A DNA stretch of 64,000 nucleotides from Streptomyces sp. SCL15-4 (lineage in GTDB: Bacteria > Actinomycetota > Actinomycetes > Streptomycetales > Streptomycetaceae): contig NZ_JAOBTQ010000001.1 of the NCBI RefSeq assembly GCF_033366695.1, positions 5,580,001 through 5,644,000 of the forward strand, given 5' to 3'. Made by a program: the position numbers and the translations under genes. The notes under the pieces were generated by a model. It had not been told where the DNA came from, did not search any database, and saw only the letters and a list, made by a program, of their open reading frames with translations. Positions 1 through 64,000 of this stretch are shown piece after piece. How positions within the stretch are numbered: position 1 is the first letter of the stretch; each line of letters opens with the position of its first letter.

Positions 1-624
1 GGCGGGCAGCTGCTCACCCTGCGCGGCCTCGGCGGCGAGTACCCGGAGGTGTACCTGCCGCTGCACGGCGGCCACCAGGCGCACAACGCGGCCGTGGCGC
101 TCGCCGCCGTGGAGGCGTTCTTCGGCGTCGGCGCGCAGCGCGCGGAGCCGCTGGACATCGACACCGTCCGCAAGGCGTTCGCGGCCGTCTCCTCCCCGGG
201 CCGCCTGGAGGTCGTACGGCGCTCTCCGACGGTCGTGCTGGACGCCGCGCACAACCCGGCGGGCGCCGAGGCCACCGCGGAGGCGGTGCGGGAGGCGTTC
301 GACTTCAGCCGGCTGATCGGGGTCGTGGGCGCGAGCGGCGACAAGGACGTGCGCGGGCTGCTGGAGGCCTTCGAGCCGATCTTCGCCGAGATCGTCGTCA
401 CCCAGAACTCCAGCCACCGCGCCATGGACGCGGACGAGCTGGCCGCGATCGCCGTCGAGGTGTTCGGCGACGAGCGGGTGCAGGTCGAGCCGCGGCTGCC
501 GGACGCCCTGGAGGCCGCGATCACGCTGGCCGAGGAGGAGGGCGAGTTCGCCGGCGGCGGCGTGCTGGTCACCGGTTCCGTCATCACGGTCGGCGAGGCC
601 CGGCTGCTGCTGGGGAAGGGCTGA
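1..624 (+). CDS. folC: Folylpolyglutamate synthase / dihydrofolate synthase, C-terminal part (5' truncated by window)
   Basis: This is the C-terminal part of the Mur-ligase-family enzyme that adds glutamate to dihydropteroate and to reduced folates in the cytoplasm. The frame is open from base 1 and ends at a TGA at 622–624, so about 207 codons are visible and the start lies outside the window. GGHQAHNAA (bases about 64–90) is the motif at the central/C-terminal domain junction of FolC and Mur enzymes. DAAHNPAGAEA (from base 241) and the GASGDKD stretch further on are typical of the FolC C-terminal domain. The ATP P-loop and tetrahydrofolate-binding parts would lie upstream. The next gene begins five bases after the stop, which suggests an operon with the DUF4233 gene and ndk. 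Identification is from recognised motifs and from the usual folC–DUF4233–ndk order in actinobacteria. Confidence 0.93.
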   Translation, partial: GGQLLTLRGLGGEYPEVYLPLHGGHQAHNAAVALAAVEAFFGVGAQRAEPLDIDTVRKAFAAVSSPGRLEVVRRSPTVVLDAAHNPAGAEATAEAVREAFDFSRLIGVVGASGDKDVRGLLEAFEPIFAEIVVTQNSSHRAMDADELAAIAVEVFGDERVQVEPRLPDALEAAITLAEEEGEFAGGGVLVTGSVITVGEARLLLGKG

Positions 625-629
625 GGACG

Positions 630-992
630 ATGCGTACGCTCTGTGCGTCGACCCTGATCGGCGAGTTCTTCGTGATCGGCTTCGCCGGGCTGGTCGCCAT
701 GAAGGACCCGGACCTGGCCACGTCGACGGTATGGCTGGTCAGCGGCATCGCCATGCTGCTGTGCGTGCTGCTGTGCGGCATGGTGACCCGGCCCGGCGGG
801 GTGGCCCTCGGCTGGGCCCTGCAGATCGCCCTGATCGCCTCCGGTGTGTTCGTGCCGACCATGTACTTCATGGGCGCGGTCTTCGCGGCGCTGTGGTGGG
901 CATCGGTGCACTTCGGGAGGAAGGTGGACGAGGCGAAGGCCCGCTTCGCGGCGCAGTCGCAGGCCTCCTCCTCCCCGGTTGACGCTGCGTGA
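630..992 (+). CDS. DUF4233 small integral membrane protein
   Basis: A 120-residue hydrophobic protein with about four membrane segments: residues about 5–22, 31–52, 60–78 and 80–96. It ends in a short basic/polar cytoplasmic-type tail. It begins with ATG five bases after folC, so the two are probably co-transcribed and translationally coupled. Proteins of this size and position between folC and ndk belong to the actinobacterial DUF4233 family, whose function is not known. No catalytic motif is visible. The family name rests on context and general resemblance; no profile search could be run. Confidence 0.85.
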   Translation: MRTLCASTLIGEFFVIGFAGLVAMKDPDLATSTVWLVSGIAMLLCVLLCGMVTRPGGVALGWALQIALIASGVFVPTMYFMGAVFAALWWASVHFGRKVDEAKARFAAQSQASSSPVDAA

Positions 993-1057
993 CGGACGCC
1001 TCGGCACGCCCTGTAACCTCGTGCCACCGCACCCGTAAGTCGTGTAAGGAGCCCTTC

Positions 1058-1471
1058 GTGAGCCAGCGCACCCTTGTCCTCCTCAAGCCCGACGCCGTCC
1101 GTCGTGGGCTGACCGGTGAGATCATCGGCCGTATCGAGCGCAAGGCCGGCTGGCAGATCACCGCCCTGGAGCAGCGCACCCTGGACCGCGCCACGCTGGA
1201 GCAGCACTACGCCGAGCACGTGGGCAAGCCGTTCTACGAGCCGCTGGTGGAGTTCATGTCCTCCGGGCCGGTCGTCGCGCTGATCGTGGAGGGCGAGCGG
1301 GTGATCGAGGGCGTGCGTCAGCTGGCGGGCCCGACCGACCCGATCGCCGCCGCGCCCGGCTCGATCCGCGGTGACTTCGGCGTGATCGTCCGCGAGAACC
1401 TGATCCACGCCTCGGACTCGGAGGAGTCCGCCGAGCGCGAGGTGAAGATCTTCTTCCCGGGTCGCGCGTAG
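1058..1471 (+). CDS. ndk: Nucleoside diphosphate kinase
   Basis: A 137-residue cytoplasmic enzyme that transfers the gamma phosphate between nucleoside triphosphates and diphosphates through a phospho-histidine. The N-terminus RTLVLLKPDAVRRGL carries the family KPD signature (K10). The active-site histidine is H117 in NLIHASDS, and the length is normal. The GTG at 1058 is chosen because the mature NDK N-terminus begins there and AAGGA (1046–1050) is a well-placed ribosome site; the frame is open further upstream into the end of the preceding gene. TAACCT at 1014–1019 could be a -10 element for a private promoter. An intrinsic terminator follows at 1493–1520, closing the folC–DUF4233–ndk group. 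Confidence 0.97.
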   Translation: MSQRTLVLLKPDAVRRGLTGEIIGRIERKAGWQITALEQRTLDRATLEQHYAEHVGKPFYEPLVEFMSSGPVVALIVEGERVIEGVRQLAGPTDPIAAAPGSIRGDFGVIVRENLIHASDSEESAEREVKIFFPGRA

Positions 1472-1492
1472 GACCGGCGGCGGTCCGCGCGG

Positions 1493-1520
1493 AAGGTCCG
1501 GGCCCGGTCCCGGACCTTTT
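1493..1520 (+). terminator. Intrinsic terminator downstream of ndk
   Basis: A perfect 10-bp stem, AAGGTCCGGG (1493–1502) pairing with CCCGGACCTT (1509–1518), has a 6-nt loop and runs into TTTT. It separates the folC–ndk group from the mre cluster. The bases from about 1521 to 1745 hold no gene and probably contain the mreB promoter(s), which I cannot place confidently. Confidence 0.85.
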
Positions 1521-1745
1521 CCGCACTTCTCCGCGCACACCGCCACACGGTCCGCGCATTTGAGGGAACGCGCGCCCCCGAACGCCCGTCTCCACAAGCG
1601 GGGCGGCACGCCATCTGGTGACAATGGCGGAGACCCTCGCGCAGTGTTCGTGCAGGCGCGTTTACGATGGAAGCCTTCACGTCACAGCACCCGCCTCGCC
1701 GACCTGACATGCCTTCAAAAGCGCAGGGAGGCCAGATGAATCCGG

Positions 1746-2777
1746 ATGGGGAACTCAATGTCGTTCATCGGCCGTGACATGGCTGTCGACCTCGGGACCG
1801 CCAACACGCTGGTGTACGTCAGGGGTCGCGGGATCGTACTGAACGAACCGTCCGTCGTGGCGATCAACACCAACACGGGCGGGATCCTCGCGGTCGGTGC
1901 CGAAGCGAAGAAGATGATCGGCCGGACGCCGGGCAACATCGTGGCCGTGCGCCCGCTGAAGGACGGCGTGATCGCCGACTTCGAGATCACCGAGCGGATG
2001 CTCCGCTACTTCATCCTGAAGATCCACAAGCGGCGGTACCTGGCCCGGCCGCGGGTCGTGGTCTGTGTGCCCTCGGGCATCACGGGCGTCGAGCGCCGTG
2101 CGGTCATCGAGGCGTCCTCGCAGGCCGGCGCCCGCCAGGTGCACATCATCGAGGAGCCCATGGCCGCCGCCATCGGCTCGGGCCTGCCGGTGCACGAGGC
2201 CACGGGCAACATGGTGGTGGACATCGGCGGCGGCACCACGGAGGTCGCGGTCATCTCGCTCGGCGGCATCGTCACCGCCCAGTCCATCCGGGTCGCGGGG
2301 GACGAGCTGGACAACGCGATCATCCAGTACATCAAGAAGGAGTACAGCCTGCTGCTGGGCGAGCGCACCGCCGAGCAGATCAAGATCACGATCGGTTCGG
2401 CGTACGAGCTGGAAACCGACGAGCACACCGAGGTCCGCGGCCGGGACCTGGTGTCCGGGCTGCCGAAGACCGTCGTCATCTCGGCGGCCGAGGTCCGCAA
2501 GGCGATCGAGGAGCCGGTCAACGCGATCGTGGACGCGGTCAAGACCACCCTCGACAAGTGCCCGCCGGAGCTTTCCGGCGACATCATGGACCGGGGAATC
2601 GTTCTGACCGGCGGCGGAGCGCTGCTGCGCGGACTGGACGAGCGGCTGCGGCGGGAGACCGGCATGCCGATCCACATCGCCGAGGACCCGCTGGACAGCG
2701 TCGCGCTCGGTTCCGGTAAGTGCGTCGAGGAGTTCGAGGCGCTGCAGCAGGTGCTGGACGCCCAGCCGCGCAGATGA
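1746..2777 (+). CDS. mreB: Rod shape/spore-wall actin homologue MreB
   Basis: A 343-residue bacterial actin. The phosphate-1 loop [11 protein letters not shown] lies near residue 14, the second phosphate loop is [11 protein letters not shown], and the adenosine motif is [13 protein letters not shown] near the C-terminus, all in the expected order. MreB polymerises under the membrane and directs wall synthesis; in Streptomyces the mre genes are known to act mainly in the spore wall. ATG 1746 gives the N-terminus [12 protein letters not shown]. An alternative ATG at 1758 has GGGGAA just upstream, so the true start is one of these two. A hairpin at 2793–2826 between mreB and mreC suggests that much transcription ends after mreB. 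Confidence 0.97.
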
Positions 2778-2792
2778 GGCAACTCCTCCATT

Positions 2793-2826
2793 CCGCCGTA
2801 CGAGACGTTCTCCTCTCGTGCGGCGG
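2793..2826 (+). terminator. Hairpin/partial terminator between mreB and mreC
   Basis: CCGCCGTACGAGA (2793–2805) pairs with TCTCGTGCGGCGG (2814–2826) with one mismatch and an 8-nt loop. No clear T-run follows directly. It could end mreB mRNA or let part of it read through into mreC. Confidence 0.6.
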
Positions 2827-2944
2827 ATCGTTGATATAGAGGCATAGGCTCCACCAATTGGGCCTCGTCGGTTTGCGCCGCACCATTCGCGCTTTTCCCG
2901 GGGCCCGTCGAATTCCTACTTGAGGAAGGGCACGGCCGCCGCAC

Positions 2945-3919
2945 GTGAGGGACACGAAAGAGAGCCGGCTGCTCCTGGTCCTGCTGGTCGCCATCGCGTT
3001 CGCGCTGATCACGGTGGACATCCGCGGAGGGCGGAACTCCCCGGTCGACGGTGCCCGGCATGCCGCCGCCGCGGCGTTCGGCCCGGTCGAGGACGGCTTG
3101 TCCGGCGCGGTCGACCCGGTCGGCGACGCCGTCGCGGCCGTCCGGGACTCGGGCAGCCGGCACGACCGGCTCGCCGCGCTGGAGAAGGAGAACGCGGCCC
3201 TCAAGGCCAAGCTCGGCAGCGACGACCGCAACCGCAGCCGCCTCAAGCAGCTCGACAAGCTGATGAAGATCGCCGGCGAGGGGCAGTACGCCATCAAGGG
3301 CGCCGAGGTCATCGCCATCGGGTCGGCGCAGGGCTTCTCCTGGACCATCACCATCGACGTCGGCGCCGACGACGGCATCAAGCGGGACATGACGGTCCTC
3401 AACGGCGACGGGCTCGTCGGCCGGGTCACCACCGTCGGTCCCGGCACGGCCACCGTGCTGCTCGCCAACGACCCGGACTTCACCGTCGGCACCCGCATGG
3501 AGGGCAGCGACGAACTCGGCTTCGCCTCCGGCCAGGGCGACCGGCCGCTGCGCGTGGAACTGCTCAACGGCAAGGCGGAGGTGAAAAAGGGCGACCGGCT
3601 CGTCACCTTCGGCTCGCAGTCCGACAAGCCGTTCGTGCCCGGCGTCCCGGTCGGCGTGGTCTCCCGCGTGGACCCCTCCGGCGGCGGCCTGACCCGGACC
3701 CTGTCCGTCACGCCGTACGTCGGCTTCACCAAGCTCGACATCGTCGGCGTGGTCGTGCAGGGCCCGAAGAAGGACCCGCGGGACACCGTGCTCCCGGTCA
3801 AGCCGAAGCCGGTGCCGACGCCGACGGTCACCGTCACCGTCAACCCGTCGGCCGGCGCCACCGCCCCGAACACCGACAACACCGACAACACCGACACCGC
3901 CAGCGACGAGCAGCAGTAG
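2945..3919 (+). CDS. mreC: Rod shape-determining protein MreC
   Basis: A 324-residue bitopic membrane protein. One N-terminal membrane segment (about residues 8–24) is followed by a periplasmic coiled coil (SRHDRLAALEKENAALKAKL region, about 75–100) and the two beta-barrel domains typical of MreC (about 115–275). The C-terminal tail from about residue 280 is Pro/Thr/Asp-rich with TDNTDNTD repeats and is probably disordered. MreC links MreB to the PBP2/RodA synthase. The GTG start at 2945 has TGAGGAAGGG (2921–2930) upstream at a rather long spacing. mreD follows 12 bases after the stop. Confidence 0.95.
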   Translation: MRDTKESRLLLVLLVAIAFALITVDIRGGRNSPVDGARHAAAAAFGPVEDGLSGAVDPVGDAVAAVRDSGSRHDRLAALEKENAALKAKLGSDDRNRSRLKQLDKLMKIAGEGQYAIKGAEVIAIGSAQGFSWTITIDVGADDGIKRDMTVLNGDGLVGRVTTVGPGTATVLLANDPDFTVGTRMEGSDELGFASGQGDRPLRVELLNGKAEVKKGDRLVTFGSQSDKPFVPGVPVGVVSRVDPSGGGLTRTLSVTPYVGFTKLDIVGVVVQGPKKDPRDTVLPVKPKPVPTPTVTVTVNPSAGATAPNTDNTDNTDTASDEQQ

Positions 3920-3931
3920 GAGCCGAATCCC

Positions 3932-4609
3932 ATGCGTGTCAACCGGATCCTGCTCTCCAGCGTGCTGGTCGTGGTGGCCCTGGTGATCCAGGTCAGTGTC
4001 CTGGCCCGGCTGCACCTGCCGGGCGCGGTGCCCGACCTGCTGCTGCTCACCGTCCTCGGCCTGGCGATGGTCTACGGCCATGTCGGCGGCGCCCTCGTGG
4101 GCTTCGGCGCCGGCCTGCTCGCCGACCTGGCCCCGCCCGCCGACCACGCGGCCGGCCGCTACGCCCTCGTGCTGTGCGTCACCGGCTACTTCGCCGGGCT
4201 GATCCGGCCCGAGAACGGCCGGCTGAAGTCGGCGACCGGGCCGATGGCCGTCGTGGTCGCCGCCGCCATCGGCTCCACCCTGCTCTACGCCGGGGTGGGC
4301 GCCCTGGTCGGCGACACCGCCGCCCGCCATGTCGGCCTGCCCGGGCTGCTGTTCTCCGCCGCCCTGTACGACCTGCTGCTCGGCCCGTTCGTGGTGCCCG
4401 GCGTGATGTGGCTGGCCCGCCGCGCCGACAACGACCCGCTCACCGAGACCGGCCCCGCCGCCAAGGCCGGCGACATCTCCGCCGGCTGGCTCTCCTCCGG
4501 CACGGGTCTGCGCGTCGGCGGCCAGCGCGGCGGCATCGGCGCGCTGAAGGCCAAGGCCCGCACCCGGTCCGCGCGGGCCGGCCGCATCAAGGGGGTCAAG
4601 CGGCTGTGA
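3932..4609 (+). CDS. mreD: Rod shape-determining protein MreD
   Basis: A 225-residue integral membrane protein with about five to six hydrophobic segments in the first 165 residues. A long basic tail containing GLRVGGQRGGIGALKAKARTR and further Arg/Lys follows and is longer than in proteobacterial MreD. MreD belongs to the elongasome/spore-wall complex with MreC, PBP2 and RodA. It starts at ATG 3932 with AGGAG nearby, 12 bases after mreC. Sequence conservation of MreD is low in general, so position supports the call as much as sequence does. Confidence 0.93.
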   Translation: MRVNRILLSSVLVVVALVIQVSVLARLHLPGAVPDLLLLTVLGLAMVYGHVGGALVGFGAGLLADLAPPADHAAGRYALVLCVTGYFAGLIRPENGRLKSATGPMAVVVAAAIGSTLLYAGVGALVGDTAARHVGLPGLLFSAALYDLLLGPFVVPGVMWLARRADNDPLTETGPAAKAGDISAGWLSSGTGLRVGGQRGGIGALKAKARTRSARAGRIKGVKRL

Positions 4610-4728
4610 CCGGCGACGAGTTCGCACCCGGCAGGTTCACTCGAACGGGTCGGCTTTCCTGGAACGCGCGTTCACAGGCCGGTCGTTCATCATGCGTACC
4701 GGGGCGGCGGGTCCGCCGCCGGATGCCT

Positions 4729-4788
4729 CGCACACAGGTGTCACGCACACAGGTGTCACGCACGCACATGTCACGCACAGACGTCCGC
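4729..4788 (+). repeat. 15-bp tandem repeat upstream of mrdA
   Basis: CGCACACAGGTGTCA occurs exactly at 4729–4743 and 4744–4758. A diverged third copy lies at 4759–4773 and a weak fourth at 4774–4788. The array lies in the 218-bp gap between mreD and mrdA, ending about 40 bp before the mrdA start. Confidence 0.9.
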
Positions 4789-4804
4789 GCGCGGACGTCC
4801 GCGC
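4780..4804. promoter_or_regulatory. Palindromes between mreD and mrdA, possible operator
   Basis: GACGTCCGCG/CGCGGACGTC at 4780–4799 is a perfect 20-bp palindrome. It overlaps a second palindrome, GCGCGGACGTCCGCGC at 4789–4804. The core CGCGGACGTCCGCG also occurs as a palindrome at 13387–13400. A regulatory role in mrdA–rodA expression is a guess based on position. Confidence 0.45.
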
Positions 4805-4827
4805 ACTGAGAGGGGGAGACAGCCGCA

Positions 4828-7083
4828 GTGACCAACATTCCCGAGACCGGTCGGACCCCGCGGGTCCAGATCCGGCTCGTCGTGATCCAGATCCTCGTCC
4901 TCTCCCTCCTCGGCACGCTCGGCGGCCGGCTGTGGTACCTCCAGATCCGCCAGGGCGCGGAGTACCAGAAGGAGGCGTCCGGCAACCACGTCCAGCAGGT
5001 CGTCCAGCCCGCCGTGCGCGGAGACATCCTGGACGCCCGCGGAGTGCCCCTCGCGGACAACGAGACCCGGCTGGTGGTCTCCGCCTCGCGCACCGACCTG
5101 ACCCGGCAGAAGGACGGCGGCAAGGCCGTCCTCGCCAAGCTGGCCGGCGTCCTCGGCATGAGCACCGAGGAGGTCATGCTGAAGGTCCGGCTGTGCGACG
5201 CCAAGACGCCCCAGCCCTGCTGGAACGGCTCGCCGTACCAGCCGATCCCCATCACCGACGAGGCCACGCCCAAGCAGGCCCTGCAGATCCGCGAGCGCTC
5301 CGAGGACTTCCCCGGCATCACCGCCGAACCCGAGGCCGTCCGGCGCTATCCGGGCCCGGGCAAGTCCAACACCGCCCAGGTCCTCGGCTATCTCTCGCCC
5401 GTCACCGACGACGAGATCCAGAAGGCCAAGGACACCGACTCGCCGTTCCTGCGCTCCGACATGGTCGGCCGCTCCGGCCTGGAGCGGACGTACGACAAGG
5501 TGCTGCGCGGCAAGGCCGGCGTGACCCGCTACGAGGTCGACAACCTCGGCCGGGTCATCGGCAAGGCCGAGTCGGACGCGGCCCGGCCCGGCGCGAACCT
5601 GGTCACCAGCATCGACAGCCGCGTCCAGCGGGTCGCCGAGTACGAGCTGGACAAGGCGATGAAGGCCGCCCGCCAGCAGTACGACAAGATCACCGGCACC
5701 AACTACAAGGCCGACTCCGGTGCCGTGGTCGTGATGGAGGCCAAGACCGGCCGGATCGTCGCGATGGCCTCCGCCCCGACCTACGACCCGAACGTCTGGG
5801 TCGGCGGCATCTCCGCCAAGGACTACAAGGCCCTCACCGGCAAGGACTCCGACTACCCGCTGCTGAACAGGGCCATACAGGGTCAGGCCGCACCCGGTTC
5901 GACCTTCAAGGTGATCTCCACGGCCGCCGCCGTGGAAGCCGGCTACGCCTTCGACGGGCGCTACCCGTGCACCAGTTCCTACTCGGTGGGCAGCCACGTC
6001 TTCAAGAACTTCGAGGGCGAGAACTTCGGCCCCATCTCGCTGGGCCGCGCCCTGGAGGTCTCCTGCGACACCGTCTTCTACTACCTGTCCGACAAGGAGT
6101 GGAAGAAGGACGGCGGCAGCAACCCCAAGGCCCGGCCGAAGGACTACTTCTACAAGGCCGCCCACCAGTTCGGCCTCGGCAAGGAGACCGGCATCGACCT
6201 GCCCAACGAGGTCACCGGCCGCGTCCCCGACCGCCAGTGGAAGGAGGCGTACTGGAAGGCCAACAAGGACGCCTGGTGCAAGTCCGGCAAGAAGGACGGC
6301 TCCTACGTCGAGAAGATCGCCTATGAGAACTGCCTCGAAGGCAACAAGATGCGCGAGGGCGACTCGATCAACTACTCCATCGGCCAGGGCGACACACTCG
6401 TCACCCCGATCCAGGAGGCCGTGATCTACGGCGCCGTCGCCAACGGCGGCACGATGTACCAGCCGACCATCGGCAAGGCGATCATCGGTCCCGACGGCCA
6501 AACCGTGCGGGAGATCAAGCCGAAGAAGCGCGGGAAGCTCCCGGTCAGCCAGGCCACCCTCAAGGGCATGGACGACGCGTTCGCGGGCGTCATCACCCGC
6601 GGTACGGCGGCCTGGAAGTTCGGCGGCTGGCCTCAGGACAAGATCCCGCTGCACGCCAAGACCGGTACGGCGGAGGTCTACGGCAAGCAGACCACGTCCT
6701 GGCTGGCCACCTATTCCGAGGACTACACGGTGATCATGACGATCGCCCAGGCCGGTACGGGTTCCGGCGCCTCCGGCGAGGCCGTGCGCAACATCTACAG
6801 CGCGCTCTACGGCGTCCAGGGCGACGGCTCCGTCGACAGCGGCAAGGCGCTGCTGCCGAAGCCGCTGAAGAGCCTGCCCAAGGTCCGCGCGGACGGCACC
6901 ATCGCCGCCCCGAAGATCACCGGCGACCCGGCGAAGGACGCCGAGACCGCCCAGAAGAACAACCCCACCAACGGCGACGACCAGCAGCCCGCGGGCGCCA
7001 CCCCGTCGCCCACGACCGGCAACCGCGACACCCGCAGGCGCCGCGGACAGCGGGCCCGGGGACGCCGGAGGATGCCCTCATGA
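4828..7083 (+). CDS. mrdA: Penicillin-binding protein 2 (class B PBP, peptidoglycan transpeptidase)
   Basis: A 751-residue class B PBP that crosslinks peptidoglycan on the outer face of the membrane together with its glycosyltransferase partner RodA. An N-terminal anchor (about residues 14–36) is followed by the PBP dimerisation region. The transpeptidase domain carries S358-T-F-K (SxxK), S412-C-D (the SxN position, Asp as in other PBP2 enzymes) and K611-T-G. The C-terminus is an unusual Arg-rich tail rich in RRRGQRARGRR-type sequence. The GTG at 4828 follows GAGAGGGGGAGA closely. The stop overlaps the rodA start (ATGA, 7080–7083), so the pair is translationally coupled. Confidence 0.96.
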   Translation: MTNIPETGRTPRVQIRLVVIQILVLSLLGTLGGRLWYLQIRQGAEYQKEASGNHVQQVVQPAVRGDILDARGVPLADNETRLVVSASRTDLTRQKDGGKAVLAKLAGVLGMSTEEVMLKVRLCDAKTPQPCWNGSPYQPIPITDEATPKQALQIRERSEDFPGITAEPEAVRRYPGPGKSNTAQVLGYLSPVTDDEIQKAKDTDSPFLRSDMVGRSGLERTYDKVLRGKAGVTRYEVDNLGRVIGKAESDAARPGANLVTSIDSRVQRVAEYELDKAMKAARQQYDKITGTNYKADSGAVVVMEAKTGRIVAMASAPTYDPNVWVGGISAKDYKALTGKDSDYPLLNRAIQGQAAPGSTFKVISTAAAVEAGYAFDGRYPCTSSYSVGSHVFKNFEGENFGPISLGRALEVSCDTVFYYLSDKEWKKDGGSNPKARPKDYFYKAAHQFGLGKETGIDLPNEVTGRVPDRQWKEAYWKANKDAWCKSGKKDGSYVEKIAYENCLEGNKMREGDSINYSIGQGDTLVTPIQEAVIYGAVANGGTMYQPTIGKAIIGPDGQTVREIKPKKRGKLPVSQATLKGMDDAFAGVITRGTAAWKFGGWPQDKIPLHAKTGTAEVYGKQTTSWLATYSEDYTVIMTIAQAGTGSGASGEAVRNIYSALYGVQGDGSVDSGKALLPKPLKSLPKVRADGTIAAPKITGDPAKDAETAQKNNPTNGDDQQPAGATPSPTTGNRDTRRRRGQRARGRRRMPS

Positions 7084-8276
7084 CCGGCACGAACAGCTTC
7101 TCCGTCTCCGGATACGGCCCCGAGCGGGCCGGCTGGACCAGGCTCTTCGCCCGCGACTCGCTCACCCGCCGGCTGGACTGGCCGATCCTGCTCGCGGCCA
7201 CCGCGCTGTCCCTGCTGGGCTCGCTGCTGGTCTACTCGGCGACCCGCAACCGCACCGAGCTGAACCAGGGCGACCCGTACTTCTTCCTGCTGCGGCATCT
7301 GATGAACCTGGGCATCGGGATCGCCCTGATGATCGCCACGGTCTGGCTCGGCCACCGCGCCCTGCGCAACGCCGTGCCGGTCCTCTACGGCCTGTCGGTG
7401 CTCCTCGCGCTGGTCGTCCTCACCCCGCTCGGGGCGACGATCAACGGCCAGCGCAACTGGCTCGTCATCGGCGGTTTCTCGCTCCAGCCGGCCGAGTTCC
7501 TCAAGGTCTCGATCATCCTGGGCATGGCCATGCTGCTGTCGGCGCGGGTGGACGCCGGCGACAAGCCGTTCCCCGACCACCGCACGGTCTTCCAGTCGCT
7601 GTGCCTGGCCGCCGTACCGATCATGATCCTGCTGCTCATGCCCGACCTCGGCTCGGTGCTGGCCATGGTGGCGATCATCCTGGGCGTGCTGCTCGCCTCC
7701 GGCTCCTCCAACCGCTGGGTGTTCGGCCTGCTCCTCGCCGGTGTGGTCGGCTGTGTCGCCATCTGGCAGCTGCACATCCTGGACGAGTACCAGATCAACC
7801 GGTTCGCGGCCTTCGCCAACCCCGACCTCGACCCCTCCGGCGTCGGCTACAACACCAACCAGGCCCGCATCGCCATCGGTTCCGGCGGCCTGACCGGCGC
7901 CGGGCTCTTCCACGGCTCGCAGACCACCGGCCAGTTCGTGCCCGAGCAGCAGACGGACTTCGTGTTCACGGTCGCGGGGGAGGAGCTGGGCTTCCTCGGC
8001 GCCGGCTTCATCATCTTCCTGCTCGGTCTGCTGCTGTGGCGCGCCTGCCGGATAGCGCGCGACTCGACCGAGCTGTACGGGACGATCGTGGCCGCCGGCA
8101 TCGTCGCCTGGTTCGCCTTCCAGTCCTTCGAGAACATCGGCATGACCCTCGGCATCATGCCGGTCACCGGCCTGCCCCTGCCGTTCGTGTCGTACGGCGG
8201 CTCGTCGATGTTCGCCGTGTGGGTGGCCATCGGACTGCTCCAGTCGATCAAGGTGCAGCGGCCGATGTCGGCGTAG
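7080..8276 (+). CDS. rodA: SEDS peptidoglycan polymerase RodA
   Basis: A 398-residue polytopic protein with about ten membrane segments. It is a SEDS-family glycosyltransferase that polymerises lipid II and works with the PBP2 encoded just upstream. Family signatures are visible: GGFSLQPAEFLKVS (about residues 130–143) and the C-terminal GLPLPFVSYGGSSMF (about 362–376). The residues before the first membrane segment are basic and cytoplasmic. The ATG overlaps the mrdA stop by four bases. FtsW is the close alternative, but the mre/PBP2 context points to RodA. Confidence 0.95.
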   Translation: MTGTNSFSVSGYGPERAGWTRLFARDSLTRRLDWPILLAATALSLLGSLLVYSATRNRTELNQGDPYFFLLRHLMNLGIGIALMIATVWLGHRALRNAVPVLYGLSVLLALVVLTPLGATINGQRNWLVIGGFSLQPAEFLKVSIILGMAMLLSARVDAGDKPFPDHRTVFQSLCLAAVPIMILLLMPDLGSVLAMVAIILGVLLASGSSNRWVFGLLLAGVVGCVAIWQLHILDEYQINRFAAFANPDLDPSGVGYNTNQARIAIGSGGLTGAGLFHGSQTTGQFVPEQQTDFVFTVAGEELGFLGAGFIIFLLGLLLWRACRIARDSTELYGTIVAAGIVAWFAFQSFENIGMTLGIMPVTGLPLPFVSYGGSSMFAVWVAIGLLQSIKVQRPMSA

Positions 8277-8333
8277 GCCCCGAAGCGGCGGCGCCCCCTG
8301 CCGTATCGGCGCCGCCGCCACTAGATTCGGTGC

Positions 8334-9833
8334 ATGGCGGACGCGAAACGAGAGATCGAGCGCAAGTACGAATCCGACGACGGCGGGCTGCCCGACCTGA
8401 CCGGCGTCGGCCCGGTGGCCTCCGTCCTCGACCGCGGCCTGGTCGAGCTGGACGCCACGTACTACGACACCACCGACGAACGCCTGGCCGCGGCCTCGCT
8501 CACGCTGCGCCGCCGCACCGGGGGCTCGGACGCCGGCTGGCATCTGAAGTTCCCCGTCGCCCCAGGCGTCCGCGACGAGATCCGGGCCCCGCTCGGCGAC
8601 ACCGTGCCCGAACAGGTCGCCGCCCTGGTCCGCTCCCGGGTCCGGGACCGCGCGCTGGTGCCGCTGGTCCGGCTGCGCTCGGCCCGGGACGTACGGCACC
8701 TGCTCGACGCGCGGGGCACCCTGCTGGCCGAGGCCGGCGTCGACACCGTGACCGCCGAGCGGCTCACCGGCCCGGGCGGAACCGCCCGGTGGACCGAGAT
8801 CGAGGTGGAACTCGCCGACGACGGCGACCCGGCCCTCCTCGACCGGCTGGAGAAGCGGCTGCGCGCGGCCGGCGCGCGGCCCTCCGCCGCCCCGTCCAAG
8901 CTGGCCCGCGCCCTGGCGGAGACCGCGCCGGACCCCACCGGCCGGCCGGCCGCGCCCGCCGCGCCCGAGACCGCCGGCGACCACGTCCTCGCCTATCTGC
9001 GCGCCCAGCGGGACGCGCTGGTCGCACTCGACCCCGCCGTGCGCCGCGGCATCCCCGACTCGGTGCACCGGATGCGGGTCGCCACCCGCCGCGCCCGCAG
9101 CACCCTGCGCACCTTCACCGGCGTCCTCGACCGCGCCGTCACCGGCCCGGTCGGCGCCGAACTGAAGTGGCTCGCGGGCGAGCTGGGCACCGAACGCGAC
9201 CAGGAGGTGCTGGCCGACCGGCTGACGACCGCCCTCGACGCGCTCCCGCCCGCCCTGGTCGCCGGCCCCGTCCCCGAACGGCTCACCGCCTGGGCCGAGG
9301 CCCGCCGCGGCGCCCACGCCCACCTGACCGGCGTCCTGGACTCCCGCCGCTATCTGGCCCTCCTCGACGCCCTGGACGCCCTGCTCGACGATCCGCCGCT
9401 GCGCCGGGCGGCCGGCCGGAAACCGAAGAAGACGCTCGCCAAGGCCGTACGCAAGGACGAGCGCAAACTCACGGCCCTGATGGAGCACGCCCTCGCGCTG
9501 CCGCCGGGACAGGAGCGCGACCGCGCCCTGCACGAGGCCCGCAAGAAGGCCAAGCGCACCCGGTACGCGGCCGAGGCCGCCACCGAGGCCCTGGGCGCCC
9601 CCGCCCGCGCCCTCACCAAGGCCATGAAGGGCCTGACCACCCTGCTCGGCGACCACCAGGACAGCGTCATGGCCCGCCGGGTCCTGCGCGAGCTGGCCGC
9701 GGTGGCCCACGCGGCGGGAGAGAGCGCGTTCACCTACGGGCTGCTGTACGGCGGGCAGGAGAGCCACGCGGCCCGGCTGGAGGCGGAGCTGCCCGGGCGC
9801 TGGAAGGAGGCCGGCACCGCGCTGTCCGGCTGA
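8334..9833 (+). CDS. CYTH and CHAD domain protein
   Basis: A 499-residue soluble protein with two domains. The N-terminal CYTH (triphosphate tunnel metalloenzyme) domain, about residues 1–190, starts with the EIERK signature (ExExK, E7/E9/K11). The C-terminal CHAD domain, about 215–495, is helical and rich in conserved His/Arg, seen as VHRMRVATRRARSTLRTF and RKKAKRTRYAAEA. CYTH domains hydrolyse inorganic or nucleoside triphosphates, and CHAD domains bind polyphosphate, so a role at polyphosphate is likely, though the exact substrate cannot be read from sequence. The gene stands alone between rodA and the radical SAM gene. Confidence 0.93.
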   Translation: MADAKREIERKYESDDGGLPDLTGVGPVASVLDRGLVELDATYYDTTDERLAAASLTLRRRTGGSDAGWHLKFPVAPGVRDEIRAPLGDTVPEQVAALVRSRVRDRALVPLVRLRSARDVRHLLDARGTLLAEAGVDTVTAERLTGPGGTARWTEIEVELADDGDPALLDRLEKRLRAAGARPSAAPSKLARALAETAPDPTGRPAAPAAPETAGDHVLAYLRAQRDALVALDPAVRRGIPDSVHRMRVATRRARSTLRTFTGVLDRAVTGPVGAELKWLAGELGTERDQEVLADRLTTALDALPPALVAGPVPERLTAWAEARRGAHAHLTGVLDSRRYLALLDALDALLDDPPLRRAAGRKPKKTLAKAVRKDERKLTALMEHALALPPGQERDRALHEARKKAKRTRYAAEAATEALGAPARALTKAMKGLTTLLGDHQDSVMARRVLRELAAVAHAAGESAFTYGLLYGGQESHAARLEAELPGRWKEAGTALSG

Positions 9834-9903
9834 GCGTTCGGGGCGGGCCGCCGGGCGGGTTAGGCTTGATGGTCCCCCCTGTCAGCTCATGAAGGTTCGC
9901 GAG

Positions 9904-11865
<1,962 letters not shown>

Positions 11866-11899
11866 GGTCACCCGCCCCGCGTCCGTCCGTACGGACCCC

Positions 11900-11929
11900 G
11901 AGCCCCCTCCCCCGGTCGGGAGGGGGCTC
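11900..11929 (+). terminator. Terminator hairpin after the radical SAM gene
   Basis: A perfect 12-bp stem, GAGCCCCCTCCC (11900–11911) with GGGAGGGGGCTC (11918–11929), has a 6-nt loop. There is no T-run, as is common in Streptomyces terminators. Confidence 0.75.
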
Positions 11930-12040
11930 GTCGGCGTCCGGTGGCGTACGAGCGGGCCCGGGGCCCGGCCGCGGCGAGTTGCCTTGCCCGCGCGGAGGGC
12001 CGCTGTTAGTTCTTGGGCACCCGACGCCAGGGAGCACGCC

Positions 12041-13372
12041 GTGCGCCAAGAGCCTCCTCGCCCCGTTCCTCCGCGTTGCCGGGTCCGGGCACTCACCTGC
12101 GCCGTCGCGGCCCTCGCCCTTCTGACGCTCACCGCCGCGACGCGTCCTCCCGACACCGGCCCGCGCGTCCCCGCGGACCCGGCGGCCGTGGTCCGGGAGT
12201 GGAATGCCGTCGCCACCGACACGGTCACGGCCGCCCTCGGCCCGCGTCCCTCCGGGCAGGCGGCGATCTGGCAGGGGTTCGTCTCCGTCGCCGTGTACAA
12301 CGCGGTGGTGGGGATCGAAGGCGGTTACGAGCTGTACAAATGGCGCGAGCGCGGTCCGGCCGGGGCGTCCTCCGCGGCGGCCGCGGCCACCGCGGCCCAC
12401 GACGTGCTGCTCACCTGCTTCCCTGCCTTCAAGGAGCGGCTCGACGCCGTCTACGCGGACTCGCTCGCCGCTCTCCCGGCCGGCCGGGCCAGAGACCGGG
12501 GCGTGAGCCACGGCAGGCGCGCTGCCGCCCACGTCATGGAACTCCGGGAAGGCGACGGCAGGTTCGCGGACGTCCCGTTCACCGCTTCACCGGCACCGGG
12601 CGTCTGGCGGCCCACCCCGCCCGCGTACCAGCCCTTCATCGACACCTGGCTCGCCAGGCTCCGCCCCCTCCTGCTCACCTCTGCGCGGCAGTTCCGTCCC
12701 GGCGGCCCGCCCGCCCTCTCCTCGGCCGCCTACGCCGAGGACGTCCGGGAGGTGGAGGCCATGGGCGCGAAGACCGGCTCGCACCGGAGCGCGCGGCAGA
12801 CCGCGACCGCCCTCTTCTTCAGCGGCAACCTGGTCGCGCAGGTCCAGGCGGCCGTACGCGACCACGCCGCCCGGCACCGGCTCGGCATCGCAGGGACGGC
12901 CCGGCTGTTCGCCGCCGTGAACGCGTCGGCGACGGACGCCGTCGTCACCGCGTGGGACGCCAAGCTCCGCTACGGCTCCTGGCGGCCGGTCACCGCCATC
13001 CGCCTCGCCGGCACCGACGGCAACCCCGCGACGACCGCCGACCCGGCCTGGGAGCCGCTGCTCCCCACCCCGCCCCATCCGGACCACGTCGCCGGCCACA
13101 CGACCGTCGCCGCCGCCGTGGCACGCGCCCTGACCGGTGTCCTCGGCACCTCGCGCATCGACCTCTACGTCCCCTCCGAAGTCACCGGCACCACGCGGTA
13201 CTACGGGTCCGCCGACGACCTGAACCGGGATGTCGTCGACGCCCGTGTGTGGGGCGGCGTCCACTCCCGCACGGCGGACGTCGCCGGCCGCCGGGCCGGC
13301 GCCCGCCTCGCCGCCTGGGCGCTGGGCCACTACTTCCGGCCGGTCGGCGACGACACGCCCGCGGCTCGCTGA
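12041..13372 (+). CDS. Secreted vanadium-dependent haloperoxidase-like (PAP2 superfamily) protein
   Basis: A 443-residue protein with an N-terminal export signal: basic start, a hydrophobic stretch at about residues 18–30, then Pro/Thr-rich sequence. The oxyanion-binding residues of the vanadium haloperoxidase/acid phosphatase fold are present: K308-x6-R315-P (KLRYGSWRP), the PDHVAGH loop ending in H353, and R402-x5-H408 (RVWGGVH), where the His would ligate vanadate. The Ser of the usual SGH is Ala here. Halide oxidation or phosphatase activity are both possible. GTG 12041 follows CCAGGGAG at good spacing. The gene has its own upstream space and separates two genes that are normally neighbours (TIGR03960 and TIGR03936), so it may be a later insertion. 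Confidence 0.85.
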   Translation: MRQEPPRPVPPRCRVRALTCAVAALALLTLTAATRPPDTGPRVPADPAAVVREWNAVATDTVTAALGPRPSGQAAIWQGFVSVAVYNAVVGIEGGYELYKWRERGPAGASSAAAAATAAHDVLLTCFPAFKERLDAVYADSLAALPAGRARDRGVSHGRRAAAHVMELREGDGRFADVPFTASPAPGVWRPTPPAYQPFIDTWLARLRPLLLTSARQFRPGGPPALSSAAYAEDVREVEAMGAKTGSHRSARQTATALFFSGNLVAQVQAAVRDHAARHRLGIAGTARLFAAVNASATDAVVTAWDAKLRYGSWRPVTAIRLAGTDGNPATTADPAWEPLLPTPPHPDHVAGHTTVAAAVARALTGVLGTSRIDLYVPSEVTGTTRYYGSADDLNRDVVDARVWGGVHSRTADVAGRRAGARLAAWALGHYFRPVGDDTPAAR

Positions 13373-13384
13373 GGCCGCGGGCCG

Positions 13385-13402
13385 GCCGCGGACGTCCGCG
13401 GC
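13385..13402. repeat. 18-bp perfect palindrome after the haloperoxidase gene
   Basis: GCCGCGGAC/GTCCGCGGC is a perfect palindrome 12 bases after the stop at 13372. It may act as a terminator without a loop or as a protein site. It shares the core CGCGGACGTCCGCG with the palindrome upstream of mrdA. Confidence 0.6.
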
Positions 13403-13470
13403 ACCCGCCTGTGTCGTGATGAACATGACAGGACTGCATCCGAACGGGCGGTCCGCGCGTCTTCCTGATC

Positions 13471-14583
13471 ATGGATCTTCAGAAGTCGCCGGAGCCGCGC
13501 CACCAGGGCGAAGGGTGCCTCGTCGTCGCCGTCCGCCTGCCCGTGCGGATCGTCGTCCTGGTGCTGGTCGTGCCGGTGCGGATGGTGTGGGACGCGCTCG
13601 TCGTCGCCGGGCGGCTTCTGCGGGACACCGTGCTCAGACCGCTCGGCCGGGCCCTCGCGTGGACCGGCAGGGCCCTGTTCGTCCGGCCGTTCGTGGCCCT
13701 GTGGCGGTATCTCCTGGTCCCCGCCGGCAGGGCGCTCGCCTGGCTCGGCCGGGTCCTCGTCGTCGTACCGGCCGTGTGGTTCCACCGGTACGTCCTCACC
13801 CCCGTCGGACACGCCCTCGCCCGGCTGGCGCGCGGGGCCGGCGCCGGGCTCGCGTGGGTGTACACGCGCGTGCTGGTTCCCGTCGGGCGGGCGCTGGCCT
13901 GGCTACTGAAGGGCGTCGGTGCCGTACTGGCCGCCCTCGGGCTCGGCGTGTACGCGGCCGTCGCCTGGCTGGTGCGGTACCTGGTCCTCGTCCCCGCGCG
14001 CCTGCTGTACACCTGGGTCCTCGCACCCGTGGGCCGGGCCGTCGCCTGGTGCGTACGAGGCATCGGATGGCTGCTCGGGCTGTTCGTCACCGCGGTCGGC
14101 CTGGCCCTGTACTGGACCGCCCGCGTGCTGTTCGTGCTGCCCGCGCTCGCGCTGTGGCGCTGGGTCCTCGCACCCGTCGGCCGGTTCCTCGCCCTCGTCG
14201 CCCGCGAGGTCCAAGACGCCCTCGGGCACGCCTGGCGGATCGCCGGACGGATCTCCCGCGCCGTCGGCCGCGCCCTCGGCACCCTCCTGCGGTGGATCTT
14301 CGTGGAGCCGGTGCGCTGGGCGTACCGCACCGTCCTCACCCCTGTCGGCCACGCCGTGCGGGACGCCGTCCTGCGCCCCGTCGCCGCGGGCGTACGCGCG
14401 GTGGGACGGGTCGTCCGCGAGGCGCTGACCACGGCCCGCGACACCATGCGCCAGGCGCGCGCCGAGTTCCGGCGCATGCTGTTCGGCGATCCCGGGCAAC
14501 CGGTGGAGGCGGACCGGCGGGAACCCGTGGGCCGCGACACACGTACTCTTGGTAGGAGTACGACCGCACTCACGAAGGACTGA
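13471..14583 (+). CDS. Repetitive Arg/Trp/Val-rich membrane-associated protein of unknown function
   Basis: A 370-residue protein that I do not recognise as a named family. It contains about eight copies of a loose motif, L-x-P-V-G-R-A-L-A-W, at intervals of roughly 25–50 residues (LRPLGRALAW, LVPAGRALAW, LVPVGRALAW, LAPVGRAVAW, LAPVGRFLAL, LTPVGHAVRD and others). Hydrophobic stretches with aromatic/Arg pairs such as WRY, FHRY, YTW and WRW separate them. It is strongly basic and amphipathic, so it probably lies on or weaves through the membrane. The C-terminal 60 residues are charged. A gene of this kind commonly precedes the TIGR03936 gene in Streptomyces; its stop lies six bases before the likely start of that gene, suggesting co-transcription. 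The ATG at 13471 has no strong ribosome site. Confidence 0.75.
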   Translation: MDLQKSPEPRHQGEGCLVVAVRLPVRIVVLVLVVPVRMVWDALVVAGRLLRDTVLRPLGRALAWTGRALFVRPFVALWRYLLVPAGRALAWLGRVLVVVPAVWFHRYVLTPVGHALARLARGAGAGLAWVYTRVLVPVGRALAWLLKGVGAVLAALGLGVYAAVAWLVRYLVLVPARLLYTWVLAPVGRAVAWCVRGIGWLLGLFVTAVGLALYWTARVLFVLPALALWRWVLAPVGRFLALVAREVQDALGHAWRIAGRISRAVGRALGTLLRWIFVEPVRWAYRTVLTPVGHAVRDAVLRPVAAGVRAVGRVVREALTTARDTMRQARAEFRRMLFGDPGQPVEADRREPVGRDTRTLGRSTTALTKD

Positions 14584-14589
14584 GCGACA

Positions 14590-15408
14590 CTGGGCAAGCG
14601 ACAGCCCGAAGGCCCGCCGCCCGCACCCGCGGTGCAGCGCATTCGCCTGCGCTACACCAAGCGCGGCCGCCTGAGGTTCACCAGCCACCGAGACTTCCAG
14701 CGCGCCTTCGAGCGTGCGCTGCGCCGCGCCGAGGTGCCCATGGCGTACTCGGCGGGGTTCACGCCGCACCCCAAGGTGTCGTATGCCAATGCCGCACCCA
14801 CCGGCACGGGCAGTGAGGCGGAGTATCTGGAGATCGCGCTCACCGCGCCGCGCGACCCGGAGACCCTGCGCGTCCTCCTCGACGAGTCGCTGCCCGCCGG
14901 GCTCGACATCACCGAGGCGGTCGAGGCACGGACCTCCGGCCTCGCCGACCGGCTGACGGCCTCCGTCTGGGAGCTGCGGCTGGACGGCGTCGAGCCGGCC
15001 GAGGCCGAGCGCGCGGTGGAGGCCTTCACCAAGGCCGGCACCGTCGAGGTGCAGCGGATGACCAAGAACGGCGTCCGCACCTTCGACGCCCGCCCGGCGG
15101 TGGTGAGCCTGGAAACGCACGATGCTCCGGCTGATAGGCCGAGCGACCGGCCCTGTGCGATACTGCGGCTGGTTGTTCGGCACGTGACGCCTGCCGTACG
15201 ACCCGACGACGTCCTGTCCGGTCTCCGCGCCGTGGCCGACCTGGCGCCGCCGGTCCCCGCAGCGGTGACCAGGCTGGCGCAGGGGCTGTTCGATGAAGAG
15301 ACCGGCACGGTGACCGACCCGCTCGCGCCCGACCGCGAGGCTGCCGGGGCCCTGACGGCCCAGTCGGCCGCCGCCGCGACGGCGCCGTTGCCGGAAGGTC
15401 CCGCGTAG
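14590..15408 (+). CDS. TIGR03936 family (DUF2344) protein, probable CTG start
   Basis: A protein of about 272 residues in the family that accompanies TIGR03960 radical SAM proteins; the shared process is not known. The core begins [21 protein letters not shown], followed by [15 protein letters not shown], both characteristic. The first GTG in frame is at 14632 (258 residues), but its only GA-rich upstream element (GAAGG, 14608–14612) is 19 bases away. In contrast, GAAGGA (14574–14579) lies ten bases before an in-frame CTG at 14590 that would give an N-terminus [15 protein letters not shown] therefore place the start at CTG 14590, with GTG 14632 as the conservative alternative. rne follows after a 262-bp leader. 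Confidence 0.85.
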
Positions 15409-15481
15409 GGACGGACGTCGTAGCGCCGCCCTCGTACTCGGGAGCCACCTGGGTCGGGCAGCGCACCGACCAGAAGACTTT

Positions 15482-15517
15482 CGCCAGGCCGTACCGACAA
15501 GGCGTACGGAACCGGCG
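15482..15517 (+). other. Hairpin in the 5' leader of rne
   Basis: Within the 262-bp gap upstream of rne, CGCC + CCGTAC pair with GTACGG + GGCG across short bulges (15482–15517). It may be an mRNA leader structure. RNase E genes often regulate themselves through their 5' leader, but nothing here proves that. The rest of 15409–15670 shows no gene. Confidence 0.4.
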
Positions 15518-15670
15518 AGACAGGACACAGAGTGCTCCCGTGCGGCGCCCGCGCCCCGGACGGCGGCCACCGCGTTTCGCGCGGGCCGCGGACGTCAACG
15601 GCGGACGGTCCCCTGAGACCGGCGCCGGACCAGGTGCGGCGCCCGGGAGCCTGACGGGAGATACGCCCGC

Positions 15671-18600
15671 ATGCTCGGACCGAACGAACCCCAAGAGGGT
15701 TCCGAACTGAACACCCCCAGCGACACCCTGCCCCCGCGCAGGCGTCGCCGTGCCGCCTCCCGCCCGGCGGGCCCGCCCGCCGCAGCGGCCGGGGCGCCCG
15801 CGGAGGTCACCGTGCCGGCCATACCGGCCGCGGAGACGGACGAGGTCGCCGAGGCCCTGGAAGACGGCGAGGCCGCCGAGGCCGTGGAGACCGTCGGCGC
15901 CGCGGAGGCGCCGGTGACCGGGGAGGCGGCAGAGCCCGCCGCCGCGCGTCCGCGCCGCCGTGCCACGCGCCGCGCGTCGGCGCCCGCCGGTGCGCCGGCG
16001 ACCGCCGAGGCCGCCGAGACCGTCGTCCCGGCCGCGTCCGCCGCCGAGCCGGCCCCCGCCGTCCGTCGCCGAGGCCGGCGCGGTCGTCGTCGGCGAGGAG
16101 GCCGCGCCGCGCCGCACCCGGCGCCGCGCCACGCGCAGCGTGGCCACGCCGCCCGCCGCCACCGAGACCCCTTCGGCCGCCGAGACGCCCGCCGAGGCCG
16201 ACACCGCCGCGCCGGAGACGCCCGCCGAGGCCGCCGCCGAGGTTGCGCCCGCGCGTCCGCGTCGCCGTGCCACGCGCCGTGCGTCGGCCGCCGCAGAGCC
16301 CGCCGAGACCGTCGCCCCGGCCGCCGCCGGGACGGAGGCCGCGCAGGAGCCGGTTGCCGAGGAGGCCGCCGAGGCCGCTCCCGCCGCGCGTCCGCGTCGT
16401 AGGGCCACGCGTCGTGCGTCGGCTCCGGCTGGTGCGCCGCAGGGTGCGGAGGAGGCGTCTGCCGAGGTGACCGAGGCCGTGGCTCCCGCTGTGCAGGAGC
16501 CGGTTGCCGAGGAGGCTGCCGAGGTTGCGCCCGCGCGTTCGCGTCGTAGGGCCACGCGTCGTGCGTCGGCTCCGGCTGGTGCGCCGCAGGGTGCGGAGGA
16601 GGCGTCTGCCGAGGTGACCGAGGCCGTGGCTCCCGCTGTGCAGGAGCCGGTTGCCGAGGAGGCTGCCGAGGTTGCGCCCGCGCGTTCGCGTCGTAGGGCG
16701 ACGCGTCGTGCGTCGGCTCCGGCTGGTGCGCCGCAGGGTGCGGAGGAGGCGGCTGTCGAGGTGACCGAGGCCGTGGCTCCCGCTGTGCAGGAGCCGGTTG
16801 CTGAGGAGGCTGCCGAGGTTGCGCCTGCGCGTTCGCGTCGTAGGGCGACGCGTCGTGCGTCGGCTCCGGCTGGTGCGCCGCAGGGTGCGGAGGAGGCGGC
16901 TGTCGAGGTGACCGAGGCCGTGGCTCCCGCTGTGCAGGAGCCGGTTGCCGAGGAGGCTGCCGAGGTTGCGCCTGCGCGTTCGCGTCGTAGGGCCACGCGT
17001 CGTGCGTCGGCTCCGGCCGGTGCGCCGCAGGGTGCCGAAGAGGTGACCGCCGCCGAGGTGACCGAGGTGACCGAGCCGGCCGCTCCCGCCGCGCAGGAGA
17101 CGCCCGTCGAGCCGGTTGCCGAGGCGCCCGTCGAAGAGGCCGCTCCGCGCCGTACCCGGCGCCGGGCCACCCGCCGGGTGTCAGCGCCCGCCGGCGCGCC
17201 CACGGGCGAGGACGCCGCCGAGGCTCCCGCCGCCACCCAGGCCGGGGAGGACACCTCCGCCCCCGCCGCGGAGCCGGAGGTCCCCGTGACCACGCACACC
17301 ACCGAGCCGGCCGCCGCCGCCCAGGCCCCGCAGATCCCCGCGCCGGCCGCCGAGGCCGCCGCGCCGCGCCGTACCCGGCGCCGGGTCGCGCGGGCCGCGT
17401 CCGGGTTCGCCGCGCCCGCGCAGTCCGCCGCGCCCGAGACCGCCGCCGAGCCGGCCGAGGCCGCTGCGCCCGCCGAGCCCGCCGAGGCGAAGGGCAAGCG
17501 CCGTCCCGCCCGTCCGGCCGTCGCCGTCTTCCAGGCGCCGGTGTTCACCGAACCCCGGTTCCAGACGCCGGAGCGGGCCGCCGCGAGGCCGCGGCCGAGG
17601 CCGCCGGGACGGAGGAGCCCGAGGAGACCGAGGAGACCGAGGAGTACGCGGAGGAGCGCGCCGAGACCGGCACCCGCCGGCGCCGGCGCCGTCGCGGTGC
17701 CGCCGAGGACACCCGGCCCGCCGGGCCCGTCGCCGAGGAGGAGCCGGAGGAGGCCGAGGAGGCCCCCGAGGCCGCGGAGGACCTCGCCGAGGGCGAGGAG
17801 GGCGACGAGACCGACGGCGCCGAGGGCTACGAGGAGTCCGGCTCGCGCCGCCGTCGCCGCCGGGGCGGACGCCGCCGCCGGCGCGGTGACGCCGCCGAGG
17901 GCGAGGGCGGCGACGCCGACGACCTGGCCGCCGAGCAGGCCGCGCAGGACGCCGAGGACACCGCCGAGCAGGACGAGGAGGACGCCGAGGAGGGCCGCGC
18001 CGACGAGCCCGCCGGGTCCAGCGCCAGCAGCCGCCGGCGCCGTCGCCGCCGGCGCCGGGCCGGTGACGCCGCCGTCGACGCCGAGCCCACCGCCGACGAC
18101 CCGGAGCGCACCGTCGTCAAGGTCCGCGAGCCGCGCAAGGCGAGCGAGCCGTCCGACGAGGTGCAGTCCATCAAGGGCTCGACCCGTCTGGAGGCCAAGA
18201 AGCAGCGCCGTCGGGAAGGCCGTGAGCAGGGGCGCCGCCGGGTCCCGATCATCACCGAGGCCGAGTTCCTGGCCCGCCGCGAGGCCGTCGAGCGCGTGAT
18301 GGTGGTCCGCCAGCACGGCGACCGTACGCAGATCGGCGTCCTGGAGGACGGCGTGCTCGTCGAGCACTACGTCAACAAGGAGCAGTCGACCTCGTACGTC
18401 GGCAACGTCTACCTGGGCAAGGTCCAGAACGTGCTGCCGTCGATGGAGGCCGCCTTCATCGACATCGGCAAGGGCCGCAACGCCGTCCTGTACGCCGGCG
18501 AGGTCAACTTCGAGGCGCTCGGCATGTCGGGCGGACCGCGCCGCATCGAGTCGGCCCTGAAGTCCGGCCAGCCCGTGCTCGTGCAGGTCACGAAGGACCC

Positions 18601-20638
18601 GATCGGCCACAAGGGCGCGCGCCTGACCAGCCAGGTCTCCCTCCCGGGCCGCTACCTGGTGTACGTGCCCGAGGGCTCGATGACCGGCATCAGCCGCAAG
18701 CTGCCCGACACCGAGCGGGCCCGGCTGAAGACCATCCTCAAGAAGATCGTCCCCGAGGACGCGGGTGTCATCGTGCGCACCGCGGCCGAGGGCGCGAGCG
18801 AGGACGAGCTGCGCCGCGACGTCGAGCGGCTCCAGGCGCAGTGGGAGGAGATCCAGAAGAGGGCCAAGGGCGGCAACGCGCCGACGCTGCTGTACGGCGA
18901 GCCGGACATGACCGTCCGGGTCGTGCGCGACATCTTCAACGAGGACTTCTCCAAGGTCATCGTCAGCGGCGACGACGCCTGGCAGACCATCCACGGCTAC
19001 GTCGCGCACGTCGCGCCGGACCTGGCCGGCCGGCTGTCGAGGTGGACGAGCGAGGTCGACGTCTTCGCCACCTACCGGATCGACGAGCAGCTCGCCAAGG
19101 CGCTGGACCGCAAGGTCTGGCTGCCCAGCGGCGGTTCGCTGGTGATCGACCGGACCGAGGCGATGGTCGTCATCGACGTCAACACCGGCAAGTTCACCGG
19201 CCAGGGCGGCAACCTGGAGGAGACGGTCACCAGGAACAACCTGGAGGCGGCCGAGGAGATCGTGCGCCAGCTGCGGCTGCGCGACCTCGGCGGCATCATC
19301 GTGATCGACTTCATCGACATGGTCCTGGAGTCCAACCGCGACCTGGTGCTGCGCCGCCTGCTGGAGTGCCTGGGCCGGGACCGTACGAAGCACCAGGTGG
19401 CCGAGGTGACCTCGCTGGGCCTGGTGCAGATGACCCGCAAGCGGGTCGGTCAGGGCCTGCTGGAGTCCTTCTCCGAGACCTGCGTCCACTGCAACGGCCG
19501 CGGTGTCATCGTCCACCTCGACCAGGCCACCGCCAACGGCGGTGGCGGCGGCAAGCGCAAGAAGCGCGGCGGCCGGGGCGCCGACGCGGCGGAGCAGGCG
19601 CACGAGCACGTGCACGAGACCCCCGCCGTGGCCGTGGAGGCCGCCGCGGAGGTCGAGCCCGCGACCGAGTCCGCCGCGGAGGTGGCCGCCGAGGCCGCCG
19701 AGCCGGTCGCCCTGCCCGCGCCCGACTTCGCACCGGACGAGGAGCTGTACAGCAGCGTCGCCGAGGCGGAGGCGGCGGCCACCCGTGGCCGCGGGCGGCG
19801 CCGGGCGAGCCGCCGGGCGTCGGCTCCGGCGGGCGCGCCGAAGGCGGAGAAGGCCCCGCGCACGACGGAGAAGGCCGAGGCCGAGCCGGTCGCGCAGGCC
19901 GAGGCCCCGACCGCGCAGGACGTCACCGCCGAGGAGGCGGCGACGCGCCCGGTGCGGCCGGAGCCCGCCGCGGAGGCGCTGGCCGAGCCGGCGGCCGTCG
20001 AGGACCAGGTGGTCCCGGCGCCGCAGGCCGAGGCTCCCGCCGAGGAGGCCGCGCCCAAGGGCCGTACGCGCCGCCGGGCCACCCGGAAGGTGTCGGCTCC
20101 GGCCGGTTCGCCCGCGGGTGCCGAGGCGGCCGTGGTGACGGTGCCCGAGACCGCGCCCGCGGCCGAGGCACCGGCGGAACGGCCGGTCGAGGCCGAGCAG
20201 CCGGCGGAGGCCGAGCAGCCGGTGGCCGCCGAGAGCACGCCGGCGCCGGCCCGTCCGCGCCGCCGTGCGGTGCGCAAGGCCACCGCGCCGACGGCGCCGG
20301 AGGAGGCGGCCGTGCTGGTCGTCCCGGCGGCGGCGTCCGAGGAGGCCCCGGCGGCGGAAGCCCCCGTGGCCGAGGCGCCGGTGACCGACGCGGCGGAGGC
20401 GGCCGAGGCCGCCGGTGAAGCCGCTCCGGCCAAGAAGACCGCGCGCAAGGCGGCGGCCAAGAAGGCACCGGCGAAGAAGGCGGCGGCCAAGAAGGTCACC
20501 ACCAAGAAGACGACGGCCAAGAAGACGGCCGCCAAGAAGACGACGGCCAAGAAGGCGACGAAGACCGCCAAGACGGCCGCCGCGAAGTCGACGGCGAAGA
20601 AGACCACCACGGTCTCCGGCGCCGGCGACGAGGGCTGA
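15671..20638 (+). CDS. rne: Ribonuclease E/G (Rne/Rng family), frame interrupted by two compensating shifts
   Basis: The major endoribonuclease of RNA decay and rRNA/tRNA processing. The N-terminal third is Ala/Glu/Pro/Arg-rich and disordered. The catalytic half contains the S1 domain ([19 protein letters not shown]), the DNase-I-like metal site ([12 protein letters not shown] and IIVIDFIDM) and the zinc-link CVHCNGRG. After more RRRA-type basic clusters it ends in a Lys/Ala tail like histone H1. The start at ATG 15671 ([10 protein letters not shown]) is in the same frame as the catalytic part, but the reading frame shifts at about 16050–16070 and shifts back at about 17565–17590. In the starting frame a TAG is met at 16400. 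The [15 protein letters not shown] motif appears in the first frame before, the shifted frame between, and the first frame after, so this was one protein. Either the sequence has errors in this repetitive GC-rich stretch or the N-terminal region is broken. Length over the whole span is divisible by three. Confidence 0.87.
16395..17035 (+). repeat. 147-bp tandem repeat array inside rne
   Basis: Units of 147 bp (49 codons) begin at 16395, 16542, 16689, 16836 and 16983; the fifth is partial. Copies differ at only a few bases. Each encodes [20 protein letters not shown] followed by an A/E/V-rich stretch. The units use GCT, GGT, CGT and GTT codons much more than flanking DNA, which is nearly all GCC/CGC, consistent with recent amplification and homogenisation of one unit. 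Confidence 0.95.
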
Positions 20639-20647
20639 CACCCACCA

Positions 20648-20682
20648 GGTGTGCGGCCGGTCCGCGTGACCGGCCGCACACC
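20648..20682 (+). terminator. Terminator hairpin after rne
   Basis: A perfect 15-bp stem: GGTGTGCGGCCGGTC (20648–20662) pairs with GACCGGCCGCACACC (20668–20682) with a 5-nt loop. No T-run follows. Confidence 0.75.
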
Positions 20683-20695
20683 GGCGGGGCCCGGT

Positions 20696-20725
20696 TTGAC
20701 CCCTTCGACCATGGCCCCGTACTCT
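20696..20725 (+). promoter_or_regulatory. Promoter of rplU–rpmA
   Basis: TTGACC (20696–20701), an 18-bp spacer and TACTCT (20720–20725) make a good vegetative promoter. The transcript would have a leader of about 145 nt before rplU. This leader contains the hairpin GGCGTGT/ACACGCC (20734–20754) and a second stem CTCCCGG/CCGGGAG near 20785–20805, which could allow ribosomal-protein feedback. Confidence 0.65.
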
Positions 20726-20874
20726 TGACCGTCGGCGTGTCCACTGAACACGCCAACATCCCCGTAAACCTCTTCCTCCCGGGCACACGGCTGGCCGGGA
20801 GAGGTCGCCTGTGGTGTTTCTGGGCGGCTGGCCTGCGGGGGTGCCGGTTCCGAGCGAGCGAAAGTGAGATCCGC

Positions 20875-21195
20875 GTGTACGCCATCGTGCGCAGCGGTGG
20901 TCGCCAGCACAAGGTTGCTGTCGGCGACATCGTTGAGGTTGACAAGATTTCCACTGCCAAGGTTGGCGACACGGTCGAGCTCTCGACCCTGCTCGTTGTC
21001 GACGGCGACGCCGTGACCAGCGACCCCTGGGTCCTGGCCGGCATCAAGGTCCAGGCCGAGGTCGTGGACCACCACAAGGGCCAGAAGATCGACATTCTGC
21101 GCTACAAGAACAAGACCGGTTACCGTCGTCGGCAGGGTCACCGCCAGCAGTACACGGCGATCAAGGTCACGTCGATCCCCACGGCTGCGAAGTAA
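20875..21195 (+). CDS. rplU: 50S ribosomal protein L21
   Basis: A 106-residue ribosomal protein of the large subunit that binds 23S rRNA. It begins [13 protein letters not shown], the L21 N-terminus, and contains [23 protein letters not shown] rRNA-contact sequence at the C-terminal side ([18 protein letters not shown]). Length is normal for the family. The GTG at 20875 is set by homology of the N-terminus; the frame is open further upstream into the leader. rpmA follows 14 bases later, the universal rplU–rpmA operon. Confidence 0.97.
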
Positions 21196-21209
21196 GGGAC
21201 TGAGGAGAA

Positions 21210-21464
21210 ATGGCACACAAGAAGGGCGCATCGTCCACCCGGAACGGTCGCGACTCCAATGCCCAGCGACTCGGCGTGAAGCGCTTCGGCGGTCAGGTCG
21301 TCAACGCTGGTGAGATCCTGGTCCGCCAGCGCGGCACCCACTTCCACCCCGGCGCCGGTGTCGGCCGTGGCGGCGACGACACGCTGTTCGCCCTGCAGGC
21401 CGGTGCGGTGGAGTTCGGTACCCACCGCGGCCGCAAGGTCGTGAACATCGTTCCGGTCGCCTGA
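21210..21464 (+). CDS. rpmA: 50S ribosomal protein L27
   Basis: An 84-residue protein with the L27 signature: [21 protein letters not shown] at the N-terminus and [15 protein letters not shown] in the body. L27 reaches the peptidyl-transferase centre with its flexible N-terminus. The ATG at 21210 directly follows ACTGAGGAGAA, a strong ribosome site, and the N-terminus starts with MAHKKG without the cleavable extension found in Firmicutes. It forms an operon with rplU, and a terminator lies at 21514–21549. Confidence 0.98.
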
Positions 21465-21513
21465 ATCACCTGATCGTCTGATCGCCTGATTCAGCACCGA
21501 ACGCTTTCGCGAG

Positions 21514-21549
21514 GCGGACCTCACTTCCCGGTCGGGAAGGCGGGTCCGC
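21514..21549 (+). terminator. Terminator after rpmA
   Basis: GCGGACC–TTCCC (21514–21529) pairs with GGGAA–GGTCCGC (21533–21549) around a three-base internal loop. CTTTCGCGTGTT follows. It lies between rpmA and obgE, so obgE may have its own promoter in the remaining 50 bases. Confidence 0.65.
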
Positions 21550-21600
21550 CTTTCGCGTGTTAACACAGGTAAAACCCGTCATCTTTTGGAGGCACCCACC

Positions 21601-23049
21601 ATGACCACCTTCGTGGACCGCGTCGAACTGCATGTCGCCGCGGGTAACGGAGGCCACGGCTGTGCCTCCGTCCACCGTGAGAAGTTCAAGCCGCTCGGCG
21701 GACCCGACGGCGGCAACGGCGGCCGCGGCGGTGACGTCATCCTGACCGTCGACCAGTCGGTCACGACGCTGCTGGACTATCACCACTCCCCGCACCGCAA
21801 GGCCACCAACGGCAAGCCCGGCGAGGGCGGCAACCGTTCCGGCAAGGACGGCCAGGACCTGATCCTGCCGGTCCCGGACGGCACGGTCGTGCTGGACAAG
21901 GCGGGCAACGTGCTCGCCGACCTGGTCGGCCACGGCACCTCGTACATCGCCGCGCAGGGCGGCCGGGGCGGCCTCGGCAACGCGGCGCTGGCCTCCGCCC
22001 GCCGCAAGGCGCCCGGCTTCGCGCTGCTCGGCGAGCCCGGCGACCTCCACGACATCGTCCTGGAACTGAAGACCGTCGCCGACGTGGCCCTCGTCGGCTA
22101 CCCGAGCGCCGGCAAGTCCTCGCTGATCTCCGTGCTCAGCGCGGCCAAGCCGAAGATCGCCGACTACCCGTTCACGACGCTGGTCCCGAACCTCGGCGTG
22201 GTCACCGCGGGCTCCACCGTCTACACCATCGCCGACGTGCCCGGTCTCATCCCCGGCGCCAGCCAGGGCCGCGGCCTCGGCCTGGAGTTCCTGCGCCACG
22301 TGGAGCGGTGCAGCGTGCTGGTGCACGTGCTGGACACCGCCACGCTGGAGTCCGACCGCGACCCGGTCTCCGACCTCGACATCATCGAGGAGGAGCTGCG
22401 GCAGTACGGCGGGCTGGACAACCGGCCCCGGATCGTCGTCCTGAACAAGATCGACGTGCCCGACGGCAAGGACCTGGCCGAGATGGTCCGTCCCGACCTG
22501 GAGGCCCGCGGTTACCGCGTCTTCGAGGTGTCGGCCGTGGCCCACACGGGCCTGCGCGAACTGACCTTCGCCCTCGGCGAGCTGGTCGGCCAGGCGCGTG
22601 CCGCGAAGCCGAAGGAGGAGGCGACCCGGATCGTCATCCGGCCCAAGGCCGTGGACGACGCGGGCTTCACCGTCGTACGCGAGGACGCCGGCGGCGAGCC
22701 GCTGTTCCGGGTGCGCGGCGAGAAGCCGGAGCGCTGGGTGCGCCAGACCGACTTCAACAACGACGAGGCCGTGGGGTACCTCGCCGACCGGCTCAACCGC
22801 CTCGGCGTGGAGGAGCAGTTGATGAAGGCGGGCGCCCGTGCGGGCGACGGCGTCGCCATCGGCCCCGAGGAGAACGCGGTCGTCTTCGACTGGGAGCCCA
22901 CGGTCATGTCCGGCGCGGAGATGCTCGGCCGCCGCGGCGAGGACCACCGCTTCGACGAGCCCCGCCCCGCGGCCCAGCGCCGCCGGGACAAGCAGGCGGA
23001 GCGCGACGAGGTGTTGCGGGAGTACGACGAGTTCGACCCGTTCGAGTAA
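21601..23049 (+). CDS. obgE: Obg/CgtA GTPase
   Basis: A 482-residue essential GTPase of 50S assembly and, in Streptomyces, of the onset of aerial growth. The Gly-rich Obg fold (residues 1–160; [16 protein letters not shown], then [10 protein letters not shown]) is followed by the G domain with G1 GYPSAGKSS (from G166), G3 DVPG, G4 NKID and G5 SAV. The C-terminal OCT domain ends in an acidic tail. The ATG at 21601 sits nine bases after GGAGG; an in-frame TTG 15 bases upstream overlaps that ribosome site and is rejected. A large hairpin follows at 23150–23189. Confidence 0.97.
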
Positions 23050-23526
23050 GGCGTACGCCACGCCCGCCGGGTGGTGGCCAAAGGTGAACGCCGGGAGAAC
23101 CGGCGGCGAAGCGGGAGGCGACCTCCTCCCGCGCCGGTGAGCCGAAACGGTGCGGCACGCGACGGATCCTGGTCCGCCGCGTGCCGCACCGCTCTTTCCG
23201 GCCCTGGAGACGGCGCGGCTGACCGGCCCCGTTCTTTCCGTCGCCGTGCCCTCGCGCTCGCCACCGGTGTCGTCCGACGCCTCGCTCGGCTCCGTGTTCC
23301 CCAGGTGACACCGGTCGTGCGCGTCGGAGGCGGGGCCGGTTTCTGACCTATCGTCAGGCCCGTTGCGGCGCGAGGGTTTTCCCGTGCCGTGACGGGTCTC
23401 CTGTTGTCTCCCCAGTTGTCATGCCCTCGATGGACCCGGTTCAGCAGGCGGACCGTACGGCCGTTTGAACTTCCGCATGTCCGACCCACCTGTCCATGTG
23501 GCCACTGTGGCAAAGGGAGTCAGCGC
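23050..23526. other. 477-bp intergenic region obgE–phoD
   Basis: Apart from the hairpin at 23150–23189 I see no convincing gene. An open frame at 23071–23346 has no ribosome site and an Arg/Pro-rich product like random GC-rich DNA. The 3' part (about 23340–23520) is less GC-rich and is the likely phoD promoter region, but no clear -35/-10 pair stands out. Confidence 0.5.
23150..23189 (+). terminator. Terminator hairpin downstream of obgE
   Basis: A perfect 12-bp stem, GTGCGGCACGCG (23150–23161) with CGCGTGCCGCAC (23178–23189), followed by CGCTCTTTCC. Confidence 0.75.
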
Positions 23527-25074
23527 ATGACCGCATCATCCCCCGACCGCCGCCGCTTTCTGACCGCCGGGGCCGCCGTCCTCGGGGCCGCGGCCTCCGC
23601 CCAGCTGTGGCTGCCGGGCACCGCCCGCGCCGCCGGCACACCGCTGCCCGACGGAGTGTTCACCCTCGGCGTGGCCTCCGGCGATCCGCTCCCCGACGGC
23701 ATCGTGCTGTGGACCAGACTCGCGCCCGACCCGCTGAACGGCGGCGGCATGCCCGAGGCGGCCTTCCCCGTGGACTGGGAGATCGCCGAGGACGAGCGGT
23801 TCCGCAAGGTCGCCCGCCGGGGCACCGCCGAGGCCCGGCCCGAACTCGGCCACAGCGTCCACGTGGACGTCCGCGGCCTGCGCCCGGACCGCGCGTACTG
23901 GTACCGCTTCCGGGCCGGCACCCAGCTCTCGCCCACCGGCCGCACCCGCACCGCGCCGCATCCGCGGCAGCGCGGCGGCGCGCTGCGCGTGGCCCTCGCC
24001 TCCTGCCAGAACTGGCAGCACGGCTACTTCACGCCGTACGCCGACATGCTCGCGCAGGACCCGGACTTCGTGCTCTTCGTCGGCGACTACATCTACGAGT
24101 CCACGCCCTCGGCGACGGCCGTGCGGCGGCACGAGGGCAAGGGCGAGCCGTACACCCTCACCCAGTACCGCAACCGGTACGCCCAGTACCGCACCGACCC
24201 CGGCCTCGCCGCGATGCACGCGAACGCCCCCTGGGTGGTCACCTTCGACGACCACGAGGTGGACAACGACTGGGCCGGCGAGGTCCCGCAGGACCCCGAC
24301 AAGCAGCCGCACGACAAGTTCCTGGCCCGGCAGACGGCGGCCTTCCAGGCCTACTACGAGCACATGCCGGTGCGCGCCTCGGCGATCCCCAGCGGCCCGC
24401 ACATCCGGATGTACCGCCGCCTGGAGTTCGGCCGGCTGGCCCGGCTCAACGTCCTGGACACCCGGCAGTTCCGCACCGACCAGGCCACCACGCAGGAAGG
24501 CGCGCAGGAGCCCACGCGGACCATGCTCGGCGCCGAGCAGAAGCAGTGGCTGCTGGACGGGCTGTACGACTCCCCGGCCCGCTGGAACCTCGTCGCCTCG
24601 CAGATCATGATGGCGGAGACCGATCTGCTGCCCGGCGACGGCAAGCTGTGGTTCTACGACGCCTGGGACGGCTACCAGGCCGAGCGCAACGCCCTGCTGG
24701 AGGAGTTCGCCGGCATCCGCAACCCGGTCGTCCTCAGCGGCGACCGCCACCTGACGATGATCAGCGACCTGAAGACGGACTTCGACGACCCGGACTCCGA
24801 CGTGATCGGCGCCGAGTTCGTCGGCACCTCCATCTCCAGCAGCGGCGACCAGGACCAGGACGCCTTCCACAAGCAGTGGGACCCCCTGATGGCGGACAAC
24901 CCGCACTGGAAGCTCATCGACGCCCACCGCGGCTACCACCTGTTCGACATCCGTCCCGACGGCATCGACGCGCGGGTCCGGGTGGTCGACACGGTGCTCA
25001 AGCCGCAGGCGACGGCGAGCACCCTGGCCCGGCTGCGGGTGGAGTCGGACGAGCCGGGCGTCCGCCTGGTGTGA
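23527..25074 (+). CDS. phoD: PhoD-type alkaline phosphatase/phosphodiesterase, Tat-exported
   Basis: A 515-residue secreted enzyme that releases phosphate from phosphomonoesters or diesters, including teichoic acids. The N-terminus SSPDRRRFLTAGAAVLGAAASA is a Tat signal (RRxFL) ending near TARA-A. The PhoD core follows: an N-terminal beta-sandwich (GVFTLGVASGDP, then DIVLWTRL-like sequence), FVGDYIYES, TFDDHEVDNDW and LSGDRHLTM, which carry the Asp, Asn and His metal ligands. The ATG at 23527 has GGGAG eight bases upstream. It stands alone with a terminator hairpin at 25087–25116. Regulation by PhoP is usual for phoD in Streptomyces, but I cannot point to a PHO box. The teichoic-acid genes lie just downstream. 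Confidence 0.94.
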   Translation: MTASSPDRRRFLTAGAAVLGAAASAQLWLPGTARAAGTPLPDGVFTLGVASGDPLPDGIVLWTRLAPDPLNGGGMPEAAFPVDWEIAEDERFRKVARRGTAEARPELGHSVHVDVRGLRPDRAYWYRFRAGTQLSPTGRTRTAPHPRQRGGALRVALASCQNWQHGYFTPYADMLAQDPDFVLFVGDYIYESTPSATAVRRHEGKGEPYTLTQYRNRYAQYRTDPGLAAMHANAPWVVTFDDHEVDNDWAGEVPQDPDKQPHDKFLARQTAAFQAYYEHMPVRASAIPSGPHIRMYRRLEFGRLARLNVLDTRQFRTDQATTQEGAQEPTRTMLGAEQKQWLLDGLYDSPARWNLVASQIMMAETDLLPGDGKLWFYDAWDGYQAERNALLEEFAGIRNPVVLSGDRHLTMISDLKTDFDDPDSDVIGAEFVGTSISSSGDQDQDAFHKQWDPLMADNPHWKLIDAHRGYHLFDIRPDGIDARVRVVDTVLKPQATASTLARLRVESDEPGVRLV

Positions 25075-25086
25075 CGGCTTTCGTGC

Positions 25087-25116
25087 GAGCCCGGGGCCCG
25101 GACGGGTCCCGGGCTC
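25087..25116 (+). terminator. Terminator hairpin after phoD
   Basis: GAGCCCGGG (25087–25095) pairs perfectly with CCCGGGCTC (25108–25116), with a 12-nt GC-rich loop. Confidence 0.7.
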
Positions 25117-25230
25117 CTGTGGTGTCCGGGGCACCTGTGGAGTTACTCACAGCAAATTCACGGTGATTCACACCGCCCGTCGCGCGTCACCAGGAGTGAA
25201 AGGTGAATGACAGGTTGCGCGCACATATGC

Positions 25231-25247
25231 GGTGAGAGTCGCTCACC
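25231..25247. promoter_or_regulatory. Inverted repeat upstream of the cytidylyltransferase gene
   Basis: GGTGAG (25231–25236) and CTCACC (25242–25247) flank a 5-nt centre, about 65 bp before the GTG at 25313. Related GTGA/TCAC words occur repeatedly at 25155–25250. It could be an operator or an mRNA hairpin; no function is shown. Confidence 0.35.
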
Positions 25248-25312
25248 TTGCATCGTGGTAACCGAAAGTGGGACCATTTCAAGGTTCCCTGTCGCCCCAA
25301 GGTAGGTCACCT

Positions 25313-26809
25313 GTGTCCCAGCGCATAGCCAAGCCCCGTACCACCGCAGTGATCCTGGCCGGTGGCACCGGCCAGCGGGTGGGTCTGTCGATCCCCAAGC
25401 AGCTGCTGAAGATCGCCGGCAAGGCAGTCATCGAGCACACCCTGACCACCTTCCAGAACGCCGACTCGATCGACGACGTCATCGTGCTGATGGCCCCGGG
25501 CTATGTGCCGGACGTCGAGAAGATCGTCGCCAAGGCGGGCTTCACGAAGGTGAAGAAAGTCATCGAGGGCGGCGCGACACGGAACGAGACCACCGAGCGC
25601 GCCATCGCCGCCCTCCGCGAGGGCCTGGCCGAGGGCGAGGACCTCAACGTCCTCTTCCACGACGCCGTGCGCCCGCTGCTCTCGCAGCGCGTCATCGACG
25701 ACTGCGTGGCCGCGCTGGACCGTTACCAGGCGGTGGACGTCGCCATCCCGTCCGCGGACACCATCATCGTCACGCGCACCCACGGCGAGGACGGCGAGTT
25801 CATCACCGAGATCCCGGACCGCTCCCGGCTGCGCCGCGGCCAGACCCCGCAGGCCTTCAAGCTGTCCACCATCCGCCGCGCCTACGAGGTCGCGGCCGGC
25901 GACCCGAACTTCCAGGCCACGGACGACTGCTCGGTGGTCCTGAAGTACCTGCCGGACGTGCCGATCCACGTCGTCGCGGGCGACGAGTACAACATGAAGG
26001 TGACCCAGCCGGTCGACGTCTTCATCGCCGACAAGCTGTTCCAGCTCGCCTCCACCGCCGCGCCCGAGCAGAAGGGCGAGGACGCCTACCGCGAGCTGCT
26101 CACCGGCAAGACCGTCGTCATCTTCGGCGGCTCCTACGGCATCGGCAAGGACATCGCCGAACTCGCCGGGTCCTACGGCGCGAACGTCTACGCGCTGGGC
26201 CGCTCCACCACCGGCACCCACGTGGAGAACCCGGAGGAGGTCGACGACGCGCTGTCCAAGGCCTACGCGGACACCGGCCGGATCGACTACGTGGTCAACA
26301 CCGCGGGCGTGCTGCGCATCGGCAAGCTCGCCGAGACCGACAACGCCACCATTGAGGAGGCGCTGAAGGTGAACTACCTGGCGCCGGTGCAGATCGCCCG
26401 CTCCTCCTACAAGTACCTGGCCGAGACCAAGGGCCAGCTGCTGCTCTACACCTCCAGCAGCTACACCCGGGGCCGCGCCGAATACTCGCTGTACTCCTCC
26501 ACCAAGGCCGCCATGGTGAACCTCACCCAGGCGCTGTCCGACGAGTGGGCCGCCGACGGCATCCGCGTCAACTGCGTCAACCCCGAGCGCACCGCGACGC
26601 CGATGCGCACCAAGGCCTTCGGCCAGGAGCCGTCGGGCACCCTGCTCTCCTCCGAGGCCGTGGCCCGTACCTCCCTGGACGTGCTGCTGTCGGAGCTGAC
26701 CGGGCATGTCATCGACGTCCGCCAGCAGGACCCGACCGCGGGTGCCGCCCGGGCCTCCGGTTTCGAGCAGGCGCTCGCCTCGGTGCTGGACCGTCAGGAC
26801 GGCGTGTAA
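25313..26809 (+). CDS. Bifunctional IspD/TarI-like cytidylyltransferase – SDR reductase
   Basis: A 498-residue fusion. The N-terminal half (about residues 8–245) is a nucleotidyltransferase with AVILAGGTGQR (G17–R22) and PKQLL, as in IspD and the CDP-ribitol enzyme TarI. The C-terminal half (about 262–490) is a short-chain dehydrogenase with GGSYGIG (from G272) and the catalytic Y394-x3-K398 (YSSTK). The same domain order is known from Haemophilus Bcs1/Acs1, which reduces ribulose 5-phosphate and makes CDP-ribitol, so this enzyme probably makes CDP-ribitol or a related CDP-alditol for a teichoic-acid-like polymer. True IspD (isoprenoid) function is unlikely because of the fusion and the neighbours. 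The GTG at 25313 follows AAGGTAGG. The TagF-like gene follows after 174 bp. Confidence 0.88.
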   Translation: MSQRIAKPRTTAVILAGGTGQRVGLSIPKQLLKIAGKAVIEHTLTTFQNADSIDDVIVLMAPGYVPDVEKIVAKAGFTKVKKVIEGGATRNETTERAIAALREGLAEGEDLNVLFHDAVRPLLSQRVIDDCVAALDRYQAVDVAIPSADTIIVTRTHGEDGEFITEIPDRSRLRRGQTPQAFKLSTIRRAYEVAAGDPNFQATDDCSVVLKYLPDVPIHVVAGDEYNMKVTQPVDVFIADKLFQLASTAAPEQKGEDAYRELLTGKTVVIFGGSYGIGKDIAELAGSYGANVYALGRSTTGTHVENPEEVDDALSKAYADTGRIDYVVNTAGVLRIGKLAETDNATIEEALKVNYLAPVQIARSSYKYLAETKGQLLLYTSSSYTRGRAEYSLYSSTKAAMVNLTQALSDEWAADGIRVNCVNPERTATPMRTKAFGQEPSGTLLSSEAVARTSLDVLLSELTGHVIDVRQQDPTAGAARASGFEQALASVLDRQDGV

Positions 26810-26836
26810 TAATTACCGTTAAATAGCTTTCATGAA

Positions 26837-26885
26837 TTCAGGCCTCTGTGCTCGCTCGTTCACCGGGTGTTCGCAGGGGCCTGAA
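26837..26885 (+). terminator. Hairpin after the cytidylyltransferase gene
   Basis: TTCAGGCCTCTG (26837–26848) pairs with CAGGGGCCTGAA (26874–26885) with one wobble and a 25-nt loop. It is preceded by an unusually A/T-rich stretch (26805–26840). It could be a terminator or a leader element of the next gene. Confidence 0.5.
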
Positions 26886-26983
26886 TCCGTACACCGCGAA
26901 TACCCGCACACTCTGTGAAATACCGGCACTTCCGGCATGACTGAACAAAACCGGCACCCCTCCCTCCCAGAGCAGGTTTCTCC

Positions 26984-29101
26984 GTGATATCCACCGCTAT
27001 TCGCGTCGCCCGGGTGGGCAACGCGGCCGAGCTGGCCGCGGCGGTCCTCGTGATGCTGGGCTTCCCGGCCCTCATGCTGGCCGCGCTCGTCCCGAGCGTT
27101 CCCGCCTTCGCGGCCCTGGCCGCCGTGACGTATCTGGCGGACCACTATCTGCACCGCAAGGGCAGCTACCTGATCAACCGGCTCAGCAAGGTCCGGGCGG
27201 GCCTGTCGATCCGCTTCCTGATCCGGCAGCTGCTGCTGGTCCTGCTGCTGGCCCGCCTGTCCCTCTCGGACGACCTGATCTTCTACGGCGCGGTCGCCTG
27301 CTTCATCGCCTTCTACGGCCTCCAGGCCCCGCACGGTGCCCTAGTCACTCTCATCCGCAACCGCCGCCGGATGCCGGTCGCCACCCGCAACATCGACCTG
27401 AAGTCCCGCATCCGCATCCCGGACGCCCCGCCGCGCCGGCTGCTGCACCGCTCCGCGGAGAAGATGCTCCACCTCGATCTGTTCGCGGTCGCCGGCATCC
27501 TGGTCGCCGCCGAGCTGGACTCCGCCGCCCCCGGTTTCGTGGGCGTCGGCCTCACCTTCGGACTCGGCTGCCTCTACGTCCTCACGCTCGTGCCGTACGT
27601 GCGCGGCCGGCGGGTCCCGCCGCGGGCCGACACCGTCCTCGCCGCCGTCGACGACTGGCTGGCCGGCTACAAGCCGGAAACGGTCCTGTACTTCTCCGGC
27701 TCCAAGGACTCCGCCTACCAGGTCAACATGTGGCTGGAGACGATGGAGCGGCTGGAGACCCGGCCGCTGATCATCCTCCGCGAGCGCGTCATCCTGAACA
27801 ACCTCGCGCCCACCACGGTCCCCGTCATCTGCGTGCCCGGAGGGGTGCACCTGATGAACCTGGACCTGTCCACCGTGCGCGTCGCGCTCTACGCGGCCAA
27901 CGTCGGCAAGAACATCCACCTGCTGCGCGTGCCCACCATGAAGCACGTCTTCATCGGCCACGGCGACAGCGACAAGCTCGCCAGCGTCAACCCGTACAGC
28001 AAGGTGTACGACGAGGTGTGGACCGCCGGCCGGGCCGGCCGCGACCGCTACGCCATCGCCGACGTCGGCGTCCGCGACGACGACATCGTGGAGGTCGGCC
28101 GCCCGCAGCTCGCGCCCATCCAGAGCTGGCAGGGCGTGCCCGCCGGCCGTATCCCCACCGTGCTCTACGCCCCCACCTGGGAGGGCTGGGACGGCAACCC
28201 CGGCAACACCTCGATCGTGCTGGCCGGCGAGAACATCGTCCAGCGGCTGATCACGGCCGACCCGCCGGTCCGCGTCCTGTACAAGCCGCACCCGTTCACC
28301 GGCACCGTCAGCAAGGACGCCAAGGCAGCCCACCAGCGCATCGCCGCCCTGGTCGAGAAGGCCGCCGCCGAGCGCGCCGGCGACTCCCGCTTCACCGCCG
28401 ACCGCGCCGCCATGGACCGCGCCAAGGCCGAACTGGCCCGCATCGAGGCCCGCCTCGCCGAGCTGGCCGGCGCCGGCGGCACCAAGGGCGACGAGGCCGA
28501 GGCCACCCGCGACGGCATCGTGGACGTGGCCGGGCACGAGGAGATCGCCCGGCTGCGCGCCGAGTGGAACGAGGCCTACTGGCGCTCCTTCCCGTCGTAC
28601 GAGCACCGCGTCATCACCGGCGCCGAACCGCGCCTGTACGACTGCTTCAACGTCTCCGACGCGATGGTCTCCGACATCTCCTCCGTGGTCTCCGACTTCA
28701 TCGCGAGCGGCAAGCCGTACGCCGTCACCGACTCCGCCGCGGTGGGCGCCGAGGAGTTCAAGCGGCACAACACGGCCGTGCGCGCCGCGGTGATCCTGTC
28801 CAACAGCGCGGTCGAGCTGGGCGATCTGCTGCACGCCGTGCGCAATCCGTCCGCCGACCCGCTGGCGGAGGACCGCAAGGACCTGAAGGAGTACCTGCTC
28901 GGCCCCGACGAGCCGGCCTCGATCGACCAGTTCAACGGCGCCGTCGCCGACCTGGCCCGCAAGTCCGAGGCCCGCAACGCCGGTCAGGAGGACCGGCTGG
29001 CCGCGGAGGCCGACCCGGCCCGGGCGGCCGAGCTGACCGGCGCGGTGCCGGCCCAGCGCGCCGTGTCGGCCGGGGAGAGCGACGGCGTGACCGCGGGCTG
29101 A
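26984..29101 (+). CDS. CDP-glycerol/CDP-ribitol phosphotransferase (TagF/TarL-like) with N-terminal membrane domain
   Basis: A 705-residue teichoic-acid polymerase-type enzyme that transfers alditol phosphate from the CDP-alditol to a growing polymer at the inner membrane. Residues 1–210 hold several membrane segments, an extension absent from Bacillus TagF. The C-terminal glycerophosphotransferase domain has FIGHGDSDK (H326), LYAPTWEGW, YKPHP and the SDAMVSDISSVVSDF block that corresponds to the family's DYSS motif. A charged coiled-coil-like insert (about residues 450–530) lies inside this domain. The GTG at 26984 has weak upstream AGCAGG. It follows the CDP-alditol enzyme and precedes a GT2 enzyme, forming a polymer module. 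Confidence 0.87.
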   Translation: MISTAIRVARVGNAAELAAAVLVMLGFPALMLAALVPSVPAFAALAAVTYLADHYLHRKGSYLINRLSKVRAGLSIRFLIRQLLLVLLLARLSLSDDLIFYGAVACFIAFYGLQAPHGALVTLIRNRRRMPVATRNIDLKSRIRIPDAPPRRLLHRSAEKMLHLDLFAVAGILVAAELDSAAPGFVGVGLTFGLGCLYVLTLVPYVRGRRVPPRADTVLAAVDDWLAGYKPETVLYFSGSKDSAYQVNMWLETMERLETRPLIILRERVILNNLAPTTVPVICVPGGVHLMNLDLSTVRVALYAANVGKNIHLLRVPTMKHVFIGHGDSDKLASVNPYSKVYDEVWTAGRAGRDRYAIADVGVRDDDIVEVGRPQLAPIQSWQGVPAGRIPTVLYAPTWEGWDGNPGNTSIVLAGENIVQRLITADPPVRVLYKPHPFTGTVSKDAKAAHQRIAALVEKAAAERAGDSRFTADRAAMDRAKAELARIEARLAELAGAGGTKGDEAEATRDGIVDVAGHEEIARLRAEWNEAYWRSFPSYEHRVITGAEPRLYDCFNVSDAMVSDISSVVSDFIASGKPYAVTDSAAVGAEEFKRHNTAVRAAVILSNSAVELGDLLHAVRNPSADPLAEDRKDLKEYLLGPDEPASIDQFNGAVADLARKSEARNAGQEDRLAAEADPARAAELTGAVPAQRAVSAGESDGVTAG

Positions 29102-29338
29102 CCGGCCCGCCGCGGTCCGCCCGGCCCCCGGGGAGCACTCCCCGGGGGCCTTCGTCTTGCCGTGCTCTCAACCGGGGCCGGGCGGTTCTTACCGTGCGGG
29201 CGTACTGTCTGTGCGGTGGCCGTCTGTGAGATCCGCCACTCAGGGCGTCCGGTCGGGCAACCACCACTTGCGACCGTCCGTCTAGCACCTTGCGATCGAG
29301 TCGATGCGGGGGAAAATCTTGGTGAACGAGGGGGAAGT

Positions 29339-30565
29339 GTGACCGTCGTGACGCAGCCCGATGTGAGCGTGATCATCGGGGCGTACGAAGCGATGCCGTA
29401 CCTGGTCGAGTGCCTGGCATCCGTCGAGGCCCAGACCATCGGCGCGGACCGGATGGAGGTCATCGCGGTCGACGACGGCTCCACCGACGGCACCGGCGAC
29501 TGCCTGGAGGAGTTCGCCGCCCGCGCCCCCATGCCGGTGAGCGTCATCCGCCAGGAGAACTCCGGCGGGCCGAGCGGCCCCCGCAACGTCGGCCTGGGCA
29601 AGGCGACCGGCCGCTACGTCTTCTTCCTCGACGCCGACGACCGGCTCGGCCCCGAGGCCCTCGAGCGCATGGTCGCCATGGCCGACAAGAACGGCACGGA
29701 CGTCGTCCTCGGCCGGGTCGAGGGCGTCAACCGCTCCGCGCCGAAGTCCATGTGGGGCAAGACGCTGGACCGGGCCGACGTCTTCACCTCCAACATCAAG
29801 TTCACCCTCAGCGCGCAGAAGCTGTTCCGCCGGGCCCTGCTGGAACGGCACGGCATGCGGTTCGACGAGTCGCTGTTCACCGGCGAGGACGCCCTCTTCA
29901 CACTGGAGGCGTACCTGCGCGCCGACGGTGTCTCCGTGGTCGCCGACTACACCTGCTACTACCTGGTCGGCCGCGACGACGGCAAGCAGGTCACCAAGAG
30001 CGGCAGCTACACCCTGCGCTTCGACTCCGCGCGCTCCCTGATGAAGCTGATCGCCGACATGGTCCCGGCCGGCGACAAGCGCGACCTGCTCATGGTCCGG
30101 CCGTTCCTCGTCACGCTGCTGCCGCAGTTCGGCCCGAAGTTCCTCACCGACAGCGAGGAGATCCGGCGCAACAAGCTGGAGCTGGCCAAGCCGCTGATGG
30201 ACGCCTACTGGACGCCCGGTGTGGCCCGCCGGCTGAAGGTGCACGAGCGGCTGCGGCTGCACCTGGTCGCCATGCAGCGGCCCGACCTGCTGCTGGACGT
30301 CGTCAGGTTCGTCAAGGAGAAGAAGCAGGCCGACGCCGTGCTGGAGAAGCGCGGTACCCGGCTCTACCTCGGCTACCCGCACTTCCGGTCCAAGGCCGCC
30401 GGCATCCCCGACGAGATCTACCGCGCCGAGGCCCGTGAGGCCCGCGCCTACCCGGGCTACCGCGAGGCCGTCGCCAACTCCGTCCCGCGCCGCGCCGTGC
30501 GCAAGATCCGGCGCAAGCTGCGGCGCGTGCTGTCGGGCAAGGGTTTCGGAGCGGCGGCGGCCTGA
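29339..30565 (+). CDS. Family 2 glycosyltransferase, probably acting on a wall polymer
   Basis: A 408-residue enzyme with a GT-A fold: VSVIIGAYEAMPYL at the start, the nucleotide-sugar site AVDDGSTDGT, FFLDADDRL (DxD) and a downstream GEDALFTLEAY that fits the catalytic ED motif of inverting GT2 enzymes. The C-terminal 100 residues are basic (AVRKIRRKLRRVLSG) and could lie at the membrane. The position behind the TagF-like gene suggests that it decorates the same polymer, as TarS-like enzymes do. GTG 29339 overlaps the TGA of a 12-codon frame (ATG 29304) and has GGGGGAA close upstream; GTG 29348 is a possible alternative. The transcript probably ends at the hairpin 30584–30615. Confidence 0.88.
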   Translation: MTVVTQPDVSVIIGAYEAMPYLVECLASVEAQTIGADRMEVIAVDDGSTDGTGDCLEEFAARAPMPVSVIRQENSGGPSGPRNVGLGKATGRYVFFLDADDRLGPEALERMVAMADKNGTDVVLGRVEGVNRSAPKSMWGKTLDRADVFTSNIKFTLSAQKLFRRALLERHGMRFDESLFTGEDALFTLEAYLRADGVSVVADYTCYYLVGRDDGKQVTKSGSYTLRFDSARSLMKLIADMVPAGDKRDLLMVRPFLVTLLPQFGPKFLTDSEEIRRNKLELAKPLMDAYWTPGVARRLKVHERLRLHLVAMQRPDLLLDVVRFVKEKKQADAVLEKRGTRLYLGYPHFRSKAAGIPDEIYRAEAREARAYPGYREAVANSVPRRAVRKIRRKLRRVLSGKGFGAAAA

Positions 30566-30583
30566 TGGCCGACGGCGGATGAG

Positions 30584-30615
30584 GCGGGGCCCGGGCGGAT
30601 ACACCCGGACCCCGC
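30584..30615 (+). terminator. Terminator hairpin after the GT2 gene
   Basis: GCGGGGCCCGGG (30584–30595) pairs with CCCGGACCCCGC (30604–30615) with one mismatch and an 8-nt loop. It may serve both converging transcripts. Confidence 0.6.
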
Positions 30616-30714
30616 GTCCCACCCACCGCCGCACCGCCGTCCGCGGGCACTCCACGCTGCCACCGGGACGCCCACCGCCCTCGGGCCCGTGAGCGAGCGG
30701 TGGCCTCCGCCGCT

Positions 30715-30784
30715 CTCGGGGCGGCGAATGGCCAGTGGCCTTGCCTGCCCTCGGGGCGGCGAGTGGCCAGTGGCCCTTGCGCAT
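30715..30784. repeat. 35-bp direct repeat in the convergent intergenic region
   Basis: CTCGGGGCGGCGA followed by a TGGCCAGTGGCC block occurs at 30715 and again at 30750. The region 30566–30899 (334 bp, between converging genes) contains this repeat and the terminator hairpin but no gene I can support. Confidence 0.7.
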
Positions 30785-30899
30785 CTGCGGGGCCGCGTCT
30801 GCCCGACGGCCCGCACCGTCCCTCGGCCCGCGTGAGACCGATGGCCTGCGCCGCCCTTCGGCCGCCCGCGTGAGCCGGCGGCCCTTGCCGTCGCCGGGG

Positions 30900-32291
30900 C
30901 TACTGCTTGCCGGACTGGAGCGCGCGGCGCAGGGGACGGCCCACCACGCGGCGCGCGCGGCGGTAGACGGACGTGCCGGAGCCCGGGTTCGCCGCGTCCT
31001 TCGCCTTCGCCAGCTCCCGCCGCAACCGCTCGTTTTCCTGGGCGAGTTCGCTCACCTGGCTGTGCAGCCAGCCGAACCGGCCGCTCAGCGCGGCGGGGTC
31101 GGCGTCGGTCCACGGCCGGACGCCCGGCGGGAACGCCAGCGACCGCATCCTCTTGTCGAAGGCCGCACCGCCGTCGCCGTGCGTGAAGGTGTTCTCGAGC
31201 CCGTTCTTGTCCAGGAAGGCCACGAAGCGGTCGAAGCGCTCCGCGTGGCCCCCGACCAGCCCGCTCAGGTCCAGCTGCTCGTACAGCCGGATCGGGTCCG
31301 CCGCCAGCAGCTCCTTGGTGACCTGGTCCAGCCGCCGGTGCGGGATCTCGAAGTACCGGCACAGCTCCAGCGTGCGCGAGTCGCCGCACAGCACCGTCGC
31401 GGGCGTCCCCGCGAGCAGCGCCGCGATGTTGCCGTGGATGCGCGAGCCGAAGGAGAAGTCGTAGGAGCGCAGGTCGTCGATCCAGGTGACCGGGTCGACG
31501 TACACCCGCGCCTTGCCCTCCCGGTACATCGGGTGGTCCGGGTGCGTCGGCATCGCCGTCACGCGGGCGTTGGGGTCGCTCAGGTCCCGCCAGTGCAGCT
31601 GCCGGGCGTCGCTGATGTTCTGCCCGATGAAGCACAGGTTCGGATAGCGGTCGTGGGCGCGGGTGATGATCCGGTCCAGGCCCTGCTTCTGCACCGCGTG
31701 GTGCGAACCGTTCACCGCGATCCGCGAGTCCGCCGTCAGCCGGGGCACCCGCTTGCGCACGTCGAGTTCCCGGCCGTACAGGAACATCGACGGACAGCCG
31801 ATGACCTCGACATCACGGAAACCCAGGTCGCGCAGGTACTGCTCGGTGAACTCGCCGCGCACCCCGATGGAGGCGCTGCGGTCCAGCACCGCCGCGCAGA
31901 AGTCGCGCACCGACTGCTCCATCGGCTTCAGCCGCGCCGGGTCGTAGCCCAGCCCGGCCTGCGCGCCGACCCCCAGCACCACGACGGGGATCCGCAGCTT
32001 GCCGATCAGGCGGGTCAGCCGCTTCAGCCGGCCCTCGAAGGACGGCCGGAAGGCGTTGGCGAGCGGCACGACGAAGGCGTCGTACTCCTCGTTGATCCGG
32101 GCCGCCGCCGAGACGTCCGTCCCGATGCCGTTGGAGACGACCTCGGTGTGCGGTGTCTCCAGGATCTTGTGCGCGGCATCGCTGAAGATCAGGTTGCCGG
32201 AGTTGGTGGCGATGACGTCCCGGTGGAGAGCCTCCTCGATGGACAGGACGTCGTACGGGCTCTTGCCCGAGCGCAGCAGGAGGCGCTTCAC
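30900..32291 (-). CDS. Polysaccharide pyruvyl transferase family protein
   Basis: A 463-residue member of the pyruvyltransferase fold family, which adds ketal pyruvate from phosphoenolpyruvate to sugars or glycerol units of surface polymers. Recognisable parts are SGNLIFSDAAHKIL near the start, VLGVGAQAG, SIGVRGEFTEQYLRDLG and the C-terminal DFSFGSRIHGNIAALLAGTP, which is the most typical motif. The last 60 residues form a short coiled coil (SELAQENERLRRELAK). The start is put at GTG 32291 because good family sequence begins there; the frame runs further upstream without conserved sequence. No ribosome site is seen, and CATAAT lies nine bases before the GTG, so the message may be leaderless or nearly so. 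It is divergent from proB and converges on the teichoic module. Confidence 0.85.
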   Translation of the reverse strand: MKRLLLRSGKSPYDVLSIEEALHRDVIATNSGNLIFSDAAHKILETPHTEVVSNGIGTDVSAAARINEEYDAFVVPLANAFRPSFEGRLKRLTRLIGKLRIPVVVLGVGAQAGLGYDPARLKPMEQSVRDFCAAVLDRSASIGVRGEFTEQYLRDLGFRDVEVIGCPSMFLYGRELDVRKRVPRLTADSRIAVNGSHHAVQKQGLDRIITRAHDRYPNLCFIGQNISDARQLHWRDLSDPNARVTAMPTHPDHPMYREGKARVYVDPVTWIDDLRSYDFSFGSRIHGNIAALLAGTPATVLCGDSRTLELCRYFEIPHRRLDQVTKELLAADPIRLYEQLDLSGLVGGHAERFDRFVAFLDKNGLENTFTHGDGGAAFDKRMRSLAFPPGVRPWTDADPAALSGRFGWLHSQVSELAQENERLRRELAKAKDAANPGSGTSVYRRARRVVGRPLRRALQSGKQ

Positions 32292-32370
32292 AGGGCGAAC
32301 ATTATGTGACACAAAGTTCAACTTATGTTGGACCAGGTTTTGATTTCTACAGGCAACCACTACAACTTTT
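32292..32370. promoter_or_regulatory. A/T-rich divergent promoter region between the pyruvyltransferase gene and proB
   Basis: This stretch is clearly less GC-rich than its surroundings (for example ATTATGTGACACAAAGTT from 32301). On the minus strand CATAAT (32306–32301) is a credible -10 for the pyruvyltransferase gene. No convincing -35 is visible. Confidence 0.45.
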
Positions 32371-32506
32371 TTGCCGTCCGCGAATCTGTGAGCGAACCCT
32401 GCGCCCGCGCGCTGTCCGGGAGCTGGACCGGTGAGCGGCTCCCGGTGCCGTTCGCGTAGATTGCCCGGGCAGGCAGCCGGCAGCGCGCGAGGGGACGGAA
32501 GGCACC

Positions 32507-33634
32507 GTGGCAAGGGCAAGACAGGCCGTGGGCGAGGCCCGCAGGATCGTCGTCAAGGTGGGTTCCTCCTCGCTGACCACCGCCGCCGGCGGCCTGGACG
32601 CCGACCGCGTCGACGCCCTCGTCGACGTCCTCGCCAAGAGCCGCGGCGGCGGAGAGCGGGAGATCGTCCTCGTCTCCTCCGGCGCCATCGCCGCCGGCCT
32701 CGCCCCGCTCGGCCTGCGCCGCCGCCCCCGGGACCTCGCCCGCCAGCAGGCCGCCGCCAGCGTCGGCCAGGGCCTGCTGGTCGCCCGCTACACCGCCTCC
32801 TTCGCCCGCTACGGCGTCCGCGTCGGCCAGGTCCTGCTCACCAGCGACGACATGAGCCGCCGCGCCCACCACCGCAACGCCTCGCGCACCCTCGACGAGC
32901 TGCTCGCGATGGGCGCCTTCCCGATCGTCAACGAGAACGACACCGTCGCCACCGACGAGATCCGCTTCGGCGACAACGACCGCCTCGCCGCGCTCGTCGC
33001 CCACCTCGTCCACGCCGACCTGCTCGTCCTCCTCTCCGATGTCGACGGCGTCTACGACGGCGACCCCAGCAGGCCCGGCACCTCCCGGATAGCCGAGGTG
33101 AGGAGCCCGCGGGACCTCGCCGGCGTCGAGATCGGCAGCGCGGGCAAGGCCGGCGTCGGCACCGGCGGCATGGTCACCAAGGTGGAGGCCGCCCGGATCG
33201 CCGCCGCCGCCGGCATCCCGGTGGTGCTCACCAGCGCCGTCCACGCGGCCGAGGCCCTGGCCGGCGGCGACACCGGCACCTACTTCCACCCCACCGGCAA
33301 GCGCTCCGCCGACCGCCTCCTGTGGCTCCAGCACGCCTCCACCCCGCAGGGCGCGCTGACCCTGGACGACGGCGCGGTGGACGCGGTCGTGAACGGCCGC
33401 AAGTCGCTGCTGCCCGCCGGGATCGCCGCCGTGGAAGGCGAGTTCAGCGCCGGCGACCCCGTCGAACTGCGCGACGCGCGCGGCCGCGCGGTGGCCCGGG
33501 GACTCGTCAACTTCGACGCCAAGGAGATCCCCCGGCTGCTCGGGCGTTCGACGCACGAGCTGGCACGCGAGCTGGGCGCCGCGTACGAACGCGAGGTCGT
33601 ACACAGGGACGACCTGGTGCTCCTGCACGTCTGA
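32507..33634 (+). CDS. proB: Glutamate 5-kinase
   Basis: A 375-residue enzyme catalysing the first step of proline synthesis, ATP-dependent phosphorylation of glutamate. The amino-acid kinase domain has RIVVKVGSSSLT at the start, SSGAIAAG, NENDTVATDEIRFGDND and GTGGMVTKVEAA. The C-terminal PUA domain (about residues 285–365) is complete. The GTG at 32507 follows GGAAGG. proA lies 0.75 kb downstream with a small orphan gene and a terminator between them, so the two proline genes are not one simple operon here. Confidence 0.97.
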   Translation: MARARQAVGEARRIVVKVGSSSLTTAAGGLDADRVDALVDVLAKSRGGGEREIVLVSSGAIAAGLAPLGLRRRPRDLARQQAAASVGQGLLVARYTASFARYGVRVGQVLLTSDDMSRRAHHRNASRTLDELLAMGAFPIVNENDTVATDEIRFGDNDRLAALVAHLVHADLLVLLSDVDGVYDGDPSRPGTSRIAEVRSPRDLAGVEIGSAGKAGVGTGGMVTKVEAARIAAAAGIPVVLTSAVHAAEALAGGDTGTYFHPTGKRSADRLLWLQHASTPQGALTLDDGAVDAVVNGRKSLLPAGIAAVEGEFSAGDPVELRDARGRAVARGLVNFDAKEIPRLLGRSTHELARELGAAYEREVVHRDDLVLLHV

Positions 33635-33664
33635 CGCTCGCAAAACCACTCGTAAAGCGGAGCG

Positions 33665-33696
33665 TACGGAACGCCCCCGGTGGGGGACGTTCCGTA
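33665..33696 (+). terminator. Terminator hairpin after proB
   Basis: TACGGAACG (33665–33673) pairs with CGTTCCGTA (33688–33696), and CCCC/GGGG extends the stem inside. It is followed by AAAC. Confidence 0.75.
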
Positions 33697-33821
33697 AAAC
33701 CCCCACGCGAACTCCTGCGGCCTGCTCAACTTTGTCTCGGGAACATGTTGAAGGGGACACGTTCCGTCAAGGGGCCAAGCGAGCCATACGGCCTTGCCGG
33801 CCATGCGTGAAGGAGGCCGTC

Positions 33822-34247
33822 GTGAGACGAGTGCGCCCGGGGGCGGCGTCCCGCGGTGCTCTGACGAGCGTCGCGGCCGGGGACACCTATGAGCAACCCA
33901 GGGACCTGCCCAGGCTGTGGCACGTCACCCTGAGCGTCTCCGGTGAGCAGGTTCCGCTGCCGGAACTGCGGCGGGCCCTGGAACAGCTCGCCCACGACCA
34001 CCCCTTCCTGCTGACCAGCAGATACGCGACCGACCACGCGGAGATCCGGTACTGGGAAGAGGCCCGCGACCTGCACGACGCCGCCGCGGTGGCGCTGCGC
34101 CTGTGGGGCGAGCACCGGCAGAGCGCCGGCCTGCCGCGCTGGGAGATCGTCGGCCTGGAGGTCATCGACCGGGAGACCTACCACCACCGCATCGCCGAGG
34201 GCTACGGCCCGTCACCGGCCACACCGGTGGGCGTACACCCGTTCTGA
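33822..34247 (+). CDS. Small conserved protein of unknown function between proB and proA
   Basis: A 141-residue soluble protein that I cannot assign to a named family. The body contains LWHVTLSVSGEQVPLPELRRALEQLAHDHPFLL, then a helical region and WEIVGLEVIDRETYHHRI. This pattern suggests a small alpha/beta fold, perhaps ferredoxin-like, that takes part in binding. The GTG at 33822 has AAGGAGG (33810–33816) five bases upstream, which is a strong signal that the gene is real. The codon bias is also typical. proA follows after 142 bp. Confidence 0.75.
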   Translation: MRRVRPGAASRGALTSVAAGDTYEQPRDLPRLWHVTLSVSGEQVPLPELRRALEQLAHDHPFLLTSRYATDHAEIRYWEEARDLHDAAAVALRLWGEHRQSAGLPRWEIVGLEVIDRETYHHRIAEGYGPSPATPVGVHPF

Positions 34248-34389
34248 TCCGGGTCCCGGAGAGGGAGCCGGCAAGGGGTCCGGGCGAGGAGATCGGTAGA
34301 GGTCCGGGGGAGGGGTTCACCCTTTTTGGGGTGTCTCGGGGTGTGGGACGACCGCTGAACCGCGGCGTCCCGCGCACTACCCTTCCCCC

Positions 34390-35676
34390 ATGACCACGCT
34401 CTCGCCGTACGACTCGATGTCCCCGGTCACCCAGGCCGCCTACCGGGCCAAGGCCGCCGCCGCCGACCTCGCGCCGCTGCCGCGCGCCGTGAAGGACGAC
34501 GCGCTGCTCGCCATCGCCGACGCCCTGGAGGTCCGGACCGCCGAGATCGTCGAGGCCAACGCCAAGGACGTGGCCAAGGCCCGGGAGAGCGGCACCAGCG
34601 AGGCCATCGTCGACCGGCTCACCCTCACCCCCGAGCGGGTCCGCGCCATCGCCTCCGACGTCCGCGACGTGGCGCAGCTGCCCGACCCGGTCGGCGAGGT
34701 CGTCCGCGGCTCCACCCTTCCCAACGGCATCGACCTGCGCCAGGTCCGCGTCCCGCTCGGCGTCGTCGGCATCATCTACGAGGCCCGCCCGAACGTGACG
34801 GTCGACGCGGCGGCCCTGTGCCTGAAGTCCGGCAACGCCGTCCTGCTGCGCGGCTCCGCCTCCGCCTACGAGTCCAACACCGCGCTGGTCCGCGTCATCC
34901 GGGACGCCGTCGGCGGCGCCGGGCTTCCCGCCGACGCCGTCCAGCTCGTCCCCGGCGAGAGCCGCGACTCCGTCCGCGAGCTGATGCGCGCCCGCGGCCT
35001 GGTGGACGTCCTCATCCCGCGCGGCGGCGCGTCCCTGATCCGGACCGTCGTCAACGAGTCCACGGTCCCCGTGATCGAGACCGGCACCGGCAACTGCCAC
35101 GTCTACGTCGACGCCCAGGCCGACATCGACACCGCCATCGAGATCCTGATCAACTCCAAGGCCCAGCGGGTCAGCGTCTGCAACGCCGCCGAGACCCTCC
35201 TCGTCCACCAGGACATCGCCCCCGAGTTCCTGCCCCGCGCCCTGGACGCCCTCGCCGAGGCCGGAGTCACCGTCCACGCCGACGACCGGGTCATGGCCTA
35301 CGCCAAGGACTCCGAGGCCACCGTGGTCGAGGCCACCCCCGAGGACTGGGAGACCGAGTACCTCTCCCACGACATCGCCGCCGCGGTGGTCGACTCCCTG
35401 GACAAGGCCGTCGAGCACATCCGGCTGTGGACCTCCGGCCACACCGAGGCCATCGTCACCACCTCGCAGCAGGCCGCCCGCCGTTTCACCCAGCTGGTCG
35501 ACTCCACCACCGTCGCCGTGAACGCCTCCACCCGCTTCACCGACGGCGGCCAGTTCGGCTTCGGCGCCGAGATCGGCATCTCCACCCAGAAGCTGCACGC
35601 CCGCGGCCCGATGGGCCTGCCGGAGCTGACCAGCACCAAGTACATCGTCACCGGTGACGGCCACGTACGCCGCTGA
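34390..35676 (+). CDS. proA: Glutamate-5-semialdehyde dehydrogenase (gamma-glutamyl phosphate reductase)
   Basis: A 428-residue NADPH-dependent enzyme that reduces glutamyl 5-phosphate in the second step of proline synthesis. It has the aldehyde dehydrogenase fold with [34 protein letters not shown] sequence (two adjacent parts, from about residue 120), the catalytic Cys in [16 protein letters not shown] and the C-terminal [25 protein letters not shown] region of ProA. Length is normal. It begins at ATG 34390 and is read in the same direction as proB. Confidence 0.97.
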
Positions 35677-35784
35677 GGTTCACCCGTTCGGCTTAAGCGT
35701 CCCCGGCGCCGGGAGTCCGGCCGAAAGGCGTCTCACCCGGCGGACGAATTTCCGTACCGTCTGCCCAAAATGACCCCCCAGGTC

Positions 35785-35790
35785 TACTCT
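35785..35790 (+). promoter_or_regulatory. -10 element TACTCT placed for leaderless transcription
   Basis: TACTCT is followed by exactly six bases (GGATCC) and then GTG 35797. No clear -35 is seen. The same arrangement stands before the related gene at 36462. Confidence 0.55.
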
Positions 35791-35796
35791 GGATCC

Positions 35797-36363
35797 GTGC
35801 CGGAGGACGTGGGGGGTACGCCGTTTTCTGACGGCCGGGAGCCCGACGACGACCACGACCACGGGGTGTCGGACGAAGAGTTCGCCTCCGTGGTCTTCGA
35901 CGAGGCCTTCGTACGGGCGGCCACGGTCCATGAGCCGTCCGCGGTCGAACGCCTCCTCGCCGCCGCCCAGGCCAGAGCCGAGGCCTCCGAGGCGGAGGCC
36001 CGCCGCGCCCACGCCCGAGGCGAGCGCTACGACGACGGCTACGGCCCCGACGGCCCCGGATTCGGTCAAGATCACGACGATGACGAGCTGGACGACGCCT
36101 ACGTCCTCGGCGACGGCCCCTACGGCCCGTACGGCAAGCAGGTCCGCTGGCACCGCCCCGTCGCCTGGTTCCTCGCCGTCGTGATGGGCATCGGCATGGT
36201 CGCCCTGGCCTTCGCCGCCGTCTACCGAGGAGGCTCCCCGGGCACCCGCGACCGGGTGCCCGCGCCCGCCTCGACCGGCGTCGGGAAGGAAACCGCGTCC
36301 GCTCCCGCCCCCTCCGACGACCACCGCCGGCCGGCCGTCTCGGCCGTCCCGCCCGCTCCCTGA
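35797..36363 (+). CDS. Acidic single-pass membrane protein (paralogue of the next gene)
   Basis: A 188-residue protein with a strongly acidic cytoplasmic part (about residues 1–118, rich in D/E/G), one membrane segment (about 123–144) and a short Pro/Ala-rich outer tail. The stretch SVVFDEAFVRAATVHEPSAVERL is closely matched in the next gene (SVVFDESFVRAA…), showing common descent. GTG 35797 is preferred because TACTCT six bases upstream would start the mRNA at the GTG and there is no ribosome site. An in-frame ATG at 35770 lies upstream of that -10. Genes in this position near proA have been reported, to my memory, as interaction partners of the Mre complex in S. coelicolor; I cannot confirm that here. 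Function unknown. Confidence 0.75.
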   Translation: MPEDVGGTPFSDGREPDDDHDHGVSDEEFASVVFDEAFVRAATVHEPSAVERLLAAAQARAEASEAEARRAHARGERYDDGYGPDGPGFGQDHDDDELDDAYVLGDGPYGPYGKQVRWHRPVAWFLAVVMGIGMVALAFAAVYRGGSPGTRDRVPAPASTGVGKETASAPAPSDDHRRPAVSAVPPAP

Positions 36364-36427
36364 GCGCCCTCGGAGCACCTCTCCCGAGCCTGTCGAGAAC
36401 CTGTCAGAAGTTGTCGTCGGCCGGGCG

Positions 36428-36455
36428 TTTACCCGGGGCCCGCCGGACCTACTCT
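36428..36455 (+). promoter_or_regulatory. Promoter with TTTACC/TACTCT for leaderless transcription
   Basis: TTTACC (36428–36433), a 16-bp spacer and TACTCT (36450–36455) precede ATG 36462 by six bases, so transcription would begin at the start codon. Confidence 0.6.
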
Positions 36456-36461
36456 GAAAGT

Positions 36462-37532
36462 ATGGGCGGGCCTGGAGACCCACCGGAGGGGACACCCGAG
36501 GGCGGCCCCGGCGGTGCGGAGGACGAATACCGATCCGTCGTCTTCGACGAATCGTTCGTCCGTGCTGCCCGCCTCCAGGAGTCCTCCGCCGCCGAGCGGA
36601 TGGCCTACCACGCGCCCGCCGTCCGCCGCCGCCCGCCCCTGCACCGCGGACTCGCCCGGCAGGCCGTGCTCCTCGTCCTGCTGATCGCCCTCGCCTTCGG
36701 CACCGCGATCTACATGGGCGTCCGCCACCCCTACGGCTCCGCGCAGGCCCGGCGGACCGCGGAGGCCCTGCGGATGACGGTGATCCCGCTCGCCCCGCAG
36801 GGCAGGGTGCCCGGCGCCGCCGACGTCGAGAGACTGTTCGCCCGCAGTCCCGCCGCCCACTTCGAGACCGGCGCCGAGGGCATACCCCTGCCGCCCTCGC
36901 GCAGCACCGCGCACTTCTCCGACAGCCAGGTGGTGACCGCCCTCACCACCGTCAAGGACTACCTCGTCCGCTCCTCGCTCGACCCCGACGTGCTGGCCGG
37001 CCGTGAGGTGCGCCCCGCCCGGACCCTGGTCGACTCCGGCCAGCTCGAGCAGTTCGACCGCAGCTTCGGCCACCCGGCCGCGGACGGGCGGCACGCGCCC
37101 ACGGGCTGGGTGGTCCGCATCGACCCCGCGCGAGCCCGGCTGGCCGACGACCGGGTCCGCGTCTTCGGCACCCTGAAGGCCGGCGAGGCCGACGCGGCGA
37201 CGCTGGAGGTCTTCGCCGATCACACCTTCGTCTACGCCCTGCGCCCCGCCGGCGCCGCCTCCGACGTCCCCGCGTCCCTCTTCACGGTCCGCCGCGAGCT
37301 GACCTTCCGCTTCGACCGCGACGACCTGCGCACCCGCCAGGTCCAGCTGATCACGGCCTACGTCCAGGCGGGCCCCCTCGCCTGCGCCGAGGACGCCTCG
37401 GCCTACCTGCGCCCCCTCCTGGCCGGCCAGACAGCCAGGACGGGCGGCCCCGCCGGCACCGACCCCTACGACACGGACAGCCCGGCGGCCCTGTGCGGAA
37501 CGCTGGCCGCAGGGGCACAGCCGAAGGTGTGA
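36462..37532 (+). CDS. Single-pass membrane protein with large extracytoplasmic domain
   Basis: A 356-residue protein with a 65-residue cytoplasmic start that contains SVVFDESFVRAARLQESSAAERM, one membrane segment (about residues 68–86), and about 265 residues outside. The outer domain has no motif that I recognise. It contains paired cysteines near the C-terminus (LACAEDASAYL, then ALCGTLAAG), which might form a disulphide. The short shared box links it to the protein encoded just upstream. The start at ATG 36462 has no ribosome site and fits a leaderless message. Function unknown; a role in envelope or sporulation is an inference from the neighbourhood. Confidence 0.82.
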   Translation: MGGPGDPPEGTPEGGPGGAEDEYRSVVFDESFVRAARLQESSAAERMAYHAPAVRRRPPLHRGLARQAVLLVLLIALAFGTAIYMGVRHPYGSAQARRTAEALRMTVIPLAPQGRVPGAADVERLFARSPAAHFETGAEGIPLPPSRSTAHFSDSQVVTALTTVKDYLVRSSLDPDVLAGREVRPARTLVDSGQLEQFDRSFGHPAADGRHAPTGWVVRIDPARARLADDRVRVFGTLKAGEADAATLEVFADHTFVYALRPAGAASDVPASLFTVRRELTFRFDRDDLRTRQVQLITAYVQAGPLACAEDASAYLRPLLAGQTARTGGPAGTDPYDTDSPAALCGTLAAGAQPKV

Positions 37533-37780
37533 GGGGCACAGGGGGCGCCACGGGGACGCCTACCGGGCACACACCCTGCGGAGGGCTCGCCCGGGCGCAT
37601 ACGCCGCGGACGGCCGCCGGGGCGTTTCCCGGCAGCAGCGCCACCGCGCCGCGCCCGGCGCCGGCCACCGTGCCGCGCCGTGCCTGACGGCGGTCACCGC
37701 GCCCTGCCGTGCCCGGTGCCGGCCACCGCGCAGTACCGCGTCCGGTGCCGGTGCCGCGCCGCGTCCGGTGCCTGTCCCGG

Positions 37781-38875
37781 CTACCCGTCCGTGCCGGGTG
37801 TGTCCGCCGGGCCCGTGGCCGGGCCCGGCGGAGGGCTGCGGAAGCCGTCGAAGCCCCGGCGGACCCGGCCGCCCAGGTCGCTCGCGCCGCCCGCGAAATC
37901 CGTGACCAGCTTCATCAGCGGGTCCTTGGAGCCCTTCACGTCGCTCGCGTAGCCGGCCGCCGACTCGCGGAAGGAGTCACCGACGGAGGTGTCCTTGTCC
38001 TCGCTGCGCCGCGGATAGTGGCCGTCCATGATCCGCTGGTGCTCCCGCGACTCGGCCCACTTCTTCAGCTCGGCGGCCCGCACGGTGGTGAACGGGTGCG
38101 AGCGCGGCAGCACGTTCAGGATCTTCAGCACGGAGTCGCGCAGGTCCCCGCCCGAGTCGTACTCCTCGGCCTGTTCCAGGAACGCGTCCACGTTCATCTC
38201 GTGCAGATGGTTGCCGCCCGCTGTCTTCATCAGGCCCCGCATCGAGGCCCGCACGTCTTGGCCCACCAGCAGGCCCGCCCGGTCGGCGGACAGCTCCGAC
38301 TTGCGGAACCACTCCCGCAGCGCCGTCACGATCGCCATGACCGCGATATTGCCCAGCGGGATCCAGGCGACCTTCACCGCGAGGCTGGTCAGGAACAGCA
38401 GGACCGTGCGGTACACCGAGTGCCCGGACAGCGCGTGCCCCACCTCGTGCCCGACGACCGCCCGCATCTCCTCCTCGTCGAGCAGCTCCACCAGCCCCGT
38501 GCTGACCACGATGATCGGCTCGTCCAGACCGATGCACATCGCGTTGGGCTGAGGGTCCTGCGTGACGTACATCTGCGGGACCTTCTCCAAGTCCAGGATG
38601 TAGCAGGCGTCCCGCAGCATGTCGTGCAGATGGGAGAACTGCCGCTCGGAGACCCGCACCGAGTCGGACAGGAACAGCAGCCTCATGCTCCGCTCCGGCA
38701 GCAGCCCGCTGAGCGCCTTGAACACGGTGTCGAACCCGCTCAGCTTGCGCAGCGCGACCAGGGCCGAACGGTCCGCCGGGTGCTCGTACGCCCGCGAGGA
38801 GATCCCGGGGAAGCGCCTGCGCTGCCTGCCGGGTACCCGCTCGTACCCGGTGTCCTGCCGGCCGTCGTCGGACAT
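37781..38875 (-). CDS. M48 family membrane metalloprotease (HtpX/Ste24-like)
   Basis: A 364-residue zinc protease. The HExxH motif is GHEVGHALSGH (H143-E144-V-G-H147), and the third ligand Glu should lie in the SELSADRAGLL segment (FRKSELSADRAG), the usual Ex3D motif. Hydrophobic stretches around residues 155–195 fit membrane insertion. The C-terminal 70 residues are Gly/Pro-rich and variable. ATG 38875 is chosen because GGGGGA lies just upstream; a GTG at 38905 would add ten residues. It reads against its neighbours and diverges from the 54-residue gene at 38980. Confidence 0.9.
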   Translation of the reverse strand: MSDDGRQDTGYERVPGRQRRRFPGISSRAYEHPADRSALVALRKLSGFDTVFKALSGLLPERSMRLLFLSDSVRVSERQFSHLHDMLRDACYILDLEKVPQMYVTQDPQPNAMCIGLDEPIIVVSTGLVELLDEEEMRAVVGHEVGHALSGHSVYRTVLLFLTSLAVKVAWIPLGNIAVMAIVTALREWFRKSELSADRAGLLVGQDVRASMRGLMKTAGGNHLHEMNVDAFLEQAEEYDSGGDLRDSVLKILNVLPRSHPFTTVRAAELKKWAESREHQRIMDGHYPRRSEDKDTSVGDSFRESAAGYASDVKGSKDPLMKLVTDFAGGASDLGGRVRRGFDGFRSPPPGPATGPADTPGTDG

Positions 38876-38979
38876 GTCGTCCCCCATGTACGTGTCGGTA
38901 CCCACTGTGCCCCCGAGGCGGGGCCCAGCCTAGGCGGAGATACCGTGGACGGGCAGTACACCCCGAAGGAGTCGCCGCC

Positions 38980-39144
38980 ATGGAGCACCACCCCACAGCC
39001 GCCGGGCTGACCGAGGCCGCCACGAGCGCCGTCCAGCAGCACGGGGCGGGAAACCTGCTCCGCGTCGTCCTGATCGTGATGGTCCTCGGCTGCGTGCTGA
39101 CCGCCTGGTTCCTGCTGCGCGGCTACAAGCAGAAAGACGACTGA
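38980..39144 (+). CDS. 54-residue single-pass membrane protein
   Basis: A very short gene with a strong ribosome site (GAAGGAG at 38965–38971, eight bases before ATG). The product has a polar 27-residue N-terminus with HHP and QQHG, one hydrophobic segment (LLRVVLIVMVLGCVLTAWFL, residues about 27–46) and the charged end RGYKQKDD. Codon bias is normal. No family is recognised. It is divergent from the M48 protease gene and 166 bp upstream of another 54-residue membrane protein. Confidence 0.7.
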   Translation: MEHHPTAAGLTEAATSAVQQHGAGNLLRVVLIVMVLGCVLTAWFLLRGYKQKDD

Positions 39145-39310
39145 CGCACGGCGAAGGTTCCGCGCCCGGCGGCGCGGCGAGCGCTCCGCGCCGGGGCCGG
39201 CCGCCGGCGCCGCGTCCCCAACGGCGGAGTCGGCGTGATCGCCGCGAGGCCGCCCGCTTACGATGAGCCGACATCTTTATTCCGCCCACACGCGATAGGT
39301 CCTGCCGAAG

Positions 39311-39475
39311 ATGAGCTTCCACAGCGCCGCAGCCCAGTTGGTCACCCTTGCCGCCGAAGGCGAGGAGCACGGTGGAAACCACAACAGCCTGAACCCGGCC
39401 ATCACCGGTGGCGGCGCCCTGATCATCCTGCTCCTGCTGCTGTGGATCACGACGCGCTTCAACCGCGACCGCTGA
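39311..39475 (+). CDS. 54-residue single-pass membrane protein upstream of nadD
   Basis: The product starts [22 protein letters not shown], has one hydrophobic segment ([18 protein letters not shown], residues about 33–50) and ends NRDR. Third positions are almost all G/C. There is no strong ribosome site (only GAAG directly before ATG), so the message may have little or no leader. The same length and topology as the preceding small gene suggests a functional pair, though the sequences are not clearly alike. Function unknown. Confidence 0.65.
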
Positions 39476-39546
39476 GCGGGGACCCCGTCCCCGGCCGGAC
39501 GTTCGAAGCCGGGCCGGTAGGGTCTGCACGCATGGGAGAGCAGGAC

Positions 39547-40218
39547 ATGCCTACCGGTTCGGCACGCGAGACGGCCGACGACACGGTGAAGCACCCGCAG
39601 CACGGACCGGGCAACGGCCCCGTCCACACGGGCAAGCGCCGCCTGGGTGTCATGGGCGGGACATTCGACCCGATCCACCACGGGCACCTGGTGGCGGCCA
39701 GCGAGGTCGCCGCGCGGTTCCAGCTGGACGAGGTGGTCTTCGTCCCCACCGGCGAGCCGTGGCAGAAGTCCCACCGCGAGGTCTCCCCGGCCGAGGACCG
39801 CTACCTGATGACGGTCATCGCGACCGCCGAGAACCCGCAGTTCTCCGTCAGCCGCATCGACATCGACCGCGGCGGCCCCACCTACACCGTCGACACCCTG
39901 CGCGACCTGCGTGCCCTCAACCCGGACACCGACCTCTTCTTCATCACCGGCGCCGACGCCCTCGCCCAGCTGCTGACCTGGCGCAACTCCGCGGAACTGT
40001 TCTCCCTCGCGCACTTCATCGGCGTCACCCGCCCCGGCCACCAGCTGACCGATCCGGGCCTGCCGGAAGGCGGCGTCTCGCTGGTCGAGGTGCCGGCGCT
40101 CGCCATCTCCTCCACGGACTGCCGCGCGAGAGTCGCCAAGGGCGACCCCATCTGGTACATGGTCCCGGACGGAGTCGTGCGCTACATCGACAAGCGCGAG
40201 CTGTACCGCGGCGAGTGA
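39547..40218 (+). CDS. nadD: Nicotinate-nucleotide adenylyltransferase
   Basis: A 223-residue enzyme that makes nicotinic acid adenine dinucleotide in NAD synthesis. After a 30-residue polar extension it has [18 protein letters not shown] (the HxGH nucleotidyltransferase motif), [12 protein letters not shown] and the C-terminal [13 protein letters not shown] (ISSTxxR motif). ATG 39547 is preceded by GGGAGAG and is preferred; ATG 39532 would add five residues. The next gene starts 19 bases later, and the order nadD–LCP–rsfS–phosphatase is conserved in actinobacteria. Confidence 0.94.
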
Positions 40219-40237
40219 GCCGAGAGGGGCACCACCG

Positions 40238-42013
40238 GTGAACGACCGATACGACGCGGGTGACGCGGGCTACGGCGCCGTTCCGTACGAAATCGTCGGC
40301 TACGACGAGTACGGCCGGCCCGTGTACCAGCAGGTACCGGCCGAGCAGCCTCCCCAGGCCCCGCAGACGGCCTACGACCCGTACGCCCAGCAGCAGGGCT
40401 ACGGCTACGACCCCTACGCCGCAGGCCGGCAGCCGGCGTCCCCGTACGACCCCGGCCACCAGCAGCCCGCCTACGACGCGTACGACTCCTACGCGCCCTA
40501 CGGCTCGCAGACCCCGTACGACCCGTACGCCACCGGTGCCGGTACCGGCACCGCCACCGGCCCCCAGGACGGCACCGGCTACGACCCCTACGGGCAGACC
40601 GCGAGCGGCGGCCGGCAGCACCTGGTCGCCGAGCAGACCGCCTACATCCCGCAGCAGGCCGCTCCCGCGGAGGAGAGTCCGGCCGCCGAGGACGGTCCGG
40701 CCGCCGGGGAGACCGGGCCCGGCCCGGCCGCACCGGATTACCGCACCGAACAGTTCGCCTTCGTCGAGGAGCCGGACGGTGACTCCGAGGACGTCATCGA
40801 CTGGCTGAAGTTCACCGAGAACCGCACCGAGCGACGCGAGGAGGCCCGCCGCCGCGCCCGCAGCCGGCTCATCGCCCTGCTCGTCGTCCTCGCCCTGGTC
40901 GCGGTCGGCGGGGCCGGCTACCTCTGGTACGCCGGAAAGCTGCCCGGCCTGTCCTCCTCCGGCGGCTCGGACGGCACCGCCACCGCGGTCACCGCCCAGA
41001 AACGCGATGTGCTCGTCGTCCACCTGCACAACACCGCCAAGGGCGGCACCTCCACGGCGCTGCTGGTCGACAACACCACCACCAAGCAGGGCACCACGGT
41101 CCTGCTGCCCAACTCCCTGGCCCTGACCGGCGACGACGGCTCCACGACGACCCTCGCCAAGTCCGTGGACGACGACGGCACCTCCGGCACCCGCGACCAG
41201 CTCGACACGGTCCTCGGCACCAGCATCCAGGGCACCTGGCGGCTCGACACCCCCTACCTGCAGAACCTCGTCGACCTCGTCGGCAACATCGAGATCGACA
41301 CCGACACCGACGTGCCCGACCCGGACGCCAAGAAGAAGGGCGCCGCGCCGCTCGTCCACCGGGGCCAGGACCAGACGCTCAGCGGCAAGATGGCCGTCGC
41401 CTACGCCACCCACCGCGCCTCCGGCGAGTCCGAGAACGCCCAGTTGCAGCGGTTCGGCCAGGTCATGCAGGGCGTGCTGCGCAAGATGCCCTCCGACCCG
41501 GCGTCCGCGACCACCACCGTGCAGACGCTCGCGCAGATCCTCGACCCGCCGCTCACCGACAAGGACCTCGGCACCTTCCTCGCCAGGCTCGCCGACCTCG
41601 CCAAGAGCGGCGGCTACCGGACCGCCCTGCTGCCCGTGCGGCCCGACGGCACGCTCAGCGCCGGGACCAGTGACAGCGTGGTCAAGGGCGTCCTCGGCGG
41701 CACCGCGAAGAGCCCCGACGCCGGCTCCGCGGTCCGGGTCTCCGTGGAGAACGCCACCGGTGTGAAGGACGACACGGAGAAGGCCCGCGTGGTGCTCCTC
41801 AACGGCGGCTTCACCTTCCTGGAGGGCGGCAGCGCCTCCGGCACCGAGGCCGCCTCGAAGGTGACCTACGCGGACGCCGCCGACCGGGCCAAGGCCACCG
41901 AAGTCGCCAAGACCCTCGGCCTGCCCGCCGGCTCCGTGACCAAGGGCACGGTCTCCTCCGGCGCCGACGTCTCGGTGGTCCTCGGCCGCGACTACCAGCC
42001 GTCCTCGTCCTGA
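40238..42013 (+). CDS. LCP (LytR-CpsA-Psr)-like protein with degenerate active site and LytR_C domain
   Basis: A 591-residue bitopic membrane protein. The cytoplasmic part (1–205) begins with Tyr/Pro-rich YDPYA-type repeats. A membrane segment lies at about 211–231. The outer part contains a diverged LCP domain (about 245–450; LLDTV…, LVDLVGNIEIDTDTDV, LSGKMAVAYATHRASGE) and a C-terminal LytR_C domain (about 490–585; VRVSVENATGV). LCP enzymes attach wall polymers to peptidoglycan. Here the expected SIPRD is LLPNS, and the YxRxR motif is YATHR, so several phosphate-binding arginines are missing. To my knowledge the S. coelicolor gene at this position is pdtA, linked to wall teichoic acid and spore wall. 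GTG 40238 follows GAGAGGGG. Confidence 0.85.
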   Translation: MNDRYDAGDAGYGAVPYEIVGYDEYGRPVYQQVPAEQPPQAPQTAYDPYAQQQGYGYDPYAAGRQPASPYDPGHQQPAYDAYDSYAPYGSQTPYDPYATGAGTGTATGPQDGTGYDPYGQTASGGRQHLVAEQTAYIPQQAAPAEESPAAEDGPAAGETGPGPAAPDYRTEQFAFVEEPDGDSEDVIDWLKFTENRTERREEARRRARSRLIALLVVLALVAVGGAGYLWYAGKLPGLSSSGGSDGTATAVTAQKRDVLVVHLHNTAKGGTSTALLVDNTTTKQGTTVLLPNSLALTGDDGSTTTLAKSVDDDGTSGTRDQLDTVLGTSIQGTWRLDTPYLQNLVDLVGNIEIDTDTDVPDPDAKKKGAAPLVHRGQDQTLSGKMAVAYATHRASGESENAQLQRFGQVMQGVLRKMPSDPASATTTVQTLAQILDPPLTDKDLGTFLARLADLAKSGGYRTALLPVRPDGTLSAGTSDSVVKGVLGGTAKSPDAGSAVRVSVENATGVKDDTEKARVVLLNGGFTFLEGGSASGTEAASKVTYADAADRAKATEVAKTLGLPAGSVTKGTVSSGADVSVVLGRDYQPSSS

Positions 42014-42020
42014 CCCCGTG

Positions 42021-42055
42021 CCGTGGCCGCGCTCCCCGGCGGAGCGCGGCCACGG
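42021..42055 (+). terminator. Terminator hairpin after the LCP-like gene
   Basis: A perfect 15-bp stem: CCGTGGCCGCGCTCC (42021–42035) with GGAGCGCGGCCACGG (42041–42055), 5-nt loop. Confidence 0.8.
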
Positions 42056-42146
42056 TGAGCCCCACGGGCCGCCGTAATCCCGTGGGGGGTGCCGGGCGGT
42101 CCGTGAGACCCTTGATGACAAAAGACCGCCGACGGAAAGCCATGTA

Positions 42147-42590
42147 GTGACCGCCACAGACCGTTCCCTTGAGCTCATCAACACCGCCGCCCAGGCGGCG
42201 GCCGACAAGCTCGCCCATGACGTCATCGCCTACGACGTGAGCGACGTGCTGTCGATCACGGACGCCTTCCTGGTCGCGTCCGCGCCGAACGACCGCCAGG
42301 TGAAGGCCATCGTCGACGAAATCGAGGAGCGCCTGCAGAAGGAACTCGGCGCCAAGCCGGTCCGCCGCGAGGGCGACCGCGAGGCCCGCTGGGTCCTGCT
42401 CGACTACGTCGACATCGTCGTGCACGTCCAGCACAGCGAGGAGCGGGTCTTCTACGCCCTGGAGCGGCTGTGGAAGGACTGCCCCGAGATCGAGCTGCCC
42501 GCCGACGCCAAGGCCACCCGGGGCAAGGCCGAGGAGCACGCCAGGCTGCAGGCCGCCGAGGCCGACCGGGAGCCGGGCGGGGAGTGGTGA
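42147..42590 (+). CDS. rsfS: Ribosome silencing factor RsfS
   Basis: A 147-residue protein of the RsfS/Iojap family, which binds ribosomal protein L14 and blocks subunit joining when nutrients are short. The core has VIAYDVSDVLSITDAFLVASAPNDRQVKAI, then EARWVLLDYVDIVVHVQHSEERVFYALERLW, both diagnostic. The C-terminal 25 residues are charged. The start is GTG 42147 after GGAAAG. The stop TGA overlaps the ATG of the next gene, so the two are coupled. Confidence 0.96.
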   Translation: MTATDRSLELINTAAQAAADKLAHDVIAYDVSDVLSITDAFLVASAPNDRQVKAIVDEIEERLQKELGAKPVRREGDREARWVLLDYVDIVVHVQHSEERVFYALERLWKDCPEIELPADAKATRGKAEEHARLQAAEADREPGGEW

Positions 42591-43258
42591 TGAGCGCCAC
42601 GGGTGAGGTGACCGACCACAAGGGCCGGGGCCGCCGCATCATCCTGTGGCGACACGGCCAGACCTCGTGGAACGTCGAACGGCGCTTCCAGGGCACCACG
42701 GACGTCGAGCTGACCGAGACGGGCCTGGGCCAGGCCCGCCGCGCCGCCCGGCTGCTCGCCTCCCTGCGGCCCGACGCGATCGTCTCGTCCGACCTGCGGC
42801 GCGCGGCGCACACGGCCGCCGAGCTGGCCGCCCTCACCGGCCTCGACGTCACCCGCGAGGAGGGCCTGCGCGAGACCTACGCGGGCGTCTGGCAGGGGTT
42901 GACGCACGAGGAGATCATCGCCCGCCACGGCGAGGAGTACGCCGCCTGGAAGCGCGGTGAAGCGGTCCGCCGCGGCGGCGGCGAACTGGAGACCGAGGTC
43001 GCCGACCGCGCCGCGCCCGTCGTGCTGCGGCACGCCGAGAAGCTGCCCGAGGACGGCACCCTCGTCGTCGTCAGCCACGGCGGCACCATCCGCACCACCA
43101 TCGGCCGGCTGCTCGGCCTGGAGGCCCGGCACTGGGAGAGCCTCGGCGGCCTCACCAACTGCTGCTGGTCCGTGCTCGGCGAGGGCGCCCGGGGCTGGCG
43201 CCTGCTGGAGCACAACGCGGGCACCCTCCCGGAGCCCGTCCTCGGCGACGACGACTGA
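42590..43258 (+). CDS. Histidine phosphatase, probable glucosyl-3-phosphoglycerate phosphatase (GpgP-like)
   Basis: A 222-residue histidine phosphatase of the phosphoglycerate mutase-like fold. The catalytic histidine is in ILWRHGQTSWN near residue 20, an acidic Glu lies in the GLRETYAGVWQG region, and the second active-site histidine is in VVVSHGGTIRTTI. The start ATG 42590 shares a base with the rsfS stop. In mycobacteria the gene directly after nadD–rsfS is gpgP, which makes glucosylglycerate, so that activity is the best guess by position. A broader sugar-phosphate phosphatase role cannot be excluded. Confidence 0.88.
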   Translation: MSATGEVTDHKGRGRRIILWRHGQTSWNVERRFQGTTDVELTETGLGQARRAARLLASLRPDAIVSSDLRRAAHTAAELAALTGLDVTREEGLRETYAGVWQGLTHEEIIARHGEEYAAWKRGEAVRRGGGELETEVADRAAPVVLRHAEKLPEDGTLVVVSHGGTIRTTIGRLLGLEARHWESLGGLTNCCWSVLGEGARGWRLLEHNAGTLPEPVLGDDD

Positions 43259-43351
43259 GCGTCCCGAGGCCCCCGGACCCCGGATTTCACTTTCTGGCAG
43301 GTCACAGGCTAAAGTTCTTCTTGTTCGCCCCGCCGAGCGGGAAGAACACCA

Positions 43352-43424
43352 GGGGCTATAGCTCAGTTGGTAGAGCGCCTGCATGGCATGCAGGAGGTCA
43401 GGAGTTCAATTCTCCTTAGCTCCA
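43352..43424 (+). tRNA. tRNA-Ala(GGC)
   Basis: Seventy-three bases fold as a cloverleaf. The acceptor GGGGCTA pairs with TAGCTCC (one G·T), the D stem is GCTC/GAGC, the anticodon stem CCTGC/GCAGG holds the loop ATGGCAT with anticodon GGC, and the T stem AGGAG/CTCCT holds TTCAATT. The CCA end is not encoded. It is identical to the copy at 47840–47912. Confidence 0.97.
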
Positions 43425-43467
43425 CTGATCGACACTCTGTTGAGTTGTCAAAGATCGGTGATGAGGA

Positions 43468-43495
43468 TCCCGTCCCCATTGGGGGCGGGATTTTC
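43468..43495 (+). terminator. Terminator after tRNA-Ala
   Basis: ATCCCGTCCCC (43468–43478) pairs with GGGGGCGGGAT around ATT, followed by a TTTT run at 43492–43495. Confidence 0.8.
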
Positions 43496-43500
43496 TGTGT

Positions 43501-44385
43501 TCAGTGCGGGACCACCTCCTGGGCCGCCGGCGGGAACAGCCGCTCCCTGCGCTCGCGCAGCATCGTGATCTTCGCTCGCGCGTCCTCGTCCTCCGGGCTG
43601 TAGACCACGATCCGGCACTCGGGCATCCCGTCGATGGACAGCGACTGCGAGGTCATCCGCATCTCGCCGACCGCCGCGTGCCGGAAGGTCTTCACCCGCG
43701 GCCCCGGAGGCACCACCTCACAGCTCGCCCACAGCTCCGCGAACCAGGCGCTCGCCGCCGACAGCCCGCGTATGTAGTCCTCCCAGGCCGGCTCGCCCAC
43801 GTGTCTGCCGTAGGAGGACCGCAGCGTCGCCACCATCAGCGGCAGCTCCACCTCCCGGTGCACCAGCGGGCAGATCCCCTCCGGCAGCGTGAACAGCGTC
43901 CACAGCGCGTTCTGCAGGCCCGCGCCGGCCGCGCCGACCGGCGGCATCAGGAACAGGTCGCGGTAGGCCGCGTTGGTGGCCAGGATGTCGTACCGCGCGT
44001 TGTACACCACCGCCAGCAACGGGTCGAGGGCGTCGATGATGCCCTGCACCTCCCGGCCGATCCGCCGGCCGAGCCCCTCGCGGTCCGGCTGGAAGGGCAC
44101 CTCCGCCAGCCGGTACAGGTGCTCCCGCTCCGGCGGGTCCAGCCGCAGCGTGCGCGCCACCGCGTCCAGCACCTGCGGCGAGGCATTGATCGGCCGGCCC
44201 TGCTCCAGCCACGTGTACCAGGTCACGCCCACTCCCGAGAGCTGCGCGACCTCCTCCCGGCGCAGCCCGGGGGTGCGCCGCCGCAGCCCCGGCGGCATCC
44301 CCACATCGGCCGGTGTGACCCGGGCCCGCCTGCTGCGCAGAAAGGCCGCCAGCTCCGGCCTGCGCCGCTGTGTCCTCGTCCTCAT
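43501..44385 (-). CDS. XRE-family transcriptional regulator with MmyB-like ligand domain
   Basis: A 294-residue regulator. The N-terminal helix-turn-helix (about residues 10–85) has the signature TPGLRREEVAQLSGVGVTWYTWLEQGR. The C-terminal domain (about 105–280; LLAVVYNARYDILATNAAYRDLF) is the MmyB-like PAS-type ligand fold, which can bind fatty acids. It is divergent from an MFS exporter gene with a 122-bp shared promoter region that contains a palindrome, so it most likely represses that exporter. The ATG at 44385 is taken for its basic MRTRTQRRRPELAAFLR start. Confidence 0.92.
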   Translation of the reverse strand: MRTRTQRRRPELAAFLRSRRARVTPADVGMPPGLRRRTPGLRREEVAQLSGVGVTWYTWLEQGRPINASPQVLDAVARTLRLDPPEREHLYRLAEVPFQPDREGLGRRIGREVQGIIDALDPLLAVVYNARYDILATNAAYRDLFLMPPVGAAGAGLQNALWTLFTLPEGICPLVHREVELPLMVATLRSSYGRHVGEPAWEDYIRGLSAASAWFAELWASCEVVPPGPRVKTFRHAAVGEMRMTSQSLSIDGMPECRIVVYSPEDEDARAKITMLRERRERLFPPAAQEVVPH

Positions 44386-44435
44386 CGTCCAGCCCCCGTC
44401 GTGTCCGTCTCATCGTCCGTACCCGGGCCCGCTCC

Positions 44436-44450
44436 TGCCAGGTGCTGGCA
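44436..44450. promoter_or_regulatory. Palindromic candidate operator between regulator and exporter
   Basis: TGCCAG-GTG-CTGGCA is a perfect inverted repeat. It overlaps a second one, CTGG-CAGTA-CCAG (44445–44457). It lies 51 bp from the regulator start and 57 bp from the exporter start. Confidence 0.5.
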
Positions 44451-44507
44451 GTACCAGCATCGGCGGGCTCTCGGCACCCGTACCGGCCCGTCGTCACGCT
44501 CGACGCC

Positions 44508-46043
44508 ATGACGACGACCCCTCGGCCCGGACCGGGCGCCGCGCCCGCCCCGGACCTTGCGAACAGTGAAACACTCGCCACCGACAGTGACCTCGCGGTC
44601 GCCGTCCGGGCGGAATCCACCGTCACGGACAGTGAAGCACCCGCCACTGACAATCGGCCCGGCCCGCTGCTCGGCGTGCTGCTCGCCGCCCTGTTCATGG
44701 CGGCGCTCGACGTCTTCATCGTGAACGTCGCGGCCCCCTCGATCGGGACCGGCCTGCACGCCTCGGGCGCCGACCTGCAACTGGTGGTGGCCGGCTACAC
44801 CATCACCTACTCCGTACTGCTGATCACCGGCGCCCGGCTCGGGGACCGGCTCGGCCACGGCCGGGTGCACCTCGCCGGACTGACCCTGTTCACCGCGGCC
44901 TCGCTCGCCTGCGGACTGGCCTGGGGCGCGACCGAGCTGATCGTGTTCCGGCTGGCCCAGGGCGCGGGCTCGGCGCTGATGATCCCGCAGGTGCTCAGCC
45001 TCATCCAGCGCACCTTCACCGGCGAGGCCCGGGCCCGGGCGCTCGGCGCCTACTCGGCGGTCCTGGCCGTCGGTGCGGCGGCCGGACAGGTAGCCGGTGG
45101 CATGCTGGTCGGCGCGGACCTGTTCGGCACCGGCTGGCGGCCGGTGTTCCTGGTCAACGTGCCGGTGGGTGCCGTACTGCTCGTGCTGGGCCGCAAGGTC
45201 CTGCCGCCGCGCGGTACGGCCGGGCGGGACCGGGACCGGGCCCTGGACCTGCCCGGACTGGTGCTGCTGGGCGCCGCCGTGTCGTTGTTGACCGTGCCGC
45301 TGGTGCTCGGGCAGGAGGAGGACTGGCCGCTGTGGTCGTGGCTGTCGCTGGCCGGGGCCGCGGTGCTGTTCGCCGTGTTCCGCGGCCACGAGTCCCGGCT
45401 GGCCCGGCGCGGCGGTGCCCCGCTCATCACGCCCCGGGTGCTGCGGCACCCCGGCATCGGGCGGGCCGTCTTCCGGATCCTCGCGGCGATGTCGGTCAAC
45501 GCCGGCTTCCTCTTCGCGCTGACCCTGCACGTGCAGGGCGGCCTCGGCTACGGCGCCCTGCGTGCCGGGCTGACCTTCGTGCCGACCGCGGTCCTCTTCG
45601 GTGCCGTCAGCCTCACCTGGCGGAAGTGGCCGGCGGCCTGGCAACGGGCGCTGGCGCCGGCCGGGTTCACGCTCACCGCGGTGTCCGTCGCCGTCGCCGG
45701 ACTCGCCTTCCGCGGCGGCGGGTCCGGCGGAGCGGTGCTGTACGCGGGGTACGCGGGCACGGGAGCCGGGCTGGCGCTCGCGTTCAGCCCGACGCTCACC
45801 GGGGCACTCGCCACCGTGCGGCCCGAGGACGCGGCGGACGCCAGCGGCCTGCTGGCGACGGTCGCGCAACTCGGCCAGCTGATCGGCGTGGCGGCTTTCG
45901 GCACACTGTTCCTGAACCGGATCGAGTCGTTCGGGGCCCTCGGGCCGTACACCTCCGCGGAGGCGTTCCGGGTCTGCGCCTGGGCGCTGGCCGGGACGGC
46001 CGCGGCGGGCGCCGTGTCCGGACTGGTACTGAGGCGTCGCTGA
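44508..46043 (+). CDS. MFS drug exporter, DHA2 (14-TM) type
   Basis: A 511-residue multidrug-type proton antiporter. After a 45-residue polar start come about 14 membrane segments. Signature regions are DVFIVNVAAPSIG in TM1, the GARLGDRLGHGRV loop between TM2 and TM3 (motif A) and GAGSALMIPQVLSLIQ in TM4, with a TM5 GAAAGQVAGGMLVG that matches motif C of exporters. Substrate cannot be told. It is divergent from the XRE regulator, a usual regulator–exporter pair. ATG 44508 has no strong ribosome site. Confidence 0.93.
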   Translation: MTTTPRPGPGAAPAPDLANSETLATDSDLAVAVRAESTVTDSEAPATDNRPGPLLGVLLAALFMAALDVFIVNVAAPSIGTGLHASGADLQLVVAGYTITYSVLLITGARLGDRLGHGRVHLAGLTLFTAASLACGLAWGATELIVFRLAQGAGSALMIPQVLSLIQRTFTGEARARALGAYSAVLAVGAAAGQVAGGMLVGADLFGTGWRPVFLVNVPVGAVLLVLGRKVLPPRGTAGRDRDRALDLPGLVLLGAAVSLLTVPLVLGQEEDWPLWSWLSLAGAAVLFAVFRGHESRLARRGGAPLITPRVLRHPGIGRAVFRILAAMSVNAGFLFALTLHVQGGLGYGALRAGLTFVPTAVLFGAVSLTWRKWPAAWQRALAPAGFTLTAVSVAVAGLAFRGGGSGGAVLYAGYAGTGAGLALAFSPTLTGALATVRPEDAADASGLLATVAQLGQLIGVAAFGTLFLNRIESFGALGPYTSAEAFRVCAWALAGTAAAGAVSGLVLRRR

Positions 46044-46112
46044 CCGTATTGGTCCGGTCGTGGCAGAATCAAACGGCCGGAAGGGGACGCGGCCCGACGG
46101 GAGGGAGTAGCG

Positions 46113-46286
46113 ATGCCTGCGAGCATCCTCGAGGAGGTCGGCCACCTCCTTGATGCGGCGTTGATACGGGACACGACCACCCGCCTGAGCTGCCCTTCCT
46201 GCGGTTCCGCGCATGTGGCGCAAGTCCTCGGCGACAATGGCGGGATCTCGTACGTGTGCACGGCCTGCGGCCACATCTGGAGCTGA
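46113..46286 (+). CDS. 57-residue zinc-ribbon protein
   Basis: A small protein with two CxxC knuckles, CPSCGS and CTACGH, separated by 18 residues and followed by IWS. This is a zinc ribbon like those of TFIIS/RpoM-type or ribosomal proteins. The N-terminal 25 residues form a helix. GGGAGGGAG lies just before ATG 46113. The next small cysteine-rich gene begins three bases after the stop, so the two are made together. Function unknown. Confidence 0.75.
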   Translation: MPASILEEVGHLLDAALIRDTTTRLSCPSCGSAHVAQVLGDNGGISYVCTACGHIWS

Positions 46287-46289
46287 TCG

Positions 46290-46523
46290 ATGGGTGCACA
46301 CAGGCGGAAGTGCGACTGGTGCGGGAGCGGTACGCCCATCGTCCGCGACATGGAGCCGATCAACACCGACTACCAGTACTGGTGCGAGGAATGCGCGCGG
46401 GCGCTGATCATAAAAGGCGACCCCATCGAGACCTACCGGGAACTGGAAGGCGAGCCGATCTACGGCCGCCTTCTGGAGGAGCACTGCACGCTCAAGCGGT
46501 TCTACCAGTTCGTCACGGCTTGA
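46290..46523 (+). CDS. 77-residue zinc-binding-type protein
   Basis: A small protein with KCDWCGSG near the N-terminus and YWCEECAR 22 residues later, which would bind one zinc ion. The rest is charged (GDPIETYRELEGEPIYGRLL) with a third cysteine region (EEHC). It starts three bases after the zinc-ribbon gene, indicating translational coupling. No family is recognised. Its 3' end overlaps the 3' end of the oppositely oriented GT87 gene by 11 bases. Confidence 0.75.
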   Translation: MGAHRRKCDWCGSGTPIVRDMEPINTDYQYWCEECARALIIKGDPIETYRELEGEPIYGRLLEEHCTLKRFYQFVTA

Positions 46524-47724
46524 CGCGGATCTCGCCGGTTACGGACCTCGGCAACGATGTCCGGGCCAGCGCGAGGAAGAGCGCACCGGTGATCCCGTAG
46601 CCGGCCGACAGCAGCAAACGCGCTCCGTCCAGGTGGAGTTCCGGCCGGCCGGGTCCGTGCGGCACCCACCACGGGACGTACGACCAGAAGACCAGCAGGG
46701 CGCCCAGGGCCGCCGCCCGGTGTCCGCGCGTCCACAGCAGCAGCACCAGCGGCACGCACCACACCCAGTGGTGGGACCAGGACACCGGGCTCACCAGCAG
46801 GGCGGTGACCGCGCAGGCGCACACCGACCAGGCCCGCCGGCCCCGCAATTCCGCCCGTACGGCCACCGCGACGCCCAGGACGCCCAGCACGGCCGCGCCG
46901 GCCGTCCAGAGGGCCGCCGGGTCGGGCGTGTGCAGGAGGCGGGCCAGGATCCCGCGCAGGGCCTGGTTGGCGGTGTCCTCCGCCGGCCCGACCCGGCTCG
47001 CGCGGAACACCATGCGCGTCCAGAAGCGCCAGGAGTCGTACGGCAGGACGGCCGCCGCCAGCAGGGTCGCTCCGGCGAACGCGACGGCCGCCCCGCGCGC
47101 GTGCCGCAGCCACGGCTCGCCCCGCCCGCCCCGCAGACGGTCCGCGAGGCCCGTGGCGAGCAGGAACACGGGGAACAGCGCGGGCGTCAGCTTGAGCGCC
47201 GCGGCCAGCCCGAGGCCCACCCCGCTCCAGCGGTCGTACCCGCCGGCCGGACGGCGGGTCAGGTCCCACAGCACCAGCACCGCCAGCAGCAGGTTGATCT
47301 GGCCGTAGCGCAGGGTCGTCCACACCGGCTCGCACCACACGGCCGTCGCCGCGACCCACCAGACGCTCTCCGCGCGCGCGTGGCCGACGAGTTTCAGCGA
47401 CAGCCGCACGAAGGCCACCAGCAGCGCGAGATTGCCGGCCGTCGCCAGCGTGCGCAGCAGCGCGGTGTCCGGCACGGACAGCGGCGTGAACAGCAGGGCC
47501 GCGAACGGCGGATAGGTGGTGGGAAGGCGCGCGCTGGTCGCCCGCAGCGCGTACAGGTCGCCGCCGGCGCGCACGGCGGCTCCCTCGGCCCGGTAGACCA
47601 TCAGGTCGACCATCGACACGTGCGCGGCCCGTTGTGCCGCCCAGAAGACCGCGAAGGACGCCAGGCACACGCCCAGGGCGACCGGGATCCGGCGGTGTGC
47701 TGGTGGCGGCGCGATCTCGGTCAT
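46513..47724 (-). CDS. Family 87 (DUF2029) polyprenyl-phosphate-dependent glycosyltransferase
   Basis: A 403-residue polytopic protein with about ten membrane segments. It resembles the GT-C mannosyltransferases of GT87, which use polyprenyl-phosphomannose outside the membrane. The early DLMVYRAEGAAVRAGGDLYAL holds the conserved Asp and the YPPFAALLF loop follows; the later ALKLTPALFPVFLL is also typical. The start is set at ATG 47724 (MTEIAPPPAHRR); in-frame ATG 47736 and a further upstream start at 47757 are alternatives. The promoter would lie next to the second tRNA-Ala promoter. Confidence 0.88.
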   Translation of the reverse strand: MTEIAPPPAHRRIPVALGVCLASFAVFWAAQRAAHVSMVDLMVYRAEGAAVRAGGDLYALRATSARLPTTYPPFAALLFTPLSVPDTALLRTLATAGNLALLVAFVRLSLKLVGHARAESVWWVAATAVWCEPVWTTLRYGQINLLLAVLVLWDLTRRPAGGYDRWSGVGLGLAAALKLTPALFPVFLLATGLADRLRGGRGEPWLRHARGAAVAFAGATLLAAAVLPYDSWRFWTRMVFRASRVGPAEDTANQALRGILARLLHTPDPAALWTAGAAVLGVLGVAVAVRAELRGRRAWSVCACAVTALLVSPVSWSHHWVWCVPLVLLLWTRGHRAAALGALLVFWSYVPWWVPHGPGRPELHLDGARLLLSAGYGITGALFLALARTSLPRSVTGEIRVKP

Positions 47725-47769
47725 GAAAACCGACATTAGCGGCCATACCGGAGTCAAGCTGAAACCGAT

Positions 47770-47798
47770 TTGGTGCTGCGCCCAGGCGCCTGTAATGT
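47770..47798 (+). promoter_or_regulatory. Promoter of the second tRNA-Ala
   Basis: TTGGTG (47770–47775), a 17-bp spacer and TAATGT (47793–47798), 42 bp before the mature tRNA 5' end. Confidence 0.65.
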
Positions 47799-47839
47799 TT
47801 ACGTCGTCGCCGGGGGAACCGGGCGGAACAACAGAACAA

Positions 47840-47912
47840 GGGGCTATAGCTCAGTTGGTAGAGCGCCTGCATGGCATGCAGGAGGTCAGGAGTTCAATTC
47901 TCCTTAGCTCCA
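47840..47912 (+). tRNA. tRNA-Ala(GGC), second identical copy
   Basis: The 73 bases are identical to those at 43352–43424, with anticodon GGC and no encoded CCA. Flanking sequence differs apart from short GC-rich stretches. Confidence 0.97.
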
Positions 47913-47920
47913 CAGAAATC

Positions 47921-47953
47921 GAAGGCGGATCATCTCGAGGATGGTCCGCCTTC
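47921..47953 (+). terminator. Terminator after the second tRNA-Ala
   Basis: GAAGGCGGATCATC (47921–47934) pairs with GATGGTCCGCCTTC (47940–47953) with one wobble, 5-nt loop. There is no T-run. Confidence 0.7.
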
Positions 47954-48030
47954 GGCGTGTTGCGTGCGCATGGCGTGCGGGCACGGACTGGCGGGCCGCC
48001 CGGCCCGGGCGGCCCGCTCCCGCGTGCGAC

Positions 48031-49641
48031 TCAGCGGCCCAGCGCGCGCCGGCCGCGTCCCTGGGAGAGCACCGGCAGATTGCGCGCCGGCGCCTGCCCG
48101 CGCGTGTCCTCCTCGATGCGCAGGGCGAGCGCCGGGCAGCGGCGCACGGCGCGCAGCGCCTTCGCCTCCGCGTAGCGCGGCACCTGGGCCTGGGCGACGG
48201 TCGGGAAGCCGTCCGCGCCGAGTTCGAACACCTCCGGCAGGATGTCCGCGCACAGCCCGTGGCCCCGGCACAGCGTCCAGTCGACGTGGATCTTCTGGCG
48301 GCTGGCGCCGCTCTCCGCGGGCTCCCCGCCGCCCGGGACGCCCGTCGGGGCCCTGCCTCCCTCGAAGAGCGGCAGAACGCCCTCCACGGGCCGTCCGCAG
48401 CCGTTTCCGAGGACATGGGCCGCCAAGTCGTCGGTGAACGCCTTGAGGGTCGACTCCAGGAACATCGCCGAGCCGTCCGGGTGCGAACACGCGCCGCGCC
48501 GCTTCACGTTCTTCGCGACCTGCTTCAGCGCCTCCAGAGCGGCCGGGCCGCCGCCGTTCAGGATGTCCTCCAGCCCGCGCGCGGCGGCGGGCAGCCCCAG
48601 ATAGCAGGGTCCGCACTGGCCGGCGCTCTCCTCGGCCAGCCACTGCGCCACCCGCAGCGACTCGCCCAGCGGGCACGTCTCCTGGCCGATCGGCAGGATC
48701 GCGCCCGCGCCCAGCGAACCGCCCACCGCGTCCAGCGAGTTGCGCGAGACGATCGCCTCGTCCACGGTCGCCGCGTCGATCCACTTGCCGTGGTAGCCGC
48801 CGGTCAGCACGCCCTGCGGCACCGGCGGGGCGCCCGCGAGCTGCAGGACGTAGCGCAGCGGCACGCCGGTGGGGACCTCGACCACCATCGGGCGGGCGAC
48901 GGCGCCGGACACGGTGAGCATCACGGTGCCCGGTTCGTCGTACAGGCCCGTGTTGGCATAGCGCTCCGGGCCGATGCGGGCGGCGACCGCGAGCTGCGCG
49001 AACGTCTCCGCGTTCGACAGCAGTGTGGGCGCCCCGCCGACGCCGCTCTGCGAGGCGCTGACCTTGCGGCCGGGCGGGATCGCCGGGCCGCCGTCGATCG
49101 AGCGGATCAGCGAGGCGGCGGCGCCGGTGACCATGCGCACCGGATTGCGCTGCACCCACGCGCGGAGCGCCGCTCTGCGGCTGTTGCCCAGACCGCGTTC
49201 GGCGAGCGCCGCCTCCATGGAGCGCTGCGTGGACTCCCGGGTGACGCCGATGACGAGCGTGCGCGCCCCGAGCGCCTCGGCGCACAGCAGCGCGCCGTCC
49301 AGGATGAGGTGCGGTGCGCGGTTGATCAGCACCGTGTCCTTGCGGCAGGCCGGTTCGTCCTCGCTGCCGTTGACGACGACGACCGGCCGCACCCCGCGCC
49401 TGATCGCCGACTCGGCGACCGAGCGCAGCTTCTTGTGGAAGGGGAAACCGGCTCCGCCGCGCCCCTTCAGGTTGATGCGTTCGGCGAGCTGGGCCAGTTG
49501 TTCGCCGCCCAGTGGGTCGAGCGGTCCGTGCACCTTCAGGTGCATCGGCAGGTCGAGCCGCGCCACAAGGTCGAAGCCCGACGTGAGCTGGGGGAGGCCG
49601 ACCACGCGGACCTCGGGGACGTCGGGCAGGGCCTCGTTCAC
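48031..49641 (-). CDS. NuoF-like flavoprotein fused to a C-terminal ferredoxin domain
   Basis: A 536-residue redox protein. Residues 50–390 resemble the 51-kDa subunit of complex I: the FMN/NADH-binding loop INLKGRGGAGFPFHKKL, NGSEDEPACRKD, an SLBB region (VPTGVPLRYVLQLAG) and the N3 cluster region ESAGQCGPC with a later GAC. Complex I has ESCGKCTPC here, so one of the four cysteine ligands is Ala. The C-terminal 90 residues are a small ferredoxin (WTLCRGHGLCADILPEVFEL…RRCPALAL) with three cysteines, as in [3Fe-4S] ferredoxins. GTG 49641 overlaps the stop of the upstream membrane cytochrome gene by four bases, so the two act together. It is not part of a nuo operon. Confidence 0.87.
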   Translation of the reverse strand: MNEALPDVPEVRVVGLPQLTSGFDLVARLDLPMHLKVHGPLDPLGGEQLAQLAERINLKGRGGAGFPFHKKLRSVAESAIRRGVRPVVVVNGSEDEPACRKDTVLINRAPHLILDGALLCAEALGARTLVIGVTRESTQRSMEAALAERGLGNSRRAALRAWVQRNPVRMVTGAAASLIRSIDGGPAIPPGRKVSASQSGVGGAPTLLSNAETFAQLAVAARIGPERYANTGLYDEPGTVMLTVSGAVARPMVVEVPTGVPLRYVLQLAGAPPVPQGVLTGGYHGKWIDAATVDEAIVSRNSLDAVGGSLGAGAILPIGQETCPLGESLRVAQWLAEESAGQCGPCYLGLPAAARGLEDILNGGGPAALEALKQVAKNVKRRGACSHPDGSAMFLESTLKAFTDDLAAHVLGNGCGRPVEGVLPLFEGGRAPTGVPGGGEPAESGASRQKIHVDWTLCRGHGLCADILPEVFELGADGFPTVAQAQVPRYAEAKALRAVRRCPALALRIEEDTRGQAPARNLPVLSQGRGRRALGR

Positions 49642-50897
49642 TCAAAGCCTCCGGAAGGCGTGTTCCATGGTTCGCCCGAACCCGGTGCCCCGTAGGGCGA
49701 GCCGGGCAGCGGTTCGGTGGCGGGACCGCCGTCGAACGTGTCACCCGGGTGGTACGCGCCGTAGCGGCCGTTCGTCTCACCGGTGTCGTACACGTCACGT
49801 CCGGCGTATCCCGCGGCGTCCGGACCGCCGTGGACCGGGATGGTGTACCCGGTGTCCTGGAGCGGGTTGTACGCGGACGGCGGGGCCTCGCCGACCGGCG
49901 GCGGGGACGGCACCGGCCAGCCGCCCGGGGCGCCGGAAGGGGTGTCCGCGCGCGGCATGGACTCAGTGGGCCACAGAGCCTGCGGCAGGTCCGCATAGGC
50001 GGTCCGGGCGGCCGGGTGGGGCTGCCGCGGGCGGTCCGGGGCGGACACCGCTCGGTAGGCCGCGGCGAAGCCGGCGGCGGGCTCGGCGGCCGGGGCCTGG
50101 TAGAGCGGGGCGGCGGGCGCCGGCCGCGGCTCCCGGCGGCTGCGCGGTCCGGGCCGGTCCGGGCCGGCCGCACGGGAGCGGCTCGCCTCCAGGTTGTCGG
50201 GGCCGGGCCGCCCGGCGCCGTCGAACAGGGCCGCCAGCCGGTCGGCGACCTTGCGCTTGACCGGGCGTGGCGCGGCGCGCAGCGCGAGGGCGCCCATCAC
50301 GGCGAGCAGGGACAGGCTGTAGAGGATCACGAAGACGGGTTTGGCCGCGCGACCCGCGTAGAGGCCGTGGATCAGCGCGGCGCACCACGCCGGATAGGCC
50401 AGCATGTGCATGGCCCGCCAGCGCGCGGCGACCGGGGCCGGGGTGGCGAAGGTGCCGCGCAGGGCGCCGGTGACCCCTACGAAGATCATCAGCAGGCCCG
50501 CGAGCGAGCCCAGCCCGATCAGGCCGGCGATTCCGGTGACGCCGAGCGAGAACGGGACGACGGCGGCGATCGCCTCCGTGTGGCCGAGCGCGATCTTCGT
50601 GGTGATGTGCAGCAACAGGAACGCGATCGAGGCGACCGCGGTCGTCCGGTGCACCGCCTGCCCGATGATCCGCTGCCGGGTGTTCAGGAAGATGCGGTCC
50701 TGGGCGAACAGGCCCCAGATCACCGAGCAGCTCAGCGAGACAAGGGACAGCACGCCCGCGCCGAAGTTCATGAACTCGCGGAACCGGCCGCCTCCGGCCA
50801 GTACGGACACCGGTATGAGCAACAGGGCGACAGCGGACGCCGCCCCATAGGCCGAGCGGCCCGGTTTGGGGAGCGAGCTGGTACTACGACGATTCAT
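49638..50897 (-). CDS. Ferric-reductase-like di-heme membrane protein with long disordered tail
   Basis: A 419-residue protein with about six membrane segments in the first 215 residues. Two His pairs with spacings typical of bis-His hemes b, H83/H97 (AVHRTTAVASIAFLLLH) and H164/H177 (MHMLAYPAWCAALIH), fit the ferric-reductase/cytochrome b fold. The remaining 200 residues are Pro/Ala/Gly/Tyr-rich and disordered, probably cytoplasmic. The gene is translated into the NuoF-like gene with a four-base overlap, so electrons probably pass from NAD(P)H through FMN/ferredoxin to the hemes and on to an acceptor. ATG 50897 has GGAG nine bases upstream. Confidence 0.82.
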   Translation of the reverse strand: MNRRSTSSLPKPGRSAYGAASAVALLLIPVSVLAGGGRFREFMNFGAGVLSLVSLSCSVIWGLFAQDRIFLNTRQRIIGQAVHRTTAVASIAFLLLHITTKIALGHTEAIAAVVPFSLGVTGIAGLIGLGSLAGLLMIFVGVTGALRGTFATPAPVAARWRAMHMLAYPAWCAALIHGLYAGRAAKPVFVILYSLSLLAVMGALALRAAPRPVKRKVADRLAALFDGAGRPGPDNLEASRSRAAGPDRPGPRSRREPRPAPAAPLYQAPAAEPAAGFAAAYRAVSAPDRPRQPHPAARTAYADLPQALWPTESMPRADTPSGAPGGWPVPSPPPVGEAPPSAYNPLQDTGYTIPVHGGPDAAGYAGRDVYDTGETNGRYGAYHPGDTFDGGPATEPLPGSPYGAPGSGEPWNTPSGGFE

Positions 50898-51136
50898 GGG
50901 GGCAACTCCGAGCAGTTCCGGGAAAGCGGTCCCGCTGCCGCACTCTAAGTGGCGCCATACCGATCAGTACGGGGTTCGAGTTATTGCGTTTGTTATCGAC
51001 GGACAATCTGATGGGAGCGGTGTCCCATAGGAGGAGGTACGCGAAGTAATCGCTGATCTCTGTTCGGTTCCGGCGGGCTTCGTGACATGTCGATCAGGGA
51101 TACGGAAGCGCGTCGCGGCTTGCTCAAGGGCTGCGG

Positions 51137-51142
51137 TACCCT
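51137..51142 (+). promoter_or_regulatory. -10 element of the leuS leader transcript
   Basis: TACCCT followed by six bases (AGCGCC) and then the ATG of the leader peptide at 51149, a spacing that would start transcription at the ATG. No clear -35 is visible. The rest of 50898–51136 shows no gene. Confidence 0.55.
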
Positions 51143-51148
51143 AGCGCC

Positions 51149-51187
51149 ATGCGTGCCGTACGCCTTCTGCTTAGCGGGCCGCGCTGA
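51149..51187 (+). CDS. leuS leader peptide with three consecutive Leu codons
   Basis: A 12-codon reading frame, [12 protein letters not shown] then TGA. The three adjacent Leu codons are CTT CTG CTT; CTT is rare in Streptomyces. It has no ribosome site and lies six bases after a -10 element, so it would be translated from a leaderless message. It precedes a hairpin-plus-T-run terminator and leuS, which is the layout of a classical amino-acid attenuator. Confidence 0.75.
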
Positions 51188-51193
51188 TCAGTA

Positions 51194-51258
51194 CCGACCC
51201 CGGCCCAGCCGTGAGGTCGGCATCGGCGCGGCGTCCCCTCCTGTGCGAGGGGTTTTTT
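51194..51258 (+). promoter_or_regulatory. leuS transcription attenuator
   Basis: The terminator stem CCCCTC (51235–51240)/GAGGGG (51247–51252) is followed by TTTTTT (51253–51258), rare in this genome. Upstream, CCGACC (51194–51199)/GGTCGG (51215–51220) forms a first hairpin, and GAGG at 51213–51216 can instead pair with CCTC at 51237–51240, giving an antiterminator. When charged tRNA-Leu is scarce the ribosome would stall in the leader peptide and allow leuS transcription. Confidence 0.75.
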
Positions 51259-51299
51259 CATTTCCGCAGGCAGAGACGATCGATGGAGCTTTGAGGATC

Positions 51300-54182
<2,883 letters not shown>

Positions 54183-54192
54183 ATCGCGTCGA

Positions 54193-54230
54193 CTCCGCGC
54201 GCAGCCGCGCCGCGTCGATGACGCGCGGAG
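54193..54230 (+). terminator. Hairpin after leuS
   Basis: CTCCGCGCG (54193–54201) pairs perfectly with CGCGCGGAG (54222–54230), with a 20-nt GC-rich loop that can fold further. Confidence 0.5.
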
Positions 54231-54368
54231 GAGACGGGGCGCCTGCGCGGGTTCGGGGTGGTCCCCTACGGGCAGGTTCGGGGTTCGGACGGAACTCCGG
54301 GCCTGCCCGCTGCGTTTACCGTGGAGAAGCGCAGCGGGCCGTACCGCACCGACCGGAGGAGGAGCGCC

Positions 54369-55100
54369 ATGGACGTAGTGCTCACCGTGTTCGCCCTGCT
54401 CTTCCTGGTCTTCGCCGGGATGGGCGCCTACGCCACGGTCAAGGCCGTCCGCGCCACCAAGCGCGGCGTGGACCGGACCATCGCGCAGGCCCGCCGCACG
54501 GTCGAGGACCACACCCTGCGCGCCAAGTCCGTCGCCCAGCCCGGGCCGGCCGGCGAGATCGCCCGGCTGCGGCTCACGCTGCGCACCTCGATGCGCGCCA
54601 CGCAGGACGCGCTGCACGCGGGCGTTGCCGAGGACGAGTCGCTGAAGGAGTCCCTCGGCCTCTTCGAACGGCTCAGCGCGCACGGGCACGAGCTGGACGC
54701 CGACCTCAAGCGCCTGGAGACCGAGCCGGACCGGGCCGCGCTCGCCGCGCGCCTGCCCGAACTCCGCGCCCGCACCGAGCGCATCACCCGGTCCGCGGAC
54801 TCCCTGCGCTGGGCCGTACGCGACCGGGCCCAACGCTTTTCCGACGACGACCTGGACACCCTCAGCGCCCAGATCCACATCGAGGCGGACGCCCTGCGCC
54901 ACTGGACGAGAACCGAGCCCGGCCCGGCCTCCTCCCGCTGGACCGACGCGCCCGCCGCCGACCCGGCCACGGGAGGGACGCGGACCGAGGCGGCCGGGGC
55001 CCAGGCCACCGCGGGACCCGGTCCCGACGCGATCGCCTCACGCTCCTGGCGTCCCACCGTCCCGTGGCAGAAGAAGCCCCGCCCCGAGAGCACCACATGA
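54369..55100 (+). CDS. Membrane-anchored coiled-coil protein of unknown function
   Basis: A 243-residue protein with one N-terminal membrane segment (residues 2–22) and a long helical region (about 25–185) rich in Ala, Arg, Glu and Leu, with heptad-like spacing; a coiled coil is likely. The C-terminal 55 residues are Pro/Ala/Thr-rich. GGAGGAGGAGCG directly precedes ATG 54369, a very strong ribosome site. It lies between leuS and degV. I cannot assign a family. Confidence 0.8.
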   Translation: MDVVLTVFALLFLVFAGMGAYATVKAVRATKRGVDRTIAQARRTVEDHTLRAKSVAQPGPAGEIARLRLTLRTSMRATQDALHAGVAEDESLKESLGLFERLSAHGHELDADLKRLETEPDRAALAARLPELRARTERITRSADSLRWAVRDRAQRFSDDDLDTLSAQIHIEADALRHWTRTEPGPASSRWTDAPAADPATGGTRTEAAGAQATAGPGPDAIASRSWRPTVPWQKKPRPESTT

Positions 55101-55172
55101 GCGGACCGCTTCCCGGGCACACGACAGGGGCGGGGCTGCCGAGCGAGCGCTACGCCAGGTAACCTCCAGCTC

Positions 55173-56018
55173 ATGTCCCGCCATGTCGCGATCGTTACCG
55201 ATTCAACGGCCTACCTGCCGCCCCGGGCGATGGAGCGTCACGGCATCACCGCGGTCCCGCTGACCGTGGTCCTCGGCGACCAGGCGCTCGAAGAGGGCAC
55301 CGAGATCTCCACCCGCTCCCTGGCCCAGGCGCTGCAGAAGCGGCGCTCCGTCACCACCTCCCGCCCCAGCCCTCAGGTGTTCGCCGAGACCTACCGCAAG
55401 GTCGCCGAGTCCGGTGTCAGCGGCATCGTCTCCCTGCACCTGTCCGCCGAGCTGTCCGGCACCTACGACGCGGCGGTCCTCGCGGCGCGCGAGGCACCGG
55501 TGCCCGTGCGGGTGGTGGACACCGGAATGGTCGCGATGGCGCTCGGCTTCTGCGCGCTCACCGCGGCCGAGACCGCGGAGGCGGGCGGCACGATGGACGA
55601 GGCCGTCACGGCCGCCGAGAAGCGGGCCGCCGACACATCCGCCGTCTTCTACGTCGACACCCTCGACTATCTGCGCCGCGGTGGCCGCATCGGCGCCGCG
55701 CAGAAGCTGCTGGGTTCCGCGCTCGCCGTCAAGCCCCTGCTCCAGCTCGGCGACGGCCGTATCGAGCCGCTGGAAAAGGTGCGTACGGCGTCCAAGGCGA
55801 TCGCGCGCCTGGAAGAACTCACGGCGGAGCGGGCGGGCAACGCGGAGGTCGACATCGCCGTCCACCATCTCGCCGCCGCCGACCGGGCCGCCGCACTCGC
55901 CGACCGGCTGCGGGCACGCGTCCCGGGCCTGGCCGACCTGCATGTCAGCGAGGTGGGAGCGGTGATCGGGGCGCACACCGGGCCCGGTCTGCTGGGGGCG
56001 GTCGTTTCGCCCCGCTGA
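55173..56018 (+). CDS. DegV family fatty-acid-binding protein
   Basis: A 281-residue protein of the DegV/FakB family, which holds a fatty acid for the FakA kinase. The start VAIVTDSTAYLPPRAMERHGITAVPL, the middle VSLHLSAELSGTYDAAVLAA and FYVDTLDYLRRGGRIGAAQKLLG are typical; the last contains the RRGGRI motif. The C-terminus IGAHTGPGLLGAVV fits the family's ligand-binding end. No fakA partner is seen close by. The gene order DegV–comEA–comEC–holA is conserved in actinobacteria. Confidence 0.93.
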   Translation: MSRHVAIVTDSTAYLPPRAMERHGITAVPLTVVLGDQALEEGTEISTRSLAQALQKRRSVTTSRPSPQVFAETYRKVAESGVSGIVSLHLSAELSGTYDAAVLAAREAPVPVRVVDTGMVAMALGFCALTAAETAEAGGTMDEAVTAAEKRAADTSAVFYVDTLDYLRRGGRIGAAQKLLGSALAVKPLLQLGDGRIEPLEKVRTASKAIARLEELTAERAGNAEVDIAVHHLAAADRAAALADRLRARVPGLADLHVSEVGAVIGAHTGPGLLGAVVSPR

Positions 56019-56146
56019 GGCCGGGGCGGGCCTGTCGGCCTCTCGGTTTCACTCGTGCGGGTGGCGGAGTTATCCACAACCGGGCGGCCATGCACGGGAA
56101 TTCACCAAGATCATCACGATCGGGCGGCGTGCTCCATCCTCGTCGC

Positions 56147-57382
56147 ATGGCACTTCGATCCCGTTCCCGCATCGCGACCCCGACCAGCGGCCCCGGCCGT
56201 GGCCCGGCTTCCGACGGCCGCGTCCGTCACCGCCGCTCCACCGAACACCGCCGCTCCACCGAATACCGCCGCTCCACCGAACACCGCCGCTCCACCGAAC
56301 ACCGCCGGGCCCGTGGTCGCCCGTCCGCGCCGGCGGAGGAGCTGCGCCGCCGAGCGGAACTGCTCTTCGGCGAACGAGCGGTGCAGTGGCGGGAGTCCGG
56401 GAACGCGCCGCCGGGGCCGGACGGCTCGGGGAGTACGCCGGTTCCGGCGGGACGGAGGAGGCGGCTGTCGCCGCGGACGGCGAGGACGGCGAGGACGGTC
56501 ACCACGGCGGTGCCGGAGCCGGTCCCGGCGCGCTCACCGGCCGGCTCGGCCTTGCCGTCCGCGCGGTCGGACGCTGTGCCGGAGGCCGGAAAAGCCGATG
56601 TCGCGCAGCCGCAGACCGGTGTCGCGCAGTCGACGGAACCGGAGGAGCCGGAAGAAGCGCGGGCGCTCGCGGCCGCGGGCTGGCGGGAGCGTGCCGGGCT
56701 GGCGCTGCGGGAGCGGATGCCGGTGTGGCTCCAGGCGCGGTACGGCGTGGAGCGGCGAGCCGTCGTGGCGCTCGCCGCGGTCCTCGTGGTCGCGGCCGTC
56801 TTCGCCGTGCAGCACTTCTGGTCGGGCCGGACCCAGTCCGTGAGCGCCCCGCGAGTGGTCCGTCCTCAGGCGCCGTTCGCCAAGAAGGACGAGGACACGG
56901 CGACCGGAGCGGCCGGCGTCGCCGCGGCGACTCCCCGTGCGGAGATCGTCGTGGACGTCAGCGGCAAGGTCCGCGCACCCGGGATCCGGCGGCTGCCCGC
57001 CGGTGCCCGGGTGGCCGACGCCTTGCGAGCCGCGGGCGGGGTCCGGCCGGGCGTGAGCACGGAGGGGCTCAACCGCGCCCGTTTCCTGGTCGACGGCGAG
57101 CAGGTCGTCGTCGGCACCTCCGCCGGAGCCGTCCCTCCAGCCGGGCCGGCGGCCGGACGGCTCTCCGGCGCCACCGGCACGGCCCCGGCCGCGCCGGTCT
57201 CCCTCAACACCGCCACCGCGGAACAGCTCGACACCCTGCCCGGGGTCGGTCCGGTGCTGGCCCGGCACATCATCGACTACCGCACCCAGCACGGCGGTTT
57301 CCGCTCGGTGGACGAACTGCGCGAGGTCGACGGCATCGGCGACAGCCGGTTCACCGACCTGCGCGACCTGGTACGGCCATGA
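56147..57382 (+). CDS. comEA: ComEA-like helix-hairpin-helix DNA-binding protein
   Basis: A 411-residue membrane-anchored protein. The N-terminal half (about 1–200) is disordered and contains four RRSTEH-type repeats near residues 28–53. A membrane segment follows at about 204–222, then an SLBB-type domain (about 260–330; IVVDVSGKVRAPGIRRLPAGARVADALRAAG as two parts) and a C-terminal double HhH (SLNTATAEQLDTLPGVGPVLA, then GFRSVDELREVDGIGDSRF). Such proteins bind DNA outside the membrane for uptake. ATG 56147 is chosen by family resemblance; in-frame starts lie further upstream. The stop overlaps comEC (ATGA). Confidence 0.9.
   Translation: MALRSRSRIATPTSGPGRGPASDGRVRHRRSTEHRRSTEYRRSTEHRRSTEHRRARGRPSAPAEELRRRAELLFGERAVQWRESGNAPPGPDGSGSTPVPAGRRRRLSPRTARTARTVTTAVPEPVPARSPAGSALPSARSDAVPEAGKADVAQPQTGVAQSTEPEEPEEARALAAAGWRERAGLALRERMPVWLQARYGVERRAVVALAAVLVVAAVFAVQHFWSGRTQSVSAPRVVRPQAPFAKKDEDTATGAAGVAAATPRAEIVVDVSGKVRAPGIRRLPAGARVADALRAAGGVRPGVSTEGLNRARFLVDGEQVVVGTSAGAVPPAGPAAGRLSGATGTAPAAPVSLNTATAEQLDTLPGVGPVLARHIIDYRTQHGGFRSVDELREVDGIGDSRFTDLRDLVRP
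56235..56306 (+). repeat. 18-bp tandem repeat in comEA
   Basis: Four copies of GCTCCACCGAACACCGCC at 56235, 56253, 56271 and 56289; the second has one T for C. They encode the hexapeptide RSTEHR in the comEA frame. Confidence 0.9.
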
Positions 57383-60048
57383 ACCGCGCGCTCGCCGCGG
57401 CCGGCCCGCACGCCGGGCCCGGGCAGAGCACGGCCGCGCAGGCCGACCGGAACGGCCCCCTGGACCTGCGCCTGGTGCCGCCCGCGGTCGCGGCCTGGGG
57501 CACGGCGGCCCTGACCCTGGAAACGCCGGTGGCCTGGACCGCCGGAACGGTCGTCGTCTGCCTGCTCGGCGGTGTCCTGCTGCTGTCGGTGCGGCGACCG
57601 GGACGGCCCGGACGGATCAGGCGGGCCGGTGGAGCGCGGGGCCGGTTCCGCTGGGCGCGGGCCACCGTCGCCGCGGCGCTGCTCTGTTCCGCTGCGGCGG
57701 CCTTCTCCGCCGGGCTGCACGGAGCCGATGTCCGGCGTGGGCCGGTGCCCGAGCTGGCCCGGCGGTCCGCGGCCGTCACCGCCGAGGTCGAGATGACCGG
57801 TGACCCCTGGCTGAGCGGGCCACGGGTGCGCGGCGACCACATGGCACCGGTGGCGGTGCTGGCGCGGGCCGACATCCGGAGCGTGGAGGCGTCCGACGGG
57901 CAGCGGGCGCGGACCCGGACGCCCGTGCTGCTGATCGTCGACGCGGAGGTCCCGCCGGCGGAAGAAGCGGAGGCCCCGGCACCGGCGGCAAGGGACGGGG
58001 GAAACCGGCGTCCCGGCCCGCCTGCCGGAGCCGAACGGCACGGGCCGGGCGGACGGTCCGCCTGGCTCGGGCTGCTGCCCTCCACGCGGCTCCGGGTCGG
58101 CGGGCGGCTGGCACCCGCGCTCACGGGCGGCGACCGGACGGCGGCCGTGCTCCGGGTGCGCGGCCGGCCGGTGCCCCGGGTGGTGGCGGGGCCGAGCGGA
58201 CCGCAACGGCTCGCCGGGCGGCTCAGAGCCGGCTTGCGGGAGGCGACCGAGGACCTGCCGGGGGACGCGCGGGCGCTGCTTCCCGGGCTGGTCGTCGGAG
58301 ACACCTCGCGGATCACTCCCGAGCTGGACCACGCCTTCGAGCAGACCGACCTGGCACACACGCTCGCCGTCTCCGGCAGCAACCTCACCGTCCTGCTGGT
58401 GCTGCTCATCGGACCGCCGGGCCTGGCCCAGCGCGCCGAACGCCGTGGCCTGGCGCCGCGCCTGGGGCTGTCGCTGCGGGTGACGGCCCTGCTCGCGGGG
58501 GCGCTGACACTGGGCTTCGTGATCGTCTGCCGGCCCGACCCAAGCGTTCTGCGGGCCGCGGCCTGCGGCGCGGTCGCGCTGCTGGCCCTGGCCACCGGGC
58601 GTCGCAGATCCCTGATCCCGGCGCTGGCCACGGCCGTACTCCTGCTGGTGCTGTACGACCCGTGGCTGGCCCGTAGTTACGGCTTCCTGCTGTCGGTGCT
58701 GGCCACCGGTGCGCTGCTGGTGCTGGCGCCGGGCTGGAGCGAGGCGTTGCGGCGGCGCCGGGTGCCTCCGCGGCTCGCCGAGGCGCTGGCGGTGGCCGCC
58801 GCGGCGCAGGTCGTGTGCGCGCCGGTCGTGGCGGTGCTGTCGGCGTCGGTGAGCCTGGTGGGGGTGCCGTGCAATCTGCTGGCCGAGGTGGCGGTGGCAC
58901 CGGCCACGGTACTGGGGTTCGCGGCGCTCGCGACGGCGCCGGTGATGATGCCGGTGGCCAAGGTGCTGGCGTGGTGCGCGAGTTGGCCGGCCGGATGGAT
59001 CGCCGGGATCGCCCGGGCGGGGGCGGCGCTGCCCGGTGCGGGCGTGGAGTGGCCGGGCGGCTGGCCGGGCGCCCTGGCGCTCGCGACGGTCACCGTGGCC
59101 GTCGTCCTCGCCGGCCGGCGACTGCTGCGGCATCCCGTGTGGTGCGGCCTGCTCGGTGTGCTCCTCGTGCTGGCCGTGACCCGGCCGGCACCGCTGACCC
59201 GGGTGATCACGGGCTGGCCGCCGCCGGGCTGGCGGTTCGCGATGTGCGACGTCGGGCAGGGCGACGCGACGGTGCTGGCGGCGGGCGAGGGAGCCGGGGT
59301 GGTCGTGGACGCCGGACCCGATCCGGCGCTGGCGGACCGCTGTCTGCGCCGGCTGGGCATCACCCGCGTCCCCCTCCTGATCCTGACCCACTTCCACGCC
59401 GACCACGTGGCGGGCCTGCCCGGAGTCCTGCGGGGCCGTTCCGTGGCCGCGATCCAGACCACCGGGTTCGCGGAGCCGGCGGACCAGGCCGAGTTCGTGC
59501 GAAGGGAGGCGGCCGAACGGCACATCCCGGTCGTGACGGCCGCCGCCGGAGAGGAACGGCGCGTCGGACCGCTCACCTGGCGGGTCCTGTGGCCCCCGGC
59601 CCAGAGCGCGCGCATGCCCCCGGGATCACGAGCGCCCGCCTCCGCGCCCGGCCCGGCCTTCCTGCCGGAAGGGCCGAACGACGCCAGCGTCGCGCTGCTC
59701 GCGCGCACGGGCGGGCTGCGGCTGCTGCTGCTCGGCGACCTCGAACCCCCGGCCCAGCAGGCCCTGCTGCGCTCCCCGGCGGCGGCCGACCTGGCCGGGG
59801 TGGACGCCCTGAAGGTGGCCCACCACGGCTCGGCCTACCAGGACCCCCGATTGCTGCGCCTCGCCGCGCCCCGGGTGGCACTCGTCTCCGCCGGCGCCGG
59901 CAACCCCTACGGCCACCCGGCACCGGCGACCGTGGCCGCGCTGCGCACCGGCGGAACGACGGTCCTGCGCACCGACCGGGACGGGGCGCTCGCGCTCACC
60001 GGGCCAGGAGGGAGGGACGGGGAGCTGCGGGTGGCGAGCGAGCGCTGA
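57379..60048 (+). CDS. comEC: ComEC/Rec2-type DNA-uptake channel with metallo-beta-lactamase domain
   Basis: An 889-residue polytopic protein. The N-terminal part has two to three membrane segments and an outer region of about 130 residues. The Competence domain (about 330–570) includes AVSGSNLTVLLVLL, typical of ComEC, and many membrane segments. The C-terminal metallo-beta-lactamase domain (from about 620) has H671-F-H-A-D-H676 (LTHFHADHVAG) and the DALKVAHHGSAYQDP motif. In competent bacteria it passes single-stranded DNA inward and degrades the other strand; natural uptake in Streptomyces is not established. The gene begins inside the comEA stop, so both are co-translated. It ends 160 bp before the YceI gene. 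Confidence 0.92.
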   Translation: MNRALAAAGPHAGPGQSTAAQADRNGPLDLRLVPPAVAAWGTAALTLETPVAWTAGTVVVCLLGGVLLLSVRRPGRPGRIRRAGGARGRFRWARATVAAALLCSAAAAFSAGLHGADVRRGPVPELARRSAAVTAEVEMTGDPWLSGPRVRGDHMAPVAVLARADIRSVEASDGQRARTRTPVLLIVDAEVPPAEEAEAPAPAARDGGNRRPGPPAGAERHGPGGRSAWLGLLPSTRLRVGGRLAPALTGGDRTAAVLRVRGRPVPRVVAGPSGPQRLAGRLRAGLREATEDLPGDARALLPGLVVGDTSRITPELDHAFEQTDLAHTLAVSGSNLTVLLVLLIGPPGLAQRAERRGLAPRLGLSLRVTALLAGALTLGFVIVCRPDPSVLRAAACGAVALLALATGRRRSLIPALATAVLLLVLYDPWLARSYGFLLSVLATGALLVLAPGWSEALRRRRVPPRLAEALAVAAAAQVVCAPVVAVLSASVSLVGVPCNLLAEVAVAPATVLGFAALATAPVMMPVAKVLAWCASWPAGWIAGIARAGAALPGAGVEWPGGWPGALALATVTVAVVLAGRRLLRHPVWCGLLGVLLVLAVTRPAPLTRVITGWPPPGWRFAMCDVGQGDATVLAAGEGAGVVVDAGPDPALADRCLRRLGITRVPLLILTHFHADHVAGLPGVLRGRSVAAIQTTGFAEPADQAEFVRREAAERHIPVVTAAAGEERRVGPLTWRVLWPPAQSARMPPGSRAPASAPGPAFLPEGPNDASVALLARTGGLRLLLLGDLEPPAQQALLRSPAAADLAGVDALKVAHHGSAYQDPRLLRLAAPRVALVSAGAGNPYGHPAPATVAALRTGGTTVLRTDRDGALALTGPGGRDGELRVASER

Positions 60049-60208
60049 GGGGCCTCCTCACGGGGTGAGCCGCGTGCGGGCTGTGTGAAGGCCTGACCTG
60101 AACGGCCAATTCCCCTCAGTCCCGGCGCATGCAGCGGATTGCTGTGATGTGGGCTCGTGTTGCCTCGAAAGCCGCATCAGTGATCGAATGAACCTTCGGC
60201 AATGGATC

Positions 60209-61117
60209 ATGTCGGGGGGTACAGGGGTGTCGTGGATGTTCGGCCGTTGGTGGGGTAACCGGAGAAACCGCGTGCAACGGACGAATCCCCTGGCGGGGGT
60301 GCGGATGCCGCCGCGTGCCGGAGTGCTCAGCTGCCGGGTGGTCGACCCGGTCAACGAGCCGGTGCCGGGCGCGGAGCTGGCGGTCAGCGACTCCGTGGGC
60401 CGCCGGGTGGTGACCGGGGGCACGGACCCCTATGGCCTGTTCCTGACCATGGTGCCGGCGGGGGAGTACCGGCTCGCGGTGGCGGCCGAGGGCTACGCGC
60501 CGTACCGGGCCACCGCGCTGGTCGCGGAGAACTCCCTCGCCTCGCTGGGCGATGTGACGCTTCAGGTGGCCCAGCCGCCGGAGCCGCCGGCGCCGGGCGA
60601 CTGGAACATCGAGCCCGCGCACTCCTCCATCGGCTTCACCGCACGGCACATCGGACTGGCCCGCATCCACGGGCGGTTCAGCTCCTTCGCCGGGGTGGTG
60701 CGGATCGCCGAGCGGATGGAACAGTCGATGATGCACGTCGTGATCGACGCGTCCTCCATCGACACCGGGGTCCGGATGCGCGACGACCACTTGAGGTCCG
60801 GGGACTTCCTGGACGTGCGGCGGTTCCCGACGCTGGAGTTCTACAGCGACCGGTTCGTGCACAAGGGCGGCAACCGGTGGGCGGTCACCGGCGCGCTGTC
60901 GCTGCACGGCGTGACCCGCACGGTCACGCTCGACACCGAGTACCTCGGGCTCGGCAACGGCATGGAGGGCGAGACCCGGGCGGCCTGCCGGGCCACCACC
61001 GAGCTGCACCGGGACGACTTCACGGTCAGCTGGCAGTCGATGCTGGCCCGGGGCATCGCGGCGATCGGGCCGAGCATCCGCGTCGACCTCGACGTGCAGA
61101 TCGTCCCGAAGAGCTGA
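60209..61117 (+). CDS. YceI family protein with N-terminal regulatory-type beta-sandwich domain
   Basis: A protein of about 302 residues. Residues about 35–120 form a carboxypeptidase-regulatory/Ig-like sandwich (GVLSCRVVDPVNEPVPGAELAV, then GGTDPYGLFLTMVPAGEYRLAV). Residues about 130–300 are a YceI lipocalin-like barrel with WNIEPAHSSIGFTARHIGLARIHG as two parts and SGDFLDVRRFPTLEF, which binds isoprenoid-type lipids. No signal peptide is seen, unlike many YceI proteins, so it may be cytoplasmic. The start is uncertain: ATG 60188, 60209, GTG 60230 and ATG 60236 are all in frame, none with a clear ribosome site. Confidence 0.85.
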   Translation: MSGGTGVSWMFGRWWGNRRNRVQRTNPLAGVRMPPRAGVLSCRVVDPVNEPVPGAELAVSDSVGRRVVTGGTDPYGLFLTMVPAGEYRLAVAAEGYAPYRATALVAENSLASLGDVTLQVAQPPEPPAPGDWNIEPAHSSIGFTARHIGLARIHGRFSSFAGVVRIAERMEQSMMHVVIDASSIDTGVRMRDDHLRSGDFLDVRRFPTLEFYSDRFVHKGGNRWAVTGALSLHGVTRTVTLDTEYLGLGNGMEGETRAACRATTELHRDDFTVSWQSMLARGIAAIGPSIRVDLDVQIVPKS

Positions 61118-61440
61118 CCGCGCGGAGCACACCGCCGCGAAGCCGGCCGGGTGGACGGGAGGCGAGAGGCGAGAGGCACAGCCCGGTGTCGGACCGCGCG
61201 TGCCGCTGATCCCGGCCTACGGTCCCGGCCCGTGGTTGCCGGCTGACCCCGGCCTACGGTCCCGGCCCGTGGCTGCCGGCTGACTCCGCCCCATGGCCCC
61301 GGCCCGTGGCTGCCGGCTGACCGCAGCCGAGGTACAGCGGCTGACCTCGGCCTATGCGCACCGGCCGGCTCCGCTCCGGCGGACCCAGGGCGCCACCGGC
61401 CCGGTCCCGAGGCCCGCGCGGGGTGCCGGAGAATGGGCCC
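61118..61440. other. 323-bp intergenic region with 37-bp tandem repeats
   Basis: Between the YceI gene and the 81-residue gene the DNA is mainly the 37-bp repeat array (listed separately) and its decay products. I see no supported gene and no clear terminator. Confidence 0.5.
61206..61320. repeat. 37-bp tandem repeats
   Basis: Units starting CTGATCCCGGCCTACGG, CTGACCCCGGCCTACGG, CTGACTCCGCCCCATGG and CTGACCGCAG lie at 61206, 61243, 61280 and 61317. The first two are near-identical; the third and fourth progressively diverge. Confidence 0.85.
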
Positions 61441-61686
61441 GTGAGCGATGTGAGACACGTGCTGGTGCTGCCCGACCGCGATGCCGCCGAGGAGGCGGCC
61501 GAGGTGCTCGGGGAACGGTTCGGGATCGACGAGGAGCCGCGGCTCGTCCGGGACGCGCTGGCCGGCGAGGACGATGCCGAGGACGCCCAGTGGCTGGTGG
61601 TCCTGCGGGACGCGCACGACCGGCTCGACCCCGCCGAGCTGGACGCGTTCGCGGGGGAATGGGACGGCTGGCGCGAGGAGCCGTGA
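61441..61686 (+). CDS. Small acidic protein of unknown function
   Basis: An 81-residue protein, strongly acidic, starting SDVRHVLVLPDRDAAEEAAEVLGERFGIDEE and ending WDGWREEP. The alternation of a short strand, helix and strand suggests a ferredoxin-like fold. GGAG lies nine bases before GTG 61441. Codon bias is normal. I do not recognise a named family; it lies between the YceI gene and holA. Confidence 0.7.
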   Translation: MSDVRHVLVLPDRDAAEEAAEVLGERFGIDEEPRLVRDALAGEDDAEDAQWLVVLRDAHDRLDPAELDAFAGEWDGWREEP

Positions 61687-61773
61687 CCCCGAGCCGCCCT
61701 CGGGGTCCGCTCCGGGACCGGTCAGGGTGGCGGGGCCGGTTGGCTGTCGGTGCCGCGTGGGATGCTGTAAGCG

Positions 61774-62763
61774 ATGGCCAGGAAGACTGCGAATGACGAC
61801 CCTCTCGCCCCGGTGACCCTTGCCGTGGGCCAGGAGGACCTCCTGCTCGACCGTGCCGTGCGGGAGGTGGTGGCCGCCGCCAGGGCCGCCGACGCCGACA
61901 CGGACGTACGTGACCTGACCCCGGACCAGCTGCAGCCCGGCACGCTCGCCGAGCTGACCAGCCCGTCGCTCTTCGCGGAGCGCAAGGTCGTGGTCGTACG
62001 CAACGCGCAGGACCTGTCCGCCGACACGGTCAAGGACGTGAAGGCGTACCTCGGTTCGCCCGCCGAGGAGATCACGCTCGTGCTGCTGCACGCCGGCGGC
62101 GCCAAGGGCAAGGGGCTGCTGGACGCGGCGCGCAAGGCGGGCGCGCGGGAGGTGGCCTGCCCGAAGATGACCAAGCCGGCGGACCGGCTGGCCTTCGTGC
62201 GAGGAGAGTTCCGCTCCCTCGGGCGGTCGGCCACACCCGAGGCGTGCCAGGCGCTCTGCGACGCCATCGGGAGCGATCTGCGGGAGCTGGCCTCGGCGGT
62301 CTCGCAGTTGGTCGCCGACGTGGAAGGGACGATCGACGAGGCGATCGTCGGGCGGTACTACACCGGCCGCGCCGAGGCCTCCAGCTTCACGGTCGCCGAC
62401 CGGGCCGTGGAGGGGCGTACGGCGGAGGCGCTGGAGGCCCTGAGGTGGTCGCTGGCGACGGGCGTGGCGCCGGTGCTGATCACCAGCGCGCTGGCACAGG
62501 GCGTGCGGGCGATCGGCAAGCTGTCCTCGGCCCGGGGCGGCCGGCCGGCCGACCTGGCGCGTGAGCTGGGCATGCCGCCGTGGAAGATCGACCGGGTGCG
62601 CCAGCAGATGCGCGGCTGGACGCCGGACGGGGTCGCGGTGGCACTCAGAGCCGTCGCGGAGGCCGACGCGGGAGTGAAGGGCGGCGGCGACGACCCCGGG
62701 TACGCCTTGGAGAAGGCGGTCGTGACGATCGCCCGGGCCGCCCGCTCCAGAGGCCGGGCCTGA
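61774..62763 (+). CDS. holA: DNA polymerase III subunit delta
   Basis: A 329-residue clamp-loader subunit that opens the beta clamp. Recognisable parts are the N-terminal VTLAVGQEDLLLDRAVREVV, the ELTSPSLFAERKVVVVRNA strand-loop and the C-terminal GMPPWKIDRVRQQMRGWTPDGV. The AAA+ fold lacks a Walker A motif, as expected for delta. The order comEC–holA–rpsT is conserved in bacteria. ATG 61774 has no strong ribosome site. It converges on rpsT. Confidence 0.94.
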   Translation: MARKTANDDPLAPVTLAVGQEDLLLDRAVREVVAAARAADADTDVRDLTPDQLQPGTLAELTSPSLFAERKVVVVRNAQDLSADTVKDVKAYLGSPAEEITLVLLHAGGAKGKGLLDAARKAGAREVACPKMTKPADRLAFVRGEFRSLGRSATPEACQALCDAIGSDLRELASAVSQLVADVEGTIDEAIVGRYYTGRAEASSFTVADRAVEGRTAEALEALRWSLATGVAPVLITSALAQGVRAIGKLSSARGGRPADLARELGMPPWKIDRVRQQMRGWTPDGVAVALRAVAEADAGVKGGGDDPGYALEKAVVTIARAARSRGRA

Positions 62764-62924
62764 CCGGACGGCCTGCCCGCCCACCGAAGAGCCACACCAC
62801 GGGGAGGCCCGGCTCCGCTCGCCGAAGAGCCGGGTACCGGATGTCGGCCCCGGCCCGTCCTGCCCGTCGAAACGCCGGCGCCGGCAACCGCCTCCCCGGG
62901 GCGCCGGGAACACGCGCGCATGCC

Positions 62925-62967
62925 AAAAACCCCGGCATCCGCCTTGGGGAAGGCGACGTACCGGGGT
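62925..62967 (-). terminator. Intrinsic terminator of rpsT
   Basis: Read on the minus strand, ACCCCGG (62967–62961) pairs with CCGGGGT (62935–62929) around an inner stem CGCCTT/AAGGCG (62955–62940), followed by TTTTT (62929–62925). Confidence 0.85.
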
Positions 62968-62984
62968 CATCGGATCACGCTTCT

Positions 62985-63026
62985 GGATCCACGCCCGCGT
63001 GGCGAACGCAGGCCGCGCGTGGATCC
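62985..63026. repeat. Inverted repeat in the holA–rpsT intergenic region
   Basis: GGATCCACGC (62985–62994) and GCGTGGATCC (63017–63026) are perfect inverted copies 22 bases apart. It could be a second terminator. The region 62764–63099 (336 bp) holds this and the rpsT terminator but no supported gene. Confidence 0.6.
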
Positions 63027-63099
63027 GGGGGTGCCGGCCGGGAGCGGATGAGAGAGGGCCCGCTCTGGGTCCTTCCGGCGGTCAGATCAGAAAGGAGGT

Positions 63100-63366
63100 T
63101 CAGCCCTTGAGGGACGTGACCTTGGAAGCAAGCGCCGACTTCTTGTTGGCGGCCTGGTTCTTGTGGATGACGCCCTTCGAGACGGCCTTGTCGAGAGCAC
63201 GCGCGGCAACGCGCTGCAGCTCGGTGGCCTTCTCGACGTCACCCGCGGCAGCGGCCTCGCGAGCCTTGCGGATCGCGGTCTTCAGGGAGGACTTGACGGC
63301 CTTGTTGCGCAGCCGGGCCTTCTCGTTGGTCTTGATCCGCTTGATCTGGGACTTGATGTTCGCCAC
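63100..63366 (-). CDS. rpsT: 30S ribosomal protein S20
   Basis: An 88-residue, Lys/Ala-rich all-helical protein that binds 16S rRNA. The start [25 protein letters not shown] and [16 protein letters not shown] are the S20 signatures, and length is normal. GTG 63366 is the start (MANIK). A clear terminator lies at 62967–62925. It diverges from lepA, an order seen across actinobacteria. Confidence 0.97.
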
Positions 63367-63591
63367 GAAGGAGCCTTTTCAGGTTCAGGCCCGGGGCCGC
63401 GAGGGTCCCGTGCCGGTGATCCAAACTTGTCTGTCGCGCCTCGCGCTGAGAGGACATGAGGCGCAGCCATCTACAGTACCAGTGGCCCTCCGGACGGCCC
63501 AAAACGGCCCCCGGTCCCTGCCCGTGGGACCATGGAGACTACGTAACGATCCGACCCGAGGCATAAGGCGCCTCAAGAGACAGGACCCTGC

Positions 63592-64000
63592 GTGCCCGCG
63601 ACCCCTAACCATGTGCCCGAGCCGAGCCGTACCGCCCCGGCTCTGATCCGCAACTTCTGCATCATCGCGCACATCGACCACGGCAAGTCCACGCTCGCCG
63701 ACCGGATGCTCCAGCTGACCGGTGTGGTCGAGCAGCGGCAGATGCGTGCTCAGTACCTCGACCGGATGGACATCGAGCGCGAGCGCGGCATCACGATCAA
63801 GTCCCAGGCGGTGCGTCTGCCCTGGGCCCCGACCGAGGGCCCCGACCAGGGCACGACCCACATCCTCAACATGATCGACACCCCGGGGCACGTCGACTTC
63901 ACCTACGAGGTCTCGCGGTCGCTGGCCGCCTGCGAGGGGACCATCCTCCTGGTCGACGCCGCCCAGGGCATCGAGGCGCAGACCCTCGCCAACCTCTACC
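63592..64000 (+). CDS. lepA: Elongation factor 4 (LepA), N-terminal part (cut by window end)
   Basis: The first 136 codons of a translational GTPase that acts on stalled or back-translocated ribosomes. G1 is AHIDHGKST, the switch region is [13 protein letters not shown] and G3 is DTPGHVDF, in the order and spacing of LepA. The N-terminal extension [21 protein letters not shown] is typical of Streptomyces LepA. GTG 63592 is taken as the start. The frame is open to the last base, so the gene continues outside. Confidence 0.95.

Follow-up and report, generated by a model that had tools for sequence, protein, structure and literature searches.

The closest described counterparts of the element analysed here are found in other streptomycetes. 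Classical attenuators with an antiterminator have been predicted upstream of leuS in Streptomyces avermitilis and Streptomyces coelicolor, according to the passages available from Seliverstov 2005 (PMC1262725), and the reannotation of Streptomyces lividans TK24, in its available text, lists from RNA-seq a leader, leuL2, that is "transcribed leaderless" and carries a hairpin and uridines (PMC8079986). The leuS leader element has thus already been described for other Streptomyces and, because the leuS leaders of S. coelicolor, S. avermitilis and S. lividans are published, our core claim is already known. The leader in the window (the whole stretch of 64,000 nucleotides from Streptomyces sp. SCL15-4 that was analysed) has the same 12-residue length as leuL2 with one residue different, and shares with it the leaderless reading, the hairpin, the U stretch and the gene that follows; compared with leuL2 and the S. 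coelicolor and S. avermitilis predictions, as far as the available parts of those sources go, a different strain is concerned, and the P1 helix, a rule for CTT codons and a wide distribution are added here. No paper on the wider range or on the P1 helix was found in the open-access literature, and 'leus' occurs 0 times in the main text of a Streptomyces griseus term-seq paper (PMC8914203). Two results cited in the accessible sections of PMC1262725 count against a leuS attenuator, namely that the leuA leader of S. coelicolor did not fit classical attenuation and that changing the candidate codons in the ilvB leader of the same species had no effect.

Other Actinobacteria also have attenuator leaders that are leaderless or nearly so, as stated in the available portions of PMC11857589 and PMC9031893. 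For example, the start codon of the Corynebacterium glutamicum ilvBNC leader is a single nucleotide away from the 5' end (where the passage has start of translation, transcription is assumed to be meant) and a hairpin adjoins its terminator, as at leuS, although that hairpin shares GCC with the terminator whereas P1 shares no bases with it (PMC11857589, in excerpt). The mycobacterial polycysteine ORFs (Canestrari 2020, as summarized in the available part of PMC9031893) are likewise leaderless short ORFs with regulatory codons, but these are cysteine codons and are described as acting on translation of downstream genes. A leader with a Leu run is also part of the LEU element of leuA in Actinobacteria, and our covariance model matches leuA leaders too; that element is described, however, as a pseudoknot reaching the Shine-Dalgarno sequence (PMC1262725, sections available), and S. 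lividans leuL1 differs in being without a typical terminator (PMC8079986, sections available). The leuL, trpL, hisL and thrL leaders of Escherichia coli similarly combine a leader ORF with a codon run, an intrinsic terminator and a target gene for the same amino acid; unlike in the leuS leader, their antiterminator is visible by folding, and the leuS leader, by contrast, is predicted to be leaderless.

The 164 bases before leuS hold TACCCT, a leader ORF and a GC-rich hairpin with a T6 run, and the features of the locus are as follows, in window coordinates.

51137..51142, + strand: -10 element TACCCT (TANNNT), six bases before the leader ATG, without a -35 match
51149..51187, + strand: leader ORF of 12 codons, whose start is the predicted transcription start; the S. 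lividans orthologue leuL2 is reported leaderless
51164..51172, + strand: candidate regulatory Leu codons CTT CTG CTT, from the codon count over 103 leaders
51178..51188, + strand: 5' arm of the P1 helix (codons P, R and stop), a conserved stem with covariation
51194..51220, + strand: putative inner hairpin P2, CCGACC (51194-51199) with GGTCGG (51215-51220), in long-loop members only
51222..51232, + strand: 3' arm of the P1 helix, ATCGGCGCGGC, 0-2 nt from the terminator
51235..51252, + strand: terminator hairpin CCCCTC-CTGTGC-GAGGGG with a 6-nt loop, from the terminator scan and covariation
51253..51258, + strand: T6 tract, read from the window sequence
51292..51296, + strand: Shine-Dalgarno-like GAGGA of leuS, found by eye
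51300..54182, + strand: leuS, leucyl-tRNA synthetase (TIGR00396)

The ATG at 51149 is followed by the codons CGT GCC GTA CGC CTT CTG CTT AGC GGG CCG CGC TGA, ending at 51187. A first-pass annotation of this DNA had described the leader ORF, its adjacent Leu codons (two of them CTT) and the terminator hairpin with T6 before leuS, all of which is right at the level of single bases, and its placing of TACCCT six bases before the leader ATG agrees with the coordinates 51137-51142 and 51149. The identity of LeuS is given by TIGR00396 (914.5 bits against a cut-off of 548.4). Two terminator-like sites lie in 50900-51400, where shuffled sequences give 0.2, the second being weak and inside the leader ORF. 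A scan of the leuS upstream region returned 0 promoters with both sigma-70 hexamers, so that the leader promoter receives no support from a -35 element. Within the 64-kb window, TANNNT stands 5-8 nt before 14 of 3253 ATG or GTG codons, and among ATG/GTG ORFs of 7-25 codons on both strands the leader is the sole case that joins LLL to such a TANNNT. The CTT codon is rare in this DNA, accounting for 0 of 76 Leu codons in leuS and 3 of 254 in six ORFs of the window including leuS. No Rfam family, T-box or other, was found at the leader, the six matches (E up to 5, 4227 families) all lying elsewhere. That the leader might be an N-terminal part of LeuS was ruled out because the reading frames differ, the leader ORF beginning at 51149 and the leuS frame being open from 51087. 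In a single fold of the window's leader the Leu codons are unpaired with the GAGGA of leuS. A tRNA gene (Rfam tRNA, 70 bits) lies upstream of the leuS region at 47840-47912 on the + strand.

Conservation shows that the leader, as a sequence element, is beyond chance. The leader pattern is present in 359 of 392 Streptomyces genomes, counted by leader sequence rather than by checking each position before leuS singly, and a control pattern read backward gave no match. Among the 33 genomes without the pattern, 25 match at no more than one mismatch, some of these matches being unrelated, such as one that by eye lies inside another coding stretch in a locus with no LeuS (L050). When 13 pattern-negative Streptomyces were rechecked with LeuS, the protein was found in 10 and a leader variant, for example MRAVRRLLSGPR, in all 10. 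Three Streptomyces genomes (G001, G045 and G297) showed neither leader nor LeuS at E 1e-30 in a search with the window's LeuS type, and G001 is an assembly that is 79% complete. In the family, the leader stands upstream of leuS in 61 of 61 genomes from 17 genera, and in every one of them TANNNT is found 6-7 nt before the leader start codon. The Leu codons and the terminator are kept in the leuS leaders of both Streptomyces and the family, a check that the first-pass annotation had itself named.

Outside the family, a rule-based scan found the leader in 32 of 60 loci (15 of the order and 45 of the class), these being every one of the 15 genomes from the order's other families, and 45 of the 105 class genomes outside the genus with a LeuS match, mostly those carrying the window's LeuS type. 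In the remaining 28 the rule found no leader, and a covariance model finds two (L133 and L162). Together with the 61 family leaders and the 10 from rechecked Streptomyces, these 32 make up a set of 103 leaders, gathered by requiring a TANNNT 5-8 nt upstream. Two checks are free of this promoter rule: the family result, in which no genome was lost, and a search with a promoter-free leader pattern, which gave 39 stretches, 38 of them leaders (L269 is not), with TANNNT 5-8 nt upstream in 36 of the 38 (34 at 6-7) against 112 of 14958 ATG/GTG codons in the same DNA; the two leaders without TANNNT at that distance are from Serinicoccus. The same test shifted 12-56 nt upstream was positive in 0-2 of 103 leaders, and a Shine-Dalgarno-like motif before the leader was seen in 0 of 103. 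Both marks of a leaderless start are present, namely a -10 element at a distance of 6-7 nt and the lack of a Shine-Dalgarno sequence. The leaderless leader of the first-pass annotation is thereby supported by conserved spacing, in addition to the RNA-seq reported in the available text on S. lividans leuL2.

Two helices are conserved in these leaders, P1 and the terminator. P1 consists of GCCGCGCUGAN, which holds the codons P, R and stop, paired with NUCRGCGYGGC just 5' of the terminator. Over 99 distinct leaders the 11 pairs of P1 are formed in 96% of cells and the 8 pairs of the terminator in 92%, as averages. In an alignment of 65 distinct sequences, made with the model and fitted to the structure, 95.6% of cells are paired, and both-side changes occur in 11 of 19 pairs against a shuffle mean of 4.7, a number that none of 500 shuffles reached; displacing the partner by 1-3 columns lowers pairing to 36-53%. 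A covariation scan gave no third helix, the best pairable extra pairs being isolated and scoring like non-pairing columns (columns 29 and 140, for instance, pair in 88%). The geometry is nearly fixed: in 102 of 103 leaders there are 8 nt from the first base of the final Leu codon to the start of P1, and in 101 of 103 P1 is separated from the terminator by 0-2 nt, while its loop ranges from 6 to 100 nt. CTT serves as the final Leu codon in 99 of the 103 and CTC in 4. In five leaders (L144, L146, L147, L161 and L178) the stop codon comes before P1 and the 5' arm of P1 is retained, so that the conserved Pro-Arg end reflects the RNA rather than the peptide.

The covariance model (R1) was built from 91 of the 103 leaders, and for this reason neither its searches nor the 65-sequence covariation is independent of that set. 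It matched 72 of 77 sources on recheck, most of the 77 having been picked as known carriers, and within the class it hits 128 of 296 genomes, from 57 of 114 genera. In a phylum sample, 10 of 149 matched, 8 of them in the same class; of the other two, G826 has a leuS leader (L243) and G856 lacks a Leu leader (L244). Twenty stretches, chosen mainly as second, weak or off-leuS matches, were fetched and proved to precede leuS (5), leuA (4 or 5), leuC (2) or citramalate synthase (6), with one contig end and one without a leader; their genes were named by NCBIfam for L234, L236, L237, L238 and L242, by tblastn for the five leuS, and by likeness for the rest. Two of them (L237 and L238, from G635 and G721) have a Leu-rich leader with a LEU-element-like CTCGTCGCGG upstream of leuC, not leuA. 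Six stretches (L234, L239, L240, L245, L246 and L247, family f19) lie upstream of citramalate synthase (by NCBIfam for L234 only) and hold a leader with a run of branched-chain codons, for example MPSQVLIIVRRAG*, a P1-like helix over the stop codon, and a terminator; as predicted from their sequences, these leaders have the architecture of the leuS leader with Ile, Val and Leu codons.

The promoter-free matches include Jiangella, Kribbella, Actinopolymorpha, Amycolatopsis, Goodfellowiella, Kineosporia, Serinicoccus and Arsenicicoccus, and one lies in a record titled Chloroflexi MAG. A LeuS match stands behind the leader in 37 of the 39 loci, of which 28 are nearer the window's LeuS and 9 nearer another type, as typed by the higher score (L284 is a near tie, and some loci hold a short piece of LeuS only). 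Six long alignments put the identity of this other type to the window's LeuS at about 38-40%. Actinopolymorpha pittospori (L277) has tandem leuS genes, one per type, each with its own copy of leader, P1 and terminator (552-650 and 3362-3463); the second LeuS, of 767 aa, lacks most of the stretch between NWIGRS and a second conserved-looking motif, which we take to be the editing domain. In Actinopolymorpha alba (L274, 6401-6505) the second leuS leader has leader and P1, and its terminator, by eye, is seemingly lost.

The locus has two of the features of a ribosome-mediated attenuator, a short leader ORF with a run of Leu codons and an intrinsic terminator between leader and gene. We consider it likely that it is a leucine-responsive transcription attenuator of leuS with a leaderless leader, as the first-pass annotation had proposed; conservation and the published data on the S. 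lividans orthologue, in their available form, support this view. Ribosome-mediated attenuation is probably the best reading, and its leucine response is inferred from the codons. Transcription would start at or beside the A of the leader AUG, as reported for S. lividans and inferred for the present strain, and ribosomes would therefore begin the peptide without a Shine-Dalgarno sequence. On general grounds that apply to leaderless mRNAs, such a leader may depend on intact 70S ribosomes, as the first-pass annotation had also proposed. With sufficient charged tRNA-Leu the ribosome would cross the Leu codons, reach the stop codon within P1 and depart, after which folding of P1 and the terminator would release a transcript about 110 nt long. 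Should charged tRNA-Leu be scarce, perhaps chiefly that for the rare CUU, the ribosome would halt at a point where its leading edge rests on the P1 base, and read-through into leuS would be favoured.

The ON structure that would carry such read-through is, on the folding and conservation evidence, not the antiterminator first proposed, GAGG with CCTC. Both motifs are present at 51213-51216 and 51237-51240, but this pairing was rejected because GAGG is not conserved and sits in the 6-100 nt loop of P1, its presence at that place being limited to 3 of 31 Streptomyces loci (one of them the window; L008 not parsed) and to 12 of the 103 leaders. A pairing between the Leu codons and the 3' arm of the terminator, spotted by eye, was also rejected, as it is missing from the conserved stems. 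Equilibrium folding is uninformative here, since the terminator is favoured in the E. coli controls as well (probability 0.96-1.00). A masked measure was therefore used, in which the RNA is hidden as far as 12 nt beyond the first base of the final Leu codon, and pairing of the terminator 5' arm is read before the 3' arm is made. By this measure no antiterminator was detected in the leuS leaders (mean pairing 0.27, above 0.5 in 11 of 103; 0.16 in the window's own leader), whereas E. coli leuL gave 0.60, trpL 0.71, hisL 0.68 and thrL 0.58; the control is imperfect, hisL still giving 0.68 when the ribosome is placed at the stop codon and thrL already 0.51 without a ribosome. For the leuS leaders, moving the ribosome to the stop codon gave a higher mean of 0.37, above 0.5 in 23 of 103, which is opposite to the expectation of the classical model.

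Among detailed forms of the attenuator, a classical three-structure switch is put forward tentatively, and may well not hold; in it a weak antiterminator, between GCGYGG of the P1 3' arm and CUGNGC of the terminator loop, would form once a stalled ribosome opens the base of P1. Antiterminators reported in two species (Seliverstov 2005, PMC1262725, in the part available) are in keeping with it, and the longest run between strand 2 and the loop is at least 5 in 80 of 103 leaders (0.78, against 0.40 for shuffled loops), although these counts are not independent because the sequences are related. The expected 2:3 pairs exceed those of shuffled loops in 76 of 103 leaders at footprint +14, 63 at +16, 62 at +18 and 73 at +20, but footprints +9 and +12 do no better than shuffled loops (31 and 45 of 103). 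The pairing of strand 2 with the loop also lacks covariation, and the terminator loop is not kept in some distant members.

Clear covariation is limited to P1 and the terminator, which fits a switch of two hairpins without an antiterminator, in which P1, flush on the terminator, would hinder the terminator in or at the RNA exit channel; a stalled ribosome would let P1 form, and a ribosome at the stop codon would remove it and leave the terminator to act. The 0-2 nt spacing points the same way, as does the reach of the ribosome: if its front edge is taken to lie 12 nt beyond the codon in the A site, simple arithmetic leaves P1 almost free while the ribosome is on the first or second of the three Leu codons, and has the ribosome cover all of the P1 5' arm once it is at the stop codon. 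Hairpins beside terminators are usually harmless, however, which counts against this switch; P1 and the terminator have no common bases and therefore can coexist, and read-through is predicted when no ribosome is present. Similar positional logic, with a ribosome at the stop masking an ON helix, has been proposed for the Mycobacterium tuberculosis ilvB1 leader in the available text of PMC13236596. Overall we regard this switch as unlikely, and it would be equally doubtful to speak of a two-hairpin-only class of actinobacterial attenuators, defined by a leaderless ORF, last codons in a helix flush on the terminator and no base-sharing antiterminator, over much of Actinomycetes and before two types of LeuS.

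A constitutive or growth-rate-dependent premature terminator, with a translated leader whose Leu codons have no regulatory role, would be in line with the ilvB leader of S. coelicolor, where altered codons were without effect (cited in the accessible part of PMC1262725), but the preference for rare CTT at the last Leu position (99 of 103, against 0 of 76 in leuS) and the almost invariant spacing from the Leu codons to P1 make it quite improbable. Action in trans by the terminated leader RNA or peptide, as claimed in the available account of peTrpL of Sinorhizobium, would suit the strong conservation of the leader RNA and is very improbable, given that cis structure explains this conservation and that the leader precedes leuS in 37 of 39 loci.

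The leuS leader is a real, functional-looking and widely conserved element, judged by its sequence. What is added to its biology is a covarying P1 helix of 11 bp by which the codons P, R and stop are linked to the terminator's base, the CTT rule, and the presence of the element in many Actinomycetes, where it stays with leuS across two types of LeuS. As the ON structure is other than the one first proposed, the switch could be tested with few mutants. The leader probably adjusts the level of the leucine-charging enzyme in this Streptomyces and, if this is true, the charging of tRNA-Leu would be tied to leuS in antibiotic producers.
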